From Thermomicrobiales bacterium (lineage in GTDB: Bacteria; Chloroflexota; Chloroflexia; Thermomicrobiales; UBA6265): DNA of 64,000 nucleotides. Location: positions 558,001-622,000 of the forward strand of contig JAHBVL010000001.1 in NCBI GenBank assembly GCA_019637585.1, read 5' to 3'. The notes under the pieces were generated by a model. The model ran no database searches. It was not told the origin of the DNA and was given only the letters and a program-made list of their open reading frames with translations. Positions 1-64,000 of the stretch are shown here, in pieces (within the stretch, counting starts at the first letter, position 1; each line of letters begins with the position of its first letter). The position numbers and the translations under genes were made by a program.

Positions 1-630
1 GCCAACCAGCTTGTTGGTCGGTCCCATCGTGGTCGGGTGCATGGTGTATCCGACAATTGCCGCCAAGGGATCGCCATCAGCCGTATCGATCCGGACCACC
101 AACACCTCGGGATCGATCGTGCCTTCGCCGTTGGCGCCGGTGACCGGACGGCCATCGGGCGCTGTTTCCCGCCGGTTGACGGCTACATGACTCGTTCCCG
201 ACCCCGCATTCACCGCCGCCGGCTGCAAGGTGTCCATCGCGATCCGCACCGCACCGGCCGCATAGGCGCCGAGCATGGCGAAATAGCCATCCAGCTCAGC
301 CTGCCCCTGCTTCGACCAGTTCCAGGCGCTGGGAGGCGGCCCGGCGTGGTTGTGGGTCAGGGTGGTCAGCACCATCGATGGATCGATTCCGGCCACCGCC
401 GCGGCGGCGTTGCGAATCGCCGCATCTTCTTCCGGCGTGACGACCACGATGTCCAGATCGAGCCAGACGACTCGCGTCTCGCCATCGTCCAATACCAGAG
501 CGGTCGCATAGAGCGGCCATTCGATACCGTCGGCAAAGACATGCACCTGCGCTCCCCAGCTGGCGTGCGGCATCGTCAGCGGAGGAGTGATATCGACCCT
601 GCCAACACCAGCCTGGAATACGTTTGTCAT
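1..630 (-). CDS. Neutral ceramidase-like N-domain protein, N-terminal part (truncated by window edge)
   Basis: An open frame runs from ATG at 630 to the window edge without a stop (210 codons). The product opens with MTNVFQAGVGRVDITPPL and carries THNHAGPP and GYTMHPTTMGP, the histidine motifs of the neutral/alkaline non-lysosomal ceramidase N-domain family. It is closely related to the two complete genes upstream in the transcription direction (890-2302 and 2453-3859), so this is the third of a tandem set. No signal peptide is visible, so a cytoplasmic location is inferred. The family hydrolyses N-acyl amide bonds using a zinc site; the substrate here is unknown. The part that would show the catalytic serine region lies outside the window. 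Confidence 0.85.
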   Translation of the reverse strand, partial: MTNVFQAGVGRVDITPPLTMPHASWGAQVHVFADGIEWPLYATALVLDDGETRVVWLDLDIVVVTPEEDAAIRNAAAAVAGIDPSMVLTTLTHNHAGPPPSAWNWSKQGQAELDGYFAMLGAYAAGAVRIAMDTLQPAAVNAGSGTSHVAVNRRETAPDGRPVTGANGEGTIDPEVLVVRIDTADGDPLAAIVGYTMHPTTMGPTNKLVG

Positions 631-889
631 CGAATTTCCTTTCTTACGAATTGATAGCGGCCGACTTTGTTGTCATTCTGAACGAAGTGAAGAATCTCGT
701 CGTCTTCTACCATGACCGTCGTCTCCCTGGAAACTGCTGCGGCAGGAGTTCCTTCGCTTCGCTCAGGATGACGGTGATTTTCATGCCGCGCTGTTGCCGG
801 CGTCCGGCATGTTGGCTCAGGATGATGGTGCTTTTTCATGCCGCGCTGGAGTTGGAGACCGGCATGCTGCCTTGGGCTGACCATCGTGT
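631..889. repeat. Intergenic gap filled with dispersed repeats
   Basis: This gap between two ceramidase-like genes holds no convincing gene. Positions 670-775 contain the pair CATTCTGAACGAAGTGAAG and CTTCGCTTCGCTCAGGATGA, which recurs in inverted orientation at about 29950-30052. Positions 780-880 contain two copies of a short unit with CATGCCG and CCGGCATG arms, also seen near 29890-29945 and 43600-43645. Short ORFs reading HPERSEG or LHFVQ through such sequence are translations of the repeat, not genes. Confidence 0.7.
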
Positions 890-2302
890 TCAACATGTGA
901 AGCGACGACGTTCCGCGATTCCTTCGAGCAACCGGACGCTCTCGTCGACCAGGATTCCCGCCGCTTCAGGGGCGAATGGGGTGGTATCGACTTCATATCC
1001 GCCTTTCGGGTACTCACCGGCGGTCGGGATGTAGGCCAGCCATGGACCGGTGTATCCGCCAAACCACGTTCCGGGAAGGGGCGACCGGGACTTGACCGCC
1101 AGGGCGATCTCGACGAATGGCTCCCCTTGTGTGCCGGCCAGCGCGATGTCTCCCACCATCAGCACCTGGACAGTGGTCGCCGTATGCGTTTTCCCGCCAA
1201 AGCGCTCTGCTCGCTGATGAGCCATGTTCGACCGTTTGACGACGAAGGTGGCGAGCGCGATCTCCTCATCGGGCGCTCCGGCAGCTTTGAGCGCTTCGAA
1301 ATGGGCTTCGGCACTCTCGACCAGCTTCGCCGTTTCCTCGAGCGAGGGTTGTTCGATCAATGGCAAGTCGACCGTCTTGGATAGGAGCTGGATTCTGGGG
1401 GTGCCTGCGTCACGCGGGACTTTCTTCCATGTACTCAGTGGCGCTCCCGACTCCCAGACACGTTCGTGCACGCGATCGACCGCCGGAACGTCGAGACCGT
1501 GGTAGACCTCCGCGGCCACGCATCCAACCCGCTTGCCGATCGTGCGAACGACGTTCAGGTCATCGGTGTAGCCGTCGAAGCCTGGCCCGACATTGCCGGC
1601 ACAACCCTGCACGATCAGGCAAGTGGCGCCCGTCAGCTCCTCGACCGTCGCCCGGGTGTGACCGGGCCAGTCGGGGCTGACCTGCTTGTTCGTGGGACCG
1701 AGCGTGGTCGGATGCATGGTGTAGCCGACGATCGCCGCAAGCGGGCTGCCGTCCTCACCGTCGATGCGCACAACCAGGACTTCGGGGTCGATCGGACCGT
1801 CTGCGTTCGAGCCGGTAACCGGCCGGCCGGAGGGCGCCACTTCTCGCCTGTTCACGGCGACCCGGCTCTCGCCAGAACCGGCATTGAGCACGGCGGGCCG
1901 GAGATTGGCCATCGCCGCGCGAGTCGCTCCCGCCGCCTGGTGAGGAAGTGCTTCGAAATAGGCGTCCCAGGCGGACTGCCCCTGACCCGACCAGTTCCAG
2001 GCGTTGCGCGGTGGTCCGGCGTGGTTGTGGGTCACGGTGATCCGGACCATCGCCGGATCGATCCCCGCGATCTCCGCCACAATCGGGCGGATCGTTTCGA
2101 ACTCCTCCACCGTCACCGCGCCGAGATCGAGGTCGAGCCAGACCACGCGCGTTTCACCGTCGTCCAGAACGAGCGCGGTGGCGTACATCGGCCATTCGAT
2201 CCCCTCAGGGAAGACATGCACCTGCGCTCCCCAGGCAGCATGCGGCATGGTCAGCGGCTGGGTGATGCCGACACGGCCGACGCCGGCGCGGAATGTGCTC
2301 AT
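890..2302 (-). CDS. Neutral ceramidase-like N-domain protein (second tandem copy)
   Basis: A complete 470-residue protein of the neutral/alkaline non-lysosomal ceramidase N-domain family. Zinc-site motifs are present: THNHAGPP (H92, H94) and GYTMHPTTLGP (H197). The hexapeptide that holds the nucleophile in characterised neutral ceramidases (GDVSPN) reads GNVGPG here (about 236-241), so the serine is absent. It lacks a signal peptide and is shorter than secreted ceramidases (over 600 residues), consistent with loss of the C-terminal Ig-like domain. The start is the ATG at 2302, aligned with the family motif FRAGVGRV. It lies between two paralogues on the same strand. An amide or ester hydrolase with altered chemistry is an inference. 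Confidence 0.85.
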   Translation of the reverse strand: MSTFRAGVGRVGITQPLTMPHAAWGAQVHVFPEGIEWPMYATALVLDDGETRVVWLDLDLGAVTVEEFETIRPIVAEIAGIDPAMVRITVTHNHAGPPRNAWNWSGQGQSAWDAYFEALPHQAAGATRAAMANLRPAVLNAGSGESRVAVNRREVAPSGRPVTGSNADGPIDPEVLVVRIDGEDGSPLAAIVGYTMHPTTLGPTNKQVSPDWPGHTRATVEELTGATCLIVQGCAGNVGPGFDGYTDDLNVVRTIGKRVGCVAAEVYHGLDVPAVDRVHERVWESGAPLSTWKKVPRDAGTPRIQLLSKTVDLPLIEQPSLEETAKLVESAEAHFEALKAAGAPDEEIALATFVVKRSNMAHQRAERFGGKTHTATTVQVLMVGDIALAGTQGEPFVEIALAVKSRSPLPGTWFGGYTGPWLAYIPTAGEYPKGGYEVDTTPFAPEAAGILVDESVRLLEGIAERRRFTC

Positions 2303-2316
2303 TGATGTCCTTTCCT

Positions 2317-2465
2317 AGTCCGGAGTCCGGAGTCCGGAGTCCGGAGTCCGAAGTCCGAAGTCCGCAAGTCGTACCCTACTGCCAGTTACCAGTTACCAGT
2401 TACCAGTTACCAGTTACCAGTTGCCAGTTGCCAATCACCCAATTCCTATTTCCTATTGCCCTTTG
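2317..2465. repeat. Heptamer word arrays (AGTCCGG)n and (CCAGTTA)n
   Basis: Two consecutive short-unit tandem arrays lie between ceramidase-like genes 2 and 3. The first is about seven units of AGTCCGG with late variants AGTCCGA. The second is about seven units of CCAGTTA ending in CCAGTTG. They are followed by words such as TTTCCTA and TTGCCC that reach the stop end of the next gene. The same words recur at 10239, 18577, 22636 and 39398. Confidence 0.9.
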
Positions 2466-3859
2466 CCCATTGCCTTCAACAACCCCACCGTCCCCTCCAC
2501 CATCACGCCGGCCGCTTCCGGCGTGAATGGCGAGGTTTCCACTTCATATCCGAGGAGTGGATAGGCATCCGGCATCGGGATGTAGCCAGCCCAGCCGCTG
2601 GTGTAGCCGCCGAACCAGGTGTACGGAAATGGCGACTGCTCTTTGATCTGAAGCCCGATCTCGACGAACGGCTCTCCCTGTGTACCGGCGAACACGACCG
2701 GGCCAATCTGCAGCAGACTGACTTCGACCGGTGTTTCGGTTTTGCCTGCGTAGAGTTGCGATCTGGTCAGCCGCATATTGAGGCGTTTGGTCACAAAGGT
2801 CGCCGCCTCGACTTCCGCCGCCGGCGCTCCCGCATCACGAAGCGCTTGCAGCGTGGCCTCGGCCTCGCGGACCTTGGCTTGAGCATCGGCGACCGACTCA
2901 TGCTCGACCAGGGGCAGGGTGACATAGTCGACGAGCATCTTCACCATTGGCGCAGGCTCCTCGACCTCGTCGTATTCCCACCGGCCAAGGGGCGCGCCGG
3001 ACTCCCAGGTTCGCTCGTGATGATAGGTCCGAGCTGGGATATCGATGCTGTGGTACACCCGCGCCGCCTCGAAACCGACCAGCATGCCTAATCGTTCGGG
3101 CACCGAAACGTCATCGGTGAATCCCTCGTATCCGGGACCGACGTCACCCGTTGCCCCCTGAACGAAGAGGCAGGTCGAATTCGTCAGCAGCTCGACAACG
3201 CGTTTGAAGTGCCCGGGCCAATCAGCGCTGAGCAGGCGGTTGCTGGGACCGAGTGTGGTCGGGTGCATCGTGTAGCCGGCCACGGTCGCCAGCGGCTCGC
3301 CATCGATTGTGTCGATGCGCACCACCAGCACATCGGGGTCGATGACGCCTCCCGGGTTGACGCCAGTGACCAAGCGCCCCTGCGGGTTCTTTTCGCGCCG
3401 GTTGATCGCCACCTGGCTCGACCCGAGCCCGACGCCAATCCGTGCCTCGACCATCGAATTGCGGGCAGCCAGCGCGGCGCCCGACGCATACTCCGGCAAC
3501 TGTCGATACCAGGTCTGGAGCGCTTCCAGACCATCCTTGATCCAGTCCCACGAGCTGGGTGGAGGACCGGCGTGGTTGTGCGTCACGCTGACGCGAACAT
3601 TCGCCGCCGGAATGCCGAGCGCCTGTCCAACCCGTTCCTGGATGATGGCCGTTTCTTCGCTACTGATGATCACCAGGTCGAATTCGCACCAGGCGACGGT
3701 TGTCGTCCCGTCGTCGATCACCAGCGCGGTGACATTGAGTGGTTGGTCGACGCCATCCGGCTGAATATGCGTCTGAGCGCCCCAGCCGGCGTGCGGCGCC
3801 GTGAGTGGCGGCGTAATGTCGACCCGGCTGATTCCGGCCCGGAATGTCGATTTCCTCAT
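2453..3859 (-). CDS. Neutral ceramidase-like N-domain protein (third tandem copy)
   Basis: A 468-residue protein when started at ATG 3859 (MRKSTFRAGISRV), which aligns with both paralogues; the frame remains open upstream to 4000 but that extension has no family similarity. Motifs are THNHAGPP (93-100), GYTMHPTTLGP (about 195-205) and GDVGPG (238-243), the last being glycine where the ceramidase nucleophile serine is expected. It is first in the minus-strand set, with about 150 bp of heptamer repeats before the next copy. No signal peptide is seen. Like its neighbours it is probably a zinc-dependent amide or ester hydrolase of unknown substrate. Confidence 0.85.
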   Translation of the reverse strand: MRKSTFRAGISRVDITPPLTAPHAGWGAQTHIQPDGVDQPLNVTALVIDDGTTTVAWCEFDLVIISSEETAIIQERVGQALGIPAANVRVSVTHNHAGPPPSSWDWIKDGLEALQTWYRQLPEYASGAALAARNSMVEARIGVGLGSSQVAINRREKNPQGRLVTGVNPGGVIDPDVLVVRIDTIDGEPLATVAGYTMHPTTLGPSNRLLSADWPGHFKRVVELLTNSTCLFVQGATGDVGPGYEGFTDDVSVPERLGMLVGFEAARVYHSIDIPARTYHHERTWESGAPLGRWEYDEVEEPAPMVKMLVDYVTLPLVEHESVADAQAKVREAEATLQALRDAGAPAAEVEAATFVTKRLNMRLTRSQLYAGKTETPVEVSLLQIGPVVFAGTQGEPFVEIGLQIKEQSPFPYTWFGGYTSGWAGYIPMPDAYPLLGYEVETSPFTPEAAGVMVEGTVGLLKAMGKGQ

Positions 3860-4288
3860 CTTCTCGTCGGTCCTTCTCGCACGGCGGATTCGGCCTTCAT
3901 TCTGCCCGGCATGGTACTGCCACTGGCCCGATTTCGCCGGGGGAGCGACCGTCGATTGAAACCGGGCGACTGGAGGAGATTTGCACCGGGAAATGACCAT
4001 TTGAAGAGAGGGGCTTCCGGGGTGATCCCGGTGAACCTCAAGATGAAAGCCTGGAGGGAAGCGATGATTTCATCGTGATTCAATGCGGGGATGGATTGAT
4101 CGAGATACTGGAGTGGGATCCGGGGCCCGCGGTCATCGATGCATGATTGCGTCAGACGCAACGAACACGACGCTATTGCTCCCATAGTAGCGCCTGAAGC
4201 TATTAAATCATGCCGAATGAGGGTATAATTGCGCCACACGCTATTATGATCGAGCGAACGCTTACTAAGTTGCGCCAGGCGAGCACTC
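3860..4288. promoter_or_regulatory. Divergent intergenic region with AT-rich promoter-like core
   Basis: This 429-bp gap separates the ceramidase-like set (minus) from fic (plus); no gene is supported. It is AT-rich at 4170-4260, and a perfect TATAAT at 4224-4229 sits 60 bp upstream of the fic start. No good -35 hexamer is found at 16-18 bp, so the promoter call is tentative. Confidence 0.4.
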
Positions 4289-5458
4289 ATGAGAAGCACA
4301 TCCAACCGCGCCGGTAGGTACATCCGGCAGCCCCAGGGCTATCAGGCCTTCATTCCAAACCCTCTTCCGCCCGATCCGCGCGTTCAGATCACGGAGGAAC
4401 TTGTCGAGCTGCTCCTGAGCGCCCAGAGCTGGCTGTCGCGCCTGGACGGCGCGATCGAGTCGGTCCCTGAGCCGGGGCGATTCGTCCGCATGTACGTCCG
4501 CCGTGAAGCAGTGCTCTCCAGCCAGATCGAAGGCACCCTCAGCACGGTGACCGACCTGCTTGCTTCCGAGGCGAAGGTATCCGGACTGACGCTACCGGCC
4601 GATGTCCGCGAAGTCTCGAACTATGTCGCTGCCATGGAGCACGGCATTCAACTGCTCGAGCAGTTGCCTATCTCAGTGCGGCTGATCAGGGAAATCCACC
4701 GTGTGCTCCTCGCTGGAGTAGCGCCGGCGAATCTGACGCCCGGTGAGCTTCGCACATCACAGAACTGGATAGGCGCTCCGGGCGCTTCACTGCGGGACGC
4801 GATCTTTGTGCCCCCACCAGCGCAGCAGGTTCCCGAGTCGTTGGGCGATCTCGAGCGCTTCCTTCACCGCCGGGACCGGATGCCGCTGTTGGTCCGGCTG
4901 GCGATCGCGCATGTCCAGTTTGAGATGATCCATCCGTTTCTGGATGGCAATGGACGCGTTGGCCGGCTGCTCATCACGCTCCACCTGATCGAGCAGGGAG
5001 TATTGCGGCAGCCAGTTCTCTACATCTCTGCATTCTTCCGGCGGAATCAGGTCGAGTACTACAGGCGACTCCGGGGGGTTCAGGAGGAAGGGGACTGGGA
5101 AGCCTGGATCTCCTTCATGCTGGAAGGCATCGCAGAAACCGGGCGGAACGCCGAAGCGACTGCACGTCAGGTCCAGCGCTTGCGGGAAAAACATCTCAGA
5201 CTCATCGTCCAGACATTCGACCGGGGCGCCGAGAGCGCGCTTACCGTGCTCGATGACCTTTACCGCGATCCCATCGTCTCAGTGGCCCGGGTTCGCGAGT
5301 TGACGAACCTCACCGTCGCGCCAGCGAATCGAATGGTGTCGCGGATGGTCGATGCAGGAATCCTCGTCGAGATCACTGGTCAGCGCCGCAACCGGCAGTT
5401 CGCCTACGAGCCCTACATCCAGCTTTTCGACGACCCAGCCCCGGATGATTTGGCATGA
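4289..5458 (+). CDS. Fic family protein
   Basis: A 389-residue Fic protein. Residues 215-226 read HPFLDGNGRVGR, a complete Fic active-site loop with the catalytic His and the phosphate-binding Asn/Gly/Arg. Near the N-terminus, S77-x3-E81-G82 fits the class II inhibitory helix (S/T-xxx-E-G/N) that blocks ATP binding, so activity is probably self-restrained. The N-terminal region resembles the Fic/DOC N-domain and the C-terminal ~80 residues look like a winged helix (NLTVAPANRMVSRMVDAGIL). The family mostly transfers AMP from ATP to hydroxyl side chains; the target here is unknown. It is a stand-alone gene, with the rhodanese-CBS gene starting 48 bp downstream on the same strand. Confidence 0.9.
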   Translation: MRSTSNRAGRYIRQPQGYQAFIPNPLPPDPRVQITEELVELLLSAQSWLSRLDGAIESVPEPGRFVRMYVRREAVLSSQIEGTLSTVTDLLASEAKVSGLTLPADVREVSNYVAAMEHGIQLLEQLPISVRLIREIHRVLLAGVAPANLTPGELRTSQNWIGAPGASLRDAIFVPPPAQQVPESLGDLERFLHRRDRMPLLVRLAIAHVQFEMIHPFLDGNGRVGRLLITLHLIEQGVLRQPVLYISAFFRRNQVEYYRRLRGVQEEGDWEAWISFMLEGIAETGRNAEATARQVQRLREKHLRLIVQTFDRGAESALTVLDDLYRDPIVSVARVRELTNLTVAPANRMVSRMVDAGILVEITGQRRNRQFAYEPYIQLFDDPAPDDLA

Positions 5459-5506
5459 TTCTTGCCGCGATCTGCTTGTTGCATCGCGTTCAGGGAAACG
5501 ACGACC

Positions 5507-6214
5507 ATGCCGAGAACGATCGACCGACACGAAGTACAGCGGCTCATCCGCGAAGAAGGGGCGACGCTGATCGACGCGTTGCCCCGCGCTGACTATGACG
5601 CCGAGCACGTCGCCGGTGCGATCAGTCTGCCGATCAAGGAGCTGAACGCCCGGACCACAGCGCATCTCAGCAAGCACGATCCCATGATCGTCTATTGCTG
5701 GGATATGCAATGAGACATCAGTCCGCGGGCCGCGTGGCGGCTCGAGAGTCTGGGATTCACCCGCGTCTTTGACTATGCCGCAGGGAAGATGGATTGGCTT
5801 GCGTTCGATCTGCCGACCGCCGGTCCGGACGCTGCCGTGCCACGCGCCAGCGACGTTCTGCGCACCGATGTCCCTACCTGCCGTCTCGATGAGACCATCG
5901 GCGAGATCCTGGCAAGAATCGAAGGAAGCGGCTGGACCGTCTGCGGCGTGATCAACAGCGAGCGCGTGCTGCTCGGCATGCTGCGTGGGAAGTGCTGGGG
6001 TGAACCGTCCGAGGCTGTTGCCGGCGACGTCATGCGCGCAGGCCCATCGACCATCCGGCCGAACGAAGACCTCGCCGCCGTGACGGAACGCATGCAAAAG
6101 CGCAATGTCTCCTGTCTCTTCGTGACCAGCTCGGATGGTCGACTCGTTGGTCTCCTTCGCCGAAACGACGCCGAAACCGCGCTTGGAGCCCGCAACGAGT
6201 CGAACACATCCTGA
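5507..6214 (+). CDS. Rhodanese-CBS protein with in-frame TGA: candidate selenoprotein (or nonsense-mutated gene)
   Basis: One continuous frame is interrupted only by TGA at 5711-5713. Before it (residues 1-68) is a rhodanese-like domain ending IVYCWDMQ; after it the same frame continues DISPRAAWRLESLG, then GKMDW and two CBS motifs (about 105-225). With readthrough the product is 235 residues. Related single-domain rhodaneses, as recalled, read YC-x4-C-xx-S-xxAA, so the TGA falls on the second cysteine: Cys64-x4-[UGA]69. This is the pattern of a Sec/Cys pair. A 6-bp hairpin with a loop beginning in G lies 12 nt after the TGA. ATG 5507 is preceded by AGGGA. Alternatives are a Cys-to-stop mutation giving a pseudogene, or a sequencing error. 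No selenocysteine machinery is visible in this window. Confidence 0.6.
5726..5744 (+). promoter_or_regulatory. SECIS-like hairpin downstream of the TGA
   Basis: CGGGCC (5726-5731) pairs with GGCTCG (5739-5744), giving six pairs including one G-T, around the 7-nt loop GCGTGGC. The loop starts 18 nt after the TGA and its first base is G. This agrees with the bacterial SECIS rules as recalled (UGA-to-loop distance about 16-37 nt, a G in the first two loop bases). The DNA is GC-rich, so a chance hairpin is quite possible. Confidence 0.4.
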
Positions 6215-6336
6215 CCACCGGAAGCTTCCGGATCTGTTCGCTTTCTTCGAGCGCCTCGACGATCATTCCGAGTCGAAGCCGAGTTCGATCAGGTCTTCGG
6301 CGTCGTCGCTCTCGCGAATGATGACCGCCGCATCGC

Positions 6337-7200
6337 TCAGGGCCTGGTGGCCCGCACGAATGCGCTGACCACCTTTCCTCCACTGGCGTCCAGCCGGGCG
6401 AACGCTGATGCGTCCCAGTTGGGGGCGCCGTTGCCACAGCAGGACTCCGAGCCGCCGAGACTCGCTGCAAGCTCTCGCGGGTCATATACCCGGGTCACTT
6501 CGATCTCGATATCCTTGAATCCAGCCTCTGCGAGCAGCCGGCGGTACTCGTTCTCCTCGAGCGCCCCCGCCACGCAGCCGACCCAGGCAATCACATCCGC
6601 GCGCAAATCGTCCGGCAGCTCCCCCTGCGACACAACATCGGCAACCGCGAACCGCCCGCCCGGCTTCAGAACCCGAAACGCCTCCTTGAGCACCTGACCC
6701 TTGTTGCTGGCCAGATTGATCACGCAATTCGAAATCACCACATCGGCGGTGTTCTCAGGCAACGGAATATCCTCGATCTGCCCTTTCAGAAACTGCACGT
6801 TTTCGACGCCGGACTCGGCCTTGTTCTTTTCGGCAAGCGCCAGCATCTCGTCGGTCATGTCGACCCCATAGACGAAACCGGTAGGACCAACGCGCTTGGC
6901 GGAGAGGAGCACATCAATGCCGCCACCGCTACCGAGATCGAGCACGGTTTCTCCCGCGTTGAGCTTCGCCAGCGCGGTCGGGTTGCCACACCCAAGCGAA
7001 ACAGCCACTGCCGCTTCGGGAAGCTCGGCGACCTCATCAGTTCCATAGAGATTCGACGTCACGGGATCGCTGCTCTCGGTGCGACAGCACCCCGGTCCGC
7101 ATCCGCAACCAGCTGCTTCCATGACCTTTATCGCGCTGGTCGCGTACTTTTCCCGCACCGTTTCCCGAATCGCATCCTCACGAATCACTTCAACGCTCAT
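6337..7200 (-). CDS. arsM: Arsenite S-adenosylmethionine methyltransferase
   Basis: A SAM-dependent methyltransferase with DLGSGGGIDV (motif I) and the ArsM cysteines: an N-terminal CGCGPGCC cluster, the Cys in ISNCVINL, and the Cys in WVGCVAGAL. A further CC pair sits near the C-terminus (ESCCGNG). ArsM methylates trivalent arsenic in the cytoplasm, producing volatile or exported species. ATG 7200 (MSVEVIRED) is chosen over ATG 7218 because AAAGGAAG precedes it at good spacing; this gives 287 residues. It lies downstream of arsR on the same strand and is probably co-regulated through the palindrome at 7217-7232. Confidence 0.92.
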   Translation of the reverse strand: MSVEVIREDAIRETVREKYATSAIKVMEAAGCGCGPGCCRTESSDPVTSNLYGTDEVAELPEAAVAVSLGCGNPTALAKLNAGETVLDLGSGGGIDVLLSAKRVGPTGFVYGVDMTDEMLALAEKNKAESGVENVQFLKGQIEDIPLPENTADVVISNCVINLASNKGQVLKEAFRVLKPGGRFAVADVVSQGELPDDLRADVIAWVGCVAGALEENEYRRLLAEAGFKDIEIEVTRVYDPRELAASLGGSESCCGNGAPNWDASAFARLDASGGKVVSAFVRATRP

Positions 7201-7216
7201 CGCTACTCTTCCTTTC

Positions 7217-7232
7217 ATAGACGTTCGTCTAT
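7217..7232. promoter_or_regulatory. Perfect palindrome upstream of arsM, candidate ArsR operator
   Basis: ATAGACG-TT-CGTCTAT is a perfect 7+2+7 inverted repeat 17 bp before the chosen arsM start. ArsR-family repressors bind AT-containing dyads of this kind in promoter regions. A related half, ATATAGATG, occurs upstream of arsR at about 7638-7646, so autoregulation is plausible. Confidence 0.5.
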
Positions 7233-7255
7233 ATCCGATCGCAAAAAAAGAGCGA

Positions 7256-7627
7256 CTACCTGGTAGCCGCCAGTTGAACCGGCATCAACGCATTGATCGT
7301 GTCGCGCAGAACCTCCAGCCCTCGCGGATCGACCGCGTAGTACGCCCAAACGCCACGGCGCGACACGGTGATCAACCCGGCATCGCGCAGAACCTTCATG
7401 TGATGCGAAATGGTCGGCTGACTGACCTGGAATCGATCGACGATATCGCACGCGCAAATCGGCGCCGATTGCGCCGCCACAAGCCGGAATATCTCGAAGC
7501 GAGTCGAGTCCGAGAGGGCCTTGTGCATATCGACGACGCTCGCCGTCGTTACCGCAGGCAACGGATCCGGCTCGATCGCAATCTCACAACATCCAGCTGG
7601 TCGGGTTCTCGCATCCATGGATGCCAT
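7256..7627 (-). CDS. arsR: ArsR-family metalloid-responsive repressor
   Basis: A winged-helix ArsR/SmtB regulator. It contains ICACDIVDRF, the CxC metal-binding motif at the helix preceding the recognition helix, and QPTISHHMKVLRDAGL as recognition helix. A CC pair lies near the N-terminus (AGCCEI) and may add thiolate ligands. Start ATG 7627 (MASMDART) gives 123 residues; ATG 7618 is also possible, and the longer reading to 7768 has no family similarity. The family represses arsenic genes until arsenite binds. Its gene is followed by arsM 55 bp downstream, so an arsenic-inducible arsR-arsM unit is likely. Confidence 0.9.
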   Translation of the reverse strand: MASMDARTRPAGCCEIAIEPDPLPAVTTASVVDMHKALSDSTRFEIFRLVAAQSAPICACDIVDRFQVSQPTISHHMKVLRDAGLITVSRRGVWAYYAVDPRGLEVLRDTINALMPVQLAATR

Positions 7628-7768
7628 CTTAGTCAGGATATAGATGGCTGTCAATATGTTGGTAGTAATGCATAGGGGATGGGGTATGGCTAGAGCGGAT
7701 TGTTCAATAGACCTTGTTGGTCTGCGGAGACTCGCCCGGCACTGAAAAGAGTGGCCGGGCTGATCCAA

Positions 7769-8752
7769 CTACCCGAGCAGCTCTCCAAGCAGCCGCGTCG
7801 ACAGCAGCCGCGCTTCGATCGTAGTCGTCCGGTGGACGACGATAAGCTCGTCGGCGTTGGTCTGGCGCTGGAAGTCTTCCAGGTAGATGGCCACGTCGGC
7901 CGCAGTGCCGACGCCGCTGTAATGGAGCATCTCATCGACTCGCGCCGATTGCGGCGTCCGCAGAATGGCGTCGACCTCCTCCAGGGTGAGATCCCGGCCC
8001 GACCGGCTGAAGAGACTACGCGCCCAATTGCGTCGCATGGCTTCGAATTCGGCCAGCGCGGCATCCCCTGTCTCGGCCGCAACGACGCCGACCCCGGCCA
8101 TCACGTACGGCTTCTCCAGCTGAGCGGATGGCCGGAATCTGTCGCGATAGATGGCGATCGCCTGGTGCAGCAGTTTCGGCGCGAAGTGAGACGCAAACGC
8201 GTAGGGCAGTCCGAGCTGGGCAGCTAGTTGCGCTCCGAAGGTCGACGAACCGAGGATGTAGAGGGGCACATTGGTTCCCTCACCCGGAATCGCCCGCACT
8301 CCAGGAATGGGGCTTTGGTCGCTGAGGAATCCCTGCAGCTCGGCGACATCGTCCGGGAAGTGCTCGGAGGTCATCGGGTCGCGGCGCAATGCTCGGGCTG
8401 TGATCTGGTCGCTTCCCGGCGCCCGCCCCAACCCCAGGTCGATACGACCGGGATGAAGCGTCGCCAGCGTTCCAAACTGCTCGGCAATGACCAGCGGCGA
8501 GTGGTTGGGCAGCATGATGCCACCGGCGCCCAGCCGGATCGTCGAGGTGTGATTCGCGACATGCGCAATCAGCACCGACGTCGCCGACGATGCGATATTG
8601 GCGATGCTGTGATGTTCGGCGTACCAGATGCGCTTGTATCCGAGGGATTCCGCCAGCTGGGCGAGTTGCACGCTACCGGCGAAGCTGTCGGCAATCGTCT
8701 CTCCCTCGCCAACGGAGGCCAGATCGAGAATCGAAATTGGAATTGAGATCAA
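7769..8752 (-). CDS. LLM-class flavin-dependent oxidoreductase
   Basis: A 327-residue luciferase-like monooxygenase-family protein. Typical sequences are [34 protein letters not shown] and [14 protein letters not shown], which match the LLM-class subgroup of YhbW/Bacillus type. The family binds FMN or F420 in a TIM barrel and oxidises small organic substrates. The substrate cannot be deduced. It stands alone between arsR and a nucleotidyltransferase gene, on the same strand as both. Confidence 0.88.
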
Positions 8753-8794
8753 CTGACGTCTCCCGCGTGAATCTCTCGACAGGCATCGAGCACG

Positions 8795-9118
8795 TCAAGC
8801 AGCGATCGTGCTGTCTCCTGATGCAACGATCACCTCACGTGTCTCCGCCGCTGCCTCTCGAAACCGGGGCTTCATCCGTTCTTCGAACACAAGGTCGACC
8901 CTGCGTCCAAGGAGCGATTCCATCGCATCAGCAAATGCAACAAAACGCCGGCCAATCCCCTGTCGATAGGAGCCCATATCCACGATGAAGTCGAAATCAC
9001 TCGTATCGGCATCGAAATCTTGCCGATTCGACGAGCCAAAGACCTCAAGGCGAACGACGCCAAACTCCCGGCAAAGCTGGCCGATTGCGTCCTGTTGCTG
9101 CCGAAGTGTGGAATGCAT
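8795..9118 (-). CDS. MNT-type nucleotidyltransferase domain protein
   Basis: A small 107-residue protein with a minimal nucleotidyltransferase fold: FGSSNRQDF followed by SDFDFIVD gives the GS-x(n)-DxD metal-binding motif. A second acidic residue lies in RRVDLVFEE. Such proteins usually act as the antitoxin half of HEPN/MNT pairs by AMPylating or otherwise neutralising the HEPN RNase. No HEPN gene adjoins it here; the next gene on this strand is the LLM-class oxidoreductase 42 bp downstream. It may be an orphan or act on a partner elsewhere. Confidence 0.8.
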   Translation of the reverse strand: MHSTLRQQQDAIGQLCREFGVVRLEVFGSSNRQDFDADTSDFDFIVDMGSYRQGIGRRFVAFADAMESLLGRRVDLVFEERMKPRFREAAAETREVIVASGDSTIAA

Positions 9119-9167
9119 ACAAATCCCCTTGGCGTCTAGTATGCCCCAAGGCGTCTGGACGATGGAC

Positions 9168-9656
9168 TCAGCAATTCAGCAACTCGTAGTCACGCGCCCC
9201 CAAGTCGACCTCAGGGACATTCTCGAGCCCCAGCCGGATCAGCATGTGGGTGATCTCCATCCGGTGCTCGGAGGCGTGAATGATGACCTGCAGGATCGTT
9301 CCGCCCATCGATTTCTTGACCTGCCAGTGATCGATGAAAACGTCATCCAGCCGATGCTCATCGCGGAGTTTGCGGGTGAGCGCGGCAAATGAGGCGAAAC
9401 TCTCGTTGTACCGGGTCATCAGGTCGGCAATAGAGATGCCTCTCCAATCCGGCTCTTCCAATGGCGCGCCCCCGGTCATCAATGAAATCCAGAAATCGAT
9501 ATTCCAGACCAGATGGATCCAGGTGTCGCGGATCGTCTGATGCCCGATATCGAACCGCTGATCGAGCTGCTCGTCGGTCAGCGGTGCGCAGAACGTGAGC
9601 AGCTCGTGCGTTGCCCATTCATCGAAGTCGAGGAGCCGGTCATAGGTTTCCATCAT
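9168..9656 (-). CDS. DinB family protein
   Basis: A 162-residue four-helix-bundle protein of the DinB/YfiT type. Metal-ligand candidates are the His in TWIHLVWN and the two in IIHASEHRMEI, which match the spacing of the family metal site. DinB-like enzymes include thiol transferases using bacillithiol or mycothiol, but many are uncharacterised. ATG 9656 is selected because AGGAG lies just upstream; the frame extends to 9725 without similarity. Confidence 0.85.
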   Translation of the reverse strand: MMETYDRLLDFDEWATHELLTFCAPLTDEQLDQRFDIGHQTIRDTWIHLVWNIDFWISLMTGGAPLEEPDWRGISIADLMTRYNESFASFAALTRKLRDEHRLDDVFIDHWQVKKSMGGTILQVIIHASEHRMEITHMLIRLGLENVPEVDLGARDYELLNC

Positions 9657-9767
9657 CGACTCTCCTTGTCGGCAATCCTGCCTGGGCGCAAGGGCGCAAC
9701 CCGGAGCTGGCGGACCGCGGTTCACTATCGATTCTGCTACAGTTGCCGTCGTTCAGAAAGTGTCTCT

Positions 9768-10046
9768 ATGTCAGTCGAGATCGATCCACAACTCGAATCG
9801 GTCATCAGGGAAAAGGTGCGCTCTGGGCAGTACATCGATATCGATGATGTCGTCCGTGAGGCGCTTGATCTTCTCCAGGAGCGCGATCGCTACGAGCAAC
9901 TGCGCGCCGCCGTCCAGCTGGGACTCGACGATGTTGCAGCAGGGAGAGTCCGTGCCTGGACTCCTGAGCGGTTGGCTGAGATAAGGCGAGCGGCGAACGA
10001 AGACGACCGCGTCGGCGTTCCCATTTCCCCCGATGTCAGACCGTGA
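9768..10046 (+). CDS. ParD-type antitoxin
   Basis: A 92-residue protein opening MSVEIDPQLESVIREKVRSG, with DIDDVVREALDLL, a ribbon-helix-helix DNA-binding region, followed by an acidic tail that would wrap the toxin. This matches type II ParD/CopG antitoxins, which repress their own promoter and neutralise ParE. It starts at ATG 9768. The next ORF overlaps its end by 14 nt and begins like ParE, as is usual in parDE operons. Confidence 0.8.
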   Translation: MSVEIDPQLESVIREKVRSGQYIDIDDVVREALDLLQERDRYEQLRAAVQLGLDDVAAGRVRAWTPERLAEIRRAANEDDRVGVPISPDVRP

Positions 10047-10206
10047 GCTCGTTCTTCTTACCGAGCGAGCAGAAATCGACCTTCGCGCAATACTGCGTTG
10101 CACCCAAGACGAATGGGTGATCGTCGTTGAAAATCATCGCCGAAATGTAGCGATCGCCAGCGTCGGGGAGAATCAGTGTCGCGCCTGCGGAAATTCGCCC
10201 CGCTAA
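10033..10206 (+). pseudogene. Truncated ParE-like toxin remnant
   Basis: A 57-codon ORF overlapping the ParD gene. It begins MSDRELVLLTERAEIDLRAILRC, matching the start of ParE/RelE-fold toxins (sheet, then helix containing ERAxxDL). After QDEW the similarity ends and the sequence runs into unrelated residues and an early stop. A full ParE is about 95-105 residues, so the C-terminal active half is missing. The likely reading is a frameshifted or truncated toxin leaving an orphan antitoxin. Confidence 0.6.
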
Positions 10207-10238
10207 CCCTGTTCCCCACCACCCTGGGAAGTCGCTGT

Positions 10239-10265
10239 GCCCTTTGCCCTTTGCCCTTTGCCCTT
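10239..10265. repeat. Heptamer array (CCCTTTG)n
   Basis: About four units of CCCTTTG lie directly downstream of the first ABC operon on the minus strand. The same word, or its complement GGGCAAA, is arrayed at 18580 and 22636. Confidence 0.85.
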
Positions 10266-10270
10266 AAACC

Positions 10271-11167
10271 CTACCGCTCACGCAACCGCGGATCGAGCAC
10301 GTCGCGCAACCCGTCGCCCAGGAAGTTGAACCCGAGCACCAGGATGGCGATAGCCAGTCCGGGGAAGATCGCCATCGAGGGCAGGATCTCCATATAGGTG
10401 CGCGCCACATTGAGCATGCCGCCCCAGGTTGGTTCTGGCGGTTGTGTACCCAGGCCGAGGAAGCTCAGACCGGCTTCGGAGAGAATCGCGCTCGACAGAT
10501 AGACCGTGACCAGCACGATCAGGGGCGCGAAGATGTTGGGCAGGACGTGCAGTCTGATCAACCGCATGTTGCCCGATCCCACGACTTTTCCGGCTTCGAT
10601 ATAGGGCTCACTCATCACCGAAAGCACGGTGCCGCGGACAACACGGGCAAAAGCGGGCGCAAAGACCACGCCGATGGCGATCATGGCATTGCGGCGGCTG
10701 GGACCGAGCAATCCAGCGATGACGATCGCCAGCACGAGTCCCGGAAAGGCAAAGAGAATGTCCACTACGCGCATCAGGAACGAATCGAGCCGGCCCCCGA
10801 AGTAGCCGGCGATGACGCCGAGAAATCCTCCGACGACAAGCGCGATGAGCACGGCAATGATGCCGACCTGAAGCGACACCCGCGAACCGTAGACGATCCG
10901 CGAAAACGTATCGCGCCCCTGCTCATCGGTACCCATGAGGTGATCCATGCTGGGCGGCTGGAGACGTTGAAAAGCGATGGCGGATGGCGAGTATGGGGCG
11001 ATAGCGGGCGCGAAAACGGCGATGAACACCGTGGCCACCACGATGATCAGCCCGATCACGCCGATCGGATTGCGCAGCAATGCACGCAACGATTGCCATT
11101 TGCGCTGCTGCCGCGCCACGCGGCCCGACTCGAGAGTCGACGCATCGGACAGATTGATGTCGGTCAT
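10271..11167 (-). CDS. Oligopeptide/dipeptide-type ABC transporter permease (DppC-like)
   Basis: A 298-residue inner-membrane permease. It has an N-terminal cytoplasmic segment, a first membrane helix at about 35-60, HLMGTDEQGRDTFSRIVYG (the OppC N-domain signature) and an EAA-type loop before the last helices. It ends FNFLGDGLRDVLDPRLR, typical of the DppC family. Its start overlaps the stop of the partner permease by 4 nt. It completes a binding-protein/permease/permease operon read leftwards; no ATPase genes follow in the window. Substrate class (peptides, or sugars or nickel in some members) is unknown. Confidence 0.9.
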   Translation of the reverse strand: MTDINLSDASTLESGRVARQQRKWQSLRALLRNPIGVIGLIIVVATVFIAVFAPAIAPYSPSAIAFQRLQPPSMDHLMGTDEQGRDTFSRIVYGSRVSLQVGIIAVLIALVVGGFLGVIAGYFGGRLDSFLMRVVDILFAFPGLVLAIVIAGLLGPSRRNAMIAIGVVFAPAFARVVRGTVLSVMSEPYIEAGKVVGSGNMRLIRLHVLPNIFAPLIVLVTVYLSSAILSEAGLSFLGLGTQPPEPTWGGMLNVARTYMEILPSMAIFPGLAIAILVLGFNFLGDGLRDVLDPRLRER

Positions 11168-12114
11168 CCCTGCTTAATCCTCGGATCCAGAAAGCCGTAG
11201 AGCACATCGACCGCCAGATTGATCAGGACGAAGACGATGGCCAGATAGAGTGTGGCGGCCTGTACCAGTGTGTAATCGCGGTTGAAGATCCCCTGTAGCA
11301 GGGTGTTCCCCATTCCATTCAAACCAAAGATGACTTCCACGATCGCAGACGATCCCATCAGCGCACCGAGCTGAAATCCGATCACGGTGATGACGGGAAT
11401 CAGCGCGTTCTTGAGCGCGTGCCGGTAGAGTACCAACCGGTCCTGCAATCCCTTGGCCCTGGCCGTGCGCACATAGTCCTGACCCATCACCTCCAGCATG
11501 GTCGTCCGCGTCATGCGCATGATGATGGCCATCAGCTGGATGCCGATCGCGATGGCCGGCAGGATCATCTGCTTCAGATTGGCGATGGGGTTCTCATAGA
11601 TCGGTACGTATTTCAGACTCGGAGTCCAGTTGAAGTACTTCGATGTGAACAAGAGCATCAGCGTGGCGATCCAGAAACTTGGCAATGAGAGGCCAATGAG
11701 TCCGCCAACGCGGGAAGCGAAGTCAAGCGGCGTATCGCGCTTGACCGCCGAAATGACACCCAGCGGAACCGCGATGATCGTGCTGATCAGAACGGAGAGG
11801 ATCGCCAGCTCGAGCGTGATCGGCAGCGCTCTGGCAAGGAGCTCGGCCACCGGTTCTCCCGACCGCATCGAATTGCCAGGGTCGCCGGTCAGCATATTGC
11901 CCATCCACTTCACATACTGGACGGGAATGGGGTCGGCGAGACCCATCGCTTCGCGCAGCTTTTCCATCTGCTCTTCGTTGACCTGCGCGTCTGTTCCGGC
12001 AATGATGTCCAGGATATCCCCTGGCAACAGCCGAAGCATCCCAAAGATAAGAATGCTCATGCCAAGCAACGTCGGGATGAGCATCACCAATCGCCGCAGG
12101 ATGTACTTGCCCAT
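11164..12114 (-). CDS. Oligopeptide/dipeptide-type ABC transporter permease (DppB-like)
   Basis: A 316-residue permease opening MGKYILRRLVMLIPTLLGMS, the usual DppB start, with LPGDILDI and an EAA-loop region (GQDYVRTARAKGL) contacting the ATPase. About six membrane helices are expected. It lies between the binding protein gene (98 bp upstream, with a hairpin in the gap) and the DppC-like gene (4-nt overlap), showing translational coupling. Confidence 0.9.
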   Translation of the reverse strand: MGKYILRRLVMLIPTLLGMSILIFGMLRLLPGDILDIIAGTDAQVNEEQMEKLREAMGLADPIPVQYVKWMGNMLTGDPGNSMRSGEPVAELLARALPITLELAILSVLISTIIAVPLGVISAVKRDTPLDFASRVGGLIGLSLPSFWIATLMLLFTSKYFNWTPSLKYVPIYENPIANLKQMILPAIAIGIQLMAIIMRMTRTTMLEVMGQDYVRTARAKGLQDRLVLYRHALKNALIPVITVIGFQLGALMGSSAIVEVIFGLNGMGNTLLQGIFNRDYTLVQAATLYLAIVFVLINLAVDVLYGFLDPRIKQG

Positions 12115-12156
12115 TGAGTGCTGTTCCTGAGTATCAGTCCACAGTTACGAAATGAT

Positions 12157-12188
12157 GCCCCTGCCCGAACAATTGCCCGGGCAGGGGC
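12157..12188 (-). terminator. Strong hairpin between binding-protein and permease genes
   Basis: GCCCCTGCCCG pairs with CGGGCAGGGGC around a 10-nt loop in the 98-bp gap after the binding-protein stop. There is no T-tract, so it is more likely an mRNA-stabilising or partial-termination element that keeps binding protein in excess over permeases, as known for other ABC operons. Confidence 0.6.
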
Positions 12189-12212
12189 GCGCCTGCTGTC
12201 AGACGAGGAAGA

Positions 12213-13871
12213 CTATCCCTCGACAGCGCAGGCCGTGCGCAGCGGACGATTGGTCAGGTCATACGCCACATACATGCCGGTCAATCGCTTGTTGACCACC
12301 TGGAAGCGCTTGTCCTGCACGGTGTAGATGTGCGGCGCTTCGTCGATGATCATCTCCTGCAGCTCGCGGTACATCGGCACACGCTTGGCCGGGTCGAGCT
12401 CGGCATACGCTGCGTCGTACAGCTCATCGATGGCCGTGCTCTGCCAGCCCGGACCAAAGGTCGAGGCGGTCGGCGTGCCGGTGTTGCCGCCATCGGCAAA
12501 CCAGGTGGTGTTGAGCGGCGTGCCATTTCGGAAGTCGATCACGAAGTGGGCCGGGTCGCCGCGCATACCGCGTCCGGTCGATGCCCATTCGTAGCTGCCA
12601 TTGCCGACATTCTCGGCGAACTGGCCGATTTCGAGCGGCTGCACCGTCACGTCGATGTTGATCGCCTTCAGGTTTTCCTTGAAGATCTCGGCGATCAATG
12701 TCGTGTGTCGCGGCGTGGCGATCGACTGCAGCTCGACGGAGAAACCACTCTCCATGCCGACCTCCGCCATCAGGGCCTTGGCGCCCTCGATGTCGACGGT
12801 GTAGAGCTCGGCCAGCCGGTCGTTGGGAATCGGGTACTCGCCGTATCCCGGAGGAATCGGACCCGTCAGCTCGGCTTCGCCAGCGTAGACATTGCTGATG
12901 ATCAGATTCCGGTCGATGCACTTGCTGATCGCCTGGCGAACCTGCTTGATTCTCCAGGGAACGTCCTTGGCCGTGCTGAGCTGGACCACGCGCGGCGCCG
13001 CATAGAGGCCGCTCTGGGTCTCCAGGTTCTCATCACCCTCGAGTGTGACAACCACGTCTGCCGAGAGAATGCCGCCGTCGATCTCGCCGGAGCGAAGGTT
13101 GGAAACGCGCGCCTGCTCGTCGCCAAGGACCTTGAGGGTCAGGTTGGCAATACAGGGAACGCCTTCGATCCAGTAGTCGGTGTTCGCTTCGTAGACGATC
13201 CGGTCGTCCTGAACATACTCGACCACCTTGTACGGCCCGGTGCCAATGCCTTCCGTGAGGACATTGATCTGGTCGTGGATGCCGTCCGGAACGATCGAGG
13301 TGTAGCGCGACCAGGCGAAGACGCCCGGAATCGCCGGATCGGGCTCGGTCAGATTGACCTTCACCGTGTAGTCGTCGATGGCCTCAGCGCCGGCGATGCG
13401 GGCCAGCTGGCCGATCGCCACGCCCGGCGGCGGCGGCGTCACGGCATTGGTGATCGAGTAGACGACGTCGGCCGCCTTCATCTCGTTGCCGTTGTGGAAG
13501 AGCACACCCTGCCGCAGCGTGAAGATGTAGCTCATGTTGTCCGGGGCTTCCCACGCCTCAGCGAGGGCCGGAATGATGTTCAGGTCCGGGTCCCACGCCA
13601 GCAGGGAGTCGTAAATGTGCTCGTTGCCCCAGGCCTGCGCCTGGGAAACGCCGCCGAACGGTGCAATGTTCGGTGGAGCCTGCTCGAGCGCGTAGACGAC
13701 CTCACCCGAGGGCTCGCCGCCCTGGGCGGAGATGTCATAGGCCTTGACCAACGTGCCGAGCGCCGCGGTGCTCAAACCGAGAGCCACACCGCGCTTGACC
13801 AGGCTTCGGCGACTGACGCGACCCCGCATCAGGTCGCCAAGCAGGCGCATTTCGTCGTCGTGATACTGCAT
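12213..13871 (-). CDS. ABC transporter substrate-binding protein, family 5 (peptide type)
   Basis: A 552-residue solute-binding protein of the SBP_bac_5 family. It begins MQYHDDEMRLLGDLMRG, followed by a Tat signal (VSRRSLVKRG, hydrophobic stretch, then SAQGGE). Family landmarks include the cluster YDSLLAWDPDLNIIPALAEAWE. ATG 13871 is chosen because AAAGGA lies 9 nt upstream; the longer frame to 14078 is unlikely. It would bind ligand outside the membrane and deliver it to the two downstream permeases. The ligand is unknown. Confidence 0.9.
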   Translation of the reverse strand: MQYHDDEMRLLGDLMRGRVSRRSLVKRGVALGLSTAALGTLVKAYDISAQGGEPSGEVVYALEQAPPNIAPFGGVSQAQAWGNEHIYDSLLAWDPDLNIIPALAEAWEAPDNMSYIFTLRQGVLFHNGNEMKAADVVYSITNAVTPPPPGVAIGQLARIAGAEAIDDYTVKVNLTEPDPAIPGVFAWSRYTSIVPDGIHDQINVLTEGIGTGPYKVVEYVQDDRIVYEANTDYWIEGVPCIANLTLKVLGDEQARVSNLRSGEIDGGILSADVVVTLEGDENLETQSGLYAAPRVVQLSTAKDVPWRIKQVRQAISKCIDRNLIISNVYAGEAELTGPIPPGYGEYPIPNDRLAELYTVDIEGAKALMAEVGMESGFSVELQSIATPRHTTLIAEIFKENLKAINIDVTVQPLEIGQFAENVGNGSYEWASTGRGMRGDPAHFVIDFRNGTPLNTTWFADGGNTGTPTASTFGPGWQSTAIDELYDAAYAELDPAKRVPMYRELQEMIIDEAPHIYTVQDKRFQVVNKRLTGMYVAYDLTNRPLRTACAVEG

Positions 13872-14301
13872 TCCGTGCATTCCTTTCGCTGTGGCGCTAG
13901 CCTCATTCGTCGAAAACGAAAACAGCCAGACATCGCGCCGTGATTCACAATCCGGCATGCGTTCTGTTGCCTGGCCGCGGAGACTCACCTCCTTTCGACG
14001 TTCTGGACCACTCACCGCAAAAACGGGCTGCTTCTGCCCAAAGTGCGCCCACACACTCCGTCGCCACGCATGTGGCAAGAGCGACGGATTCTAGGCTACG
14101 GCGCAATTATCACCGTCAACGGGAAATGCGCAAATCAGTTCCGGCGTGGACGGCACAAATTTCCACGCGATCGTTGGTCAGGTGGCACGACCAGAACTGT
14201 CCGGTGGCGGGTGGCGCGAAGGGCACAACGACCAGCCTCTTGCCCCACTTCAGGGTCTCGCAGAGCCGGACAAGTACAATCAGAGCGAAAGGAGCGCCCC
14301 A
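13872..14301. promoter_or_regulatory. Divergent intergenic region between ABC operon and pterin dehydratase
   Basis: No gene is supported in these 430 bp. On the minus strand, at about 13983-13997, there is a near-perfect Shine-Dalgarno-like AAAGGAGGTGA with no usable start codon at correct spacing, so its role is unclear. Promoters for both flanking genes must lie here, but no confident -35/-10 pair was found. Confidence 0.4.
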
Positions 14302-14667
14302 ATGACCACCTCCCTCGGATCAGAACGCTGCGTCGCCTGCCGCCGGGATGCCCCTCGCGTCACCCCGGACGAGATCGCCGAGCTGAAACCGCTCATCCCC
14401 GACTGGACGCTCACCGACGTGGATGGCGTCGAACGGCTGGAACGCACCTTCAAGGTGGCCAACTTTCTCGAAGCGCTTGCCTTCACCAAGCGAGTGGGAC
14501 TTCTGGCCGAAGAGGAAGGTCATCATCCCGTGCTGCAGACCGAGTGGGGCCGGGTGACGGTGACCTGGTACACGAAGAAGATTCGCGGTTTGCATCGCAA
14601 CGACTTCATCATGGCCGCCAAAACCGATGCCCTGGCCCGTTCCCAGGCCGACGCGGCCCGCGACTAA
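14302..14667 (+). CDS. Pterin-4a-carbinolamine dehydratase
   Basis: A 121-residue protein containing EEEGHHPVLQTEWGRVTVTWYT, with the family His-His-Pro active-site motif, followed by FIMAAKTDALA. The enzyme dehydrates 4a-hydroxytetrahydropterin to recycle the cofactor of aromatic amino-acid hydroxylases, or acts in pterin metabolism generally. An N-terminal Cys-rich extension (ERCVACRRDAP) precedes the core, as in other bacterial members. ATG 14302 has AAAGGAG 8 nt upstream. Confidence 0.92.
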   Translation: MTTSLGSERCVACRRDAPRVTPDEIAELKPLIPDWTLTDVDGVERLERTFKVANFLEALAFTKRVGLLAEEEGHHPVLQTEWGRVTVTWYTKKIRGLHRNDFIMAAKTDALARSQADAARD

Positions 14668-14685
14668 ATCCGCCCAACATCAAAC

Positions 14686-15008
14686 GTGTAGCGGCGGGGC
14701 CTGCCTCGCTCGTCTGGTGTGGAGAACGCGGGGCAACGCAGGCGTTGCCGCCACAGCTCGGGAAGCGCCACAACCCCGGCCCCGATCGCCAATGTGTAGC
14801 GGCGAGGCCTGCCTCGCCCGTCCGTGTGTGGACAAGGCTGGGCAACGCAGGCGTTTGCCGCTACAGCTCGGAAAGCGCCACAACACCAGCCCAATCGCCA
14901 ATGTGTAGCGGCGGGGCCTGCCTCGCCCGTCGGGCGTGGACAACGCGGGGCAACGCAGGCGTTGCCGCTACAGGTCGCGGGGGGCAACGCAGGGGTTGCG
15001 GCCACAGG
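14686..15008. repeat. Three tandem ~108-bp palindromic units plus a partial fourth
   Basis: Units start at 14686, 14794 and 14903 (period 108-109 bp). Each opens TGTAGCGGC followed by GGGCCTGCCTCGC, and contains GGCAACGCAGGCGTTGCC then GC(T/C)ACAG, so its ends are inverted repeats of each other (GTAGCGGC and GCCGCTAC). A partial unit with GGGCAACGCAGGGGTTG ends near 15008. Overlapping ORFs on both strands in this stretch are repeat translations. Confidence 0.85.
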
Positions 15009-15177
15009 TGCCGAAGAGGCGTGCCTGATTCGTTATCTGGTACGAAACATGCATTGGCCTGATTCGGACGCCCGAGCGGTTGTGCGTTCGTGAAGCCGGT
15101 GTATGCTCCCGCGGGTACATGGAGCCGTGCGGGCAGGGATGTTGTGCGGCTCCGGGAATACGATCAGGGGGGATCGA

Positions 15178-15918
15178 TTGGACGTAGCGATTGGCAGCGG
15201 GCGGAGCTCCCGGAGCCTGGCGGACCGGGTCGGCCTGTTGCAGACGAGCCTCTGCGTTGGAGCGGGGATCATCGCGCCGCTCGGCTTTCTGCCGTTTCTT
15301 CTCGTGGCCGGCCATGTGACGCCGGGCTACGGACATATGGCCAGCACCTTCAGCGACGCGTCGTCGCAGGGCGCTCCCCGGCCAGAGTTCATGATCGCCG
15401 GTCTTTCCTTTGTTTCAGTCTGCCTGCTGCTGGCAGCGTTCGGTCTGGGACGATGCCTGCCGCGGGGAGGGAGCGTCGTACGGGCCAGTCTGGCGCTGAC
15501 CTCGCTCTCCATTCTGATGACCGCGGTTTTCCGGGACTACAACCGCTCCTCCTGGGTCCCCCGAAACCGGGAAGGCTATCTGCACAACACCTTCGCCACC
15601 ATTGCGGTCTTTTCCGTGCTGGCTACGATTCTGGCGATCTCGCTGGCGCTGCGGTCGCAGGATGGCTGGGCTCATCTGCCGGCGCCGGGACTGGCGGTGA
15701 TGATCGTCGTCGCGCTGGCGGGTCTGGCATTCACCTGGGGTCCCGATTCTCACGATGGACTTGCTGAGCGGATGCTCGCGGGCGCCGCGTTCTCCTATCT
15801 CGCCTGGGTGTCCCTTACCGCGTTGGCGCTGGAACGTGGTGTATCGCTGCGCGGCGCGCTGTACTGCCCCTATCCCGAACCAAGGACCGCACCCCTGCCA
15901 GTGACGGGCGAAGATTGA
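15178..15918 (+). CDS. DUF998-like multi-pass membrane protein
   Basis: A 246-residue integral membrane protein with about six hydrophobic helices. It shows features of the DUF998 family: FLVAGHVTPGYGHMASTFSD in the first loop and FRDYNRSS-EGYLHN in a central loop. TTG 15178 is favoured because AGGGGGG lies 5-6 nt upstream; ATG 15103 would add a charged, unmotivated extension. The function of the family is not established. It stands alone after the palindromic array. Confidence 0.75.
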   Translation: MDVAIGSGRSSRSLADRVGLLQTSLCVGAGIIAPLGFLPFLLVAGHVTPGYGHMASTFSDASSQGAPRPEFMIAGLSFVSVCLLLAAFGLGRCLPRGGSVVRASLALTSLSILMTAVFRDYNRSSWVPRNREGYLHNTFATIAVFSVLATILAISLALRSQDGWAHLPAPGLAVMIVVALAGLAFTWGPDSHDGLAERMLAGAAFSYLAWVSLTALALERGVSLRGALYCPYPEPRTAPLPVTGED

Positions 15919-15921
15919 CCG

Positions 15922-16431
15922 CTACTCCGTCGTGACGGTCATTTCTCCATTGCCCAGCACGATCGAGGTCAGGGTCAAGCCGTTTGTCTCCAGCCAGGTG
16001 TTGATCCCCTCGACGAGACCGTCTGACACGGAGCTCTCCGGCAGAATCCAGCTGGGCACGCCAGAGAGTGTTGGATCGACAACGGCGAATCGCCCGTCCA
16101 CGGCCGCCACAGCGGTCCGGTAGGTCAACTCCTGGCCCTGTTCGCCGAACCGGAATTCGAGATAGTCGGGGGTGATGCTCACCCGCAAATCCTCGAGATT
16201 CGGGTCGCCGGTGTCGATTTCCGCATTGAGCTCATCTTCGGTGATCGTCGCGGTACCCGGTCCGGCCGGGGGAGCGCCGGCCATCTTGGGCGCAACATGG
16301 GTGCCGACCGCTTCTCCGATACTCGTTTCGAGCTGGTCCTGAATGCGCGGCAACCCGACGAAATAGCCGGCGCCTGCGCAAAGAACGCAAAGTCCCAATA
16401 ACACACCCAACAAGATCACCGCAATACGCAT
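15922..16431 (-). CDS. Hypothetical single-pass membrane or exported protein
   Basis: A 169-residue protein with an N-terminal hydrophobic helix (VILLGVLLGLCVLCAGAGYFVG) and an extracellular part. The tail has alternating short strands (ITEDELNAEI, LEFRFGEQGQELTYRT, GLTLTSIVLGNGEMTVTTE) suggestive of a lipid-binding or BPI-like beta fold often annotated as DUF2993-like; that comparison is tentative. It is followed on the same strand, after 82 bp going upstream, by another hypothetical gene. Confidence 0.7.
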   Translation of the reverse strand: MRIAVILLGVLLGLCVLCAGAGYFVGLPRIQDQLETSIGEAVGTHVAPKMAGAPPAGPGTATITEDELNAEIDTGDPNLEDLRVSITPDYLEFRFGEQGQELTYRTAVAAVDGRFAVVDPTLSGVPSWILPESSVSDGLVEGINTWLETNGLTLTSIVLGNGEMTVTTE

Positions 16432-16513
16432 CGTCTCTCCTCAGCCTCCTGTTGCCCCGAAGTATGACGGAACGAGGCAGGGCCGGCCCGCCTGGAAAGG
16501 GCGAGCAATCGAT

Positions 16514-16990
16514 TCATGACCGCGGAGCTGGTTCGATGCGCATGGCCGAATCCGGCGGGACGGATTCGCAGATGTGCTCCTGAATCCAGGAGGACGCGTT
16601 GGTGAGTGGAAGATCGCCGTCCAGAAGATCGGTGGCGAATTCGACAGCGGCGTCGGAAAGGCGACCGTCCGCCGTGTCGGCATCGTCGAGAAAAACACGG
16701 GTAATCATGTCGGTGGCTCGTCCGCCGAAAATGGCGACTGCCGCCGCGACTCCGGCAAAATGGCGGGCCTGACCCTTGCTGCCGTCGTCGAAGTCGGCTG
16801 CGAAACCTTTGCCCCAGATTTCGTTGCTGCCGCCCCTGGCGAGGTCGAGAATTCCCTCGACGCCGGTATCGATTCCCGCCACTCGGTCACCGAGCGCTCG
16901 CAGAAAATCATTGGCCGAGATATCAGGATCGGCGGCGAGAATATCCTCGCATGTGGCAGCCAATTCCTGGCAGGCATTGGTTGATTCCAA
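16514..16990 (-). CDS. Hypothetical cytoplasmic protein
   Basis: A 158-residue, acidic, mostly alpha-helical protein with no recognised domain and no signal peptide. Cysteines lie in ACQELAATCEDI and at EHICESV. A central Gly/Ala-rich helix (HFAGVAAAVAIFGG) is mildly hydrophobic. Its frame is free of stops and has the GC bias of its neighbours. It lies upstream of the exported hypothetical protein on the same strand and may be cotranscribed. Confidence 0.55.
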   Translation of the reverse strand: MESTNACQELAATCEDILAADPDISANDFLRALGDRVAGIDTGVEGILDLARGGSNEIWGKGFAADFDDGSKGQARHFAGVAAAVAIFGGRATDMITRVFLDDADTADGRLSDAAVEFATDLLDGDLPLTNASSWIQEHICESVPPDSAMRIEPAPRS

Positions 16991-17179
16991 GAGGTTTCTT
17001 CCTTAGATACTGGTGGCCCGCAGGCCAGTCCTCGATCTCCCGATCCATGCTACACCGCCGGGCGGATGCCCAGTCGACGGATCATGTCCACCCAGACCGG
17101 GCAGTTGATATTTGCTTGCTACACTCCGCTCTACAGTAGGCACCGTGCCTTACTGTTGTCGGGACGAAGTGAGTCCTGT

Positions 17180-17199
17180 ACTCGAAGGAGTATTCGAGT
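17180..17199 (+). promoter_or_regulatory. Hairpin enclosing the ribosome binding site
   Basis: ACTCGAA (17180-17186) is the exact inverse complement of TTCGAGT (17193-17199). The 6-nt loop is GGAGTA, which contains the Shine-Dalgarno bases, and the 3' arm overlaps the GTG start at 17198. The SD is exposed in the loop while the start is in the stem, so translation could be structure-dependent. Confidence 0.5.
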
Positions 17200-17689
17200 G
17201 GAAACCGGGCGAATCAGAATTTGGGCAACTGGATTGGCTCTGTCAGCGACGATGCTGGTTGCAGGGGGCGGCGTGATTCTTGCGCAGGATTCTCCTGCCT
17301 CACAGTCGGCAAGTATTGTTGCCGGTTCGTGCGCTGAGCTGGGAACGACAACCGTGCATTCGCTGCGCGACGTGACCCCTAACGATCCGCGGGTCGGGGG
17401 ATCGTTCAGTGGCCAGTCGACGGCCATCGGGGTCCTGACCTCGGAAACCGAAGTCCGCACCAGGCTTTCGACGCTGCTGGATAGTCCTCACGCGATTGTG
17501 ATCGGCGATCTGGCTTCGCCTCTGGCCTGCGGCGACATTGGCGGTTTCACTCGCGGTATCGTGAACAACGATGACATCGAAATCGGTCTGGCGGAAGTCG
17601 GCGATTCCGGTCATTTCGGCATTGCTGATCTCGAGGGTGATGGCGACGAGGTCGAGATCGACCTCTACATCGCGGCGCCGCTCCAGTAA
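17198..17689 (+). CDS. Secreted hypothetical protein
   Basis: A 163-residue protein starting at GTG 17198 with GAAGGAG 7 nt upstream. The N-terminal signal peptide (WATGLALSATMLVAGGGVILAQD) predicts export and cleavage after AQ. The mature part has two cysteines (AGSCAEL, PLACGDI) that could form a disulfide, and an acidic C-terminus (LEGDGDEVEIDLYI). The alternating strands recall small beta-barrel secreted proteins, but no family is recognised. A strong terminator follows immediately. Confidence 0.7.
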   Translation: METGRIRIWATGLALSATMLVAGGGVILAQDSPASQSASIVAGSCAELGTTTVHSLRDVTPNDPRVGGSFSGQSTAIGVLTSETEVRTRLSTLLDSPHAIVIGDLASPLACGDIGGFTRGIVNNDDIEIGLAEVGDSGHFGIADLEGDGDEVEIDLYIAAPLQ

Positions 17690-17705
17690 GGCACCCGAAC
17701 GCTGA

Positions 17706-17744
17706 GAACCCGGGAGGCGGCATCGCCTCCCGGGTTCGTTTTTT
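17706..17744 (+). terminator. Rho-independent terminator
   Basis: AACCCGGGAGGCG (17707-17719) pairs perfectly with CGCCTCCCGGGTT (17724-17736) around GCAT, followed by CGTTTTTT. It ends the secreted-protein gene just upstream. Confidence 0.92.
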
Positions 17745-17774
17745 CTCCAAAGGCAGGAATCGCCCCTGCTGACC

Positions 17775-18521
17775 CTATCCCCGGTACCCGCAAAACAGGG
17801 TGTGTCCTGCCCGCGCCCATGCCACATCGACACCCACGTATCCCGCATCGCGCAGCCATTGCAGTTGGTCGGCGATCGTGTCGGGATAGTCGCCAGCATT
17901 CTCCTCGGGCGTGTTTTCGTAGTAGTTCCACCGCTCGTTCATGAAGGCGCGATAGGCGGAATCGTCCCCGGCGAAGACATTTGACTGCATATTGACATCG
18001 TTGGCCCAGGCCAGACCGAAATGCCGGCGCGACCAGTTTCCCGCCGCTTCGACCAAATCGCAGACGATCAATCCACCGCCCGGCGCCAGCTTGGGCAACA
18101 GATCGGCGAAAAGCTGCTGCTTCGCTGGTCCCCGCAGATGATGGATCGTCAACGACGACACAATTGCCCGCAACCCGTCCGGCAGGGTCTGCCGCCAGGC
18201 TTGATCTTCCAGGACGAAGTGCTCGACCCGGGCGCGCTTGCCGAACTCGGCAAGCGTACGGGTGGCTTCGTTCCGCATCGTCTGCGACCCGTCGAGCGCG
18301 ATCACCTCGGCTCGTTCGTAGTTCTCCAGAATCCCCGCCGCCAGCCAGCCAGTGCCGCACGCCAGCTCCGCAACGGTGAACTGTTCGTCGGGCCAGCCGG
18401 GAATCAGATCGATGAACGCCTGCTGGAGCTCGTCCCGGCGCGGCGTATAGATCCGCCCCAGATCGATGAAATGGCGGGAGTGTTCCTCTTCCCAGAATGG
18501 CAACGCAGGTGAATCTGTCAC
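17775..18521 (-). CDS. Class I SAM-dependent methyltransferase
   Basis: A 248-residue methyltransferase with VAELACGTGWLAAGI (motif I, SAM binding), ALDGSQTM (acidic loop) and LAPGGGLIVCDLVEA (post-motif region). The substrate is unknown. GTG 18521 is chosen because GGAG lies 6 nt upstream; upstream codons in the frame to 18602 translate the GGGCAAA heptamer array and are not credible. It stands alone, divergent from the LPNTG surface protein gene. Confidence 0.85.
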   Translation of the reverse strand: MTDSPALPFWEEEHSRHFIDLGRIYTPRRDELQQAFIDLIPGWPDEQFTVAELACGTGWLAAGILENYERAEVIALDGSQTMRNEATRTLAEFGKRARVEHFVLEDQAWRQTLPDGLRAIVSSLTIHHLRGPAKQQLFADLLPKLAPGGGLIVCDLVEAAGNWSRRHFGLAWANDVNMQSNVFAGDDSAYRAFMNERWNYYENTPEENAGDYPDTIADQLQWLRDAGYVGVDVAWARAGHTLFCGYRG

Positions 18522-18576
18522 GGTTGGCTCCAGAGGCGAATCGATTGTTTGCGCAGTGTAGCGGGAATGGGGGAGG

Positions 18577-18668
18577 GGCAAGAGGCAAAGGGCAAAGGGC
18601 AAAGGGCAGTAGGAAATGGGAGATGGGAAATGGGAGATAGGGGTTTGGCTCCGGACTCCGGACCACGG
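18577..18668. repeat. Short-word array (GGGCAAA, GGGAGAT/GGGAAAT, CCGGACT)
   Basis: Successive words GGCAAAG, then alternating GGGAAAT and GGGAGAT, then CTCCGGACTCCGG and CGGACTACGGG. These are the reverse complements, in reverse order, of the words at 2317-2465. The two loci carry the same word series in opposite orientation. Confidence 0.85.
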
Positions 18669-18805
18669 ACTACGGGCCGCCGCCCGCTCGTGTGTCCTGC
18701 GGCACAGACAAACGATCTCGCTCTCCGCAGGATGGAGTCAGGGCACGAGTCCGAGACGGTTGGTTCCACTGTGAGTGGAATCTCAGTTTGGGGAGGAGAA
18801 ACACT

Positions 18806-20671
18806 ATGGATGGGGAAAGGTTCGATTCGCTCGCCCGTTCGTTGGGACGAGGAGTGTCGCGCCGGGCAATGCTGAAGGCGTTGTTCGGTATTCCGGTCGC
18901 TGCAGCGGCAACGACAGTGCTGAAGCAGGAAGCGTCGGCGGCGGAGTATGGAGAGTACTGCAATTTGATGTCAGGTCCATCCTGTAGCGGATCACTGACA
19001 TGTTGTTCTCCGGGCACCAATTCCGGCATGTGTTTGAGTGAAGCGGAATGCAACAACCCGGCGATCATTGCGTGTTCCGACAACAGCAGTTGTCCGGGGC
19101 GATTCACATGTTGTTCGGACGGCTTTTGTTCAAGTGATTTCTTTGGGGATTGCCCCGGCTCGGGCCCGCCCGCTGACGACGATGATGATGACGAAACCCC
19201 GGAAGAACCGACCACGACCACACCCGCACCGTCGCCAGCCGATGACGACGATGAAGAGACCCCTCAGGAACCGGAGCCGGGCGGAGATGGTGCGGTGTGC
19301 TATCCGGGTCTCGACTGCGCAGATGGTCTCGTCTGTTGTCCTGCTGGCCCAACCCTCGGCCGCTGTGTTCCGGAAGAGCACTGTGACGATCCCACGATCC
19401 GTCCCTGCACCGAAGGTAGTCAATGCGTCGGTGGAGTCACTGGTGGATTGCTCTACTTCTGTTGTCCCTCGGGATTCTGCTCGACCGGAGCGGGAGTCTG
19501 CCCTGAACCGACCACGACGACTCCGGCACCGCCGCTCATCGGCGAGTGGCAGTCCTGCGACATCAATGCGGAGGTTCCTGTATGCGAAGGCGACCTGAAG
19601 TGCTGTAGTGGCGGCGCGTACTACGGTGGCATGTGTCTGTCCAGTGCCTTTTGCGGCAACTATGAAAACATCCCGTGCGAAAGCGATGCCAACTGTCCGG
19701 GCAGAGTGGTGTGCTGCGCCGACGGATATTGCGCGAATCCGCCGATCGGATTGGATTGCGACGTCGACCGTGGCACGAAGGGAGATGGCGAGGTATGTCA
19801 AATGGGTTCGGGTGAATGCTCTCCCGGGCTCATCTGTTGCCCAACGGATGATGCGCACGGCATTTGCGTGCCACTGGCACACTGCCAGGATCCCACGCTT
19901 CGCCCGTGCACTGATGGCGGCGACTGCGTTGGTGGAATGAACCGCGAGAGCGATTTCACCTGCTGTCTCACGGGATTCTGTTCGACCGGCTCCGGAGTCT
20001 GCCTGGAACCGACCACCACAACGACCCCTGCCCCAGGGGAACCGACCACGACGACACCGGCCCCGGGCAACAACACCCAGCCTGGCCAAAATGTCGTGGT
20101 TTCGGCCGGGCCAGGAACGCTGACATTCGCCAATGTCACATCGCCGGGCGTCACTACCGTCGCCCAGACCTTGCCGCCTGGCACGCTGCCCGACAGTTCG
20201 GTATTCGATATCGCCAACGGCACGTATTACGACATCTCCACCACCGCCACATTCAGCCCACCCGTCACAGTCTGCTTGCCGTCGAGCAGTGCGAGCGATC
20301 GGTTGCTGCACTTCACTGGCGGAGCCTGGGTGGACATCACATCACCAGGGTCGCCGTCCGGTGGCCAGATCTGTGGGGTCACCGGCTCTCTTTCTCCGTT
20401 TGCGGTGGTGCCGCTGCTGGGCTGGACCGGTGACGACGACGATGATGATGACGACGACGATGGGCAAGCCGGACGCCCGCCCCATCGGTCCCATCCGCCG
20501 AAGAAACCGAATGGCAGCGGTTCGGCCAGTTCTCTACCGAACACCGGCTCCGGCTCCACCACCTCTGGTGGTCTTGCCCAGCTCGGCGCCACACTGGCCG
20601 CCAGTGCGGCAGCCGTAGCAGCAGCCCGGCTGCTGCGCCAGCAACCGGCGGAGGACGAGCCGGCCAGCTAG
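18806..20671 (+). CDS. Tat-exported Cys-rich surface protein with LPNTG tail
   Basis: A 621-residue protein. The N-terminus MDGERFDSLARSLGRG-VSRRAMLK is a Tat signal followed by a hydrophobic segment to about residue 45. Residues 50-440 hold repeated Cys-rich blocks with CC pairs (SLTCCSPG, FTCCSDGFC, LVCCPAGP, KCCSGG, VVCCADGYC) separated by Thr/Pro/Asp linkers (EEPTTTTPAP). A module of about 110 residues follows (ISTTATFSPPVTVCLPSS to SLSPFAVVPL), then a poly-Asp run and a Lys/Pro linker. The end LPNTG (577-581), hydrophobic helix and RLLRQQ basic tail form a sortase-type sorting signal. ATG 18806 has GGGAGGAG upstream. It is probably a wall-linked or membrane-anchored surface protein. Confidence 0.85.
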   Translation: MDGERFDSLARSLGRGVSRRAMLKALFGIPVAAAATTVLKQEASAAEYGEYCNLMSGPSCSGSLTCCSPGTNSGMCLSEAECNNPAIIACSDNSSCPGRFTCCSDGFCSSDFFGDCPGSGPPADDDDDDETPEEPTTTTPAPSPADDDDEETPQEPEPGGDGAVCYPGLDCADGLVCCPAGPTLGRCVPEEHCDDPTIRPCTEGSQCVGGVTGGLLYFCCPSGFCSTGAGVCPEPTTTTPAPPLIGEWQSCDINAEVPVCEGDLKCCSGGAYYGGMCLSSAFCGNYENIPCESDANCPGRVVCCADGYCANPPIGLDCDVDRGTKGDGEVCQMGSGECSPGLICCPTDDAHGICVPLAHCQDPTLRPCTDGGDCVGGMNRESDFTCCLTGFCSTGSGVCLEPTTTTTPAPGEPTTTTPAPGNNTQPGQNVVVSAGPGTLTFANVTSPGVTTVAQTLPPGTLPDSSVFDIANGTYYDISTTATFSPPVTVCLPSSSASDRLLHFTGGAWVDITSPGSPSGGQICGVTGSLSPFAVVPLLGWTGDDDDDDDDDDGQAGRPPHRSHPPKKPNGSGSASSLPNTGSGSTTSGGLAQLGATLAASAAAVAAARLLRQQPAEDEPAS

Positions 20672-20696
20672 TCGACGAATACTTCAATGAAGGAAG

Positions 20697-20728
20697 AACC
20701 ACCCGGACGGGCGACTGTCCGGGTGGTT
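20697..20728 (+). terminator. Rho-independent terminator of the first LPNTG gene
   Basis: AACCACCCGGAC pairs with GTCCGGGTGGTT around GGGCGACT, followed by TTCTTGG. The T-tract is short. The same hairpin ends the paralogue at 22596. Confidence 0.85.
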
Positions 20729-21009
20729 TCTTGGTCGGGCCACAGGTGCCCGAACTACGACTGCCTCGCCTCTCCGCCTATTCGCCTCGTCGGGCCACAG
20801 GTGCCCGAACTACGGCTGTCTCCGCCTCTCCGCCTCTTCGCCTCTCCGCCTCGTCGGGCCACACATGCCCAAACTGACGATGACAGCCCCCCGGCGGATC
20901 ACTCTTCTCTGTCAAATCTTGATGACTTATCATAAATCTGCTATACACAGCGGGATTCAGCGTGAAATGAGGGTTCGGGAAGCTTTCCTACTGGGAGGGA
21001 CGAGGGCGC
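20729..21009. repeat. Dispersed 26-bp repeat copies and octamer array
   Basis: Three copies of GTCGGGCCACAGGTGCCCGA (then ACTACG) start at 20734, 20789 and, degenerate, about 20853. They alternate with runs of octamers CGCCTCTC, CGCCTATT and CGCCTCTT. The last ~120 bp before the GTG start hold no clear repeat and presumably the promoter of the next gene. No gene is supported. Confidence 0.8.
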
Positions 21010-22572
21010 GTGGACGGAAACAGATTCGATTCATTAGTACGAAGCATGGGCCAAGGCGCCAGCCGGCGCAGCCTGTTGAAAGGGCTGTTCGGCGGTGCAA
21101 CGGCGCTAGCCACCGCTGCGGTCTTCCGCGACCTGGCTGCGGCGTCAGGCGAGACGTGCAGCGTCGCCGAGCCACAGTGTGAGGAGGGGCTCGTCTGCTG
21201 CAGCACGGATGGGGATAACGGCGTCTGCCTGAGTGAGGCGGAATGCGGAGGCGGCGGGACGACCCCAGCGCCGGAGGTCGAACCAACGACCACACCGGCA
21301 CCAGCCCCCGAACCAACGACAACACCTGCACCAGAGGTGAGCGAAGACGCTACGACAACGCCGGAATCGGCTACGACGACCGCTGCGCCAGAGGTTTCCG
21401 ATGCTTCTGACGAGATTGCGGCCGCGGCAGAAACGCACAATACCCCGGTCGGGACTGACGTCACGGTCAACTTTCCATCCTACGGTGTTCGGGTCATCTT
21501 CGAGACTGTCAGCTCTGCGGGTGACACGACCGTAAATGGTCCTGTGCCTCTCTCGCAATATCCCGCTCAACCAGCCGAAAACCTCAATCCCAATGATCAG
21601 GACCCTGACATCGTCTTTATCCCCACATACGCTGCGGTTTCTGGGGCCATTACGGTCTGTTTCGACGTGAACGGAGTCGATCCCCGGGTGCTGTGGGCCG
21701 CAGGGTTCTTTGACCCCTCAGAGGTCTGGGAAGACCGAACCATCGGCTTCATCTCCGGCATGATTTGCGGAAACGGCGCAGGTTTGGGGGCCTTCACCGT
21801 CACGGATTTGGGGAACCTAAGCACCACAACCACCACGGCTGGTCCGACCACAACCACCACGGCTGGTCCAACCACAACCACCACGGCTGGTCCAACCACA
21901 ACCACGACGTCCGGTCCAACCACGACCACACCGGCGCCAGGACCGAACACTGGCGTGGGCTCGAATGTGGAAGTGACCTTTCCTGGGGTGCCTGGAGCCT
22001 CGATCACCTTCACGGTCGTGGCATCGAGCGGTGACACGACTGTGACGCCGGTGGCAGCAGGATCGCTCCCCTCGCTTCCAGATAGCACGATCTACCAGAA
22101 TGCGAATGGTGAGTGGTACGAGATCTCCACCACCGCCACCTTTGGCCCACCCGTCACCGTCTGCTTGCCGTCGAGCGATGCGACCGACCGGTTGCTGCAC
22201 TTTGTGGGCGGAGCATGGGTGGACATCACGCCGCTGGGATCGCCATCGGGCGGCCAGATCTGCGGCGTCACCACATCGCTGTCGCCATTCGCCGTCGTGC
22301 CGTTGCTGGGCTGGACCGGTGATGACGACGATGATGATGATCACGATGATGACGACACCACGCCACCGGGCGATGATGATGACGACGGCAAGCCGCATCC
22401 GCCGAAGAAACCGGGCAAGCCAGGCGTCGACACCCTGCCGAACACCGGCTCCGGCTCGACAGCAAGCGGCGGCATCGCCCAGCTCGGCGCCACTCTGGCC
22501 GCCAGTGCGGCAGCCGTAGCAGCAGCCCGGCTGTTGCGCCAGCAATCGGCGGAGGACGAGCCGGCCAGCTAG
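21010..22572 (+). CDS. Tat-exported surface protein with LPNTG tail (paralogue)
   Basis: A 520-residue paralogue of the protein at 18806. It starts at GTG 21010 (MDGNRFDSLVRSMGQG) with a Tat signal ASRRSLLKG. Only one Cys-rich block is present (SVAEPQCEEGLVCCSTDG). Thr/Pro linkers follow, then a first diverged beta module (about 145-265), four TTTTTAGP repeats (about 270-310) and a second copy of the ISTTATFGPPVTVC to SLSPFAVV module. Poly-Asp, LPNTG (476-480), hydrophobic helix and a basic tail close the protein. Its 3' end and terminator are nearly identical in DNA to those of the first gene, so duplication or gene conversion is recent there. Confidence 0.85.
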   Translation: MDGNRFDSLVRSMGQGASRRSLLKGLFGGATALATAAVFRDLAAASGETCSVAEPQCEEGLVCCSTDGDNGVCLSEAECGGGGTTPAPEVEPTTTPAPAPEPTTTPAPEVSEDATTTPESATTTAAPEVSDASDEIAAAAETHNTPVGTDVTVNFPSYGVRVIFETVSSAGDTTVNGPVPLSQYPAQPAENLNPNDQDPDIVFIPTYAAVSGAITVCFDVNGVDPRVLWAAGFFDPSEVWEDRTIGFISGMICGNGAGLGAFTVTDLGNLSTTTTTAGPTTTTTAGPTTTTTAGPTTTTTSGPTTTTPAPGPNTGVGSNVEVTFPGVPGASITFTVVASSGDTTVTPVAAGSLPSLPDSTIYQNANGEWYEISTTATFGPPVTVCLPSSDATDRLLHFVGGAWVDITPLGSPSGGQICGVTTSLSPFAVVPLLGWTGDDDDDDDHDDDDTTPPGDDDDDGKPHPPKKPGKPGVDTLPNTGSGSTASGGIAQLGATLAASAAAVAAARLLRQQSAEDEPAS

Positions 22573-22595
22573 TCGACGCGTGTTCGGTAAATAGG

Positions 22596-22635
22596 AACCA
22601 CCCGGACGGGCGACTGTCCGGGTGGTTTCTTTTTT
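22596..22635 (+). terminator. Rho-independent terminator of the second LPNTG gene
   Basis: The same AACCACCCGGAC/GTCCGGGTGGTT hairpin as at 20697, here followed by TCTTTTTT, a good T-tract. Confidence 0.92.
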
Positions 22636-22841
22636 GGCAAAGGGCAAAGGGCAAAGGGCAAAGGGCGAAGGGAGCGTGTCGGCTCAGAGCAGACGCCATG
22701 ACGGACCCGGCATGGGCTAGCACAGGGACCAGCCCGTGCGGAGGTCCTTCGCCTCGTCAGGCCACAGGTGCCTGAACTACGGCTGCCCGCGCCTCTCCGC
22801 CTATTCGCCTATTCGCCTATTCGCCTTTCCGCCTCGTCAGG
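22636..22841. repeat. Heptamer/octamer arrays and a dispersed 26-bp repeat
   Basis: GGGCAAA is repeated about five times from 22636. GTCAGGCCACAGGTGCCTGA (then ACTACG) at 22756-22781 is a fourth copy of the family at 20734. Octamers CGCCTATT (three times) and CGCCTTTC run to the stop end of the SH3b gene. No gene is seen. Confidence 0.8.
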
Positions 22842-23582
22842 CTAGTTTGTGCCGGCGACGTAGTCGGAATGGATGTAACCGAATTTCCCTGCGTAGCGAA
22901 CGAGCTGAAACGCGCCCGCTGGTCCCGCATAGAGTTCGATCGAGGTGCCAGACGGGAGAACCTGAATCACCGGGAAGTTCGTGCCGGCGCCGGACCGAAA
23001 ATTGACCGCTGCCGTGGTTTTACCCATACCGGTGTACACCTGCCCGTTGCCGCTGCCATCGCCGGCTAGATAGTCGCGGTGAACCCAGCCGTACTGACCC
23101 TGATAGCTGATCAACCAGAAGTAGTTTGCGTACTCGTCGTAGACCTTCACCGACGCCCCGGCGGGAATCACCCGCAGCACACCGTAGCCGGTTCCAGCGC
23201 CTTCGCGCATGTTGACCGCTGCGGTCGTCTTGTCGGTTCCCCGGTAAGGGGGCGTGTCAGCTCCGCCGTCATTGGCAGCAATCAGGAACTCGTTTTTCGC
23301 CCAGCCGGTCTTTCCATTGTAGGAGACCTGGGTGAACCCATTCTGCGCGGCGCCAGTTGCCGCGACGACCGCGTTGTATGGCAGGACGAGAATGACCCCT
23401 GCGGTCATATCCGCACCAGATCGAAGATTGAGTGCGGCAGTGGTGCGAAGGTTTCCACTGGCGAGCGCTGCCTGATGCGAAAGCGGGGCGACAAGACCGA
23501 GTGCGGCGACAGCCGCCGAACCACCGGCGATCGTGCGAAGAAATGCGCGACGCGTCATTGCGCCATTCGAAACCGAAGACAT
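22842..23582 (-). CDS. Tat-exported protein with three bacterial SH3 domains
   Basis: A 246-residue protein starting at ATG 23582 (MSSVSNGAMTRRAFLRT). A Tat motif and hydrophobic segment precede three SH3b repeats of about 60 residues (about 45-105, 115-175, 185-245). Each opens with TTAALNLRSGA, TTAAVNMREGA or TTAAVNFRSGA and ends GW/GY(V/I/A)HxDY. SH3b domains usually bind peptidoglycan or peptides outside the cell. No enzymatic domain is fused, so an adaptor or wall-binding role is inferred. GGAAGG lies 9 nt upstream of the start. Confidence 0.88.
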   Translation of the reverse strand: MSSVSNGAMTRRAFLRTIAGGSAAVAALGLVAPLSHQAALASGNLRTTAALNLRSGADMTAGVILVLPYNAVVAATGAAQNGFTQVSYNGKTGWAKNEFLIAANDGGADTPPYRGTDKTTAAVNMREGAGTGYGVLRVIPAGASVKVYDEYANYFWLISYQGQYGWVHRDYLAGDGSGNGQVYTGMGKTTAAVNFRSGAGTNFPVIQVLPSGTSIELYAGPAGAFQLVRYAGKFGYIHSDYVAGTN

Positions 23583-23948
23583 TAGGAGAGACCTTCCATT
23601 AGTAATCACGAGCGAAACAAGCACCGGACCGTTCCGGCTATTCAATAATTCGTGGCGATCCCGCCGACCAGTGCCCAATACCCCAGATTCGACCTTGCCT
23701 CCTTAGCCGTTGCCTCTCAGCCGGCCCGCCTGCCGGTCACCTTTTGAGCATAGGATATGTAGACGGGGTCTGGGAATTGCGATTTCTGCGTATTCAGGCG
23801 TACCCATCACTCGTGGAAGAAATACGTCGGTCGTTCGCCTCATATCGGGAAACCAAATGAATGGCCCAAACGTCGCGCAACGGCATCAGGCATGCTTGGT
23901 GTGGAATGAACGGGAACCTCACCTGATGAAGCGCAAAGGGGGACACCA
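23583..23948. other. Intergenic region without recognised feature
   Basis: These 366 bp separate the divergent SH3b and O-methyltransferase genes. No repeat array, strong hairpin or confident promoter hexamer pair was found, and no ORF has convincing coding character. Confidence 0.6.
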
Positions 23949-24590
23949 ATGACATTCGACATTCTCGATCCGCGTATCGACACCTACCTGAAGCAACTAA
24001 ACGCCAAACATGACGATCCGGTCCTGCTGGCCATGGAGGCACGGGCGGAAGAGCACGACTTTCCCATCGTCGGACGGTTGTGCGGGGCGTTTCTGGAGGC
24101 GATGGCGCTGACGATCGGCGCGAAGAAGGTGTTCGAGATGGGCAGCGGCTACGGCTATTCCGCCTGGTGGTTTACGCGTGCGGTCGGCCCGGATGGGACG
24201 GTCTGGTGCACCGACGGGAAGGCCGAAAACCGCGACCTGGCCGAACAGTACCTGACAGAGGCCGGGCGATGGGATCGAGTCGAATACGCCGTGAGCTGGG
24301 CGCAGGAAGCGCTCATGGTAACGGAGGGAACCTTCGACATCGTCTACAACGACGTTGTGAAAGACCAGTATCCCGACACGTGGCTGCTGGCGAAAGACCG
24401 GGTGCGGCCGGGTGGGCTGTACATCTGCGACAACGTGCTCTGGTCGGGCCGGGTGACAGATGAAGGCTACGACGCGTCGGACAGCAGCGAAGCCATCCGC
24501 CGTCACAACGAACTGGTTTTCGCTGATAGCGAGTTCGATGCATTCATCTTGCCGGTGCGGGATGGCGTCCTGGTGGCTCGCCGCAGATAG
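23949..24590 (+). CDS. O-methyltransferase (family 3 type)
   Basis: A 213-residue SAM-dependent O-methyltransferase. Family 3 landmarks are VFEMGSGYGYSAWWFTRAV (SAM motif I), a DGK acidic turn after strand 2, YNDVVKDQYPDTW and LYICDNVLWSGRV (family DN motif near the catalytic metal). Related enzymes methylate catechol-like hydroxyls with Mg2+. The ATG at 23949 is accepted because the family fold starts there. It stands alone. Confidence 0.88.
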   Translation: MTFDILDPRIDTYLKQLNAKHDDPVLLAMEARAEEHDFPIVGRLCGAFLEAMALTIGAKKVFEMGSGYGYSAWWFTRAVGPDGTVWCTDGKAENRDLAEQYLTEAGRWDRVEYAVSWAQEALMVTEGTFDIVYNDVVKDQYPDTWLLAKDRVRPGGLYICDNVLWSGRVTDEGYDASDSSEAIRRHNELVFADSEFDAFILPVRDGVLVARRR

Positions 24591-24677
24591 CCCGGACATC
24601 GCCGGCCTCCAGGCCGCTGCGCTGGGTCGCCATGCCAGCGGTCGCCGTTTCTCGCTGGATTGCGCGCTCCTTGAGGA

Positions 24678-24945
24678 CTAGCCTGGATTACCCCTGAAGG
24701 CGATAAACACGACCTTTCACAGCGATCTCATCGCCATGTAGTCGCAGACCCCGTGCCTGCACTCGTATGGGAGACGCTGCGATCGCTCGCCATCATCGTC
24801 ATGCGCAACAACCGCAACTCCACATCGGCACGTGACGAGGAGCCGCCGCCAATGGATGAGTTGTGCCCCCTGAGAAAGCAGACACGGGGGTCTGCGACTA
24901 CAGACAAACACAGAGGGGGGTGCCTCATTGAACAATCCGGGCTAG
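24678..24945. mobile_element. MITE-like element, copy A
   Basis: The ends are CTAGCCTGGATTA (24678) and CAATCCGGGCTAG (24933-24945), imperfect inverted repeats with TA at the tips. The body is about 90% similar by eye, in inverted orientation, to 41758-42020. It contains an internal inverted pair around GTCTGC(G/A)ACTAC. It has no coding capacity, so it fits a miniature inverted-repeat element mobilised in trans, perhaps by an IS630/Tc1-type transposase given the TA ends (inference). Confidence 0.75.
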
Positions 24946-24991
24946 AATCGCCTCAGAAGGTATGGAAGTATGACTTTCCGAGGATCGAATC

Positions 24992-25282
24992 ATGGCAGAA
25001 ACAACATTGGTCCGCGTGCAGGAAAAGGGTCAGGTGACATTGCCGGCAGACGTGCGGCGCCGCCTTGGGATTCAGAAAGGCGATCTGGTGTCGGTGACCG
25101 AAACGCCTGATGGCGTCGTGATCACCCCTCAGAAAGTGATCGCCCTCAAGGCACTGGACGAGATCGGCAGAATTCTGCGCGAGCAAGGTGTCACACTGGA
25201 AGAATTGATGGAGTCGGGCCGAGAGATTCGCGGTCAGCTGCTTACCGAGATGTACGGTATCGAGCCAGATGGCTCGGAGTAG
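24992..25282 (+). CDS. AbrB/SpoVT-fold antitoxin (VapB type)
   Basis: A 96-residue protein whose first 45 residues form a swapped-hairpin AbrB domain (LVRVQEKGQVTLPADVRRRL, GIQKGDLVSV). A helical tail would contact a toxin. The following PIN-domain gene overlaps it by 14 nt, so this is a VapBC-type pair. The protein should neutralise the toxin and repress the operon. The gene starts 46 bp after a MITE-like element. Confidence 0.85.
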   Translation: MAETTLVRVQEKGQVTLPADVRRRLGIQKGDLVSVTETPDGVVITPQKVIALKALDEIGRILREQGVTLEELMESGREIRGQLLTEMYGIEPDGSE

Positions 25283-25697
25283 CGTCTTCGTCGACTCCAG
25301 CGTTCTCTTTTCCGCACTGCTGTCAAACCGGGGCACCGCCAGAGACATGATCAATTCAGCAATCGAGGGCAGGCTATCTCTTTGCCTGTCCGATTTTGCC
25401 ATCAATGAGGTTCGCAAGAATCTCGATTTGAAGGCCCCGGGAGTGATTCCCATCCTTGATACGTTTCTCAGTGCGGACATCTTCAGGATCATCGACCCTT
25501 CGCCTGAGATCGTTGACGACGTTGCACGTACTTTTGCTCAGAAGGACGCGCCAATCATCGCTGGAGCCATTGCGGGTCAGTGCACCCACCTGGCGACATA
25601 CGATCGCGTTCACTTGCTCTCCCAGTCCGACCGAATTCTTCAGCTGCACGGCATCGTGACCGCGCCCCCAGATCAGATACTCGCGATGCTGCTCTAG
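25269..25697 (+). CDS. PIN-domain toxin (VapC type)
   Basis: A 142-residue PIN-domain protein. Conserved acidic residues are visible: D9 (VFVDSSVL), E47 (INEV), D93 (QKDAPI) and D112 (TYDRVH), matching the Mg2+-dependent RNase site of VapC. It overlaps the AbrB-type antitoxin gene by 14 nt. The domain appears complete, so the pair is probably functional. Targets of VapC family members are often tRNA or rRNA; the target here is unknown. Confidence 0.85.
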   Translation: MARSSVFVDSSVLFSALLSNRGTARDMINSAIEGRLSLCLSDFAINEVRKNLDLKAPGVIPILDTFLSADIFRIIDPSPEIVDDVARTFAQKDAPIIAGAIAGQCTHLATYDRVHLLSQSDRILQLHGIVTAPPDQILAMLL

Positions 25698-25799
25698 GCA
25701 AACCAGCCCAGCCGGCGCGCATTGGGTACGATACGCGCTGAATGTTACGTCGAGATGTGCGGGACGCGCGGCTGGGGAGCCGGGTTTAGAGAGGCGCCA

Positions 25800-27533
25800 A
25801 TGAAAGAATCCGGACGCTCGTGGCCACGCTGGATGGCGATTGCCGTGTCGCTGCTGATCGTGGCGCTCGGCGTGGCGATGCTCTTCAAACCCTATGCCTC
25901 TCTGGCCGCGCTCGTGGTGGTCTTCGCGGCCGGTGCCGTCCTTTTGGGCATCGGCGATCTGCTCGACTTCCGCAGCAACCCGTCCGACCGCCGCGAACTG
26001 GTGACTGGTCTCCTGTGGATCGCTCTGGCCGTTGCCGTGCTCGTTTTCTCTGGTGACACGATCCGTATTTTGGCCGCCCTGGCAGGTTTCGGACTGATCG
26101 CCAGCGGGCTGTTGCGAATCAGGTCTGGCTGGCGGGACCTCGCCGACCAGCGATACACGGCGATTCTGCTTGGCGCGGCCAGCGTCATTCTCGGGTTGCT
26201 GGCGCTCGGCTGGCCCGACCTGACCATCCTGGCGATGTCGATCTTCTTCGGATTGTGGTTGATCGTTTCAGGGCTGGTTCGCCTCTGGCGGCTTTTCCGA
26301 ACCGAGCCCTCCCACCACACGGAATCAGCCTCCGGATGGCGTCGCTGGAGCCGTCTGGCTGTCGCCGCCGGAGCGCTGGTGATCGCGCTGGGATTGCTCG
26401 CCGCCAGCGCGTTTCTCCGCGGTGGCGAGCCCACGGTCGACGCGTTCTACGATGCACCGGACGATGTTCCCGGCGATCCCGGCGTCCTCGTTCGTCAGGA
26501 ACCGTTCACGAGAGATATTCCGGAAGGAGCCGTGGCCTGGCGCATCCTCTACACCACCACCACGGTCGACGGAGAGCCGGCTGTGGCCAGCGCCATCGTT
26601 GTTGCCAGAGAGAATTTGCCGGAAGGTCCCCGCCCCGTCATCGCCTGGGCTCACGGCACGACCGGGTTCGCGGAACGATGCGCGCCCTCGGTTCTCGATG
26701 ACCCATTCACTTCCGGGGCAATGCCAGACCTCGGCCCGCTCATCGAGAACGGGTGGGTACTGGTTGCCACCGACTACATCGGCCTCGGCACCAAAGGTCC
26801 GCATCCCTATCTCATCGTCGAGGGAGAGGGTCGTTCGGTGCTCGACGCGATCCGGGCGGTTCACCAGGTCGAAGAAATCGAGACCGCCGACACGACCATC
26901 GTCTGGGGGCATTCACAAGGAGGCCAGGCCGCCCTCTCGACAGCGCTCCTCCAGCCCGACTACGCCCCGGAGATCGACATCAGCGGCGTCGCCGCCATGG
27001 CCCCCGCCAGCAATCTGACGGGCATGGTCGACAATCTCGGCAACCTGCCGGACCATGGCGCGATCCTCGGCTCGTTCGTGATCGCGGCCTATAGCGAGAT
27101 CTATGACGACGTGTCGTTCGACGCGTATGTCCGGCCGGGAGCGCGCACGCTGATGCGCGAGCTGGCCAGCCGTTGCCTGGCAGAGCCGGAGATGTTTGTT
27201 TCTGTCGTCGAGACGTTGCTCCTTGGGCAGAGTCCCTGGAGTGAGCATCCAAACGACGGGCCGTTGGGCGAGCGATTGCAGGAGAACGTCCCGGCCGGAT
27301 CGTTTGCGGCGCCGATCCTCCTGGCGCAGGGGCTTGCGGACACGCTGGTCATTCCTGCTGCCCAGGAGGCCTTCAACGAGCAGCTCTGCGAGCTCGGCAA
27401 TCAGGTCGACTACCGGACCTACGAGGGATACGACCACGTTGGCGTCGTCAGTGGTGATTCACCCCTTCTGACCGACCTGATTACGTGGACTCAGGAACGA
27501 ATCGACGGACTACCGCCCGAATCCACCTGCTGA
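25800..27533 (+). CDS. Fusion of a DUF308/HdeD-like membrane domain with a secreted-lipase-type alpha/beta hydrolase
   Basis: A 577-residue protein. Residues 10-165 contain six hydrophobic helices in paired repeats resembling the HdeD/DUF308 family. Another helix (about 183-203, LAVAAGALVIALGLLAASAFL) follows. Residues ~215-577 are an alpha/beta hydrolase of the LIP-type secretory lipase family, with WAHGTTG (oxyanion region) and the nucleophile elbow WGHSQGGQ (Ser372). Candidate acid and His residues lie in QGLADTLV and YDHVGV. The hydrolase should face outwards and be membrane-tethered. ATG 25800 is chosen over 25722 because the hydrophobic domain starts right after. It is an unusual domain combination. 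Confidence 0.8.
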   Translation: MKESGRSWPRWMAIAVSLLIVALGVAMLFKPYASLAALVVVFAAGAVLLGIGDLLDFRSNPSDRRELVTGLLWIALAVAVLVFSGDTIRILAALAGFGLIASGLLRIRSGWRDLADQRYTAILLGAASVILGLLALGWPDLTILAMSIFFGLWLIVSGLVRLWRLFRTEPSHHTESASGWRRWSRLAVAAGALVIALGLLAASAFLRGGEPTVDAFYDAPDDVPGDPGVLVRQEPFTRDIPEGAVAWRILYTTTTVDGEPAVASAIVVARENLPEGPRPVIAWAHGTTGFAERCAPSVLDDPFTSGAMPDLGPLIENGWVLVATDYIGLGTKGPHPYLIVEGEGRSVLDAIRAVHQVEEIETADTTIVWGHSQGGQAALSTALLQPDYAPEIDISGVAAMAPASNLTGMVDNLGNLPDHGAILGSFVIAAYSEIYDDVSFDAYVRPGARTLMRELASRCLAEPEMFVSVVETLLLGQSPWSEHPNDGPLGERLQENVPAGSFAAPILLAQGLADTLVIPAAQEAFNEQLCELGNQVDYRTYEGYDHVGVVSGDSPLLTDLITWTQERIDGLPPESTC

Positions 27534-27630
27534 TCGCCACAAGACATTGCTGCGATGGTTCGGGCGACTGGTCGTCCAGATGTTTCGGCAGCATACTGGT
27601 GCGTCGGACATCAAGCATAGGAGCGAAACA

Positions 27631-28602
27631 ATGTGCACTCGGGTTCTCTGGAATGACAACGATCTCGCGGTGTTGGTCGGGCGGACCATGGACTGGCCGA
27701 CAACCACCGAGCCGATTCTGACGGTGCTGCCCCGCGGGCTGCGACACAATGGGGGCATGGTTGGTCCTGAGCGGTTGATCGAGGAGAATCCGCTGACCTG
27801 GAGATCCAGGTACGGCAGCGTGATCGTGACGGTTTACGGCATGGGCGCGGCGGACGGCGTGAATGAGGCGGGCCTAGCCGCCCATCTGCTCTATCTCACC
27901 GAAACAGATTTCGGCCCACGCGATTCATCCTTGCCGGGTCTTCAGGCGGGGCTCTGGGCGCAGTATCTCCTGGACAATGCCGCAACCGTCGAGGAAGCCA
28001 TTGCGCTGCACCATGAGTTTGACCTGATGATGGCGGAGGCGAATGGACGCCTGGCAACGGTCCATATGGCGCTCGAAGATGCCAGCGGGGACTCCGCGAT
28101 CATCGAGTACATCGATGGAAAAGCGGTCGTTCATCATGGACGAGCGTTCACGGTGATGACCAACTCACCGACCTACGATCAGCAGCTGGCGCTACTGGCG
28201 GAGCAGGATTTCTCCAACCCGTCGAGCGACACGCCGCTGCCCGGCAACGTCAACGCGATCGACCGATTCCAGCGAGCCTCCTACTATCGGGCTGTGTTGC
28301 CTGAACCTTCCTCCGAGCGCGAAGGAGTGGCCAGCATCCTGGCGATCGTGCGCAACACCTCGGTTCCGTTCGGCGCGCCATACAAAGAAGTCGGGGTCTA
28401 CAACACGGAATACCGAACAGTGTCGAATCTGACCGATAAGCGCTACTACTTCGAATTGTCGGTGAGCCCCAGCGTCATCTGGATCGATCTCAATGAGATC
28501 GACTTCTCAGCAGGCGCTCCTGTCCTGGTCATCGATCCGGACAACATCGATCTCAGCGGCGACGTGACCAGTCAGCTGCAACCGGCGGTCGCGCCGTTCT
28601 AG
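27631..28602 (+). CDS. Linear amide C-N hydrolase (penicillin V acylase / choloylglycine hydrolase family)
   Basis: A 323-residue Ntn-hydrolase. It begins MCTRVLW, so removal of Met exposes the catalytic Cys2, as required in this family. GRTMDWP provides the conserved Arg/Asp near the active site. Later motifs include GVNEAGLAAHLLYL and MTNSPTYDQQL. Family members hydrolyse bile-salt, penicillin V or acyl-homoserine lactone amides; the substrate here is unknown. AGGAG precedes ATG 27631. No signal peptide is present, so it is cytoplasmic as placed. Confidence 0.9.
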   Translation: MCTRVLWNDNDLAVLVGRTMDWPTTTEPILTVLPRGLRHNGGMVGPERLIEENPLTWRSRYGSVIVTVYGMGAADGVNEAGLAAHLLYLTETDFGPRDSSLPGLQAGLWAQYLLDNAATVEEAIALHHEFDLMMAEANGRLATVHMALEDASGDSAIIEYIDGKAVVHHGRAFTVMTNSPTYDQQLALLAEQDFSNPSSDTPLPGNVNAIDRFQRASYYRAVLPEPSSEREGVASILAIVRNTSVPFGAPYKEVGVYNTEYRTVSNLTDKRYYFELSVSPSVIWIDLNEIDFSAGAPVLVIDPDNIDLSGDVTSQLQPAVAPF

Positions 28603-28643
28603 CGGATTGGTCAATTGTCGAACAGGGTGCTTGACGCTCCCCC

Positions 28644-29819
28644 TTACCGGGGATGCGCGGCCACCGCTTTGCCCATCTGCTCGATGGCCTGGGAGACCAC
28701 GTCCCGGGACATGGCAATGTTGAAGCGGATAGCGCCCGCTCCACAACCGCCGCATGCTTTGCCGTCGACAACCGCCACTTTGGCGTTCTCGCGGAAAAAG
28801 ACGCCGAGATCGCCTGGCAGCTGGTAGGCCGAGAGATCGATCCAGGTCAGGTAGGTGCCTTCCGGCATGATGTATCGGGCTTCCGGCAGGTGCTCGGCCA
28901 GCAGGTCGCCAAGGAGTCGTCGATTGCCGTCCAGGTACGCCAGTACCTCATCAAGCCATGGCTTCCCTTCAGAGAAGGCGACCGCGTTGGCGATGATGCC
29001 CATCGGCGCCGCACCATGCTCGACGAGGAAGCCCATCTCTTTCCATTTAGCCGCGTCTGCTTCGTTGGTCAGCACCAGCTGGGCGCATTTGAGACCTGCG
29101 AGATTCCACGCTTTCGATGCCGAAGCCGACGTTACCGTGTGATTGGCCGTCGTTTCCGAGAGGGAGGCGTAGGGGAGGTGCGTGCCGCCGGGATAGACGA
29201 TAGGCGCGTGGATTTCGTCGGAGAAGACCCGGCCGCCATTCCGGTCGATCACCTCCGCCAGCGCTTCCAGCTCATCCTTGCGGAAGACCCGGCCAACCGG
29301 GTTGCTGGGATTGCAGAGGATGAAGAGCGCGCCTTTGCCCGCATCCTGCATCGCCCGGTCGAGGGCGTCGAAATCCCAGGACCAGCTTTCGTCCGAGCGC
29401 AGCATGGGGACTTCGATGATCTCGCGGCCGAGCATTTTCGGTACTGTCAGGAAAGGCATGTAGGCCGGAGTCGAAACAACGACTTTGGTGCCTTCGCCAG
29501 AGAAATGGCGAATGGCGGCTTCCAGACCGGTGATGACATCGAGAATCGGCCGAATGCGCTCGGCCGGCAGCGTCCAGCCATACTCGCGTTCGTTCCACGC
29601 CACGATCGCTTCCTGCATGCGGGTCACGTCGCTCGGCCGCGTGTAACCGAAGATGCCGTTGTCCACCACTTCCCGCAACGCATCCTGAATCGGCGGAGCC
29701 GTCCCGAAGTCCATCTCCGCCACCCAGGCGCCGATGCAATCGGGAAAGAGCGACCATTTGATGCCGGCAACGGTGCGCAGATGGTCGATGGAATAGGTGT
29801 CGAACTGGGCAGTGACCAC
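28644..29819 (-). CDS. MalY/PatB-type PLP-dependent C-S lyase (aminotransferase class I/II fold)
   Basis: A 391-residue fold-type I PLP enzyme. MalY/PatB features are WVAEMDFGTAPPI near the N-terminus, CNPSNPVGRVF, DEIHAPIV, and the PLP lysine K236 in SASASKAWN. Such enzymes cleave cystathionine or cysteine conjugates to pyruvate, ammonia and thiol. It converges with the Ntn-hydrolase gene and is not in an evident operon. Confidence 0.9.
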   Translation of the reverse strand: MVTAQFDTYSIDHLRTVAGIKWSLFPDCIGAWVAEMDFGTAPPIQDALREVVDNGIFGYTRPSDVTRMQEAIVAWNEREYGWTLPAERIRPILDVITGLEAAIRHFSGEGTKVVVSTPAYMPFLTVPKMLGREIIEVPMLRSDESWSWDFDALDRAMQDAGKGALFILCNPSNPVGRVFRKDELEALAEVIDRNGGRVFSDEIHAPIVYPGGTHLPYASLSETTANHTVTSASASKAWNLAGLKCAQLVLTNEADAAKWKEMGFLVEHGAAPMGIIANAVAFSEGKPWLDEVLAYLDGNRRLLGDLLAEHLPEARYIMPEGTYLTWIDLSAYQLPGDLGVFFRENAKVAVVDGKACGGCGAGAIRFNIAMSRDVVSQAIEQMGKAVAAHPR

Positions 29820-29879
29820 GGTCTATGTTCTCCAGGCACGAGTCGAGTGTTCGCTCGGTACATTGTGCACCAGCGAGCA

Positions 29880-30055
29880 GGTTGTCATCCCGAATGGGCC
29901 GTCATCCCGACCCCAACACGCCGGGCACCAGCGCGACATGAAAAGCACCGTCCATCCTGAGCGAAGCGAAGGAGCTCCTGCCGCAGCAGTCTCCAGGGAG
30001 ACGACGATCGTGGCAGAAGATGATGGAGAGATCCTTCACTTCGTTCAGGATGACT
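29880..30055. repeat. Dispersed repeat copies, inverted relative to 660-880
   Basis: CATCCTGAGCGAAGCGAAGG, an intervening GCAGTCTCCAGGGAGACGAC and TTCACTTCGTTCAGGATGAC repeat the unit at 670-775 in inverse orientation. The adjoining CGGGCACCAGCGCGACATGA belongs to the CATGCCG/CCGGCATG unit seen at 780-880 and 43600. This family is common in bacterial genomes and is often misread as HPERSEG/LHFVQDD peptides. Confidence 0.8.
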
Positions 30056-30108
30056 GGCACTTGGAAAGGGGGGGTTCACCGCCGTTGCCGGCTGCCCCAG
30101 GATGACGG

Positions 30109-30681
30109 TCAATTGGCGTCACTGGTAGGTTTGGCGAAGTAGCCCAGTTGCCGGCGGCGCTTGTCCGACGTGACGATGTGCGACTCGGGACCGAGCCGCC
30201 GAACCAGTTTGGGGAGATCGATCTGCTCGACATTGTGGACGATCAGCAACCCGCCCGGATTGAGTTTGCGACTCCAGTACGCATGCAGTTCCGCAACCAG
30301 TGCCGAACCGCGACGGCTGTTGTCGTGCAGGATGATGTCGAACTGTCCCGGACGATCGAGAAAAGCGTCTGACGATTCGATCAGGAACTCAGCCTGCCGT
30401 CCATGCTGCTCGAGGAGCGCTCTTCGGCCGGCAAGGTGCTTGTCGCTGACGTCGATCGACGTCACCCGCTTGTCCGCCAGCGCCATCGCCAGGGCACAGT
30501 GTCCGCGAAAGCTGCCGATTTCCAGCGCCGTATCGCCCGGATGGATGAGACAGACCTGAAACAGCTCGACCACATGCTCCATGGCAAAGGTCCAGGAATG
30601 GCCATAGTCGAGCCCACGCAGAATCGAGACTCGCGGGTCCTCGCCGATCTCTTCGTTGTCACTCTCGTGTCGACTGCTCAT
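30109..30681 (-). CDS. SAM-dependent methyltransferase, paralogue 1
   Basis: A 190-residue class I methyltransferase with ALEIGSFRGHCALAMAL (motif I), TSIDVSDKH (motif II) and FDIILHDNSRRG and LNPGGLLIVHNVE (motifs IV/V). It is closely similar along its length to the product of 31906-32478, with the shared ends ESHIVT(S/A)D and RQL(G/A)YFAKP. The two copies flank a small membrane-protein gene and a SIS-domain gene, suggesting a local duplication. The substrate is unknown. Confidence 0.82.
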   Translation of the reverse strand: MSSRHESDNEEIGEDPRVSILRGLDYGHSWTFAMEHVVELFQVCLIHPGDTALEIGSFRGHCALAMALADKRVTSIDVSDKHLAGRRALLEQHGRQAEFLIESSDAFLDRPGQFDIILHDNSRRGSALVAELHAYWSRKLNPGGLLIVHNVEQIDLPKLVRRLGPESHIVTSDKRRRQLGYFAKPTSDAN

Positions 30682-30807
30682 CAGAACCAGCGTAACCGAT
30701 ACATAGGAGCGAATGACGCTCGTCCGCGGCGAGTCTGGTCAGAGACGGACCGGAGGGCACCTCTCCCCAGAAGACCATGCGAACTGTAGCAGCGCACAGG
30801 ATTCGCT

Positions 30808-30963
30808 CTAGAAGATCAGGATCGCGGTCAACACGATGAGCGCGAACACTACCGCCAGCAGCAACACCGTGCCGTAGATCGACCGGTTCCACGCACGCTG
30901 TTCGCTCGGACGGGGTCCTTCATACTGACGTTCCACGGCCGGTGGCTGGGATTCACGTTCCAT
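30808..30963 (-). CDS. Small single-pass membrane protein
   Basis: A 51-residue ORF: a hydrophilic, Pro/Glu/Arg-rich N-terminal half (MERESQPPAVERQYEGP) followed by one C-terminal hydrophobic helix (GTVLLLAVVFALIVLTAILIF). AGGAAAGG lies 8 nt upstream of ATG 30963, supporting translation. The topology suggests a tail-anchored or small regulatory membrane peptide. No family is recognised. Confidence 0.65.
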   Translation of the reverse strand: MERESQPPAVERQYEGPRPSEQRAWNRSIYGTVLLLAVVFALIVLTAILIF

Positions 30964-31090
30964 GGCAGCAACCTTTCCTCACTCATGAACAACCCGGCCC
31001 TGAACGTCATGCAGAAAGTGGTCCACAACCCGGATCGGCGATACTTGCCGGCAGTGACACGCGACGCCGACGTCTCCAAAGGATCGATGT

Positions 31091-31828
31091 ATGACCGCCT
31101 ACGAACGCTATCTGACCCGCCTTCAGGAACTGCAGGGAGAGCTGCTGGCTGAAGGACCGGCCATCCAGCAAGCGGCCGGCATTCTGGCCGAGTGCATGGG
31201 CACGGGAGGGTTGGTCCATGTGTTCGGAAGCGGGCATTCCCACATGATGGCTGAGGAAGTCTTCTACCGGGCCGGGAGCCTGATGGCCTTCAACGCGCTG
31301 CTCGATATCAATCTGACGAGCTTCGGCACACTGCGCGCCGGTGAGGTGGAACGAACCGAGGGATACGCCAAAATCATCCTCAACTCCTTCCGGGTGGCAG
31401 CCGGGGAGGTTGTCATCGTGGTCAGCAATTCAGGCATCAACCCGGTGCCGATCGATCTGGCGATCGAAGCGAAAAAACTTGGCGCGACGACGATCGCCAT
31501 GACCTCCGCAGCCGCGTATGCCAACGCTACGTCGCGACACTCCTCCGGCAGAAAACTCGCTGAAGTCTGTGATCTGACCATCGACAGTCACGTCCCGGAA
31601 GGAGACGCCATTCTGGAGTTCGAGGGGCTATCCAGCAAAGTCGCCGCATCCTCCACCGCGCTCGGCGCCACGCTGCTCAACATGCTCATCGCGGAAACTG
31701 TTCAGGTCATGCTCGACCGGGGCTATCGCGTCCCCGCTCTCGTCAGCATGAACGTCCCAGGTGGCGACGAGCACAACCGGGCGCTGATCGACGAGTACGC
31801 GCCACGTCTGCGCATGTTGCGGGGATAG
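31091..31828 (+). CDS. SIS-domain sugar isomerase family protein
   Basis: A 245-residue SIS (sugar isomerase) domain protein, with VHVFGSGHSHMMAEE (phosphosugar-binding loop), VIVVSNSGINPVPIDLA and the DUF2529-type 'sugar isomerase domain' layout. These proteins bind or isomerise phosphosugars, often next to N-acetylhexosamine kinases. A BadF-type sugar kinase gene lies nearby on the same strand at 32585, so an amino-sugar recycling pair is inferred. AAAGGA precedes ATG 31091. Confidence 0.85.
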   Translation: MTAYERYLTRLQELQGELLAEGPAIQQAAGILAECMGTGGLVHVFGSGHSHMMAEEVFYRAGSLMAFNALLDINLTSFGTLRAGEVERTEGYAKIILNSFRVAAGEVVIVVSNSGINPVPIDLAIEAKKLGATTIAMTSAAAYANATSRHSSGRKLAEVCDLTIDSHVPEGDAILEFEGLSSKVAASSTALGATLLNMLIAETVQVMLDRGYRVPALVSMNVPGGDEHNRALIDEYAPRLRMLRG

Positions 31829-31905
31829 CGGCGAGGCGGATAGGCGAAAAAGGCGGGAAGGCGGAGAGTAGGTTCAGGTCGCGCGAATCGATGTCAAATG
31901 AGGCA
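31829..31905. repeat. Octamer-type array
   Basis: GGCGAGGCGGATAGGCG, AAAAAGGCGGGAAGGCGGAG and GAG form a short run of GGCG-based octamer words like those at 35997 and 60801. It separates the convergent SIS-domain and methyltransferase genes. Confidence 0.75.
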
Positions 31906-32478
31906 TCAGCGACGGAGTGCTTCCGGCTTCGCGAAGTAGGCGAGCTGCCTTTTCCGGCTGTCCGCGGTGACGATGTGCGATTCGGGCTGCAGGCGATCCA
32001 GAAGCTCGGGCAACCTGATCTTCTCGACGTTGTGAACCATCAGCAACCCGCCAGGGTTGAGTTTTCGCTTCCAGTAGAGTTCGAGCTCCAGCAGCATCAC
32101 CGCTCCGCGCAGGGTGTTGTCGTGCAGGATGATGTCATATGTCTCTGGTTTCCGGAACTCGCCCTGTGACGATTCGACCAGGAATGTGACGGGCAGCTGG
32201 TGCGGGCGAAGCAGCGCTTGTCGCGTTTCCAGATGCTCGTCGCTGATGTCGATCGACGTCACTTCTTTTCCCGCAAGCGCCAGAGCGAGCGTCCCGTTTC
32301 CCCGAAAACTCCCCAGCTCGAGTGCTGTGCGACCGGGATGTGCGCGGCAGACCTGATAGAGCTCGATGATGTGCTCGACATCGAGGTTCCACCGGTAGCC
32401 ATAGTCAAGGCTCCGCAGGATTCGCTCGTTGGCATCAATGTCAGAAAGACCGGTTTCGTTTGACTCGACATCGGACAT
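31906..32478 (-). CDS. SAM-dependent methyltransferase, paralogue 2
   Basis: A 190-residue methyltransferase (from ATG 32478, MSDVESNET), paralogous to 30109-30681. Motifs are TALELGSFRGNGTLALAL, TSIDISDEH, YDIILHDNTLRG and LNPGGLLMVHNVEK. ATG 32514 is possible but lacks a Shine-Dalgarno. It is divergent from the kinase gene at 32585. Confidence 0.82.
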   Translation of the reverse strand: MSDVESNETGLSDIDANERILRSLDYGYRWNLDVEHIIELYQVCRAHPGRTALELGSFRGNGTLALALAGKEVTSIDISDEHLETRQALLRPHQLPVTFLVESSQGEFRKPETYDIILHDNTLRGAVMLLELELYWKRKLNPGGLLMVHNVEKIRLPELLDRLQPESHIVTADSRKRQLAYFAKPEALRR

Positions 32479-32584
32479 GCTGCTTGTCCATTCCCTGGTG
32501 ACCGACTCCGGCATCGGAGTGTATCGGCGTGCGACCGAATCGCAATTGAGAGCATCTGGAACGCAAATCGCTTCTCACCGTACC

Positions 32585-33580
32585 ATGTCCGACACCATGA
32601 CTGAACCACTCCTCCTGGCAATCGACGGCGGACAGACTTCGACGAAGGCGATGGTCGCCACGGTCGATGGCACGATCCTTGGATCCGGAGCCGGCAACCC
32701 AACCGTCCACTATCTGAGCGAGGGTGGCGTCGACAAAAACCGCGTCGCTGTGCAGGGCGCTATGCGGGCGGCATTGGCGGAGAGCGGCGCGGACGGAGCG
32801 CAGGTCGTTGCGGTTGGCATGGGCAGCACCGGGGTCGATCCACTGGGCGAAGAAATCCCGGCGATCCATGACATCATCCACGAGATTGCGCCGGACGCGA
32901 CGATCGCCGTCGTCACCGACACCTACACCAACCTGATGGGCGCCTCCGGCGGTGAACCAGGCGTGGTGGTGATCGCCGGCGGTGGCGCGATCGGCTTTGG
33001 CATCACCGCCGATGGCCAGACTGCTGTCAGCAATGGGTTTGGCTACTGGATTGGTGATGAGGGAAGCGCCTTCTGGATCGGTATGCGAGCGATCGACGTC
33101 GCCTGCCGGGCCAGCGACCGCCGCGACCGTCCGACCGCGCTCGAACAGATCGTGCTCGAGCATTTCGGTCTGGAGGTGATGCGCAAACTGCCCCGCATCG
33201 TCTATCGGGCTGGTTTCGAGCGCCAGGAGATCTCTTTCCTGGCCCCGAAAGTCGCGGCAGTGGCCCGCCAGGGAGATCCATCGGCCATTGCAATCTATCG
33301 ACAGGCCGCGCACGAGCTGGCGCTGACCGCCGCCGGCGTCCTCCGGCAGCTCCACCAACCGGGCGACCGGGCAATCGTCTATCCGACCGGCGGCGTCTTC
33401 GCCAACGACGATCTGATGCGGGCTCCCTTCGAAGCGCACCTCGCCGACCTCTGGCCCTCAGCAGACGTCAGATCGCCGCGCTTCCCACCCCTTGTAGGAG
33501 GGTTGATCGTCGCTGCCCGGCTGGCCGGGCGAGGGGTCAATGAGGCGTGGTTGGGTCGAGTTGGAGAGTCCTTGCGGTGA
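32585..33580 (+). CDS. BadF/BadG-type ATPase, probable N-acetylglucosamine-type sugar kinase
   Basis: A 331-residue ASKHA-fold kinase. LLAIDGGQTSTKAMV (residues ~10-24) is the phosphate-1 motif; VVTDTYTNLMGA and VVVIAGGGAIGFG provide catalytic Asp and phosphate-2 regions; TGGVFAND matches the adenosine motif. This is the BadF/BadG/BcrA/BcrD family, whose soluble members phosphorylate N-acetylglucosamine or related sugars. It lies close to the SIS-domain gene, supporting a sugar-phosphate role. ATG 32585 is chosen to give a compact N-terminus. Confidence 0.85.
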   Translation: MSDTMTEPLLLAIDGGQTSTKAMVATVDGTILGSGAGNPTVHYLSEGGVDKNRVAVQGAMRAALAESGADGAQVVAVGMGSTGVDPLGEEIPAIHDIIHEIAPDATIAVVTDTYTNLMGASGGEPGVVVIAGGGAIGFGITADGQTAVSNGFGYWIGDEGSAFWIGMRAIDVACRASDRRDRPTALEQIVLEHFGLEVMRKLPRIVYRAGFERQEISFLAPKVAAVARQGDPSAIAIYRQAAHELALTAAGVLRQLHQPGDRAIVYPTGGVFANDDLMRAPFEAHLADLWPSADVRSPRFPPLVGGLIVAARLAGRGVNEAWLGRVGESLR

Positions 33581-33604
33581 TGGCTTGAGACCCCGCTTCG
33601 CGTC

Positions 33605-33766
33605 GTAGCGGCGATCCCTTGTGGTCGGTCCTGAGCGAAGTCGAAGGATGGGCCGAAGGGCCGTAAACCGCCGCAACATGCAACATCGTTGGCGATTGAC
33701 GGCACTTGTGGCTCCACTCCGCTTCGCTCCGTTCCGCCACCGGCGAGGACAAGCCATCGCCGCTAC
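33605..33766. repeat. Palindrome-bounded repeat element
   Basis: GTAGCGGCGAT (33605-33615) and ATCGCCGCTAC (33756-33766) are perfect inverted ends of a 162-bp segment. It includes GGTCCTGAGCGAAGTCGAAG, a commonly dispersed repeat. The right end overlaps the stop codon of the AbrB gene. The GTAGCGGC tip matches the array at 14686. Confidence 0.65.
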
Positions 33767-34092
33767 GCCGGTCCGGGGACGCGCTCACTTCCCGCTACAT
33801 GATGATGAGATCGCTGTCCAAGGTCGTGTTCATCGCCGAATGAGTAATCCGGGCTAGTGTCCCAAGAGTCCCGTTCCCGGTCGAGATATGTCTGAACGTC
33901 CTCGTCCTGCCAGATCTCACTGTATAGCCCGCCAAGCTGATCGACTGCGTCACCGTGATATGGGACCAGCACAATCACACCATCCCTGACGGAGGCCAGC
34001 AAATGATCGCCCGCGCCGAGACCGAGCGCGTTGCGGATTGTTAACGGTACAGTGATCTGGTTCTTGCTGTTAACCGTGACCTTCACCGGCAT
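33763..34092 (-). CDS. AbrB-fold transcription regulator/antitoxin with repeat-derived C-terminus
   Basis: A 109-residue protein from ATG 34092 (MPVKVTVNSKNQITVPLTIRN, GLGAGDHLLASV), a clear AbrB swapped-hairpin domain. A helical segment (QLGGLYSEIWQDEDVQTYLD) resembles antitoxin tails. From SPDYSFGDEHD onwards the last ~31 codons are the end of a MITE-like copy (33793-33856) and the repeat beyond it, so the original C-terminus was replaced. No PIN toxin gene follows. It may be an orphan antitoxin. GAGGAAAAT precedes the start. Confidence 0.75.
   Translation of the reverse strand: MPVKVTVNSKNQITVPLTIRNALGLGAGDHLLASVRDGVIVLVPYHGDAVDQLGGLYSEIWQDEDVQTYLDRERDSWDTSPDYSFGDEHDLGQRSHHHVAGSERVPGPA
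33793..33856. mobile_element. MITE-like element, copy C (one end only)
   Basis: GATGAGATCGCTGTCC, CGTGTTCATCGCC and the tip AATCCGGGCTAG match one end of copies A (24678) and B (41758). The rest of the element is missing. It lies inside the 3' end of the AbrB gene. Confidence 0.7.
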
Positions 34093-34222
34093 ATTTTCCT
34101 CTCCTGGACATTGATCGTCGAGGTTAGCAAATCTGCTCGCCTGGACCATGCTGTCGGCAATTTCGGGTGCGCTTCTGGCGTACATCCGGGCAATTGAGAT
34201 TGCGTTCCATTGCGAATGGCGC

Positions 34223-35956
34223 CTATCGCCCAACCCTCGGTCTCAATGCCGCGCGGAAATCCTCGATTGGCAAGGTGTTGAGTACATCGGACGCCTCGAG
34301 CCAGCCGCGACGAGCCTGATAGATGCCGTGGCGCATGAGGTCGTAGCCGGAGGGGCGGTGGGCGTCGGTGTTGATGACGAATTTGCAGCCGATGTCGCGG
34401 GCGAACTTGACCGAGCGGTCGTCGAGGTCGAGGCGATGGGGATCGGCATTGATTTCGAGGGCGACATTGTTGTCCCGCGCCGCTTCGAACACGGCCTCCA
34501 GGTCGAGGCTGATCCCCTCCCGCTGCGTCAGAATGCGTCCCTGCGGATGGCCGAGCACGCGGACATAGGGGTTCTCCAAAGCGGCAATGACCCGCGCTGT
34601 CTGAACCTCGCGCGGCAGATCGAAAAAGGAATGAACCGAGACGATGACGATATCGAGCTCGGCGAGGACATCGTCGGGTTGGTCGAGATCGCCATTGCGC
34701 AGGATATCGACTTCATTGCCGTGCAGAATCGTGATCTCCGGCAGGCGAGACTGGACTTCCCGCAACTCCTCTGCTTGGCGACGGAGTTTGTCGGGATCGA
34801 GTCCGAACGTCATCGCCAGTCGCGGCGAATGATCGGTGACGGCTATGTACTCGTAACCGAGCTCGATCGCGCGACGGGCCATCTCTTCGATCGAGGCTTT
34901 GCCGTCCGACCAGGTCGTGTGAGCGTGGATGTCGCCCCGGATATCGCTGAGGGTGATCAGATTGGGCAACGCATTTGCATCGGCGGCCAGAACCTCGCCC
35001 CAGTTCTCCCGGAGCTCCGGCGCTATATAAGGAAGGTCGAGAGCGGTGTAGATATCCGCTTCTTCCCGGCCGGCGATGACGACATCGTTCTTGTCGTAGA
35101 GCCCGTACTCATTGAGTTTCCACTCTCGCTCGATCGCCCGCTGGCGCAGCAGGATGTTGTGTTCCTTTGAGCCCGTGAAGTAGAGGAGCGCTGCGCCGTA
35201 GCTCTCCGGCGGCACGACGCGCAGGTCGACCACCATGCCGTCCCGCAGCACAACCGCCGCCCGCGTTTCCCCTTCGTTGGTCACCTGTGCGACGCGGTCA
35301 TGATCGATAAACGCGTCGATGGCGGCGGCCGATGTTTCGGCGGCGGCGAGGATGTCCAGATCGCCAATCGTTTCGCGGTGCCGGCGATAGCTTCCGGCCA
35401 CGTCGACCCGCTCGACGCCTTCCACCGCACGAACCACGCTCTCGAAGGAGATGGCGATTTCTTCGGCGTCTGCCCATTTGCGCCGGCTCTTCTTCGTCCG
35501 GCCGGTTTCCAGCTCGGCGGCGATCTTCTCCTGCGACTTGACGCCGAAGCCCTCCAGCCTGGCCAGTTTGCCGGCCGCGACCGCCGCCTGCAGGTCGTCG
35601 AGGCTCTCGATACCAAGATCGTCGCGCAGTTTGCGGACCTTTTTCGGTCCCAGACCGGGAATCTGGAGAAGATCGCGGAGCGAGGGGTTGATCTCCGAGC
35701 GGAGTCTGTCGAGATCGGGATAGGTGCCGGTGGCGGCGAGCTGCTCGATGCGCTTGGCCAGGTCCTTGCCGATTCCCGGCAGTGTGGCCGGATCCTCCCC
35801 GGCGTCGATCATGTCCGAGAGGCTGCGCCCCAGATCGCTGATGGTTTCGGCGGCATTCCGGTACGCCCGAACCCGAAAACTGTTCGCCCCATCGATCTCC
35901 AAAAGATCGGCGACCTCCTGGAAGACGGCGGCGAATTCGGCATTCGAGAAGCGCAT
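34223..35956 (-). CDS. polX: DNA polymerase/3'-5' exonuclease PolX (family X with PHP domain)
   Basis: A 577-residue family X DNA polymerase. Residues 1-90 are the 8-kDa-like helix-hairpin-helix region (PGIGKDLAKRI), 95-150 a second HhH (IPGLGPKKVRKL), and 170-320 the polymerase core with the catalytic Asp triad IGDLDIL (D199, D201) and VVDLRV (D244). A C-terminal PHP domain follows (HAHTTWSDG, H344/H346, then INADPHRLDL and INTDAHRP), giving 3'-5' exonuclease or phosphatase activity. It acts in base-excision or gap repair. ATG 35956 is chosen; the upstream open frame runs antisense through the EamA gene and is spurious. Confidence 0.93.
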   Translation of the reverse strand: MRFSNAEFAAVFQEVADLLEIDGANSFRVRAYRNAAETISDLGRSLSDMIDAGEDPATLPGIGKDLAKRIEQLAATGTYPDLDRLRSEINPSLRDLLQIPGLGPKKVRKLRDDLGIESLDDLQAAVAAGKLARLEGFGVKSQEKIAAELETGRTKKSRRKWADAEEIAISFESVVRAVEGVERVDVAGSYRRHRETIGDLDILAAAETSAAAIDAFIDHDRVAQVTNEGETRAAVVLRDGMVVDLRVVPPESYGAALLYFTGSKEHNILLRQRAIEREWKLNEYGLYDKNDVVIAGREEADIYTALDLPYIAPELRENWGEVLAADANALPNLITLSDIRGDIHAHTTWSDGKASIEEMARRAIELGYEYIAVTDHSPRLAMTFGLDPDKLRRQAEELREVQSRLPEITILHGNEVDILRNGDLDQPDDVLAELDIVIVSVHSFFDLPREVQTARVIAALENPYVRVLGHPQGRILTQREGISLDLEAVFEAARDNNVALEINADPHRLDLDDRSVKFARDIGCKFVINTDAHRPSGYDLMRHGIYQARRGWLEASDVLNTLPIEDFRAALRPRVGR

Positions 35957-35996
35957 TGCGGGGATCCTTTCTGTTCCGATGAGTGTAGCCCTGGAC

Positions 35997-36128
35997 GAAG
36001 GCGGAGAGGCGGAGAGGCGGAGAGGCGGAGAGGCGGGGAGGCGAAAAGGCGAAAAGGACACGAGCCGACGAGGATCGTGAAGAGTCTCTCTCCTATCCGC
36101 CTCTCCGCCCATCCGCCTCTCCGCCTTC
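35997..36128. repeat. Inverted pair of octamer arrays
   Basis: GGCGGAGA is repeated about four times, then GGCGGGGA and GGCGAAAA twice. About 50 bp further the complement words ATCCGCCTCTCCGCC run the other way (36088-36128). Transcribed, this would fold into a long imperfect hairpin between the divergent polX and EamA genes. Confidence 0.85.
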
Positions 36129-36235
36129 GTCCACGCTGCCGGTAATGCGTGGCCGATCGGCGTGTTTCGCGCGTCGGGCCAGATGGAGGATAGAAGGAGA
36201 CACCACGACGGCAGATCGACGAAGGAGCCCCAGGC

Positions 36236-37150
36236 ATGACGAGTTCCCGAGAGCTGGCAGGAACCCTTCTGGGACGGCCCTTCTCCATGCCAGGGACCGG
36301 ATTCGCGGTTCCGGCACTCCTCGTCGCAAACCTGATCTGGGGGATGAGCTTCGTCGCCACCAAACCACTGCTCGACTATCTCCCCTCCGGCACGCTGGCA
36401 GCAGGGCGGTTGCTCATCGCGCTGGTCGTGTTGCTGCCCTACCTGAGGATGACCGGGCGGACCATCGCGCTGGGCCGGGCTCCGGCGATGTTGGGTACGG
36501 TCGGTATTGGCGCGCCGGTCCTCCTCCAGAATCTCAGCCTCGAGCGCACATCGGCCGCGAACGCCGCCTGTCTGTCGAGTGTGGTACCCGCGATCGCCGT
36601 GGTGCTGGCCTTCCTCCTCTTGAAACACCGGCCCAGCGGGAAGGAGTCGGCGGCCGTCATCGTGTCGATTCTGGGTGTGCTCTGCATTCTTGTGGCCGAC
36701 ATCGATTCGAGCACCATGCTCTCGCCGCTCGGCGATGCGCTCGCGCTGGCCAGCGCCGCACTGATCGCGCTCTATCTGGTGCTTGGCCGCCGCTATTTCG
36801 GCCAGTACAACCCGATCTCGCTCGTTACCGGTAGCACACTCTACGCCCTGCTCATGCTTGCTCCGCTCGTCGCGTTCGAGTTCTCCCGGTCCGCCGTGAC
36901 GATTCCGTCTGCCTCGGCTGGATTGCCCAGTCTGATCTATCTCGGTGCGGGAGCATCGGCTCTGGCGTTCTGTCTGGAAGGACGCGCTTTGCGCGATATC
37001 GGCGCGGGTCAGGCCGCCACATTCGGCAATCTGGCGCCAGTCGTCGGCGTCGTTGCCGCCGCTCTCCTCCTGCACGAGGCACTGACCCTGCCCCAAATCG
37101 CCGGCGCGGCCCTGGCGCTGGGCGGGGCATGGATGGTTGTTAGTGATTAG
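36236..37150 (+). CDS. EamA/DMT family transporter
   Basis: A 304-residue multi-pass membrane protein with two EamA repeats, about ten helices. The first repeat starts LLVANLIWGMSFVATKPLLDYLP; the second includes ALALASAALIALYLVLGRRYF and ends LGGAWMVVSD. The drug/metabolite transporter superfamily exports amino acids, metabolites or nucleotide sugars; the substrate is unknown. ATG 36236 is accepted; the first 15 residues are extra-polar before helix 1. Confidence 0.88.
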   Translation: MTSSRELAGTLLGRPFSMPGTGFAVPALLVANLIWGMSFVATKPLLDYLPSGTLAAGRLLIALVVLLPYLRMTGRTIALGRAPAMLGTVGIGAPVLLQNLSLERTSAANAACLSSVVPAIAVVLAFLLLKHRPSGKESAAVIVSILGVLCILVADIDSSTMLSPLGDALALASAALIALYLVLGRRYFGQYNPISLVTGSTLYALLMLAPLVAFEFSRSAVTIPSASAGLPSLIYLGAGASALAFCLEGRALRDIGAGQAATFGNLAPVVGVVAAALLLHEALTLPQIAGAALALGGAWMVVSD

Positions 37151-37282
37151 CGGTCAGCAGTCGGCAGTCGGCAGTCAGCGGCTTGCGGGCCACCGGTACC
37201 ACGAGTGAGTCAGGGATAGTACTGACTGCCGACTGCCGACTGCCGACTGCCGACTGCTGACCGCCGACTGCTGACCGCTCGT
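37151..37282. repeat. Inverted pair of heptamer arrays (GCAGTCG / CGACTGC)
   Basis: On the left GGTCAGCAGTCGGCAGTCGG; on the right several ACTGCCG units ending in ACTGCTGACCGC. They are mutual complements separated by about 55 bp, so a long hairpin can form. It lies between the convergent EamA and M13 peptidase genes and may act as a bidirectional terminator. Confidence 0.85.
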
Positions 37283-37284
37283 CC

Positions 37285-39339
37285 TCACCAAACCACTATC
37301 CGCTCTTTCGGCGAAAGCCACATCGGCTCGCCAGGCTGGATATCGAACGCGTCGTAGAACGCGTCCATATTCTGGGCTGGGAGAACGGCCCGGACGGCTG
37401 AGGGTGAGTGGACGCCGGACTGAATTTGCGTTCTCAAGGTCTCTTCCCGTTCCACGCCGCGCCAGCTTGTGGCGAAGGCGATGAAGAAGCGCTCTTCCGG
37501 CGTGAAGCCGTCGACCAGCGTGCCGCTTTCCCCCGGATCGAGGTTGGCGATGAGCGCGTCGTAGGCGGCCTGGAGTCCTCCCATGTCCGCCACGTTTTCT
37601 CCGACCGAGATCCGACCGTTCAGGAAGAGTCCGGGCAGGATCTCGATGGCGCTGTACTGTTCGATGACGCGGTCATTCAGCGCCAGAAACGCGGCGCGAT
37701 CCTCATCGGTCCACCAGTTGACGTAATTGCCCTGGGCATCGAACCGCGATCCATCGAGATCGAACCCATGGGTGATCTCGTGTCCGATGACCGAACCGAT
37801 GGCGCCATAGTTCCAGGCATCGTCAGCGTCGGAAACGAAAAACGGATCCTGGAGGAAGGCAGCCGGGAAGATGATGCTGTTGGTTTGCGGGTTGTAGAAC
37901 GCATTCACCTCCTGGGCATTGACGATCCATTCGTCCGGATCGACCGGTTTGCCGGCCATTCCCATGTATCGCAGGTAGTTGGTTCGATAGGCATTCATGG
38001 CGGTTTCGAAATAGGATGATCCGATCTCCACGTCCTCGTAGGTGACCCAGGTGTCGGGGAAACCGAGTTGCAGCCTCATCGCTGCCAGTTTCTCCCTGGC
38101 CAGCGCTTTCGTTTCTCCAGTCATCCAGGTCAGGTTGTCGATACGAGCGCCGAACGCCTCGATCAGATGCTCGACGAGAGTGGTGATGCGGTCGCGTGAT
38201 TCCGGAGAGAAGTGCTCCGCCACGTAGAGCTGCCCGGCGGCGTCTCCCAGCGCCGCGTTGACCGTGTCCAACACTTCGTATGAGGTGGGTGGCTGCTGTT
38301 CGATCCCGTAGAGCGCCTGGAGATAGGGGAAGACCAGCGCCTGCATATCCTCGCCGACGAGGTCGTACACACCCAGCATGAACCTGACTTTGAGATAGTT
38401 GCGGACAGCGTCGATATCGGTTCCGGCGAGAATTTCGTCGAATGTTTGAAAGAGCTCAACCTCGGTGTTGATGATCGTGGGCGAACCCTCGACGCCGAGC
38501 GCTGCCAGATATGCCGTCCAGTCGAGCCGCGGGTAGAGAAGCTGCAGATCGGCTGCGGTCGTGGGGTTGTAGAGCACGCCGAAATCCTGCGCTTCTTCGG
38601 GAGTCACCATGAAGCTGGCAAGGGTCGATTCGAAATCATAGACGTCCGCGGCGGCAGCTACGGACTCCGCTGCCGGCACTCCGGCGGCCACAAGGAGACC
38701 GGCCAGAACCTGACGGTAGCTGTCCCGAACCCGATCGTTGGCCGGGTCGGTATCGGTGTAGTAGTCGACATCGGGCAGACCGAGAAAGGGACCAGACATC
38801 CACAGAATGTTCATCGTCGAATCGGCGGGATCGGCTGTCACCGCCAGATTGAAGAAATCCTCGGCGCCGATCATCTCGGGGTCGAGGAAGAGATCGTGTA
38901 CTTCCTCAATCGTCGTGGCCTGGTCGTATCGCGCCAGAAAGGGCAGCATCGGCGCATTGCCCTGCGCGTTGCGGGTGTCGAGGTCCATCCCCTGCTGGAA
39001 GAGGATCGCCGCTCTTTCCTGATCGGTTGGATTCGCCGCACCAGGCTCGACGACCACGCCTCTCAGGAGCTCGATGACCTGGGCATCGGTTCGCTCGATC
39101 AGCTCCTCGAACACGCCGTACGAGGGCCAGTCGGCCGGAATCGCCGTGCGGTCGAGCCAGCCGCCATTCACGAACCGGAAGAAATCCTCCCCCGGCGCGA
39201 CCGACTGATCCATATCCGCCAGATTGAGCGGCGATTGCACGCGTTCCTGTGCTCGCACGGCAACCGGCGCCGCCAGACTGGCGAAGAGCGCGATGGCCAG
39301 GAGGAGACGGATCAGGGAGGTTGAGCGGGGTGAATTCAT
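37285..39339 (-). CDS. M13 family zinc metallopeptidase (neprilysin/PepO type)
   Basis: A 684-residue secreted M13 peptidase. A signal peptide covers residues ~1-33 (LIRLLLAIALFASLAAPVAVRAQ). The mature N-domain has MDQSVAPGEDFFRFVNGGWL, typical of M13. The zinc motif HEITH is at 520-524, with the third ligand Glu ~581 in GENVADMGG. The protein ends MWLSPKERIVVW; the CxxW tail of mammalian members is replaced, as in bacterial ones. It would cleave oligopeptides outside the membrane, which suits the peptide-type ABC operons in the region. ATG 39339 gives the cleanest signal peptide. Confidence 0.92.
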   Translation of the reverse strand: MNSPRSTSLIRLLLAIALFASLAAPVAVRAQERVQSPLNLADMDQSVAPGEDFFRFVNGGWLDRTAIPADWPSYGVFEELIERTDAQVIELLRGVVVEPGAANPTDQERAAILFQQGMDLDTRNAQGNAPMLPFLARYDQATTIEEVHDLFLDPEMIGAEDFFNLAVTADPADSTMNILWMSGPFLGLPDVDYYTDTDPANDRVRDSYRQVLAGLLVAAGVPAAESVAAAADVYDFESTLASFMVTPEEAQDFGVLYNPTTAADLQLLYPRLDWTAYLAALGVEGSPTIINTEVELFQTFDEILAGTDIDAVRNYLKVRFMLGVYDLVGEDMQALVFPYLQALYGIEQQPPTSYEVLDTVNAALGDAAGQLYVAEHFSPESRDRITTLVEHLIEAFGARIDNLTWMTGETKALAREKLAAMRLQLGFPDTWVTYEDVEIGSSYFETAMNAYRTNYLRYMGMAGKPVDPDEWIVNAQEVNAFYNPQTNSIIFPAAFLQDPFFVSDADDAWNYGAIGSVIGHEITHGFDLDGSRFDAQGNYVNWWTDEDRAAFLALNDRVIEQYSAIEILPGLFLNGRISVGENVADMGGLQAAYDALIANLDPGESGTLVDGFTPEERFFIAFATSWRGVEREETLRTQIQSGVHSPSAVRAVLPAQNMDAFYDAFDIQPGEPMWLSPKERIVVW

Positions 39340-39645
39340 GGGCGGGGTCCTGGGTGGGATTAGTGCATAGTGCATGGTGCATGGTGCATGGTGTGTCGAA
39401 TCATAGTCCGGAGTCCGGAGTCCGGAGTCCGGGGTCCGTAGCCCGTTATCCGGAGTCCGTAGCCCGTTATCCGTAGCCCGTTATCCGTAGTCCGTGGTCC
39501 GTGGTCCGGACTTCGAGCCGCTGACCTCCCTTCGGACTACGGACTACGGACCTCGGACTCCGTCCCCCCGTGTCGACGCCTCCCCCCTCCTCCGCGCACA
39601 ATGTGCCGGTGACGTTGGCATGAGGCGAGCGCGAGGGAAAGTCCG
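39340..39645. repeat. Heptamer arrays with inverted partner
   Basis: About 39362-39392 holds GTGCATG-type words. From 39398 AGTCCGG is repeated four times, then words TAGCCCG and TTATCCG alternate, then GTCCGTG. Between 39523 and 39570 the complement words GGACTAC and CGGACTC run the opposite way. No gene is supported in these 306 bp. Confidence 0.85.
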
Positions 39646-40608
39646 TTGCACATGAACATCCGAGATCGATCGACTGTTGCCAGACTGCTGTTCGCGCTGG
39701 CGCTGTCGGCCACGCTCCTCTTCGGGTCGCTCCTGGGTGGGATAGCCGTGGCACAAGAGGGCACACCCGAAGCAACACCTGCCGTGACCTATTCGCCGGA
39801 GGAAGCCCGCTTCGCCCGGTTGGGCGGCATGCTGGCCGATGTTCTCGCGGAGTACGGCACGCCAGACTGGACCGACGACGGGCTGGTTGGCTACAACAGC
39901 CGGATTCTGGGCGGCATCGACACCATCACGATGGTCTTCTACGATCCCGCGGAACGAGTCCGCAGCTACATGCTGATCTATCTGGAGCGCCCTGAGGAGC
40001 TGAACGATCCTGCCCGCATTGCTCAGGTTGTCGCCGATGTGGCGCCGCGCGATGGCCGATGCGCAACCGAACCCGACGACGACAATCTGCTGGGCGAGGA
40101 GGTCTATCTCTGCCAGAGCGATGGGTTGAAAGGTGTCTTCTCTCCCGACGACCTGCTCAGTTTCGAGGTCGTCGGCGACGATGGCGCCTACAACTATGCC
40201 GTCGATCCGACCGACGACGCCTACTTCGAAATCGTGGTGCGGATGGGGTCGGACGGCATTCCGGGACCACCGACGCCCGTGCCGACTCCCACACCGCCCC
40301 CGCCTCCTCCCCTCACCAAAACCTACCCTGCGGTGAAAGACGTGGCGAAGCTGGTCGACGGCAGTATCGAAGCGGGAACACCCCTCTCGGTGACGGGAAC
40401 GATCCTCGATATCCGGTTGAGCGAAACCGGCACGATACTGGTGATGGACATTCCCGGCGATGAGGAATCAGTGCTCGTTCTGGCCGAAAACCAGGACGAC
40501 CTGACCGGCGTGTCGATCGGCGAGTTGTGGACGGTCTACGGTATCTACACAGGGTTCGTGTGCGAGGATGGCTGCTCCGCAACGATCCAGGTGGTCAAGC
40601 TGGGATAG
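39646..40608 (+). CDS. Secreted hypothetical protein with OB-like C-terminal domain
   Basis: A 320-residue protein. A signal peptide at ~1-38 (LLFALALSATLLFGSLLGGIAVAQE) is followed by an N-domain of about 160 residues with two cysteines (GRCATEP, VYLCQSD). A Pro-rich linker (PPTPVPTPTPPPPPPL, ~212-228) leads to a C-terminal ~90 residues of alternating strands (LSVTGTILDIRL, LWTVYGIYTGF) resembling a small beta-barrel. TTG 39646 has AGGGA upstream; ATG 39652 is nearly equivalent. No family is recognised. Confidence 0.7.
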   Translation: MHMNIRDRSTVARLLFALALSATLLFGSLLGGIAVAQEGTPEATPAVTYSPEEARFARLGGMLADVLAEYGTPDWTDDGLVGYNSRILGGIDTITMVFYDPAERVRSYMLIYLERPEELNDPARIAQVVADVAPRDGRCATEPDDDNLLGEEVYLCQSDGLKGVFSPDDLLSFEVVGDDGAYNYAVDPTDDAYFEIVVRMGSDGIPGPPTPVPTPTPPPPPPLTKTYPAVKDVAKLVDGSIEAGTPLSVTGTILDIRLSETGTILVMDIPGDEESVLVLAENQDDLTGVSIGELWTVYGIYTGFVCEDGCSATIQVVKLG

Positions 40609-40621
40609 GCCGGCGTACGGC

Positions 40622-41698
40622 TCAACCGCTCTGGGCGACGTCGTCGGCAGCGACGAAGACGTCGAAGTAGAGCTCTGCCAGCTGCAACCGGGCTGCCGGC
40701 GCGAGGGCGTCGAACTGCGGATGCGCTTTGGCCGGCAACCGGGACCGCAACCGCCAGACGACTTTCGCCTGGTCCCGGCTGAATCGCTCCACGTCCTGCC
40801 GCGTCACGCTCCAGATCTCGCACGCTGCGTCGATCGCCTGGCTGTCGAGCGTCAGCAGATGGGACTCGATGTAGGAAACCCCCTGGTCGAGATGGCGAGC
40901 CTCCGGCAGGGAGATCAAACGCGGTCCGCTCGTTTCGGCAGTATTGGATTGGCCCGCTGAGACCAGCGCCGACTCGGCGGGCGCGTCGCTTCGCCGGGTC
41001 TGCAGCACTCCCGCAAAAATGATCGCCACGCCAATCGACATCGCGATGTAGAGGAACTCCCGCTGCCCGAAGCGAGTCAGCGTTCCCCCCGATGCCACCA
41101 CCAGGGTGCCCGCCGCGATCAGCAAACAGCCGATCATCCGGTTGCGCATGATGCCGAGCTGCTGGAACCGCCGGGCGGAGTAGAGTGCTCCGCCGACCAG
41201 CACCACCGTTCCGATCGAATTGATCGCCACCGTCAGCGCCACGAGGGCAGGACCGCGCTCCAGGGCTTCCCAGCCATGGTCGGCCAACTGCGTCGTATCG
41301 ATAGGCGCATCGATAACCAGCGTCGCGGCGAGCGCGGTGACGAGGATCGTCAAACCGGGAGCCCATCGCTCGATCCGGCTACGGGCCAGCAGATACCCCT
41401 CGCCAAGCGCCAAGTATCCAACGACCAACACCGCACCGGTCAGGTAGTAGACGCGAACCAAAGGTTCATTCCACTCGGCAAGCGAACCGACGACTTCCGA
41501 TCCGGCGGCGATGGCGAAAACGGCGAATGCCACGGTCCAGACAATGCGATCCGGTTTCGGGCGGCGCCATGTGTCGTAGCCGAGCACAGCCGCGCAGGCC
41601 GCGCTGACCACCAGAGCAAGAATGGGGAAAACAACCATGAACGATTCGGAGCCTCTCAGCAATCGTGTCAGCCGGCGCCAGGGTTCGAGCGCTGCCAT
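40622..41698 (-). CDS. Seven-helix membrane protein with cytoplasmic tail
   Basis: A 358-residue protein with about seven hydrophobic helices in the first 230 residues, and a soluble C-terminal tail (~240-358) that is helical and contains RLISLPEARHLDQGVSYI and LRSRLPAKAH. The tail has no histidine-kinase motifs, so a sensor role is not shown. Start ATG 41698 is taken; ATG 41638, at MVVFPILALVV, is also possible. It is convergent with the secreted protein gene at 39646. Confidence 0.7.
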   Translation of the reverse strand: MAALEPWRRLTRLLRGSESFMVVFPILALVVSAACAAVLGYDTWRRPKPDRIVWTVAFAVFAIAAGSEVVGSLAEWNEPLVRVYYLTGAVLVVGYLALGEGYLLARSRIERWAPGLTILVTALAATLVIDAPIDTTQLADHGWEALERGPALVALTVAINSIGTVVLVGGALYSARRFQQLGIMRNRMIGCLLIAAGTLVVASGGTLTRFGQREFLYIAMSIGVAIIFAGVLQTRRSDAPAESALVSAGQSNTAETSGPRLISLPEARHLDQGVSYIESHLLTLDSQAIDAACEIWSVTRQDVERFSRDQAKVVWRLRSRLPAKAHPQFDALAPAARLQLAELYFDVFVAADDVAQSG

Positions 41699-41757
41699 GG
41701 GATTCTACTGCGGAACTCAGGGAGGCCTGCGACGCGGGATGAACGATGCCGCGCTGT

Positions 41758-42020
41758 TAGCCCGGACTATTCAATAGGGCACCCCTTCTGTTTGTCTGTA
41801 GGCGCAGACCCCCCGTGTCTGCTTTTCAGGGGACACAGCGCATCCATCGGCGGCGGCTTCTCGTCACGTGCCGATGCGGGGTCGCGGCTCTTGCGCATGA
41901 GGATGGTGGCGAGCCAATCGCAGCGCATCCCATACGAGTGCAGACACGGGGTCTGCGGCTACATGGAGATGAGATCGCTGTCAAGAGTCGCGTTTATCGC
42001 CTAATGATTGATTCGCTCTA
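41758..42020. mobile_element. MITE-like element, copy B
   Basis: It starts TAGCCCGGACTATTCAAT and ends in a degenerate tip (ATTCGCTCTA). The body aligns with copy A in inverted orientation through GCACCCC, TTTGTCTGTAG, CGTCACGTGCCGATG, CCCATACGAGTGCAG and GATGAGATCGCTGTC. It lies between the membrane protein and SH3b genes. The small ORFs across it are repeat translations. Confidence 0.75.
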
Positions 42021-42104
42021 TCTCGATGCTCCCCTTGCCGGACCAACAAGTGAGGCGGGCCGTGATGGCCCGCCTCGAGAAATGCTCGTCTGTGACAGCC
42101 AGAA

Positions 42105-43310
42105 TCAGGATCCGGACAGGAATTGCCCCGCCACATATCCATTCTGACCGTTGTGTGTGGCGCCAAACCAGCTATACGAGCCACCCGCCGTCGGACCGGA
42201 GGTGATCGTCACGGTAGCGCCTTGCGGGATCGGACCAAGCGATTGACTGCTGGAGCTGGCTGAAACCCGCAGGTTGATCGGGCCGTCGGCGACCACCGCC
42301 GTCTCCCCGACCACGATGCCGCCAACCAGATACTCACCGACCGCCCAACCCTGCGTGCCGTTGACATCGAGCTGATACCAGACGTAACTGCCACTCGCGG
42401 TCGGACCGCCAATCACCTTGCCCATGGTGCCCTGGGTCATCGTCACCAGAACGGCGGCGTCGGCACTCGCGGAAGCGCGGAGATTGAGTTTGGGGACATT
42501 GACGAAAACGTAGGAATTGATGTCGAAATCACCCGTCGGGCTGCCGGAATCGAGCGCCAGGTAGTCTCCTGCCACCCATCCGACGTCCGAACCTGCCTCG
42601 ATCTGGTACCAATCCCGCCCGTTGGCCACCGTCGGCCCGGCCAGAACCGTACCGGTCGTGCCGGTGGGCAGCGTCTTCAGAATCGTGCCGCTGGTGCCCG
42701 CTTCGCTGCGCAGGTTGAGCGGACCATCCGCCACGTAGATCTCGTCACCCGCTTCGAACTCCCCAACTGGCGAGGTGGCGAGATCGAGATAGTCGCCGGC
42801 CACCCATCCGGCGTCGGAACCCGCCTGAATCTGATACCAGTCCATGCTGTTGGCCACCGTTGGGCCGGCCAGAACCGTGCCCATCGCTCCGGTTGGCAGC
42901 TTTTTCAGAATGGAGCTGCCCGTGCCGGGAGCACTGCGCAGATTGAGCGGACCGTTTGCCACCATAATATGGTCTCCGACGGCAAACTCCCCATCACCCT
43001 GCAGCTCGATGTACTGACCCGCCACAAAACCGGCAACCGCGCCAGCAGTGATGACCGGGTACCACTCGATTGCATCGACGGTCTGAGCGTCGCCGGTGAC
43101 GGTCAGTGGTGTGCCTTGCGGAAGGGTCTGGAGGATTGTGCCGGTGAGTCCGGGATCCTGGCGCAGATTGAGCGAACCATTGACCACAACAACGACATCG
43201 CCATTGCCGAACTGGGCGGAAACCGGGGCCACCCCGGCGATTCCGGCCACCGCGATCATGAGCATCGTCGCGACAACGACCATGCTTATCCGGGTGCGCA
43301 GACCGTTCAT
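42105..43310 (-). CDS. Secreted protein with five bacterial SH3 domains
   Basis: A 401-residue protein starting at ATG 43310 (MNGLRTRISMVVVATMLM) with a signal peptide to about residue 32 (VAPVSAQ). Five SH3b repeats of ~70 residues follow. Each has a (N)LR motif (GSLNLRQDP, GPLNLRSAPG, GPLNLRSEAG, PKLNLRASAS, GPINLRVSAS) and a G(W/Y)VAG(D/Q)(Y/F) end. Repeats 2 and 3 are almost identical (VLAGPTVAN-WYQI-AGSD-GWVAGDYL), so they duplicated recently. It probably binds the wall or surface peptides. AGGGGAAAAG precedes the start and a promoter lies at 43498-43526. Confidence 0.9.
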   Translation of the reverse strand: MNGLRTRISMVVVATMLMIAVAGIAGVAPVSAQFGNGDVVVVVNGSLNLRQDPGLTGTILQTLPQGTPLTVTGDAQTVDAIEWYPVITAGAVAGFVAGQYIELQGDGEFAVGDHIMVANGPLNLRSAPGTGSSILKKLPTGAMGTVLAGPTVANSMDWYQIQAGSDAGWVAGDYLDLATSPVGEFEAGDEIYVADGPLNLRSEAGTSGTILKTLPTGTTGTVLAGPTVANGRDWYQIEAGSDVGWVAGDYLALDSGSPTGDFDINSYVFVNVPKLNLRASASADAAVLVTMTQGTMGKVIGGPTASGSYVWYQLDVNGTQGWAVGEYLVGGIVVGETAVVADGPINLRVSASSSSQSLGPIPQGATVTITSGPTAGGSYSWFGATHNGQNGYVAGQFLSGS

Positions 43311-43903
43311 CTTTTCCCCTCCCTGGCGGTGAGTTTCCCCTGATCGCTCGAATCGTTTCAGGGCGAGGGTGCGGACCGCCGTTGATGCTTTTCGCCTGAG
43401 CCCAGTGACTGCAACCTGGACCGGCTTGCTCACGCCGAACCCCGGTGAGGTTTTCGGCTGGCCCACAACGAAGCGGGACATTGCGGGTTATGTCTCTAGT
43501 ATCCCTGTTGTACGTACACAGGTCAATACCTGAGCTTCCTGCGGTGAAAAACGTCGACGAATCTGTCGAAAACGCCATACATGGCGAGGCTGCGCGTCGT
43601 TTTCATGCCGCTCTGGCGCCGGCACCCGGCATATTGGCTCAGGATGTGCACGATGCGTGCCCTCCCTCTTCGGCATCAGCTCTTCCCCTGCTCTACATAC
43701 TCTCTACATATCCACCGGACCAAAATGCCCAATTCTCCGGATGTGCCGATCCCGGGTTCTCCTCTATCGTCACTCTGGGCGCGATGATGCGACCCTCGAC
43801 AGCAATGGGAAGCAGGAGCATCGGTATGACGAGGAATTGAGGAAGCGGCTCTTTCGGTAAGTAGTGGATCGACGATTTAAACCAGATAAGAGGAAAGAAC
43901 ACC
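43311..43903. other. Divergent intergenic region, promoter and dispersed repeat
   Basis: 593 bp between the SH3b and TSP3-repeat genes. It contains the promoter at 43498-43526 (minus), a dispersed repeat copy at about 43600-43645 (TCATGCCGCTCTGGCGCC and CCCGGCATATTGGCTCAGGA) and no convincing gene. Confidence 0.6.
43498..43526 (-). promoter_or_regulatory. Sigma70-type promoter with embedded palindrome
   Basis: Read on the minus strand: TTGACC (43526-43521), a 17-bp spacer, GATACT (43503-43498). The spacer holds the palindrome TGTACGTACA (43509-43518), a good place for a repressor site. It drives the five-SH3b protein gene starting at 43310. Confidence 0.65.
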
Positions 43904-45190
43904 ATGGATACGCGTAATCGAACCGTTCGCTGGAACTCCGTCCGGCGCCTTGCTGCTTCCGGCGCGATGGTTGCCGGTGCGCTGGTCGTCATGGCCGGAA
44001 GTGGCGGCGCCCAACCCCTCTCGTCACCAGCCGCGCCCGATTCTCTGCAGGTCATCGCGCAGCAGATTCAGGCGCTTGAATCGGAACCCTATGGCTGGTA
44101 TGTCGCTCAGCACGTCGTCCCGGCTCAGGGTCTGCAGCTCGAGATCGAAGCGAGCGGCTTCCTGCTCAGCCAGGACAGCCGCCTCCTGATCGAAGACGAA
44201 AACGGGCCCATTTCTGTCCTCGACGATGGCGAGGCCCTGGCGCTTACCGGCGACGAAACCCTCGACGTGGCGCCGCTCAATGGCGAGACGACAACGCTCT
44301 ATGAAATCGGGTTGCGGCCATTCGCCGATGGCCTGGTCGAGGAATCGATGCACGCTGGATCTCCCCTCCCGAATCTGTCCGGCATCCGCGAGATCGAGCT
44401 TGGCCGCGACGTGCTGGCTCCCGCCAGCGAGTTGACTATCGACTCCGAGGACGCGGTCGCCCTGCTGATGATCGCTGCGGGCGAGGTTGAGGTCACCGGG
44501 CCGGATGGAGCCGATTTGGGAACACTTGGTCCTGGCTCCATCGCCGAGGTCGAGGGAGGCGCCACGCTCGAGGCAGATGCTTCGCATGGCGCCACAGTCG
44601 TCGCCGTGCGGATCGGCGAGGATCTCTCCGGGCTCGGCGGCAGTGCTGCCGGTTCCGAGTCGCCGGGCGGCACCGCCCAAATCGACAGGACGGATTCGGA
44701 CGGAGATGGTCTCACCGATGCGGACGAGAAAATCTATGGATCCGATCCGCACAATCCCGACACCGATGAGGACACCCTGAGCGACGGTGACGAGGTGCAC
44801 ATCTACGGTTCGAGTCCCACGTCGATGGACAGCGATGGCGATGGACTGCCCGACTACAACGAAGTCATGCAGTGGAACACCGATCCAGCAAACCCGGATA
44901 CGGACGGCGATGGGCTCAACGATCACGACGAGCTCGGCTACAACACCGACCCGCTCAATGCCGATTCGGACGGCGACGGATTGTCAGATGGCGACGAGCT
45001 GCTGGTCTATGGCACCGATCCACTCGATCCGGACACCGACGATGATGGCGTGCTGGATGGCACCGAAATCCAGTATGGATCGAGCCCATTCGCCAAGGAT
45101 ACCGACGGCGATGGCCAGTGGGATGTCGACGAGATCGCGTTCGGATCGGACCCGACCGACCCGAACAGCAAGTACGTGCAGCAGAACTAG
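43904..45190 (+). CDS. Secreted protein with thrombospondin type 3 calcium-binding repeats
   Basis: A 428-residue protein. The first 36 residues are an export signal (RRLAASGAMVAGALVVMAGSGGAQ). Residues ~50-250 form a cupin-like beta region (GEVEVTGPDGADLGTLGPGS). From ~263 onwards there are repeated D-x-D-x-D-G loops (DSDGDGLTDADE, DSDGDGLPDYNE, DTDGDGLNDHDE, DSDGDGLSDGDE, DTDDDGVLDGTE, DTDGDGQWDVDE), a Ca2+-binding thrombospondin type 3/EF-loop array. It would be an extracellular calcium-stabilised protein. Confidence 0.88.
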   Translation: MDTRNRTVRWNSVRRLAASGAMVAGALVVMAGSGGAQPLSSPAAPDSLQVIAQQIQALESEPYGWYVAQHVVPAQGLQLEIEASGFLLSQDSRLLIEDENGPISVLDDGEALALTGDETLDVAPLNGETTTLYEIGLRPFADGLVEESMHAGSPLPNLSGIREIELGRDVLAPASELTIDSEDAVALLMIAAGEVEVTGPDGADLGTLGPGSIAEVEGGATLEADASHGATVVAVRIGEDLSGLGGSAAGSESPGGTAQIDRTDSDGDGLTDADEKIYGSDPHNPDTDEDTLSDGDEVHIYGSSPTSMDSDGDGLPDYNEVMQWNTDPANPDTDGDGLNDHDELGYNTDPLNADSDGDGLSDGDELLVYGTDPLDPDTDDDGVLDGTEIQYGSSPFAKDTDGDGQWDVDEIAFGSDPTDPNSKYVQQN

Positions 45191-45204
45191 CGGATGGCAT
45201 CGCG

Positions 45205-45236
45205 GCCCCGGTCCGGGAGAACACCCGGACCGGGGC
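45205..45236. terminator. Hairpin between convergent genes
   Basis: GCCCCGGTCCGGG pairs perfectly with CCCGGACCGGGGC around AGAACA. No T-tract exists on either side. It lies between the convergent TSP3-repeat and membrane-protein genes and may act as a bidirectional terminator or mRNA end-stabiliser. Confidence 0.7.
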
Positions 45237-45243
45237 GCAAGAA

Positions 45244-46413
45244 TCAGCGGCTCACGCCCAGCTGATCGGCAATCCGCTTCTCCAGCCGGTCATCGCCAAA
45301 TCTGGCCAGGTAGATCGGCCGGTAGCGATCGTAGAAGGTGAGCATGACCGAGATCATGAAGACGAAGAAGAGTGCGGCTGTCCAGTGGAACGACCGGTCG
45401 CCGGGCAGGAGCTGGCGAGCCAGCGCGACGATCACGGTGTTGACCGCCATCGTCCCCACAAAGCTGCCGGCGACCGCCTGATCGCTCCAGCCCATCACCC
45501 GGACCACGGCCTCGCTGACAAGGATGTTCAGAATCAGCAGCAGCGCGATCATGACCATCTGTTCCCACGGGCTGGAGGGAGTGCCGGGCACGATTCTGAC
45601 GAAGATCGTCATGATCAGGGTCAACAGCACGGTTTTCTCCAGCAGCTCGGAGGTGAAGACCTTGCCCCGCATCGACCGGACCTGCTGGTTCAGTGCTTCA
45701 ACAGAAACGTCGGATGGATGATCGCGGAAGGTGAGATTCCAGTCCTTCGGCGGGAGCTTCTGCTGAATCAGGTACCGCAGCCCGATCACCAGCGCGGCGA
45801 GAAAACAGACCAGCGCCACGAAAAAGAGCGGATTGTCCCTGATGATCTCGCCGAAACCGGTATCGACCGGAACGCCGAAGAGATCCTCTTTGACCAGATC
45901 GGTCGTATCGAGCTGCGCCACGTGAATCCAGTATTCCTGCGGCAACTTGATGACGATCCAGATAAAGGCCGCTGCGCCGATCACCACGCGCTTGGACATT
46001 CGCAACGGATTCCAGCGAGTGCGGACGCCCTGATAGAAGTCGAAAAAGTACTCGAACGTGTTCGGAAAGATCAGCAGGAGCGCCCGGACGTGGAAGATCT
46101 CGAAAAGCGCCACGCCGACAAGGCGGTAGTACCAGAGGAACCGGCTCGTGTCGAACGCCACCTGATGTTGCCAGTTGCGCATCGTCGAGAGATAGGCAAT
46201 AGCCAGATAGTAGACGTCGAGCGCCTTGTCATAGCTTTGATAGTTGGTCAGGTCGAGATTGGTGAAACTCTGAAAAATCGTCTGGTCCGCGGCATCGATG
46301 ATCATCGCCAGAATCATCGCCGGCAGCGGAAATTTGGGTATGAAGAGCGGCACGACGATTCGAAGCGCTACGACGATCCCGAAAATGACCAGATCCATCG
46401 AGTGCTCGGCCAT
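45244..46413 (-). CDS. Multi-pass membrane protein of unknown function
   Basis: A 389-residue protein from ATG 46413 (MAEHSMDLVIFGIVVALR), GGGAAGGG being just upstream. About nine hydrophobic helices are seen. Notable loops are IDAADQTIFQSF, DVYYLAIAYLSTMRNW, KLPPKDWNLTF and a C-terminal tail ARFGDDRLEKRIADQLG. The sequence resembles uncharacterised integral membrane proteins of Chloroflexota and Actinobacteria, but no named family is recognised. Confidence 0.75.
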   Translation of the reverse strand: MAEHSMDLVIFGIVVALRIVVPLFIPKFPLPAMILAMIIDAADQTIFQSFTNLDLTNYQSYDKALDVYYLAIAYLSTMRNWQHQVAFDTSRFLWYYRLVGVALFEIFHVRALLLIFPNTFEYFFDFYQGVRTRWNPLRMSKRVVIGAAAFIWIVIKLPQEYWIHVAQLDTTDLVKEDLFGVPVDTGFGEIIRDNPLFFVALVCFLAALVIGLRYLIQQKLPPKDWNLTFRDHPSDVSVEALNQQVRSMRGKVFTSELLEKTVLLTLIMTIFVRIVPGTPSSPWEQMVMIALLLILNILVSEAVVRVMGWSDQAVAGSFVGTMAVNTVIVALARQLLPGDRSFHWTAALFFVFMISVMLTFYDRYRPIYLARFGDDRLEKRIADQLGVSR

Positions 46414-46554
46414 CGACCCTTCCCTCATACGCGACACCGGACACCGGTGCCGACACGGAACAGCCCGGCAACAACGCGCCGGGTGTCACAAAACCTCGCA
46501 CCAATCCTGCCCGGCGCACGGCCGGACAATGATTGCCGCGAGGTGAGTTGAGAA

Positions 46555-46577
46555 GGCGCGACCTCGTATGTCGCGCC
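46555..46577 (-). terminator. Hairpin after the small peptide gene
   Basis: GGCGCGAC and GTCGCGCC pair around a 7-nt loop, seven bases downstream of the small ORF stop on the minus strand, with TTCTC following. It is a possible weak terminator. Confidence 0.5.
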
Positions 46578-46583
46578 GGTTCT

Positions 46584-46667
46584 TTAGCTGGCGTCGCCGC
46601 GTCGCCGAAGCGACAAGAGCGCAAAACCAACGGCCGCAACGGCGACAAGCATGACAACGATCTTCAT
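46584..46667 (-). CDS. Very small membrane peptide
   Basis: A 27-residue ORF: MKIVVMLVAVAAVGFALLSLRRRGDAS. It is one hydrophobic helix with a basic juxtamembrane RRR, predicting a single-pass peptide with cytoplasmic C-terminus. AAAGGA lies 7 nt upstream of ATG 46667 and a hairpin follows the stop. It resembles the short TM-plus-Arg peptides common in Chloroflexota and Actinobacteria annotations. Coding status is inferred only from these signals. Confidence 0.5.
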   Translation of the reverse strand: MKIVVMLVAVAAVGFALLSLRRRGDAS

Positions 46668-46813
46668 TCTGGCATCCTTTCCGGCCGAACAGGGCCGACT
46701 CGGTGAGTGCCGTCGCACAATCCGGACCTTTTGCCCGCCACCCGCTACCTTCCCACGCACATTTTAGGCGATGTGCAGGCGGTTGTCGGTGTTCGCTGGA
46801 ATCCGTGGAAGCC

Positions 46814-48694
46814 TTACTCCGCTGGCTCGATGAACTCGGTGGCCACGTAGCCGGTTTCGCCGGTTTCGGTGCGAACCAGAATCCAGTGAAACTCGCCATC
46901 CAGGAGCGGGTCGGGGGACACCACGGTTGCGGTCTGCCCGACGGCCAGGCTGGTCACGATATCGGCATCGACCCCGGGAACCGCGCGCAGATAGACCGAG
47001 GCATTGATGGCCTGAATCGACTCACCGGGGATGAATCCACCGGTCAGATACTCTCCCGCCGCGTATCCCTGTACACCATCGAGATCGACCAGATACCAGG
47101 TGTAGCCGCCGCTGTTCTCCGGTCCGGAAAGAATCACCAGCAGATCCCCTGCATCGATGGCTTCGATCGCCGGGCTGGTGGGATCGGGTTGAGAGCGGAG
47201 ATTGATCGGCGGCTCGGAAACGCGGACCCAGGCGCCTGAACGGAACGCGACGGAGCCCGAATTGACCGGACGGTCGACAGGGTCGGCGCTTTCCTCAGCC
47301 CCAGACGCCGGCGCAGAACCCGCCAGCTGCAGAAGGGATCCCGCGACCCAACCCGAGCGTTTGTCATCGAGCAGGAGGAGATACCAGTCGTACCCTTCCG
47401 CGCTGATGGGACCGCCAATGACCGATCCATAAGTGCTCGCCGTCATCTTGCCGAGCGACGCCGCGGTCACCGACGGTTGAACGCGGATGTTCGCTTCTTC
47501 CACTGAGGCCGCGACCACATCACCAGTCAACAACCCTACCTCGTGGAGGTATGTGCCGGCCACGTAACCCGAAACGACGCCTTCCGGCAGGAGCGTGACG
47601 GCATACCACACGTGCCCGCCTTCGGTACCCGCCGCCGCATCGATTCGGAGCATCTGCCCCTCGTCCAGGGTGGCTACCACCTCGGCGCCGGACCCCGGCG
47701 CCTGCCGGAGATTGAGCGGCGGATCGTTGACCGTCGCCCGGTCGCCCGGCTGAAGATCGGGCGCACCAGTTGATGCGCTGGCTGTCGCTGAGTCGCTCGA
47801 GATGTCAGCGCTCTGGCTCCCGCCGGTGCTGGCCGGCGCCGCGGCAACAGCATCGAAAGCGAACGACTGTATCCAGCCACGCGCATTCGTATTCGACACG
47901 ACCTGATACCAGAGCTGATTTCCCGCTTCGATCGGATCGCCGAGGATATCGACGACCTCTCCCGCGGAAACGGTGTCGATGATGACCGCCGAGAGATCGG
48001 CAGCCAGGCGAATCGCCACGTTGTCCTGCGTGACCGTTTCGGTGGCCACCGGTGTCTGGGTCGATGTCGCCTCGGGTGCGCCGCTGCTGGCCGCGGGAGT
48101 GGTGGCCGGCGCCGGTTCAGGAGTCTCCACCGGCTCCTCACTCGGGGCCGATTCCTCGTCCTGCTCAGCAGCAGTTCCGGTATCGGCTGTCCCGGCATCG
48201 CTGGGCGGGATGATCACACCCTGACTGGCGGAAGAGAAGAGATACATCGACAGATCGGTTTGCGCGGCGCTCTCGGTGGTCTGGAAGCGGTAGTCATAGA
48301 CCGAGCTCGGCCGGTATTCGACGCTCTCGCCCTGGAGCAGATAGGCGATCGTTCCGGCCGGAACGGCGGTTTGGCGCAATCCCCAGTTGTCGACCTCCGC
48401 ATTGCTGGGCGTCACCTGCCAGCGAACCACATGCCCGTCCTGCTGACCGTCAGCGACATGGATCGTCGCCTGCGTGCCATCGATCGAGACAATGCTGACA
48501 TCGAAGCCGTCGGTGACTGGCGCGCAATCGACGGTCGCCAGGGTCTGCTCGGTCATTCCCGGCGGGCAGGCGAAGACGGAGAGGGAAATGCGCGGCGACG
48601 GTCGTTCGCGGGCCACGGTGGAACCGGCTGCGACGGTCATCGCGAGCATGATGATGAAGATGAGAGAGAAAACCCGGCGACAGCGCACGTGCAC
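46814..48694 (-). CDS. Secreted multi-SH3b protein with Ser/Thr/Pro linker
   Basis: A 626-residue protein (GTG 48694; GAGGA lies 7 nt upstream) with a signal-type N-terminus (FSLIFIIMLAMTVAAGSTVA). Residues ~35-170 form a Cys-containing beta domain (FACPPGM, ATVDCAPV). A Glu/Pro/Thr-rich linker (~180-225) precedes about five SH3b-like repeats, with LNLRQAPG, ANIRVQPS, INLRSQPD and VYLRAVPG at their starts and G(W/Y)VAG, GYAAG or GYVAT at their ends. The last SH3b ends at the C-terminus. Wall or surface binding is likely. The start codon is uncertain; the open frame extends to 48739. Confidence 0.82.
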   Translation of the reverse strand: MHVRCRRVFSLIFIIMLAMTVAAGSTVARERPSPRISLSVFACPPGMTEQTLATVDCAPVTDGFDVSIVSIDGTQATIHVADGQQDGHVVRWQVTPSNAEVDNWGLRQTAVPAGTIAYLLQGESVEYRPSSVYDYRFQTTESAAQTDLSMYLFSSASQGVIIPPSDAGTADTGTAAEQDEESAPSEEPVETPEPAPATTPAASSGAPEATSTQTPVATETVTQDNVAIRLAADLSAVIIDTVSAGEVVDILGDPIEAGNQLWYQVVSNTNARGWIQSFAFDAVAAAPASTGGSQSADISSDSATASASTGAPDLQPGDRATVNDPPLNLRQAPGSGAEVVATLDEGQMLRIDAAAGTEGGHVWYAVTLLPEGVVSGYVAGTYLHEVGLLTGDVVAASVEEANIRVQPSVTAASLGKMTASTYGSVIGGPISAEGYDWYLLLLDDKRSGWVAGSLLQLAGSAPASGAEESADPVDRPVNSGSVAFRSGAWVRVSEPPINLRSQPDPTSPAIEAIDAGDLLVILSGPENSGGYTWYLVDLDGVQGYAAGEYLTGGFIPGESIQAINASVYLRAVPGVDADIVTSLAVGQTATVVSPDPLLDGEFHWILVRTETGETGYVATEFIEPAE

Positions 48695-48907
48695 GACACG
48701 ATCCTCTTGCAAGCCTGGCGCCGGTGACACTTCCGGCACACTCGACCCGATTCATTCGATCGAGGACGCATGCGGAGTGCGGATTGAATGCGTCCGTACG
48801 CGGGGTTTCAAAGAATACCACGCATTCAGAGCACGTGACTAGATGTCATGTTCGTCGTTCAGTGACTGCGGATACATGCTTCGGTGACAGAGGTTGTGGC
48901 GTTGATC

Positions 48908-50158
48908 TCAGCGGTGGGATAAGAGCGGCGCGAACTGTTCGTCGAGCTGCGTGCCGGCATGGTCGAACACCCCCTCGACAACTGGCCGTCCCGCCTGGAT
49001 TCCGCTGACCGCTGCCGTATACGAGCGGGTCATCTGCGCCTGTGTGTAGATAGGGAAGACGACCGTGTCGCCGATCTGGCAACGGTCCCCTTGGGCGATG
49101 GGAAGGTGGTAGTCGATGATCTGATCGATATGCTGGTAGTCGAGGACCGTGGAGCGGGCTGAGGCGGGATCGCTCCCGACGATCATCTGCTTCGGCCATG
49201 CGTCGTCGTAGAGACCGGTCATCAGGCTCCAGAGTCCACCGCCAAAGGCATAAGCCGTTCCCTTATAGATGTGACTGACCTCGGTAACCCAGGTATAGGC
49301 AGGACGTTCGAGGCTCGATCCGAGCATCATCTGGCTGATCGTGGTGCCGCAGATACCGTGACCCGGTTCGACATGGGTGGCGCCAGCCCCTTTGAGCGTC
49401 GCAAAGGTCTCGGCGGAGGTATTGCCAGGAGCGTTGATCACCGTCATCGGGATGCCGAGCTCGGTTTCGATCCGCTTCGCGGCATCGGTGATGGTGGTCA
49501 TGTTCGGCAACAACCCCGGCGGCATCCGCTCGCGGTCGAATGTGTATTCGACGACCGGAAACGCCGTGGTGCCAATGACCTCGACATGCGGCAGGGCGGC
49601 GATGGCCCGAACGGCATCGACCACCGCTGATTCGTGAAAACCACCTTCCTGACCGGCAAAGGCGACATCGTCATCCCCATAAACCCGCACGAGGAGCGAC
49701 TGCCTGGCCCCGGCGACCCGGACGACGGAATCCATCGCATCGGAGATCTGCCGGGCTTTCTCGACGCTGTAGACCGTGATGTAGTCGGGTTGCATGGTCA
49801 GCGCGTGGGTGATCTGGTGACGAGGAATCTGGTTGATCTGCCCGATATGACCAACCGGCAGTCCGCAGCGGTTCAGGAGATGCGCGCAGGTCATATCGAC
49901 CGCCACCGTTTTGTCGATGCCGTTGGCCAGCGCTGTCGCCGCGACCAACGGGTTGCGCGCAATCTGCTTGGTCATCAGAAAGGTGGTCAGCCCGAGGCGC
50001 TTCGCCTCGGCCGCCTGAATGCGGGCATTGGCGGCAATGGTGTCGAGATCGAAAAGCCAGGTGTTGGCCGGGATCTGGCCAGACTGATGCAGCTCGACCG
50101 CAGCGTCGAGGAGCGCTGGATTGTCCGACTGGAGGCGGTTCAGAAACATGCGCAACAT
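48908..50158 (-). CDS. YhfX-like PLP-dependent enzyme (alanine-racemase fold)
   Basis: A 416-residue fold-type III PLP protein. K64 in FLMTKQIARNP is the expected PLP lysine; a barrel follows, with VIGTTAFPVVEY and HVEPGHGICGTT (phosphate-binding glycines). The protein matches the YhfX group, a variant of alanine racemase associated with uncharacterised amino-acid or phosphonate-like catabolic gene sets in enterobacteria. Substrate and reaction are unknown. It is divergent from 50338, with palindromes at 50199 and 50271 between them. Confidence 0.8.
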   Translation of the reverse strand: MLRMFLNRLQSDNPALLDAAVELHQSGQIPANTWLFDLDTIAANARIQAAEAKRLGLTTFLMTKQIARNPLVAATALANGIDKTVAVDMTCAHLLNRCGLPVGHIGQINQIPRHQITHALTMQPDYITVYSVEKARQISDAMDSVVRVAGARQSLLVRVYGDDDVAFAGQEGGFHESAVVDAVRAIAALPHVEVIGTTAFPVVEYTFDRERMPPGLLPNMTTITDAAKRIETELGIPMTVINAPGNTSAETFATLKGAGATHVEPGHGICGTTISQMMLGSSLERPAYTWVTEVSHIYKGTAYAFGGGLWSLMTGLYDDAWPKQMIVGSDPASARSTVLDYQHIDQIIDYHLPIAQGDRCQIGDTVVFPIYTQAQMTRSYTAAVSGIQAGRPVVEGVFDHAGTQLDEQFAPLLSHR

Positions 50159-50198
50159 GATCGCACAGAGCCAGCGGAGCGGCTGACCCGTCTGGTTT

Positions 50199-50208
50199 CG
50201 TACGTACG
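50199..50208. promoter_or_regulatory. Palindrome CGTACGTACG, site 1
   Basis: A perfect 10-bp palindrome 41 bp upstream of the YhfX-like gene start. An identical word occurs 72 bp away at 50271, and TGTACGTACA sits inside the SH3b promoter at 43509. It is a candidate repressor half-pair. Confidence 0.45.
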
Positions 50209-50270
50209 CTGGCGTCCGGGGCGAAATGAAACCCCAACCGCCCCAGAATCGTTTATGATTGCGTCGTCCC

Positions 50271-50280
50271 CGTACGTACG
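50271..50280. promoter_or_regulatory. Palindrome CGTACGTACG, site 2
   Basis: A second copy of the same palindrome, 58 bp upstream of the GTG of the gene at 50338. Centre-to-centre spacing to site 1 is 72 bp, about seven helical turns, which would place both sites on one DNA face. Confidence 0.45.
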
Positions 50281-50337
50281 GCGCCCTATCCCCTGAGGGC
50301 CGCCATCGGGCTATTCCAGAATCATCAGGTTAGCGCT

Positions 50338-50958
50338 GTGTCCCAAATACCCATGCACCAGACTGCGGCAGCGTCTCCGCTGCCAGATATCCGTTGGGAC
50401 GGCGTTTCGCTTCGGCGCATGCCGTTCCGCATTGCCATTGCCGCGACGCTCTCCGTCCTCCTGCCCGGTCTTGGGCACCTGCTGGTGGGAGAGCGAAAAA
50501 AGGGATTCATCCTGCTGGGCATCACCATGGCCAGCTTGCTCGTGGCTGTGGCGATCATCCCGCACGATCCCTTCGCCGCGCTGGCCATGTTCACCCAGCC
50601 ACGCAATCTGGCCGCGGTTTTCGTGGCGGATATCGCGTTCTTGCTCTTCCGCTGCTACGCGGTCATTGATGTGGTTCGCCACAGTCGCGTTCGGAGCCTG
50701 CGGGCGCCTGGCGTGGTCATCGGGCTCTCCCTGCTCCTGGCCATCACCGCGGCGCCGCACGCTGCTGTTGCCTACTACGATCTCGTGACCTATCAGTTCC
50801 TCGAGGAAGTCTTTGGAGACAATGCCGAACCTCGTCCGGTCGTCGCGCCGGCGCAGGTCGAACTCACCCGTGAAGTCCGTCTGGCCGACGGCGTCGCCCC
50901 TGCTGCGCCACCCGTGGTGGCGCCCGATGGAGATTCCAATGCATCGAACAATCCATAG
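50338..50958 (+). CDS. Hypothetical four-helix membrane protein
   Basis: A 206-residue membrane protein with about four hydrophobic helices, starting at GTG 50338. LLPGLGHLLVGERKKGFILLG resembles the N-terminal membrane segment of some LCP proteins and of 'TM2/DUF6677-like' proteins. A hydrophilic Pro/Val tail follows. Its 3' end overlaps the LCP-family gene by 20 nt, so the two are cotranscribed and may form one membrane-plus-extracellular unit. Confidence 0.7.
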   Translation: MSQIPMHQTAAASPLPDIRWDGVSLRRMPFRIAIAATLSVLLPGLGHLLVGERKKGFILLGITMASLLVAVAIIPHDPFAALAMFTQPRNLAAVFVADIAFLLFRCYAVIDVVRHSRVRSLRAPGVVIGLSLLLAITAAPHAAVAYYDLVTYQFLEEVFGDNAEPRPVVAPAQVELTREVRLADGVAPAAPPVVAPDGDSNASNNP

Positions 50959-51928
50959 CGCTCTCGCTCTCCTCCTCATCACCGCCGCCGCACTGGCGCT
51001 GGTTTCCCACTCCGCTCATGCCCAGGGCGAACCGGGTGGGGATGGCAAAACCACCATCCTGCTGATGGGGGGCGATGCCGGTCCGCAGCGCGTCGGTCTG
51101 CGCACCGACACCATGATGGTGGCCTCGATCGACCGGGAAACCGGCCGCGCCGCCCTCTTTGGCGTACCGCGCAACCTGGTCAACACCCCCCTCCCGGAGC
51201 CCTATGCATCCCTTTTTGTCTGTGGTTGCTGGGAATCGCTGCTGAATGAGCTCTACTACTTCGCCGAATCGAATCCCGATCTGTTCGGGGGCGGTTCGAA
51301 TGTCGGTGGCGAAGTGATGATGCGGACGATCGAGCATCTGCTGCAGCTCGATATCGACTACTTCGCACTCGTCGACCTGCCGGGCTTCGTTCGGGTGATC
51401 GACGCGATCGGCGGAGTGACCATGGATATTCCGGAGCAGGAATCGGTCCTCCTCTCCCCAGCCTTCGAATCGGATGGATGGCAGCAGTACGTCATCCCGG
51501 TTGGTGAACAGCATCTCGACGGCCGCACCGCCCTGGCCTACGTCCGGACCCGTGTCGATGCCGGTGACTACGAACGGATGGGCAGGCAACGCTGCTTCAT
51601 CGGCGCACTCGCCCGCCAGGCCGATATCTCCACGCTGTTGCTCAACTATCCCGAGATCGTCAGCGAAGTTCAGGATGCCGTGGTTACCAACGTCAGCCTG
51701 GACAAGCTGCCCGGTCTGATCGAGCTGCTGGGCAAGGTCGATTTCGGGTCGCTCTACACGCTGGGGTTCACCTCGGAAGCTTACTGGGAGGGGTATGCCG
51801 GTCAGGACTACTACCCAATTCCCAGTCAGGAGCTGATCAGCCAGGCGGTCGATCTCGTTTTCGAAGCGGGCGCTGATGACGTGGCCGCCACGTACGGAAC
51901 CCTGCCTTCGACCTGCGCCTGGCAGTAG
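50939..51928 (+). CDS. LytR-CpsA-Psr (LCP) family protein
   Basis: A 329-residue LCP protein. The signal is HSALALLLITAAALALVSHSAHAQ; the LCP domain (~40-260) has LLMGGD, LRTDTMMVASID (polyprenyl-phosphate pocket), GVPRNLV and LAYVRTRVDAGDYERMGRQ (Arg cluster). LCP proteins transfer undecaprenyl-linked glycopolymers to peptidoglycan or proteins on the outer face of the membrane. ATG 50939 has GGAG 6 nt upstream and overlaps the preceding membrane-protein gene. Confidence 0.92.
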   Translation: MHRTIHSALALLLITAAALALVSHSAHAQGEPGGDGKTTILLMGGDAGPQRVGLRTDTMMVASIDRETGRAALFGVPRNLVNTPLPEPYASLFVCGCWESLLNELYYFAESNPDLFGGGSNVGGEVMMRTIEHLLQLDIDYFALVDLPGFVRVIDAIGGVTMDIPEQESVLLSPAFESDGWQQYVIPVGEQHLDGRTALAYVRTRVDAGDYERMGRQRCFIGALARQADISTLLLNYPEIVSEVQDAVVTNVSLDKLPGLIELLGKVDFGSLYTLGFTSEAYWEGYAGQDYYPIPSQELISQAVDLVFEAGADDVAATYGTLPSTCAWQ

Positions 51929-51994
51929 CGTTCGATTCCATCGGGCGATCTGGCACGTGACATGCATCCCCCGCAGCGATCCGCGAGGGGAGCC

Positions 51995-52522
51995 ATGAGT
52001 GACGGAACGCGAGCAGAAGCAGAAAGAGCGGTGGAGGCGAAATTCCTGGCCGATCAGGCATCCCCTCTGCGCAGGCGAGAAGCGCAGCTGATCCTCCGGC
52101 TGGGCAACATCAGTATCGCCACGCTGCGCATCTGTCTGGGAATCGTCTTTCTCCTGTTCGGAGCGCTCAAGCTCTTCGATGGTGTCAGCCCGGCCGAGGA
52201 AATCGCCGAGCGGACGATGGACAAGCTCACCTTCGGCCTGCTGTCAGGCGACACGGCCCGGCTTTTCGTCGGACTGCTGGAGGTGGCGATCGGCGTCTGT
52301 TTGATCTCGGGACGCTGGTTGCGACCCGGGCTCGTTCTCCTGGCCATCGCCGGGGTGGGCATCATCGCGCCACTCTTCCTCTCTTATGATGAGCTCTTCT
52401 CGGGCAAACATCATGCTCCGACGCTGCTCGGTCAGTACGTGATCAAGGACATCGTGCTGCTGGCCGCGGGCGTGGTGATCACCGCCAAGGTGATCGCCGA
52501 GCAGATTGCTCAACCGGCGTGA
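51995..52522 (+). CDS. DoxX-like membrane protein
   Basis: A 175-residue protein with four hydrophobic helices starting around residue 35. The pattern LGIVFLLFGALKLFDGVSPAEEI, LFVGLLEVAIGVCLISGRW and VIKDIVLLAAGVVI matches DoxX/YkgB-like (DUF417) proteins. Members serve in thiosulfate or quinone-linked oxidation, or remain uncharacterised. ATG 51995 is preceded by GAGGGGAG. The cytochrome c gene lies ~350 bp downstream. Confidence 0.78.
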   Translation: MSDGTRAEAERAVEAKFLADQASPLRRREAQLILRLGNISIATLRICLGIVFLLFGALKLFDGVSPAEEIAERTMDKLTFGLLSGDTARLFVGLLEVAIGVCLISGRWLRPGLVLLAIAGVGIIAPLFLSYDELFSGKHHAPTLLGQYVIKDIVLLAAGVVITAKVIAEQIAQPA

Positions 52523-52622
52523 GCCGTTCCGCCACAGGCGACCAGGGGATGGAATCCCGGGCAATCCAGCCGGTCCTGCCCCGAAAAGGGCCCTTTTTCA
52601 CCTGATTGGACCGGAAAACGGA

Positions 52623-52659
52623 TACGTTCGGATACTTTTCATGGAAAGTACCGAACGTA
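52623..52659. promoter_or_regulatory. Long inverted repeat (15-bp stem)
   Basis: TACGTTCGG(a)TACTTT pairs with AAAGTACCGAACGTA around TCATGG, with one bulged A. The base composition differs from its GC-rich surroundings. It could be an operator dyad or RNA hairpin ahead of the cytochrome gene. Confidence 0.55.
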
Positions 52660-52669
52660 CAATTGTGTC

Positions 52670-52751
52670 AAACCGGTCTGTCCGCCTGTGTATCTTGCTC
52701 TATGCCACCATCTGGAGCCTGATCGATTAAAGGGCGTCGATAGACCGGTTT
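52670..52751. promoter_or_regulatory. Inverted 10-mers framing an 82-bp segment
   Basis: AAACCGGTCT (52670-52679) and AGACCGGTTT (52742-52751) are perfect complements framing 62 bp. Together with the hairpin just upstream this makes a structured intergenic block before the cytochrome gene. The region 52523-52877 contains no supported gene. Confidence 0.5.
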
Positions 52752-52877
52752 GCTTTTCCCCTCGACTCTCAGCCTGTTCCCGTCTCCCCCTTTCCGCTAT
52801 CCTTCGCAACGTCACACGACATCTGGCTACGACGTCAGGTCACCACGGACGGCGTCCCGGTTCGGAGAGATGGAGCA

Positions 52878-53369
52878 ATGCGCAACCGCGCAACGATTCT
52901 GGCCATGGCGATCGGCATCGTCTTCGTTGCCGCCGCATGTGGCCGGGCCAGCGAAGACGACATCAACGATCTGCTCGGAATCGTCCCCACCCCAACACTG
53001 AGCAGCGAGCAGATCGCCCAGGCCACCGAACAGGCGGAAGCCGCGGCTTCCGCGGCAGCAGCGATGGCGGCTTCTCCGGGCAGCGGTCCGGACGGAGCAG
53101 TGGCTGCGGGATTCGACGCATCCCAGGGGGATGTCGTCATTGGCCGTCAACAGTTCCAGTTCAAATGCCAGCAATGCCACCGGCCCGATGGCGCGGGCAC
53201 CGGGCCGGCGCTGAGCGGTCCGGACAATCCATCCGTGCCGCTGAGCGACAACGACATCGCCGTGCTCGTCCGCGAAGGACATGGCACATCCAATCCGATG
53301 GTGGCTCCCGGTCTGTCGGACAGCCAGCTCGCCGGCATCATCATGTTCCTGAGAGATCAGTCGGAATAG
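52878..53369 (+). CDS. Mono-heme c-type cytochrome lipoprotein
   Basis: A 163-residue protein. The signal ends at the lipobox VAAAC21, so the mature protein is lipid-anchored on the outer face. A helical Ala/Glu-rich spacer (45-70) leads to a cytochrome c domain with heme motif CQQCH (97-101) and a likely distal Met in NPMVAPGLSD. It would carry electrons at the membrane surface. Nearby DoxX-like protein gene is the only possible redox partner in the window. Confidence 0.9.
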   Translation: MRNRATILAMAIGIVFVAAACGRASEDDINDLLGIVPTPTLSSEQIAQATEQAEAAASAAAAMAASPGSGPDGAVAAGFDASQGDVVIGRQQFQFKCQQCHRPDGAGTGPALSGPDNPSVPLSDNDIAVLVREGHGTSNPMVAPGLSDSQLAGIIMFLRDQSE

Positions 53370-53589
53370 GGACGCGGCTATCCCGCTGTCCGGTCACTGC
53401 ATTGTGTACGGACATTGGTGTATCATTCGCTGTACCCGCGCATCGAGAGATGATTCCCTGCACAACTGCATATGCTGTGGCGCGCTTCTATTGATCGCGT
53501 CCAACGTGCCGGACAGACCGGCACTCGCTCCCCCGCGAACCCCCGCACCTGTACAGTCAATGGTCTGACGACCAAAAGGGGGAGAATCC

Positions 53590-54843
53590 ATGTCTGCATT
53601 GCTGCGCGCCGGTGTCCTGGTGGCGACACTCGCGCTCTTCCTGGGAGTTGCTTCCGGTTCGGGAGTGATCCTGGCCCAGGAGGCGAACTACGCTGCGGGC
53701 GATTCGGTTGTCGTCAACAACGGCACACTCAAGCTGCGGGCCGAGGCTTCGGTCAGCAGCGACGTTCTCCAGATTCTGCCCGAAGGGACCATTCTCAGCG
53801 TCACCGGCGATCCGACAAGCGCCGATGGCCTGACCTGGCTGGAGGTCAGCACATCGGCTGGCGTCGCAGGATGGGTGAGCGCCGAGTATGTCGAACTGGC
53901 TCCCGCGATTCCGCCGGCAATCGGCGACACCATCGCCGTCGTGCTTGGACCGCTCAATCTGCGGGAGACGGCCAGCGAAGAGGCTTCGGTCGTTGGAAAG
54001 CTCAACGAGGGCGCCCGCGCCGCCGTAGTCGATGGACCAATTGCCGGTAATTTCACCTGGTATCAGGTGGAGGCGGAGAATGGCGACATTGGCTGGGTGG
54101 CCGCTGATTACATCAAGGTCACCGCTCCCGAGGGTTTCGAACCAGGGAAAGAAGTCGTGGTCGGCACCGGACCGGTCAACATGCGCGTCGGCCCCTCGGT
54201 CGACAGCGAGATCGCCGATACGCTCGACGAAGGCGCCACACTGACCATTCTCTCCGGCCCTCTGGCTGGCGGCGGGTACACCTGGTACGAAGTGAAGACC
54301 TCGGGTGACAAGACGGGCTTCGTTGTGGCGACCGCCCTCAACGCCGTTGCCGGTGGCGAATCAGCAGCGACGATCGACTTCCCGATCGGTTCCTTCATCT
54401 TCGCCAGCGAAGCGACCGATGTCCGCGAAGCCGGGATGGTCGATGCGACTATCGTGACCACCCTTGCCGAGGGAGCTATCGCCACGGTGACCGAAGGCCC
54501 GATCGTTGCCGACGACTTCACCTGGTTCCAGGTGTCGGTCGGCGAAGGGGACACTGCCGTCACAGGCTGGGTCCAGGGCGAATCGATGACCGGAGGCATC
54601 GTGCTCGGCACCAATGCAGTCGTCGCTGATGGACCACTCAACCTGCGCGAGTCCGCGTCGGCCGAAGCCGAGTCCGTTGCCCTGCTCGAAGAGGGGGACG
54701 TGGTCAATCTGGTCAGCGGTCCACAGATCGTGGAAGCAATGGCCTGGTTCGAAGTAACCGCCGGCGATCAAACCGGTTTCGTCGCAGGTCAGTTCCTCGG
54801 CCCGGAGACAACAGCCGCGCCCACGGCGACGCCGGAGGCGTGA
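53590..54843 (+). CDS. Secreted protein with five SH3b-type repeats
   Basis: A 417-residue protein with signal peptide ~1-29 (VLVATLALFLGVASGSGVILAQ). SH3b-type repeats of ~70 residues start at GTLKLRAEAS, GPLNLRETAS, GPVNMRVGPS, ATDVREAG and GPLNLRESAS, and end in GWVSAEY, GWVAADY, GFVVAT, GWVQGES and GFVAGQF. Repeat 4 is the most diverged and lacks LR. The architecture is the same as the protein at 42105, so the two are paralogues. GGGGGAGAATCC precedes ATG 53590. Confidence 0.9.
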   Translation: MSALLRAGVLVATLALFLGVASGSGVILAQEANYAAGDSVVVNNGTLKLRAEASVSSDVLQILPEGTILSVTGDPTSADGLTWLEVSTSAGVAGWVSAEYVELAPAIPPAIGDTIAVVLGPLNLRETASEEASVVGKLNEGARAAVVDGPIAGNFTWYQVEAENGDIGWVAADYIKVTAPEGFEPGKEVVVGTGPVNMRVGPSVDSEIADTLDEGATLTILSGPLAGGGYTWYEVKTSGDKTGFVVATALNAVAGGESAATIDFPIGSFIFASEATDVREAGMVDATIVTTLAEGAIATVTEGPIVADDFTWFQVSVGEGDTAVTGWVQGESMTGGIVLGTNAVVADGPLNLRESASAEAESVALLEEGDVVNLVSGPQIVEAMAWFEVTAGDQTGFVAGQFLGPETTAAPTATPEA

Positions 54844-54848
54844 GTCGG

Positions 54849-54991
54849 CGAGACGGGAAGACGGGAAGACGGGAAGACGGGAAGAATGTAGTTCGGGCGC
54901 TTGTGGCCCGACGAGGCGAATAGGCGAAAAGGCGGAGAGGGGCCGGCGGGCAAGACGGCAAGAATGTAGTTCGGGCACCTGTGGCCCGCCG
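54849..54991. repeat. Octamer arrays and two copies of the 26-bp repeat
   Basis: ACGGGAAG is repeated four times from about 54853. TGTAGTTCGGGC(G/A)C(T/C)TGTGGCCCG follows at 54888-54912 and 54965-54991; these are inverted copies of the family at 20734. Octamers GGCGAATA and GGCGAAAA lie between them. Confidence 0.85.
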
Positions 54992-54994
54992 GCC

Positions 54995-56131
54995 TTATCC
55001 CAACAATGCGGTGACCGACTGGACGATCACGCCGGCATCGCCCTCCTGCAGGCAATGTGTGTTGAACATCAACCCGCCGTGCCGGAGATCGCAGTGGATG
55101 GGGGGATTGCCGCGCTTGAGGGCCGCGTGAATCTCCCGGGGGTTCCAGGCGCCGTCGACGGGACGAAATTTCACGACGGGCGCTGGCCAGTCCTCCCAGT
55201 TGTCTTCCATGATGACGGCGCTGTCCGCCCGCGCGGACAATGCGTCCGCGATCTCCGTCGCCTCGGCCTGATGCGTTCGCCGTTCAGCGTCGTGATCGGT
55301 TTCCAGGAAGACTTCGATCGCCATCCAGAGTCCGGCCAGCGCTTCTTTGCTCACTTTCATCCCCCGGCCGACGGCGGGGTTGGGGCTGCCGTTCGCCCGG
55401 GCCGCGTCGATCAGATCGTGACGACCCGCCAGCAAACCGGAGTCCTGGGGACCGCGGATTCCCTTGCCGCCTGAGTAGATGACCAGATCGGCTCCATCCC
55501 GAATCCATTTGCGGAGATGATCGACCGGCGGCAGGGTCGATGCGGCATCGACGATCACCGGCACGCCTCGCTCATGGGCGATCTGGACGACTGTTCGGAA
55601 GTCGAGAGCGCCCGGCCCGACATTGGGGGAATCGTGAAACGCGACGGCGGCGGTCCGGTCGGTGATCGCCGCTTCCAGCTCCCAGGCGTGCGTCGTGAAC
55701 GGCACGCCGATCTCCACCAGCTTCGCGCCGGCCGCCCGGTACATCTGGTCGTAGTCGAGCCGGTGGGCGCGATGAATGACGATCTCGTCGGCCATCCCCG
55801 TGGTGTCCGGTAGCTGCCGGATGCGAACGGGATCGGTGCCCGCCATGCAGGCAGCGGCCGCGAGCAACATTGCGGCGCACGATCCGCAGGTCACATACCC
55901 CGCTTCCGCACCGGTGATCTCGGCGATCTTCTCGCCAACCCTGGCGTTCAGATCCTCGATGACCACATAGCTCCGCGAGGCCTCCGCCATCGCCTCCAGC
56001 ACGCGTGGATCACTGAGCGTGCCCCCTACCGCGGTCGTGGCGCCCCGGGCGTTGATGATTCTGGGCACGCCAATCCGGTCGTAAATCGACGGGGCCGCGG
56101 ACTGCAAGGAAACCGGTTCTGTTACGTGCAC
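54995..56131 (-). CDS. SelA/DgaE-like PLP-dependent enzyme
   Basis: A 378-residue fold-type I PLP protein of the SelA-like superfamily. TCGSCAAMLLAAAACMAG, AFHDSPNVGPG, VIVDAASTLPP and SGGKGIRGPQDSGLL (Lys223, PLP Schiff base) match the DgaE/D-glucosaminate-6-phosphate ammonia-lyase or 'aminotransferase class V-fold' group rather than true L-seryl-tRNA(Sec) synthase. It likely eliminates ammonia from an amino acid or amino-sugar acid. It sits beside a GntR regulator (80 bp, same strand), suggesting substrate-controlled expression. GTG 56131 has GGGAG close upstream. Confidence 0.82.
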   Translation of the reverse strand: MHVTEPVSLQSAAPSIYDRIGVPRIINARGATTAVGGTLSDPRVLEAMAEASRSYVVIEDLNARVGEKIAEITGAEAGYVTCGSCAAMLLAAAACMAGTDPVRIRQLPDTTGMADEIVIHRAHRLDYDQMYRAAGAKLVEIGVPFTTHAWELEAAITDRTAAVAFHDSPNVGPGALDFRTVVQIAHERGVPVIVDAASTLPPVDHLRKWIRDGADLVIYSGGKGIRGPQDSGLLAGRHDLIDAARANGSPNPAVGRGMKVSKEALAGLWMAIEVFLETDHDAERRTHQAEATEIADALSARADSAVIMEDNWEDWPAPVVKFRPVDGAWNPREIHAALKRGNPPIHCDLRHGGLMFNTHCLQEGDAGVIVQSVTALLG

Positions 56132-56211
56132 AACACTCCCCCATCGACGACGATCATCTGTCCAGTGATACACGAATCATGCTGGGTTTTTCGTCCAGCC
56201 CGGCCGGATCA

Positions 56212-57024
56212 TCAAGACACCCCGTCAGCCGGACGGTCCTCGACCGAACCGGCGATCTGCCGCAGCCGGACGAGCTGATCCTCCCACCCATGAGCGAGCT
56301 CGAGATGTCGTCGCGTTTCCGCGCGAGCACGATCGGGATCGCCAGAGGCCACGGCATCCCGGAGTCGCAGATGGCTCTCGTACTCACCGGCGGAAACGTC
56401 TGGCAATCCCTGCTCGACCCGGTCTCCCTGTTCCCTGCTCTCGGTGGCCAGCATCAATCCGACCTTGTAGAGAATCGAGTTGTGGCAGGACCGGGCCACC
56501 AGCCGGTGGAAATCGGCAGTGATCTGCGCTGTTGAACGCTTGCGCTGAACCGCGTGCTTCAGCCGGTCGAGCACCTGATCGATCCGTTTGAGATCTTCTG
56601 GCGTCATCCGTTCAGCCGCCAGCGCCGCCATCTCGACCTCGACCAGCATCCTGGCTTCGAGCACATGAAGCACCGCCGTATGCGTTTCGTCGTGCATGAC
56701 GGTCGACTGGTTGTAGGCCTCGGGATCCCGGACGAAGACACCGCTTCCATGCCGGATTTCCAGGAGCCCGATCGACTCCAAACCCTGCAGCGCTTCCCGC
56801 AACACGGGTCTGCTGACGCCCAGCCGGCTGGCCAGCTCATGCTGGGGCGGCAACCGGTCGCCAGGTCCGAGAGATTCATTGGTCACGTGTTCGGCCAGGC
56901 GGTCGATCACAGCGGTGGCAAGCGTTTGCCGCTCGATTGGAGCAAGACCTGATGTCAATCCAGCATCACTTTCGGTACTCAGAGAAATCAGCAGCGCTGA
57001 GTATGCACCCAACGATGCGCACAT
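56212..57024 (-). CDS. FadR-type GntR family transcription regulator
   Basis: A 270-residue regulator. The winged helix is at ~35-105 (TNESLGPGDRLPPQHELASRL, GVSRPVLREALQGL, IGLLEIRHGSGVFV), and the all-helical FCD effector domain at ~120-250, with AAERMTPEDL and FHRLVARSCHN, which carries metal/ligand residues. FCD regulators respond to small acids such as lactate, gluconate or glucosaminate. It is divergent from the ABC operon at 57149 and upstream of the DgaE-like gene, so it probably controls both. Confidence 0.9.
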   Translation of the reverse strand: MCASLGAYSALLISLSTESDAGLTSGLAPIERQTLATAVIDRLAEHVTNESLGPGDRLPPQHELASRLGVSRPVLREALQGLESIGLLEIRHGSGVFVRDPEAYNQSTVMHDETHTAVLHVLEARMLVEVEMAALAAERMTPEDLKRIDQVLDRLKHAVQRKRSTAQITADFHRLVARSCHNSILYKVGLMLATESREQGDRVEQGLPDVSAGEYESHLRLRDAVASGDPDRARAETRRHLELAHGWEDQLVRLRQIAGSVEDRPADGVS

Positions 57025-57064
57025 GGGGCATCAGCATATCGAACACACCAACACATCATACCAA

Positions 57065-57093
57065 TTGACGTCTCGGCGTGCATTCGCTAAGAT
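57065..57093 (+). promoter_or_regulatory. Sigma70-type promoter of the second ABC operon
   Basis: TTGACG (57065-57070), a 17-bp spacer and TAAGAT (57088-57093), 56 bp upstream of the first permease start. It lies in the divergent gap next to the GntR gene. Confidence 0.75.
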
Positions 57094-57148
57094 GCAGGTC
57101 GTTTACGCACGGTGAATGAAGACTGTCAGATAGCGGCAGGACCAATCG

Positions 57149-58069
57149 ATGGGACGGTATCTGATCATTCGACTTGGTGGTCTGGCGATGATGCTTTTCA
57201 TCGTCTCCGTCATCGTCTTCGTGCTGATGCATCTCATCCCCGGCGGGCCATACGACGAAAGCAAGATGCCGCTGTCGGAAGCGGCAAAAGCCAACATCAT
57301 GCGCAGCTACGGTCTCGACAAACCCCTCTGGGAGCAGTATCTCCGTTACGTCGGCAACGCACTTCGGTTCGATTTCGGGTACTCGTACCAGAGTCCGGGA
57401 GAAACCGTCGATCAGCTGATTGGCCGGGTTTGGCTGGTCTCGCTCCAGCTCGGCGCGATGACCCTGGCCGTCGCCATTCCACTCGGTCTGCTGCTCGGCA
57501 TCATCTCGGCCCGGCACCAGAACAGCTGGATCGACAACCTGGTGACCTTTCTGGCGACACTGGGGATCGTGCTTCCCCATTTCGTCCTGGGCATCCTGCT
57601 CATTCTCGTGTTCAGCAATCTGCTCCATCTGCTGCCGACCGGCGGCTGGGATGGCCCCAAAACCTGGATCATGCCGGTGATCGCCTACGCCGTTGGGCCG
57701 ATGGGCATCATCGCCCGCTACACCCGCGTCAGCCTGATCGATGTCTTTGGCGCTGATTACCTGCGGACAGCCCGGGCTAAGGGGCTGACCGAGCAGATCA
57801 TCCTGCGCAGGCATGTGCTGCGCAATGCATCGGTCCCCATCCTCACCGTTGTCGGTCCACTGGTTCCCGATCTCCTGACCGGCTCGATCTTCATCGAATC
57901 GATCTTCCGCATCCCGGGGCTGGGAGGTTATTTCGTCTCGAGCATCTTCGCCCGGGACTATCCCATGATCATGACGCTGGCCCTGCTTTCCGCATGTGTG
58001 GTTGGCGTCGCCTACCTGCTGACCGATCTGATCTATCTGGTCATCGATCCCAGGATTCGGCTTCAGTGA
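57149..58069 (+). CDS. Oligopeptide/dipeptide-type ABC permease (DppB-like)
   Basis: A 306-residue permease beginning MGRYLIIRLGGLAMMLFIVS with HLIPGGPYD, and containing GADYLRTARAKGL (EAA loop) and FRIPGLGGYFVSS. About six membrane helices. It is first of a permease-permease-binding protein operon; its stop overlaps the next start by one nucleotide (TGATG). Confidence 0.9.
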   Translation: MGRYLIIRLGGLAMMLFIVSVIVFVLMHLIPGGPYDESKMPLSEAAKANIMRSYGLDKPLWEQYLRYVGNALRFDFGYSYQSPGETVDQLIGRVWLVSLQLGAMTLAVAIPLGLLLGIISARHQNSWIDNLVTFLATLGIVLPHFVLGILLILVFSNLLHLLPTGGWDGPKTWIMPVIAYAVGPMGIIARYTRVSLIDVFGADYLRTARAKGLTEQIILRRHVLRNASVPILTVVGPLVPDLLTGSIFIESIFRIPGLGGYFVSSIFARDYPMIMTLALLSACVVGVAYLLTDLIYLVIDPRIRLQ

Positions 58070-58983
58070 TGCAGCGTTCGCCGGCCATGACCGCCGGGCT
58101 CGACGCCGAACCGCTCGCGGCGCTGAACCCGGTGCGCAAAGAACGCACGCCTCGCCGGCAGGCCTGGCAGCGATTCAGCGCCAACCGCATGTCGCTGGTC
58201 GGGCTGGCCATCGTGGCGCTTCTTCTCTTCCTGGCCATCTTTGCACCCCTGGTCGCGCCGTTCGACTACGACGAACCCGATTTCACCGCCGCCTGGCTCT
58301 TTCCATCGAGGGAACACCTGATGGGAACAGACGGCATCGGCCGGGACTTCTTCTCCCGAATCGTCTACGGGGCCCGGACCTCGATGGCCATCGGTCTGAG
58401 CGCCCAGGCCATCGCCCTGGTGATCGGACTGACCCTTGGACTCATTGCCGGTTTGCGGGGTGGGAGAGTCGATTTCCTGATCATGCGCCTGGTCGACGCC
58501 ATCTGGGCGTTTCCACGCATGCTCTTCGCCATCACCCTGCTGACCGTACTCGGCAGCGGTTTTGGCAACGTTCTGATCGTGCTGGCGGCAACGGGGTGGA
58601 TTCCCATCTGTCGCCTTACCCGAGCGCAGGTGCTCAGTCAGCGCGAGCGGGACTATGTCATCGCCGCCCGCGCTATCGGCGTGTCCGAGCGACGCATCGC
58701 CTTTGCCCATCTCCTGCCGAACATCATGGGACCGGTCATCGTAGCCATCACCATCGGCGTGCCGGAAGCGATTTTTGCCGAAGCAGGTCTCAGTTTTCTC
58801 GGTATCGGCATCAACCCGCCCGTTCCCAGCTGGGGGCAGATGGTGGGCGAGAGCATGAACTACATCCGCTACTACTGGCATCTCGCGCTCTTTCCGGCCG
58901 TCATGATCGGACTGACCATGCTCGGTTTCGTCCTGCTTGGGGACGGTTTGCGAGATGCATTGGATCCGCGCTCCAGGAGCTGA
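58069..58983 (+). CDS. Oligopeptide/dipeptide-type ABC permease (DppC-like)
   Basis: A 304-residue permease. It has HLMGTDGIGRDFFSRIVYG (OppC N-domain) and ends LLGDGLRDALDPR. It follows the DppB-like gene in a TGATG overlap. The N-terminal ~35 residues are cytoplasmic and Arg-rich. Confidence 0.9.
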   Translation: MQRSPAMTAGLDAEPLAALNPVRKERTPRRQAWQRFSANRMSLVGLAIVALLLFLAIFAPLVAPFDYDEPDFTAAWLFPSREHLMGTDGIGRDFFSRIVYGARTSMAIGLSAQAIALVIGLTLGLIAGLRGGRVDFLIMRLVDAIWAFPRMLFAITLLTVLGSGFGNVLIVLAATGWIPICRLTRAQVLSQRERDYVIAARAIGVSERRIAFAHLLPNIMGPVIVAITIGVPEAIFAEAGLSFLGIGINPPVPSWGQMVGESMNYIRYYWHLALFPAVMIGLTMLGFVLLGDGLRDALDPRSRS

Positions 58984-59090
58984 GCCTCCCGTCGCGCCAC
59001 GGTTCGGCGCTCGATTGGAAACACGGAGAGTCGATCTGGAAACACGGGGAGTACATCGGTCGATTGGTAACAGCACAGGAGGGTTCTGAC

Positions 59091-60791
59091 GTGGAACATT
59101 GGGGAAGCTTGTCACGACGATCACTGATCCGGCAGTCGACCGGCGCCGCGATCGGCATCATGGCGGCCGCGCGACTGGGCCAGACCGGCCTGGTGGGCGC
59201 GCAAACCACGCTGCCTGAGGATGCCGCACCCGCCGAGGAGCAGGTGCTGCGCGTCATGGGCCGGGAAGGGCGATATCTCGACTGGTCGAAATCCGTTCAG
59301 CAACGGCAGTTCGAGTCGGCGCTCATCACCGAGCCACTGGTGCGGCAAGATGAGAACTACGAGCTCCAGCCCGCCGCCGCGACATCGTGGGATATCTCCG
59401 AGGACGGACTCACCTGGACCTTCCATCTGCGGGAGGGGATGGTCTGGAGCGATGGCACACCGGTCACCGCCAACGACTATGTCTTCACCCTGCGCCGGAT
59501 GGCGAGTCCGGAGAATGCCTTCGACGTCGTTTTCTACTACGCGTCGATCAAAAACTTCGCCGAGGCGAACGCCGGGGAAGTGCCGGTCGAGGAAGTCGGC
59601 ATCGAAGCGCTCGACGATCTGACGGTGGCTATCACCACCAGTCAGCCGACGCCATTCCTGGGTCTGATCTCATCCGACATCTATGTGATCCCGCCCCATA
59701 TCGTGGAAGTCGAAGGAGACAACTGGTCGCTGTCGCCCGAGACATGTCTCTCCTGCGGTCCGTTCAAACTCCAGGAGTGGGACAAGGGACGCCAGCTCGT
59801 TTTCGTCAACAATCCGGACTACAACGGTCCATGGGCTTCGCCGCTTCAGTCGATCACCTATCTGATCGGCGACGACGCCGCTCAGTTCCCGGCCTATCAG
59901 AATGGCGAGATCGACCTGATCGATCGGGGCTACGAGCAGATCATCTCGCCGGCCGACCAGATGTACATCGAGGGAGACGCGACCCTCAGCGAGGAGCTGC
60001 ACACCTTCCCGCAGTTCCAGACCTGGTGGCTGGCATTCGGCGGCGAGGACACCGCGTTCGCCGATATCAAGGTCCGGCAGGCGTTCGCCCACGCCGTGGA
60101 CAAGGACGCGCTCGTCGCCTCGGTGCTGCGTGGCCAGGCGGTTGCTGCTTATGGGTTGCTGCCACCCGGTTTCCACTCCGCCAATCCGGAACGCCTCAAG
60201 GACCTGGTTGTCTACGATCCGGAGCTGGCGAAACAGGAGCTGGCCGACGCGGGATTCCCGGATGGAGAGGGTTTCCCTTCCTACGATCTCTTCCTCCGCG
60301 ATCCATCACCGACCGTGCAAACCGTTGCCCAAGCGATTCAGGCCATGCTGAAAGAGAATCTGGGGATCGAGGTCGGTATCCAGAGTCTGGAGCGCGGCAT
60401 TTTCACCGAGCGCAACAACGCGCATGAGCTGCCGTTCGTGTTGATCCCATGGGACATGGACTACTACGACGCCAGCAATTTCATGGGCGTCTATGTGACG
60501 GGTGGACGGCACGCCTGGTCCAACGCCGAGTACGACACCCTCGTGCGGGAAGCGGACGGAATCGTCGGCGACGAAGCGAAGCGCGCCGAGCTCTACCAGC
60601 AGGCCGAGGATATCCTGGTCACCGATGTTGGAGCGGTTTTCCTCTGGAACCCGATCTTCATGCAGCTCTGGAAGTCCTATCTGACAGGACCACGACTGCA
60701 CGAGAACAAGTTCGGCATTCTCAGCTGGCAGGCGCCCCAGTCGGGACCCCACTACTACACCAACTATGTGAGCAACGAGAAGAACAGCTAG
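59091..60791 (+). CDS. ABC transporter substrate-binding protein, family 5
   Basis: A 566-residue SBP_bac_5 protein starting at GTG 59091 with GGAGGG 7 nt upstream. The Tat signal is SLSRRSLIRQ followed by IGIMAAARLGQTGLVGAQT. Domain landmarks are PAAATSWDISEDGLTWTFHL and VRQAFAHAVDKDALV. The 107 bp before it contain GGAAACACGG twice, a short direct repeat. It ends just before an octamer array. Confidence 0.9.
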   Translation: MEHWGSLSRRSLIRQSTGAAIGIMAAARLGQTGLVGAQTTLPEDAAPAEEQVLRVMGREGRYLDWSKSVQQRQFESALITEPLVRQDENYELQPAAATSWDISEDGLTWTFHLREGMVWSDGTPVTANDYVFTLRRMASPENAFDVVFYYASIKNFAEANAGEVPVEEVGIEALDDLTVAITTSQPTPFLGLISSDIYVIPPHIVEVEGDNWSLSPETCLSCGPFKLQEWDKGRQLVFVNNPDYNGPWASPLQSITYLIGDDAAQFPAYQNGEIDLIDRGYEQIISPADQMYIEGDATLSEELHTFPQFQTWWLAFGGEDTAFADIKVRQAFAHAVDKDALVASVLRGQAVAAYGLLPPGFHSANPERLKDLVVYDPELAKQELADAGFPDGEGFPSYDLFLRDPSPTVQTVAQAIQAMLKENLGIEVGIQSLERGIFTERNNAHELPFVLIPWDMDYYDASNFMGVYVTGGRHAWSNAEYDTLVREADGIVGDEAKRAELYQQAEDILVTDVGAVFLWNPIFMQLWKSYLTGPRLHENKFGILSWQAPQSGPHYYTNYVSNEKNS

Positions 60792-60800
60792 CGCTCGCGT

Positions 60801-60868
60801 AGGCGGACGAGGCGGGAAGGCGGAGAGGCGAAAAAGCTTTGGCCTTTCCGCTTCCCGCCTTGCTGCTT
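60801..60868. repeat. Inverted octamer arrays after the binding-protein gene
   Basis: GGCGGGAAGGCGGAGAGGCG and complement words GGCCTTTCCGCTTCCCGCC are inverted around AAAAAGCTTT. This makes a compact hairpin with A/T at the top, possibly a terminator between two ABC operons. No gene is seen in the remaining gap to 61065. Confidence 0.75.
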
Positions 60869-61065
60869 CCCTCCATCCAATTTCACCAACAGGTCATATC
60901 AGTTGACAACCTGAAAGCCCTCTCCTACGATGCCGGTCGTCGGCACTGTTGTGCGGGTTCCAGGTCGCGAGTGCTTCGCGGCAACACCGAGAAACAATCG
61001 AACCCACCGAGACAGTGCCAGCAACTGGAGTTGTGGTTCTACGTATCACCAAGAAAGGGAACCTG

Positions 61066-62631
61066 ATGTCCAATCCAGTCATTTCTCGACGCACCCTGCT
61101 GGGGGGTTCAGCGGCGGCAGGGGCAGGCCTTCTGTCGAGCCTGTCGTATACACCCTACTGGGCGGCCGCCCAGGACCGATCCTCGGCGGTCTTTTCCTAT
61201 CATGCGGATCCAGCCAGCCTCGATCCGACGACCTGCTCCGGAACGAACTGCGCCTACATTCTCAATCACATCTACGAGGGGCTGACTCGCCTCGATTCCG
61301 ACGCGAATGTCGAGCCAGGATTGGCGGAGAGCTGGGAGAATCCGGACCCGCTGACCTGGACATTTCACCTGCGGCCGGGGGTGCTCTTCCAGAATGGGGC
61401 TGAGCTGACGGCAGACGATGTCAAGTATTCGCTCGACCGCGTGCTCGATCCAGCCACCGCCGGTTCCAATCTGGCGTTCTTCCAGGCAATTGAGTCGGTG
61501 GAGGTCGTCGATCCATTGACGGTCACCCTCCACCTGTCGACGCCAAATGTGTCGATCCTGGCCTCCATGGCCGTAACGGGCGGATCGATCCTGAACAAAG
61601 CCTGGGCGGAAGAGCAGCTGGCCGGAGGCGCCATCGACTTCACCTCGGTGGCCAATGGCACGGGTCCGTATGGTCTCGTCGAGTTTGTCTCCGGCGATCG
61701 CATCGATCTCGTCCGGCACGAGAGTTACTGGGACACCGGCACCCCCAAGATCGACGACGTCACCTGGAAGATCATGCAGGAGATGGAGACGCGCGTCGCC
61801 GCTCTCCGCGCCCGCACAGCGAGTTTTGCGACCATCGATGCGACAGCCGGACTCCAGGTCGGCAGTGACAATGGCATCACCATCCACAGCGGCCCCGGAT
61901 TCAGCATGCCGGTCAGTATTCACAACGTGCGCAAGGCGCCCTACGACAATCCGCTGGTGCGCCAGGCGATCGCCGTCGGCGTCGACCGGCAGGCCGTCAT
62001 CGACAAAGTGCTCAACGGAGAAGGGTCGCTGACCGGTCCACTTCCCACCGGATTTGGCAACTGGTACATCCCGACCGACGAATTGCCCTACACCGTGGAC
62101 AAGGATCGGGCCAAAGAGCTGCTGGCTGAAGCGGGATATCCGGACGGCTTTGACACCGTCATCCTGGGTCTCGACACGCCGCCCTACGATCAGGTCGGCG
62201 TGGTCTACCAGGCCGAGCTTCAGTCCATCGGCATCAATGCCAAGCTCGAGCAGACAGAGTTCGGCGCCTGGCTGGAGAAAATCCACGCGTTCGACTACGA
62301 CACGCATGTGAATGGCTATGGCTCGGTCGTTGACCCCGAGCATGTGCTCGGTCGCAGCTTCCGGTGCGGTTCAGACGGCAACTTCCCGGGTTTCTGCAAC
62401 GAGGAGTACGACGAGCTTCTCCTTCAGATGCAGGCGGAATCGGATCTGGCTGCCCGCGAGCAGCTCACTCGCCAGATGCAGGACATCCTGCTCGAAGATG
62501 CGCCATTCATCTGGTGGTGCACGGCGTTCGACTACTACGCAACGACCGACCAGATCACCGGATTCGAGCGGGCCATTCATCCCTACCCGCGAGAGGTGTT
62601 CAAGCAGGTCAGCGTCGTCGAGGAGAGTTGA
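61066..62631 (+). CDS. ABC transporter substrate-binding protein, family 5
   Basis: A 521-residue SBP_bac_5 protein (ATG 61066, AAAGGGA upstream). A Tat-like signal ISRRTLLGG precedes AGAGLLSSLSYTPYWAAAQ. Landmarks are YEGLTRLDSDANVEPGLAESW, VRQAIAVGVDRQAVI and LAEAGYPDGFDTVIL. Four cysteines form two likely disulfide pairs (CSGTNC, RCGSDG, FCNEE). It is a separate operon from the set at 57149, followed by its own permeases. Confidence 0.9.
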   Translation: MSNPVISRRTLLGGSAAAGAGLLSSLSYTPYWAAAQDRSSAVFSYHADPASLDPTTCSGTNCAYILNHIYEGLTRLDSDANVEPGLAESWENPDPLTWTFHLRPGVLFQNGAELTADDVKYSLDRVLDPATAGSNLAFFQAIESVEVVDPLTVTLHLSTPNVSILASMAVTGGSILNKAWAEEQLAGGAIDFTSVANGTGPYGLVEFVSGDRIDLVRHESYWDTGTPKIDDVTWKIMQEMETRVAALRARTASFATIDATAGLQVGSDNGITIHSGPGFSMPVSIHNVRKAPYDNPLVRQAIAVGVDRQAVIDKVLNGEGSLTGPLPTGFGNWYIPTDELPYTVDKDRAKELLAEAGYPDGFDTVILGLDTPPYDQVGVVYQAELQSIGINAKLEQTEFGAWLEKIHAFDYDTHVNGYGSVVDPEHVLGRSFRCGSDGNFPGFCNEEYDELLLQMQAESDLAAREQLTRQMQDILLEDAPFIWWCTAFDYYATTDQITGFERAIHPYPREVFKQVSVVEES

Positions 62632-62736
62632 TCTCGTCCCGCGATCGCCTGACCGTATGGTGGGCATGGTTCGATCGGCGTCCGCACGCGCTGGCGTGCG
62701 GACGCACTCCATGATCGTTCACCGGAGGCATTCCGC

Positions 62737-63687
62737 TTGTCGCAGTTCCTAGCGCGCCGTCTCCTCGCGATTGTGTTCATGCTGTTCGGCATGTCCGTGC
62801 TGGTGTTTGGCGCCATGCGCTTGCTCCCCGGGGACATCGTGAACCTGATGGTGGGCATGCAAAGCTCGGCGTCAGCTGAGCAACGCGAAGCGATCGAAGG
62901 GCAGTACGGGCTCGATCGACCGCTGGTTTTCCAGTACACGGACTGGATGGGCGGGGTAATTCGCGGCGATCTCGGCAAGTCGATGCGGTCGCAGGAACCA
63001 ATCAGCCACGAGATCCGCCGCAAACTCCCCGTCACTCTCGAACTGACGTTTCTCTCTCTCATCTTCGCCGTTGTCGTTGCCGTTCCCCTGGGCATCATTT
63101 CGGCGATCCGCCGGAACTCGCCTGTCGACCTGTTTGCCAGAATCCTGGGAGTGCTGGGGCTCGCCATACCGAATTTCTGGCTGGCCATCATGCTCCTCCT
63201 GATCGCGTCGCGTTATTTCCACTGGTTGCCGTCGCCTGTCTTCACACCATTCTTCGACGACCCGATCGAGAATCTTCAGCAGATGTGGATGCCCGCCATT
63301 GCCCTCGGTATGGTGATGATGGCCAATCTCATGCGCATGACCCGTTCGATCATGCTCGATGTCATGGGACAGGATTACATTCGGGTCGCCAGGGCGAAGG
63401 GGCTCTCGGAGTGGGGTGTTGTCGTCAAACATGCCATCAAGAACGCTGGCATTCCGGTCATCACCCTCATCGGTATGAACGCCGGCTACCTGCTGGGCGG
63501 CACGGTCATCATCGAGCAGATTTTCGGGCTGCCTGGAATCGGCTGGATGATCACCAACGCGATCTTCCAGCGTGACTACACCACGGTCCAGTCGGCCGTG
63601 CTGATCACCGGATTGCTTTTCGCGCTGGTCAATCTCTGCGTCGATGTGGCCTACGCACTGCTCGATCCCCGGATTCGGTTCGCATGA
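62737..63687 (+). CDS. Oligopeptide/dipeptide-type ABC permease (DppB-like)
   Basis: A 316-residue permease with TTG start at 62737 (GGAGG upstream). MSQFLARRLLAIVFMLFGMS, LPGDIVNLMVG and GQDYIRVARAKGL resemble the permease at 11164 more than the one at 57149. The stop overlaps the next start as ATGA. Confidence 0.9.
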   Translation: MSQFLARRLLAIVFMLFGMSVLVFGAMRLLPGDIVNLMVGMQSSASAEQREAIEGQYGLDRPLVFQYTDWMGGVIRGDLGKSMRSQEPISHEIRRKLPVTLELTFLSLIFAVVVAVPLGIISAIRRNSPVDLFARILGVLGLAIPNFWLAIMLLLIASRYFHWLPSPVFTPFFDDPIENLQQMWMPAIALGMVMMANLMRMTRSIMLDVMGQDYIRVARAKGLSEWGVVVKHAIKNAGIPVITLIGMNAGYLLGGTVIIEQIFGLPGIGWMITNAIFQRDYTTVQSAVLITGLLFALVNLCVDVAYALLDPRIRFA

Positions 63688-64000
63688 ACAGGCCGGCGAC
63701 CTCGTCTCCCGCGGAATCTCCAACGCTGGCCGACGCAAAACCCGACCTGGGTGCAGTCCGCCAGAAATCGACGTGGAGCAATCTCAAATACTTCGCCAGG
63801 CGCGACCTGATCAGCACGTCCGCCGCCATCCTGGTGGCATTGCTCGTGCTGGTGGCCATTTTCGGAAAATGGATTGCCCCCTATTCGGCGGGCGCTCAGG
63901 ACGCCATGCGCCTCCTCTCACCGGAACGGGCATATCCATTCGGCACGGACAACTACGGGCGCGACGTCTACAGCCGCGTCATTCTCGGGACACGGGTATC
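63684..64000 (+). CDS. Oligopeptide/dipeptide-type ABC permease (DppC-like), N-terminal part
   Basis: The first 105 codons of a DppC-like permease cut by the window edge. A polar N-terminus precedes a membrane helix (TSAAILVALLVLVAIFGKWIA) and the OppC N-domain motif PFGTDNYGRDVYSRVILGTR. It starts at ATG 63684, overlapping the stop of the DppB-like gene. Confidence 0.88.
   Translation, partial: MNRPATSSPAESPTLADAKPDLGAVRQKSTWSNLKYFARRDLISTSAAILVALLVLVAIFGKWIAPYSAGAQDAMRLLSPERAYPFGTDNYGRDVYSRVILGTRV

Follow-up and report, generated by a model that had tools for sequence, protein, structure and literature searches.

A rhodanese-CBS family with a very likely selenocysteine codon in the rhodanese loop, found in a Thermomicrobiales bacterium and in relatives from two bacterial phyla

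The window analyzed here is a stretch of 64,000 nucleotides from a Thermomicrobiales bacterium (phylum Chloroflexota; contig JAHBVL010000001.1 of assembly GCA_019637585.1, positions 558,001 to 622,000). Positions 5507-6214 on the plus strand form a single frame that starts with ATG, passes through TGA at 5711-5713, and ends with TGA at 6212-6214, without a frameshift or any further stop. The features of this locus are as follows.

5489 to 5506, plus strand: likely leader, purine-rich CAGGGAAA ahead of the ATG at 5507 (sequence inspection only).
5507 to 6214, plus strand: inferred selenoprotein gene encoding a rhodanese domain and two CBS domains, 235 residues with Sec69 on readthrough (open frame, Pfam domains, and AlphaFold2 model).
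5696 to 5713, plus strand: rhodanese active loop from Cys64 (5696-5698) to the inferred Sec69 (5711-5713) (residue conservation; rhodanese fold match to 3NHV).
5711 to 5713, plus strand: TGA codon of residue 69, inferred selenocysteine (TGA in 78, Cys in 16, and Ser in one of 95 distinct homologues).
5727 to 5743, plus strand: SECIS hairpin GGGCCGC-GUG-GCGGCUC, starting 13 nt past the TGA (fold; frozen codons and a compensatory change, in UGA forms only; SECIS rules).
5855 to 6172, plus strand: CBS pair, about residues 117-222 (PF00571 in two stretches; fold matches to CBS pairs).

The joined product matched the Pfam rhodanese model (PF00581) at residues 8-99 (E 1e-12; 48.9 bits against a gathering score of 22.2) and the CBS model (PF00571) in two stretches, the better at residues 172-222 (E 1e-14; 54.6 bits). 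Its loop reads Y-C64-W-D-M-Q-[UGA69]-D-I-S-P-R-A-A, i.e., C-x4-U-xxS. A reading made from the sequence alone, before this analysis, had described one frame broken only by the TGA, whose halves join without a frameshift into a rhodanese-CBS protein, and a C-x4-[UGA]-xxSPRAA motif; both descriptions held, the motif being read directly in the window sequence. It had also stated that related rhodaneses have C-x4-C here, and this held as well, both in the YCWGPAC loop of 3NHV and in 16 homologues of the same architecture with Cys69.

A Fic-family gene (Fic_N and Fic domains; 4289-5458, plus strand) lies upstream on the same strand; 48 bases separate its end from the ATG, and the two genes may be co-transcribed. 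On the downstream side lie convergent genes for an arsenite-methyltransferase-like (arsM-like) methyltransferase, a regulator of the arsR type, and a luciferase-like monooxygenase. Farther upstream, two long tandem frames on the minus strand (890-2302 and 2453-4000) have translations that look like paralogues of each other.

To determine what occupies residue 69 in relatives, we read the codon directly from the DNA of the homologues. Among the 95 distinct homologues read, it was TGA in 78, TGC or TGT in 16, and TCA (Ser) in one, and a chance position of the TGA is excluded by the recurrence of TGA at this identical codon. Homologues at E 1e-20 or better were found in 39 of 400 genomes of the window's phylum, with TGA in all listed matches but one; the lone TGA-free match (genome G158) proved to be a one-base frameshift directly after the same TGA. 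In Actinomycetota, 43 of 396 genomes had a homologue, nearly all with TGA. The Cys forms came from Streptomyces, Acidobacteria, two actinobacterial assemblies, and Nonomuraea. A scan of genome contigs whose query carried a back-translated Cys at residue 69 yielded nearly all of them, and its results served for comparison with the UGA forms rather than as a census. Since that scan could find only Cys, the 78:16 ratio of UGA to Cys understates UGA.

Several Actinobacteria have two or three UGA copies per genome (G592, with L104, L185, and L190; G614, G560, G625, G627, G667, and G555). The single Ser form (L175, on contig C20 of G472) keeps Cys64 and has no SECIS hairpin, and the same genome holds a UGA copy (L182). 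Among viral contigs, no exact match to the UGA-plus-hairpin pattern was found, and phage records gave only distant rhodanese matches. A rapidly built maximum-likelihood tree needed five changes to account for Sec, Cys, and Ser at this residue, compared with 16 in shuffles. Groups with Cys were interspersed among those with Sec, suggesting that Sec was replaced by Cys more than once; this remains only a possibility, as deep support was weak and the root is unknown.

The UGA could alternatively be a nonsense mutation, a sequencing error, or the mark of a pseudogene. In favor of this explanation, some copies are damaged: that in G309 has an extra in-frame TGA near residue 28, and that in G158 has the frameshift mentioned above. 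Against it, the same codon is TGA in 78 distinct homologues from many independent genomes, close pairs show purifying selection past the UGA, and a conserved hairpin is specific to the UGA forms. This explanation is thus all but excluded, and at the level of the family it is refuted. Damaged copies in two genomes from the order and class to which the window's organism belongs (L150, about 3222-3854; L174, about 869-1530) show an extra in-frame TGA and a one-base frameshift beside the SECIS hairpin.

The hairpin (consensus GRGCCGC-GUG-GCGGCUC) begins 13 nt past the UGA, inside the coding sequence. It has a 3-nt loop beginning with G, a spacing of 20 nt between the UGA and the loop, and a minimum free energy of -21 kcal/mol. 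Published limits for bacterial SECIS elements cover loop length, the loop G, spacing, and energy (PMC13188914), and all four are met.

Codon usage beneath the stem separates the two groups. The codons for A75, A76, R78, and L79 were GCC, GCG, CGG, and CTC in 33 of 33 UGA forms, while those of the Cys forms varied freely. At Arg74, the 78 UGA forms used only CGA, CGG, AGA, or AGG and never CGC or CGU, which is what stem pairing requires; CGC occurred in seven of the 16 Cys forms. The stem was formed in 98% of the cells scored for UGA forms versus 65% for Cys forms, and in at most 65% when it was slid along the sequence. All UGA forms kept the six-pair stem, with A-U/G-U variation at one pair. 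At another pair, a clade of seven carried a double change from C-G to U-A that forces Arg78 to Gln; this compensatory change likely represents one event on the tree. RNAalifold recovered the hairpin from the UGA forms and not from the Cys forms. Compared with shuffled versions of this GC-rich DNA, the window's hairpin by itself showed no added stability (z -0.35). Because single-sequence stability is unremarkable in such DNA, the case for a SECIS element rests on conservation and covariation.

We also considered two separate, translationally coupled genes, in which translation of a short rhodanese fragment stops at the UGA and that of a CBS protein begins just past it. Two Pseudonocardia plasmid records are annotated in this way, and the second codon past the UGA is ATG in 51 of the 78 UGA forms. 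However, that codon is CTC, ATC, ATT, CTT, or GTC in 17 of the 78, and in 12 of the 16 Cys forms, whose frame is unbroken, it encodes Leu. The cut would also land within the rhodanese loop, with invariant residues on either side, and the SECIS pattern would be left unexplained. We therefore rejected coupled genes as very unlikely: the supposed start is often no start codon, and the Cys forms read straight through.

Database annotation divides the gene in two in both Pseudonocardia plasmids and gives only the CBS part in a Rubrobacter marinus plasmid. We regard these UGA-form records (L030, 4995-5663; L032, 438-1103; L031, about 4881-5600; from Pseudonocardia autotrophica, P. broussonetiae, and R. 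marinus) as misannotated.

Conservation extends across the UGA. Between closely related UGA forms compared in pairs, the part downstream of this codon had a dN/dS of about 0.1-0.5, indicating purifying selection; distant pairs were saturated and left out. Near-invariant residues flank the codon on both sides (H34, Y63, C64, D66, D70, R74, W97, G157, R184, G211, and G215). Cys64, with which the active loop begins and which takes the place of the canonical rhodanese catalytic cysteine, was present in 78 of 78 UGA forms and, among the 16 Cys forms, in 15. In one acidobacterial Cys form (L075), Cys64 is replaced by Ser and Cys69 is retained, a hint that residue 69 matters more.

AlphaFold2 was run on the joined protein with Cys in place of Sec; the input alignment contained the window protein together with the Cys forms. 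The model had a mean pLDDT of 90.1 and placed residue 69 in a loop just ahead of a helix starting at residue 71. The best solved fold match of the rhodanese half was BH2092 (PDB 3NHV), and the C-terminal half matched CBS pairs such as MJ0922 and AcuB with AMP, ADP, or ATP.

We then examined the machinery for selenocysteine incorporation. In the genome that contains the window, assembled in 33 contigs and about 97% complete, a single tRNA-Sec scored above the Rfam cut-off; its anticodon is UCA. The same genome has selA, selB, and selD above curated cut-offs in uninterrupted frames. UGA is otherwise an ordinary stop in this genome, as at the ends of the selenoprotein gene itself and of the Fic gene. 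As a point against selenocysteine decoding, no second selenoprotein was established in the window's genome; formate dehydrogenase was tried and rejected, as the matched parts of the Fdh-alpha-like matches had no in-frame stop.

Across the window's phylum, tRNA-Sec was detected in 304 of 400 genomes and in 34 of 38 UGA carriers (P 0.03, ignoring shared ancestry). The enrichment is modest because the trait is common there. Five UGA carriers of this phylum initially lacked a tRNA-Sec; G317 gave a match barely above the cut-off, which is unverified, and inspection of the remaining four turned up tRNA-Ser alone. In Actinomycetota, selB (E 1e-70) was found in 35 of 42 UGA carriers versus 177 of 354 other genomes (P 2e-5, again ignoring shared ancestry), and three of the seven carriers without selB had a clear tRNA-Sec. 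Counted against selenocysteine decoding are seven UGA carriers, all draft assemblies, without a clear tRNA-Sec or selB; incomplete assemblies may account for these remaining gaps. Cys forms were present in genomes both with and without tRNA-Sec.

The UGA might instead be read through with another residue by a near-cognate Trp or Cys tRNA, or serve as a regulated switch that yields either a short or a long product, without dedicated Sec insertion. Sequence does not exclude this, and Sec genes were not found in some draft assemblies that carry the UGA. Because termination is always in competition with selenocysteine decoding, a certain amount of short product is likely to be made. Against such readthrough, the alternative residue in 16 relatives is Cys, the usual partner of Sec, the SECIS rules fit, and selB is enriched in UGA carriers. 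We judge this explanation very unlikely.

Taken together, these results make it very likely (probability roughly 0.95) that UGA69 is decoded as selenocysteine. The evidence is that of sequence, without a measurement of selenium or of a peptide. The sequence-only reading had inferred selenocysteine and had named what would count against it: absence of selA, selB, selC, and selD, no Cys at this position in homologues, a read error, or decay of the part past the TGA. All four genes are present, residue 69 is Cys or UGA in 94 of 95 homologues, sequencing error is excluded at the family level by the recurrence of UGA in many independent genomes, and the part past the UGA is under purifying selection in close pairs. 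Every check run came out in favor of selenocysteine.

We compared the protein with known systems. A 2026 catalogue of prokaryotic selenoproteins (PMC13188914) lists 119 families and subfamilies, including five rhodanese forms and no CBS protein. No NCBIfam release 20.0 model recognizes the rhodanese-CBS family, and no rhodanese-CBS selenoprotein was found in the open-licence literature searched. Rhodanese-like selenoprotein form 1 (WP_010941598.1, UxxS; PMC13188914, Table 1) is likewise a rhodanese with Sec, and the U-D-I-S of the window protein fits UxxS, a likeness in a short motif only; for form 1 the catalogue names a rhodanese domain alone. TsoB (NF045694, rhodanese/DsbD fusion-like) is also a rhodanese fusion with Sec and has the same spacing of redox residues. 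However, TsoB has UxxxxU with two Sec and a DsbD-like partner domain, while the window protein has CxxxxU and scored 24 bits against a cut-off of 805, so it is not a member. NF041203, the rhodanese-related (seleno)protein form 3, shares a rhodanese domain with a Cys/Sec pair, but the pair is CxU rather than C-x4-U, and the window protein (24.2 bits against a cut-off of 115) is not a member of this family either.

Among proteins with Cys, BH2092 of Bacillus halodurans (3NHV) shows 30% identity with the rhodanese half and has a Cys pair at matching positions (YCWGPAC); it is a single rhodanese domain without CBS and has Cys, not Sec, at the second position. The Cys-form rhodanese-CBS proteins of Streptomyces, Acidobacteria, and Nonomuraea have the same architecture and 36-45% full-length identity, but their codon 69 is TGC or TGT, and they lack a conserved hairpin.

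UGA69 is very probably decoded by the organism's own SelA/SelB/tRNA-Sec/SelD system, directed by the SECIS hairpin 13 nt downstream. For the function of the protein we propose the following as the most likely mechanism, all of which is inferred. Cys64 or Sec69 would take up sulfane sulfur or another oxidant, and the other residue of the pair would resolve it to give a Cys64-Sec69 selenenylsulfide, which a cellular thiol system would re-reduce. The CBS pair may tune this activity by binding an adenosine ligand; the ligand is inferred solely from fold similarity to nucleotide-bound AcuB. A CBS-controlled redox pair acting on sulfane sulfur or persulfides could as easily prove wrong as right, and the sulfurtransferase activity is an inference too. 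Across about 40 neighborhoods, no conserved partner gene pointed to a substrate. The whole explanation, which combines Sec decoding, a rhodanese Cys64-x4-Sec69 loop, and a CBS module, is very likely, by a margin slightly narrower than that of the decoding, with the mechanism held only at the lower strength just given. Of the unusual redox or chalcogen-handling protein expected earlier, the sequence shows the Cys64/Sec69 pair in a rhodanese loop and the CBS fusion; the chemistry is inferred only.

A different function, defense against arsenic or organomercury rather than a general role in sulfur or redox metabolism, was suggested by neighboring genes. The arsM-like and arsR-like genes adjoin the gene in the window, a MerR regulator and an alkylmercury lyase adjoin it in Pseudonocardia autotrophica, and the surroundings of the gene in Rubrobacter marinus include ArsR and methyltransferase genes. 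However, in about 40 further neighborhoods no family occurred in more than five loci, and ars and mer genes were absent among the recurrent ones. We consider a role in arsenic or mercury defense unlikely and rejected an arsenic operon, as the arsM-like and arsR-like neighbors of the window did not recur across these loci. The arsenic connection hinted at in the sequence-only reading was its only part left without support. Separately, a DUF3179-like protein was found near the gene in four loci (L153, L157, L164, and L166); DUF3179 is a selenoprotein family in the 2026 catalogue.

The preferred reading remains a selenocysteine-containing rhodanese-CBS protein. With at least 78 distinct relatives in two bacterial phyla that carry the UGA and the hairpin, it looks like an overlooked selenoprotein family, and a selenoprotein with a CBS module is an architecture absent from the 119 families of the catalogue. 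We consider it likely that this is an overlooked family of rhodanese selenoproteins with a new architecture and Sec position; priority is uncertain, as the form 1 sequence was not compared and only open-licence literature was searched. In a bolder formulation, also likely, the family is uncatalogued, is common in Actinomycetota and the window's phylum, and joins Sec chemistry in a rhodanese loop to a nucleotide-sensing CBS module that probably controls it, with Sec prevalent and several changes to Cys.

The gene occurs in about one in ten sampled genomes of each of these two large phyla, yet database records split or truncate it, so that proteins of the family are recorded only as halves. Because members of the family carry Sec, Cys, or Ser at a single active-site residue, the three can be compared in naturally occurring proteins. 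Its bacterial SECIS element is unusually well conserved (77 distinct sequences) and could be used to train SECIS and selenoprotein finders. Finally, the family may help explain why the Sec system is retained in many genomes of both phyla.
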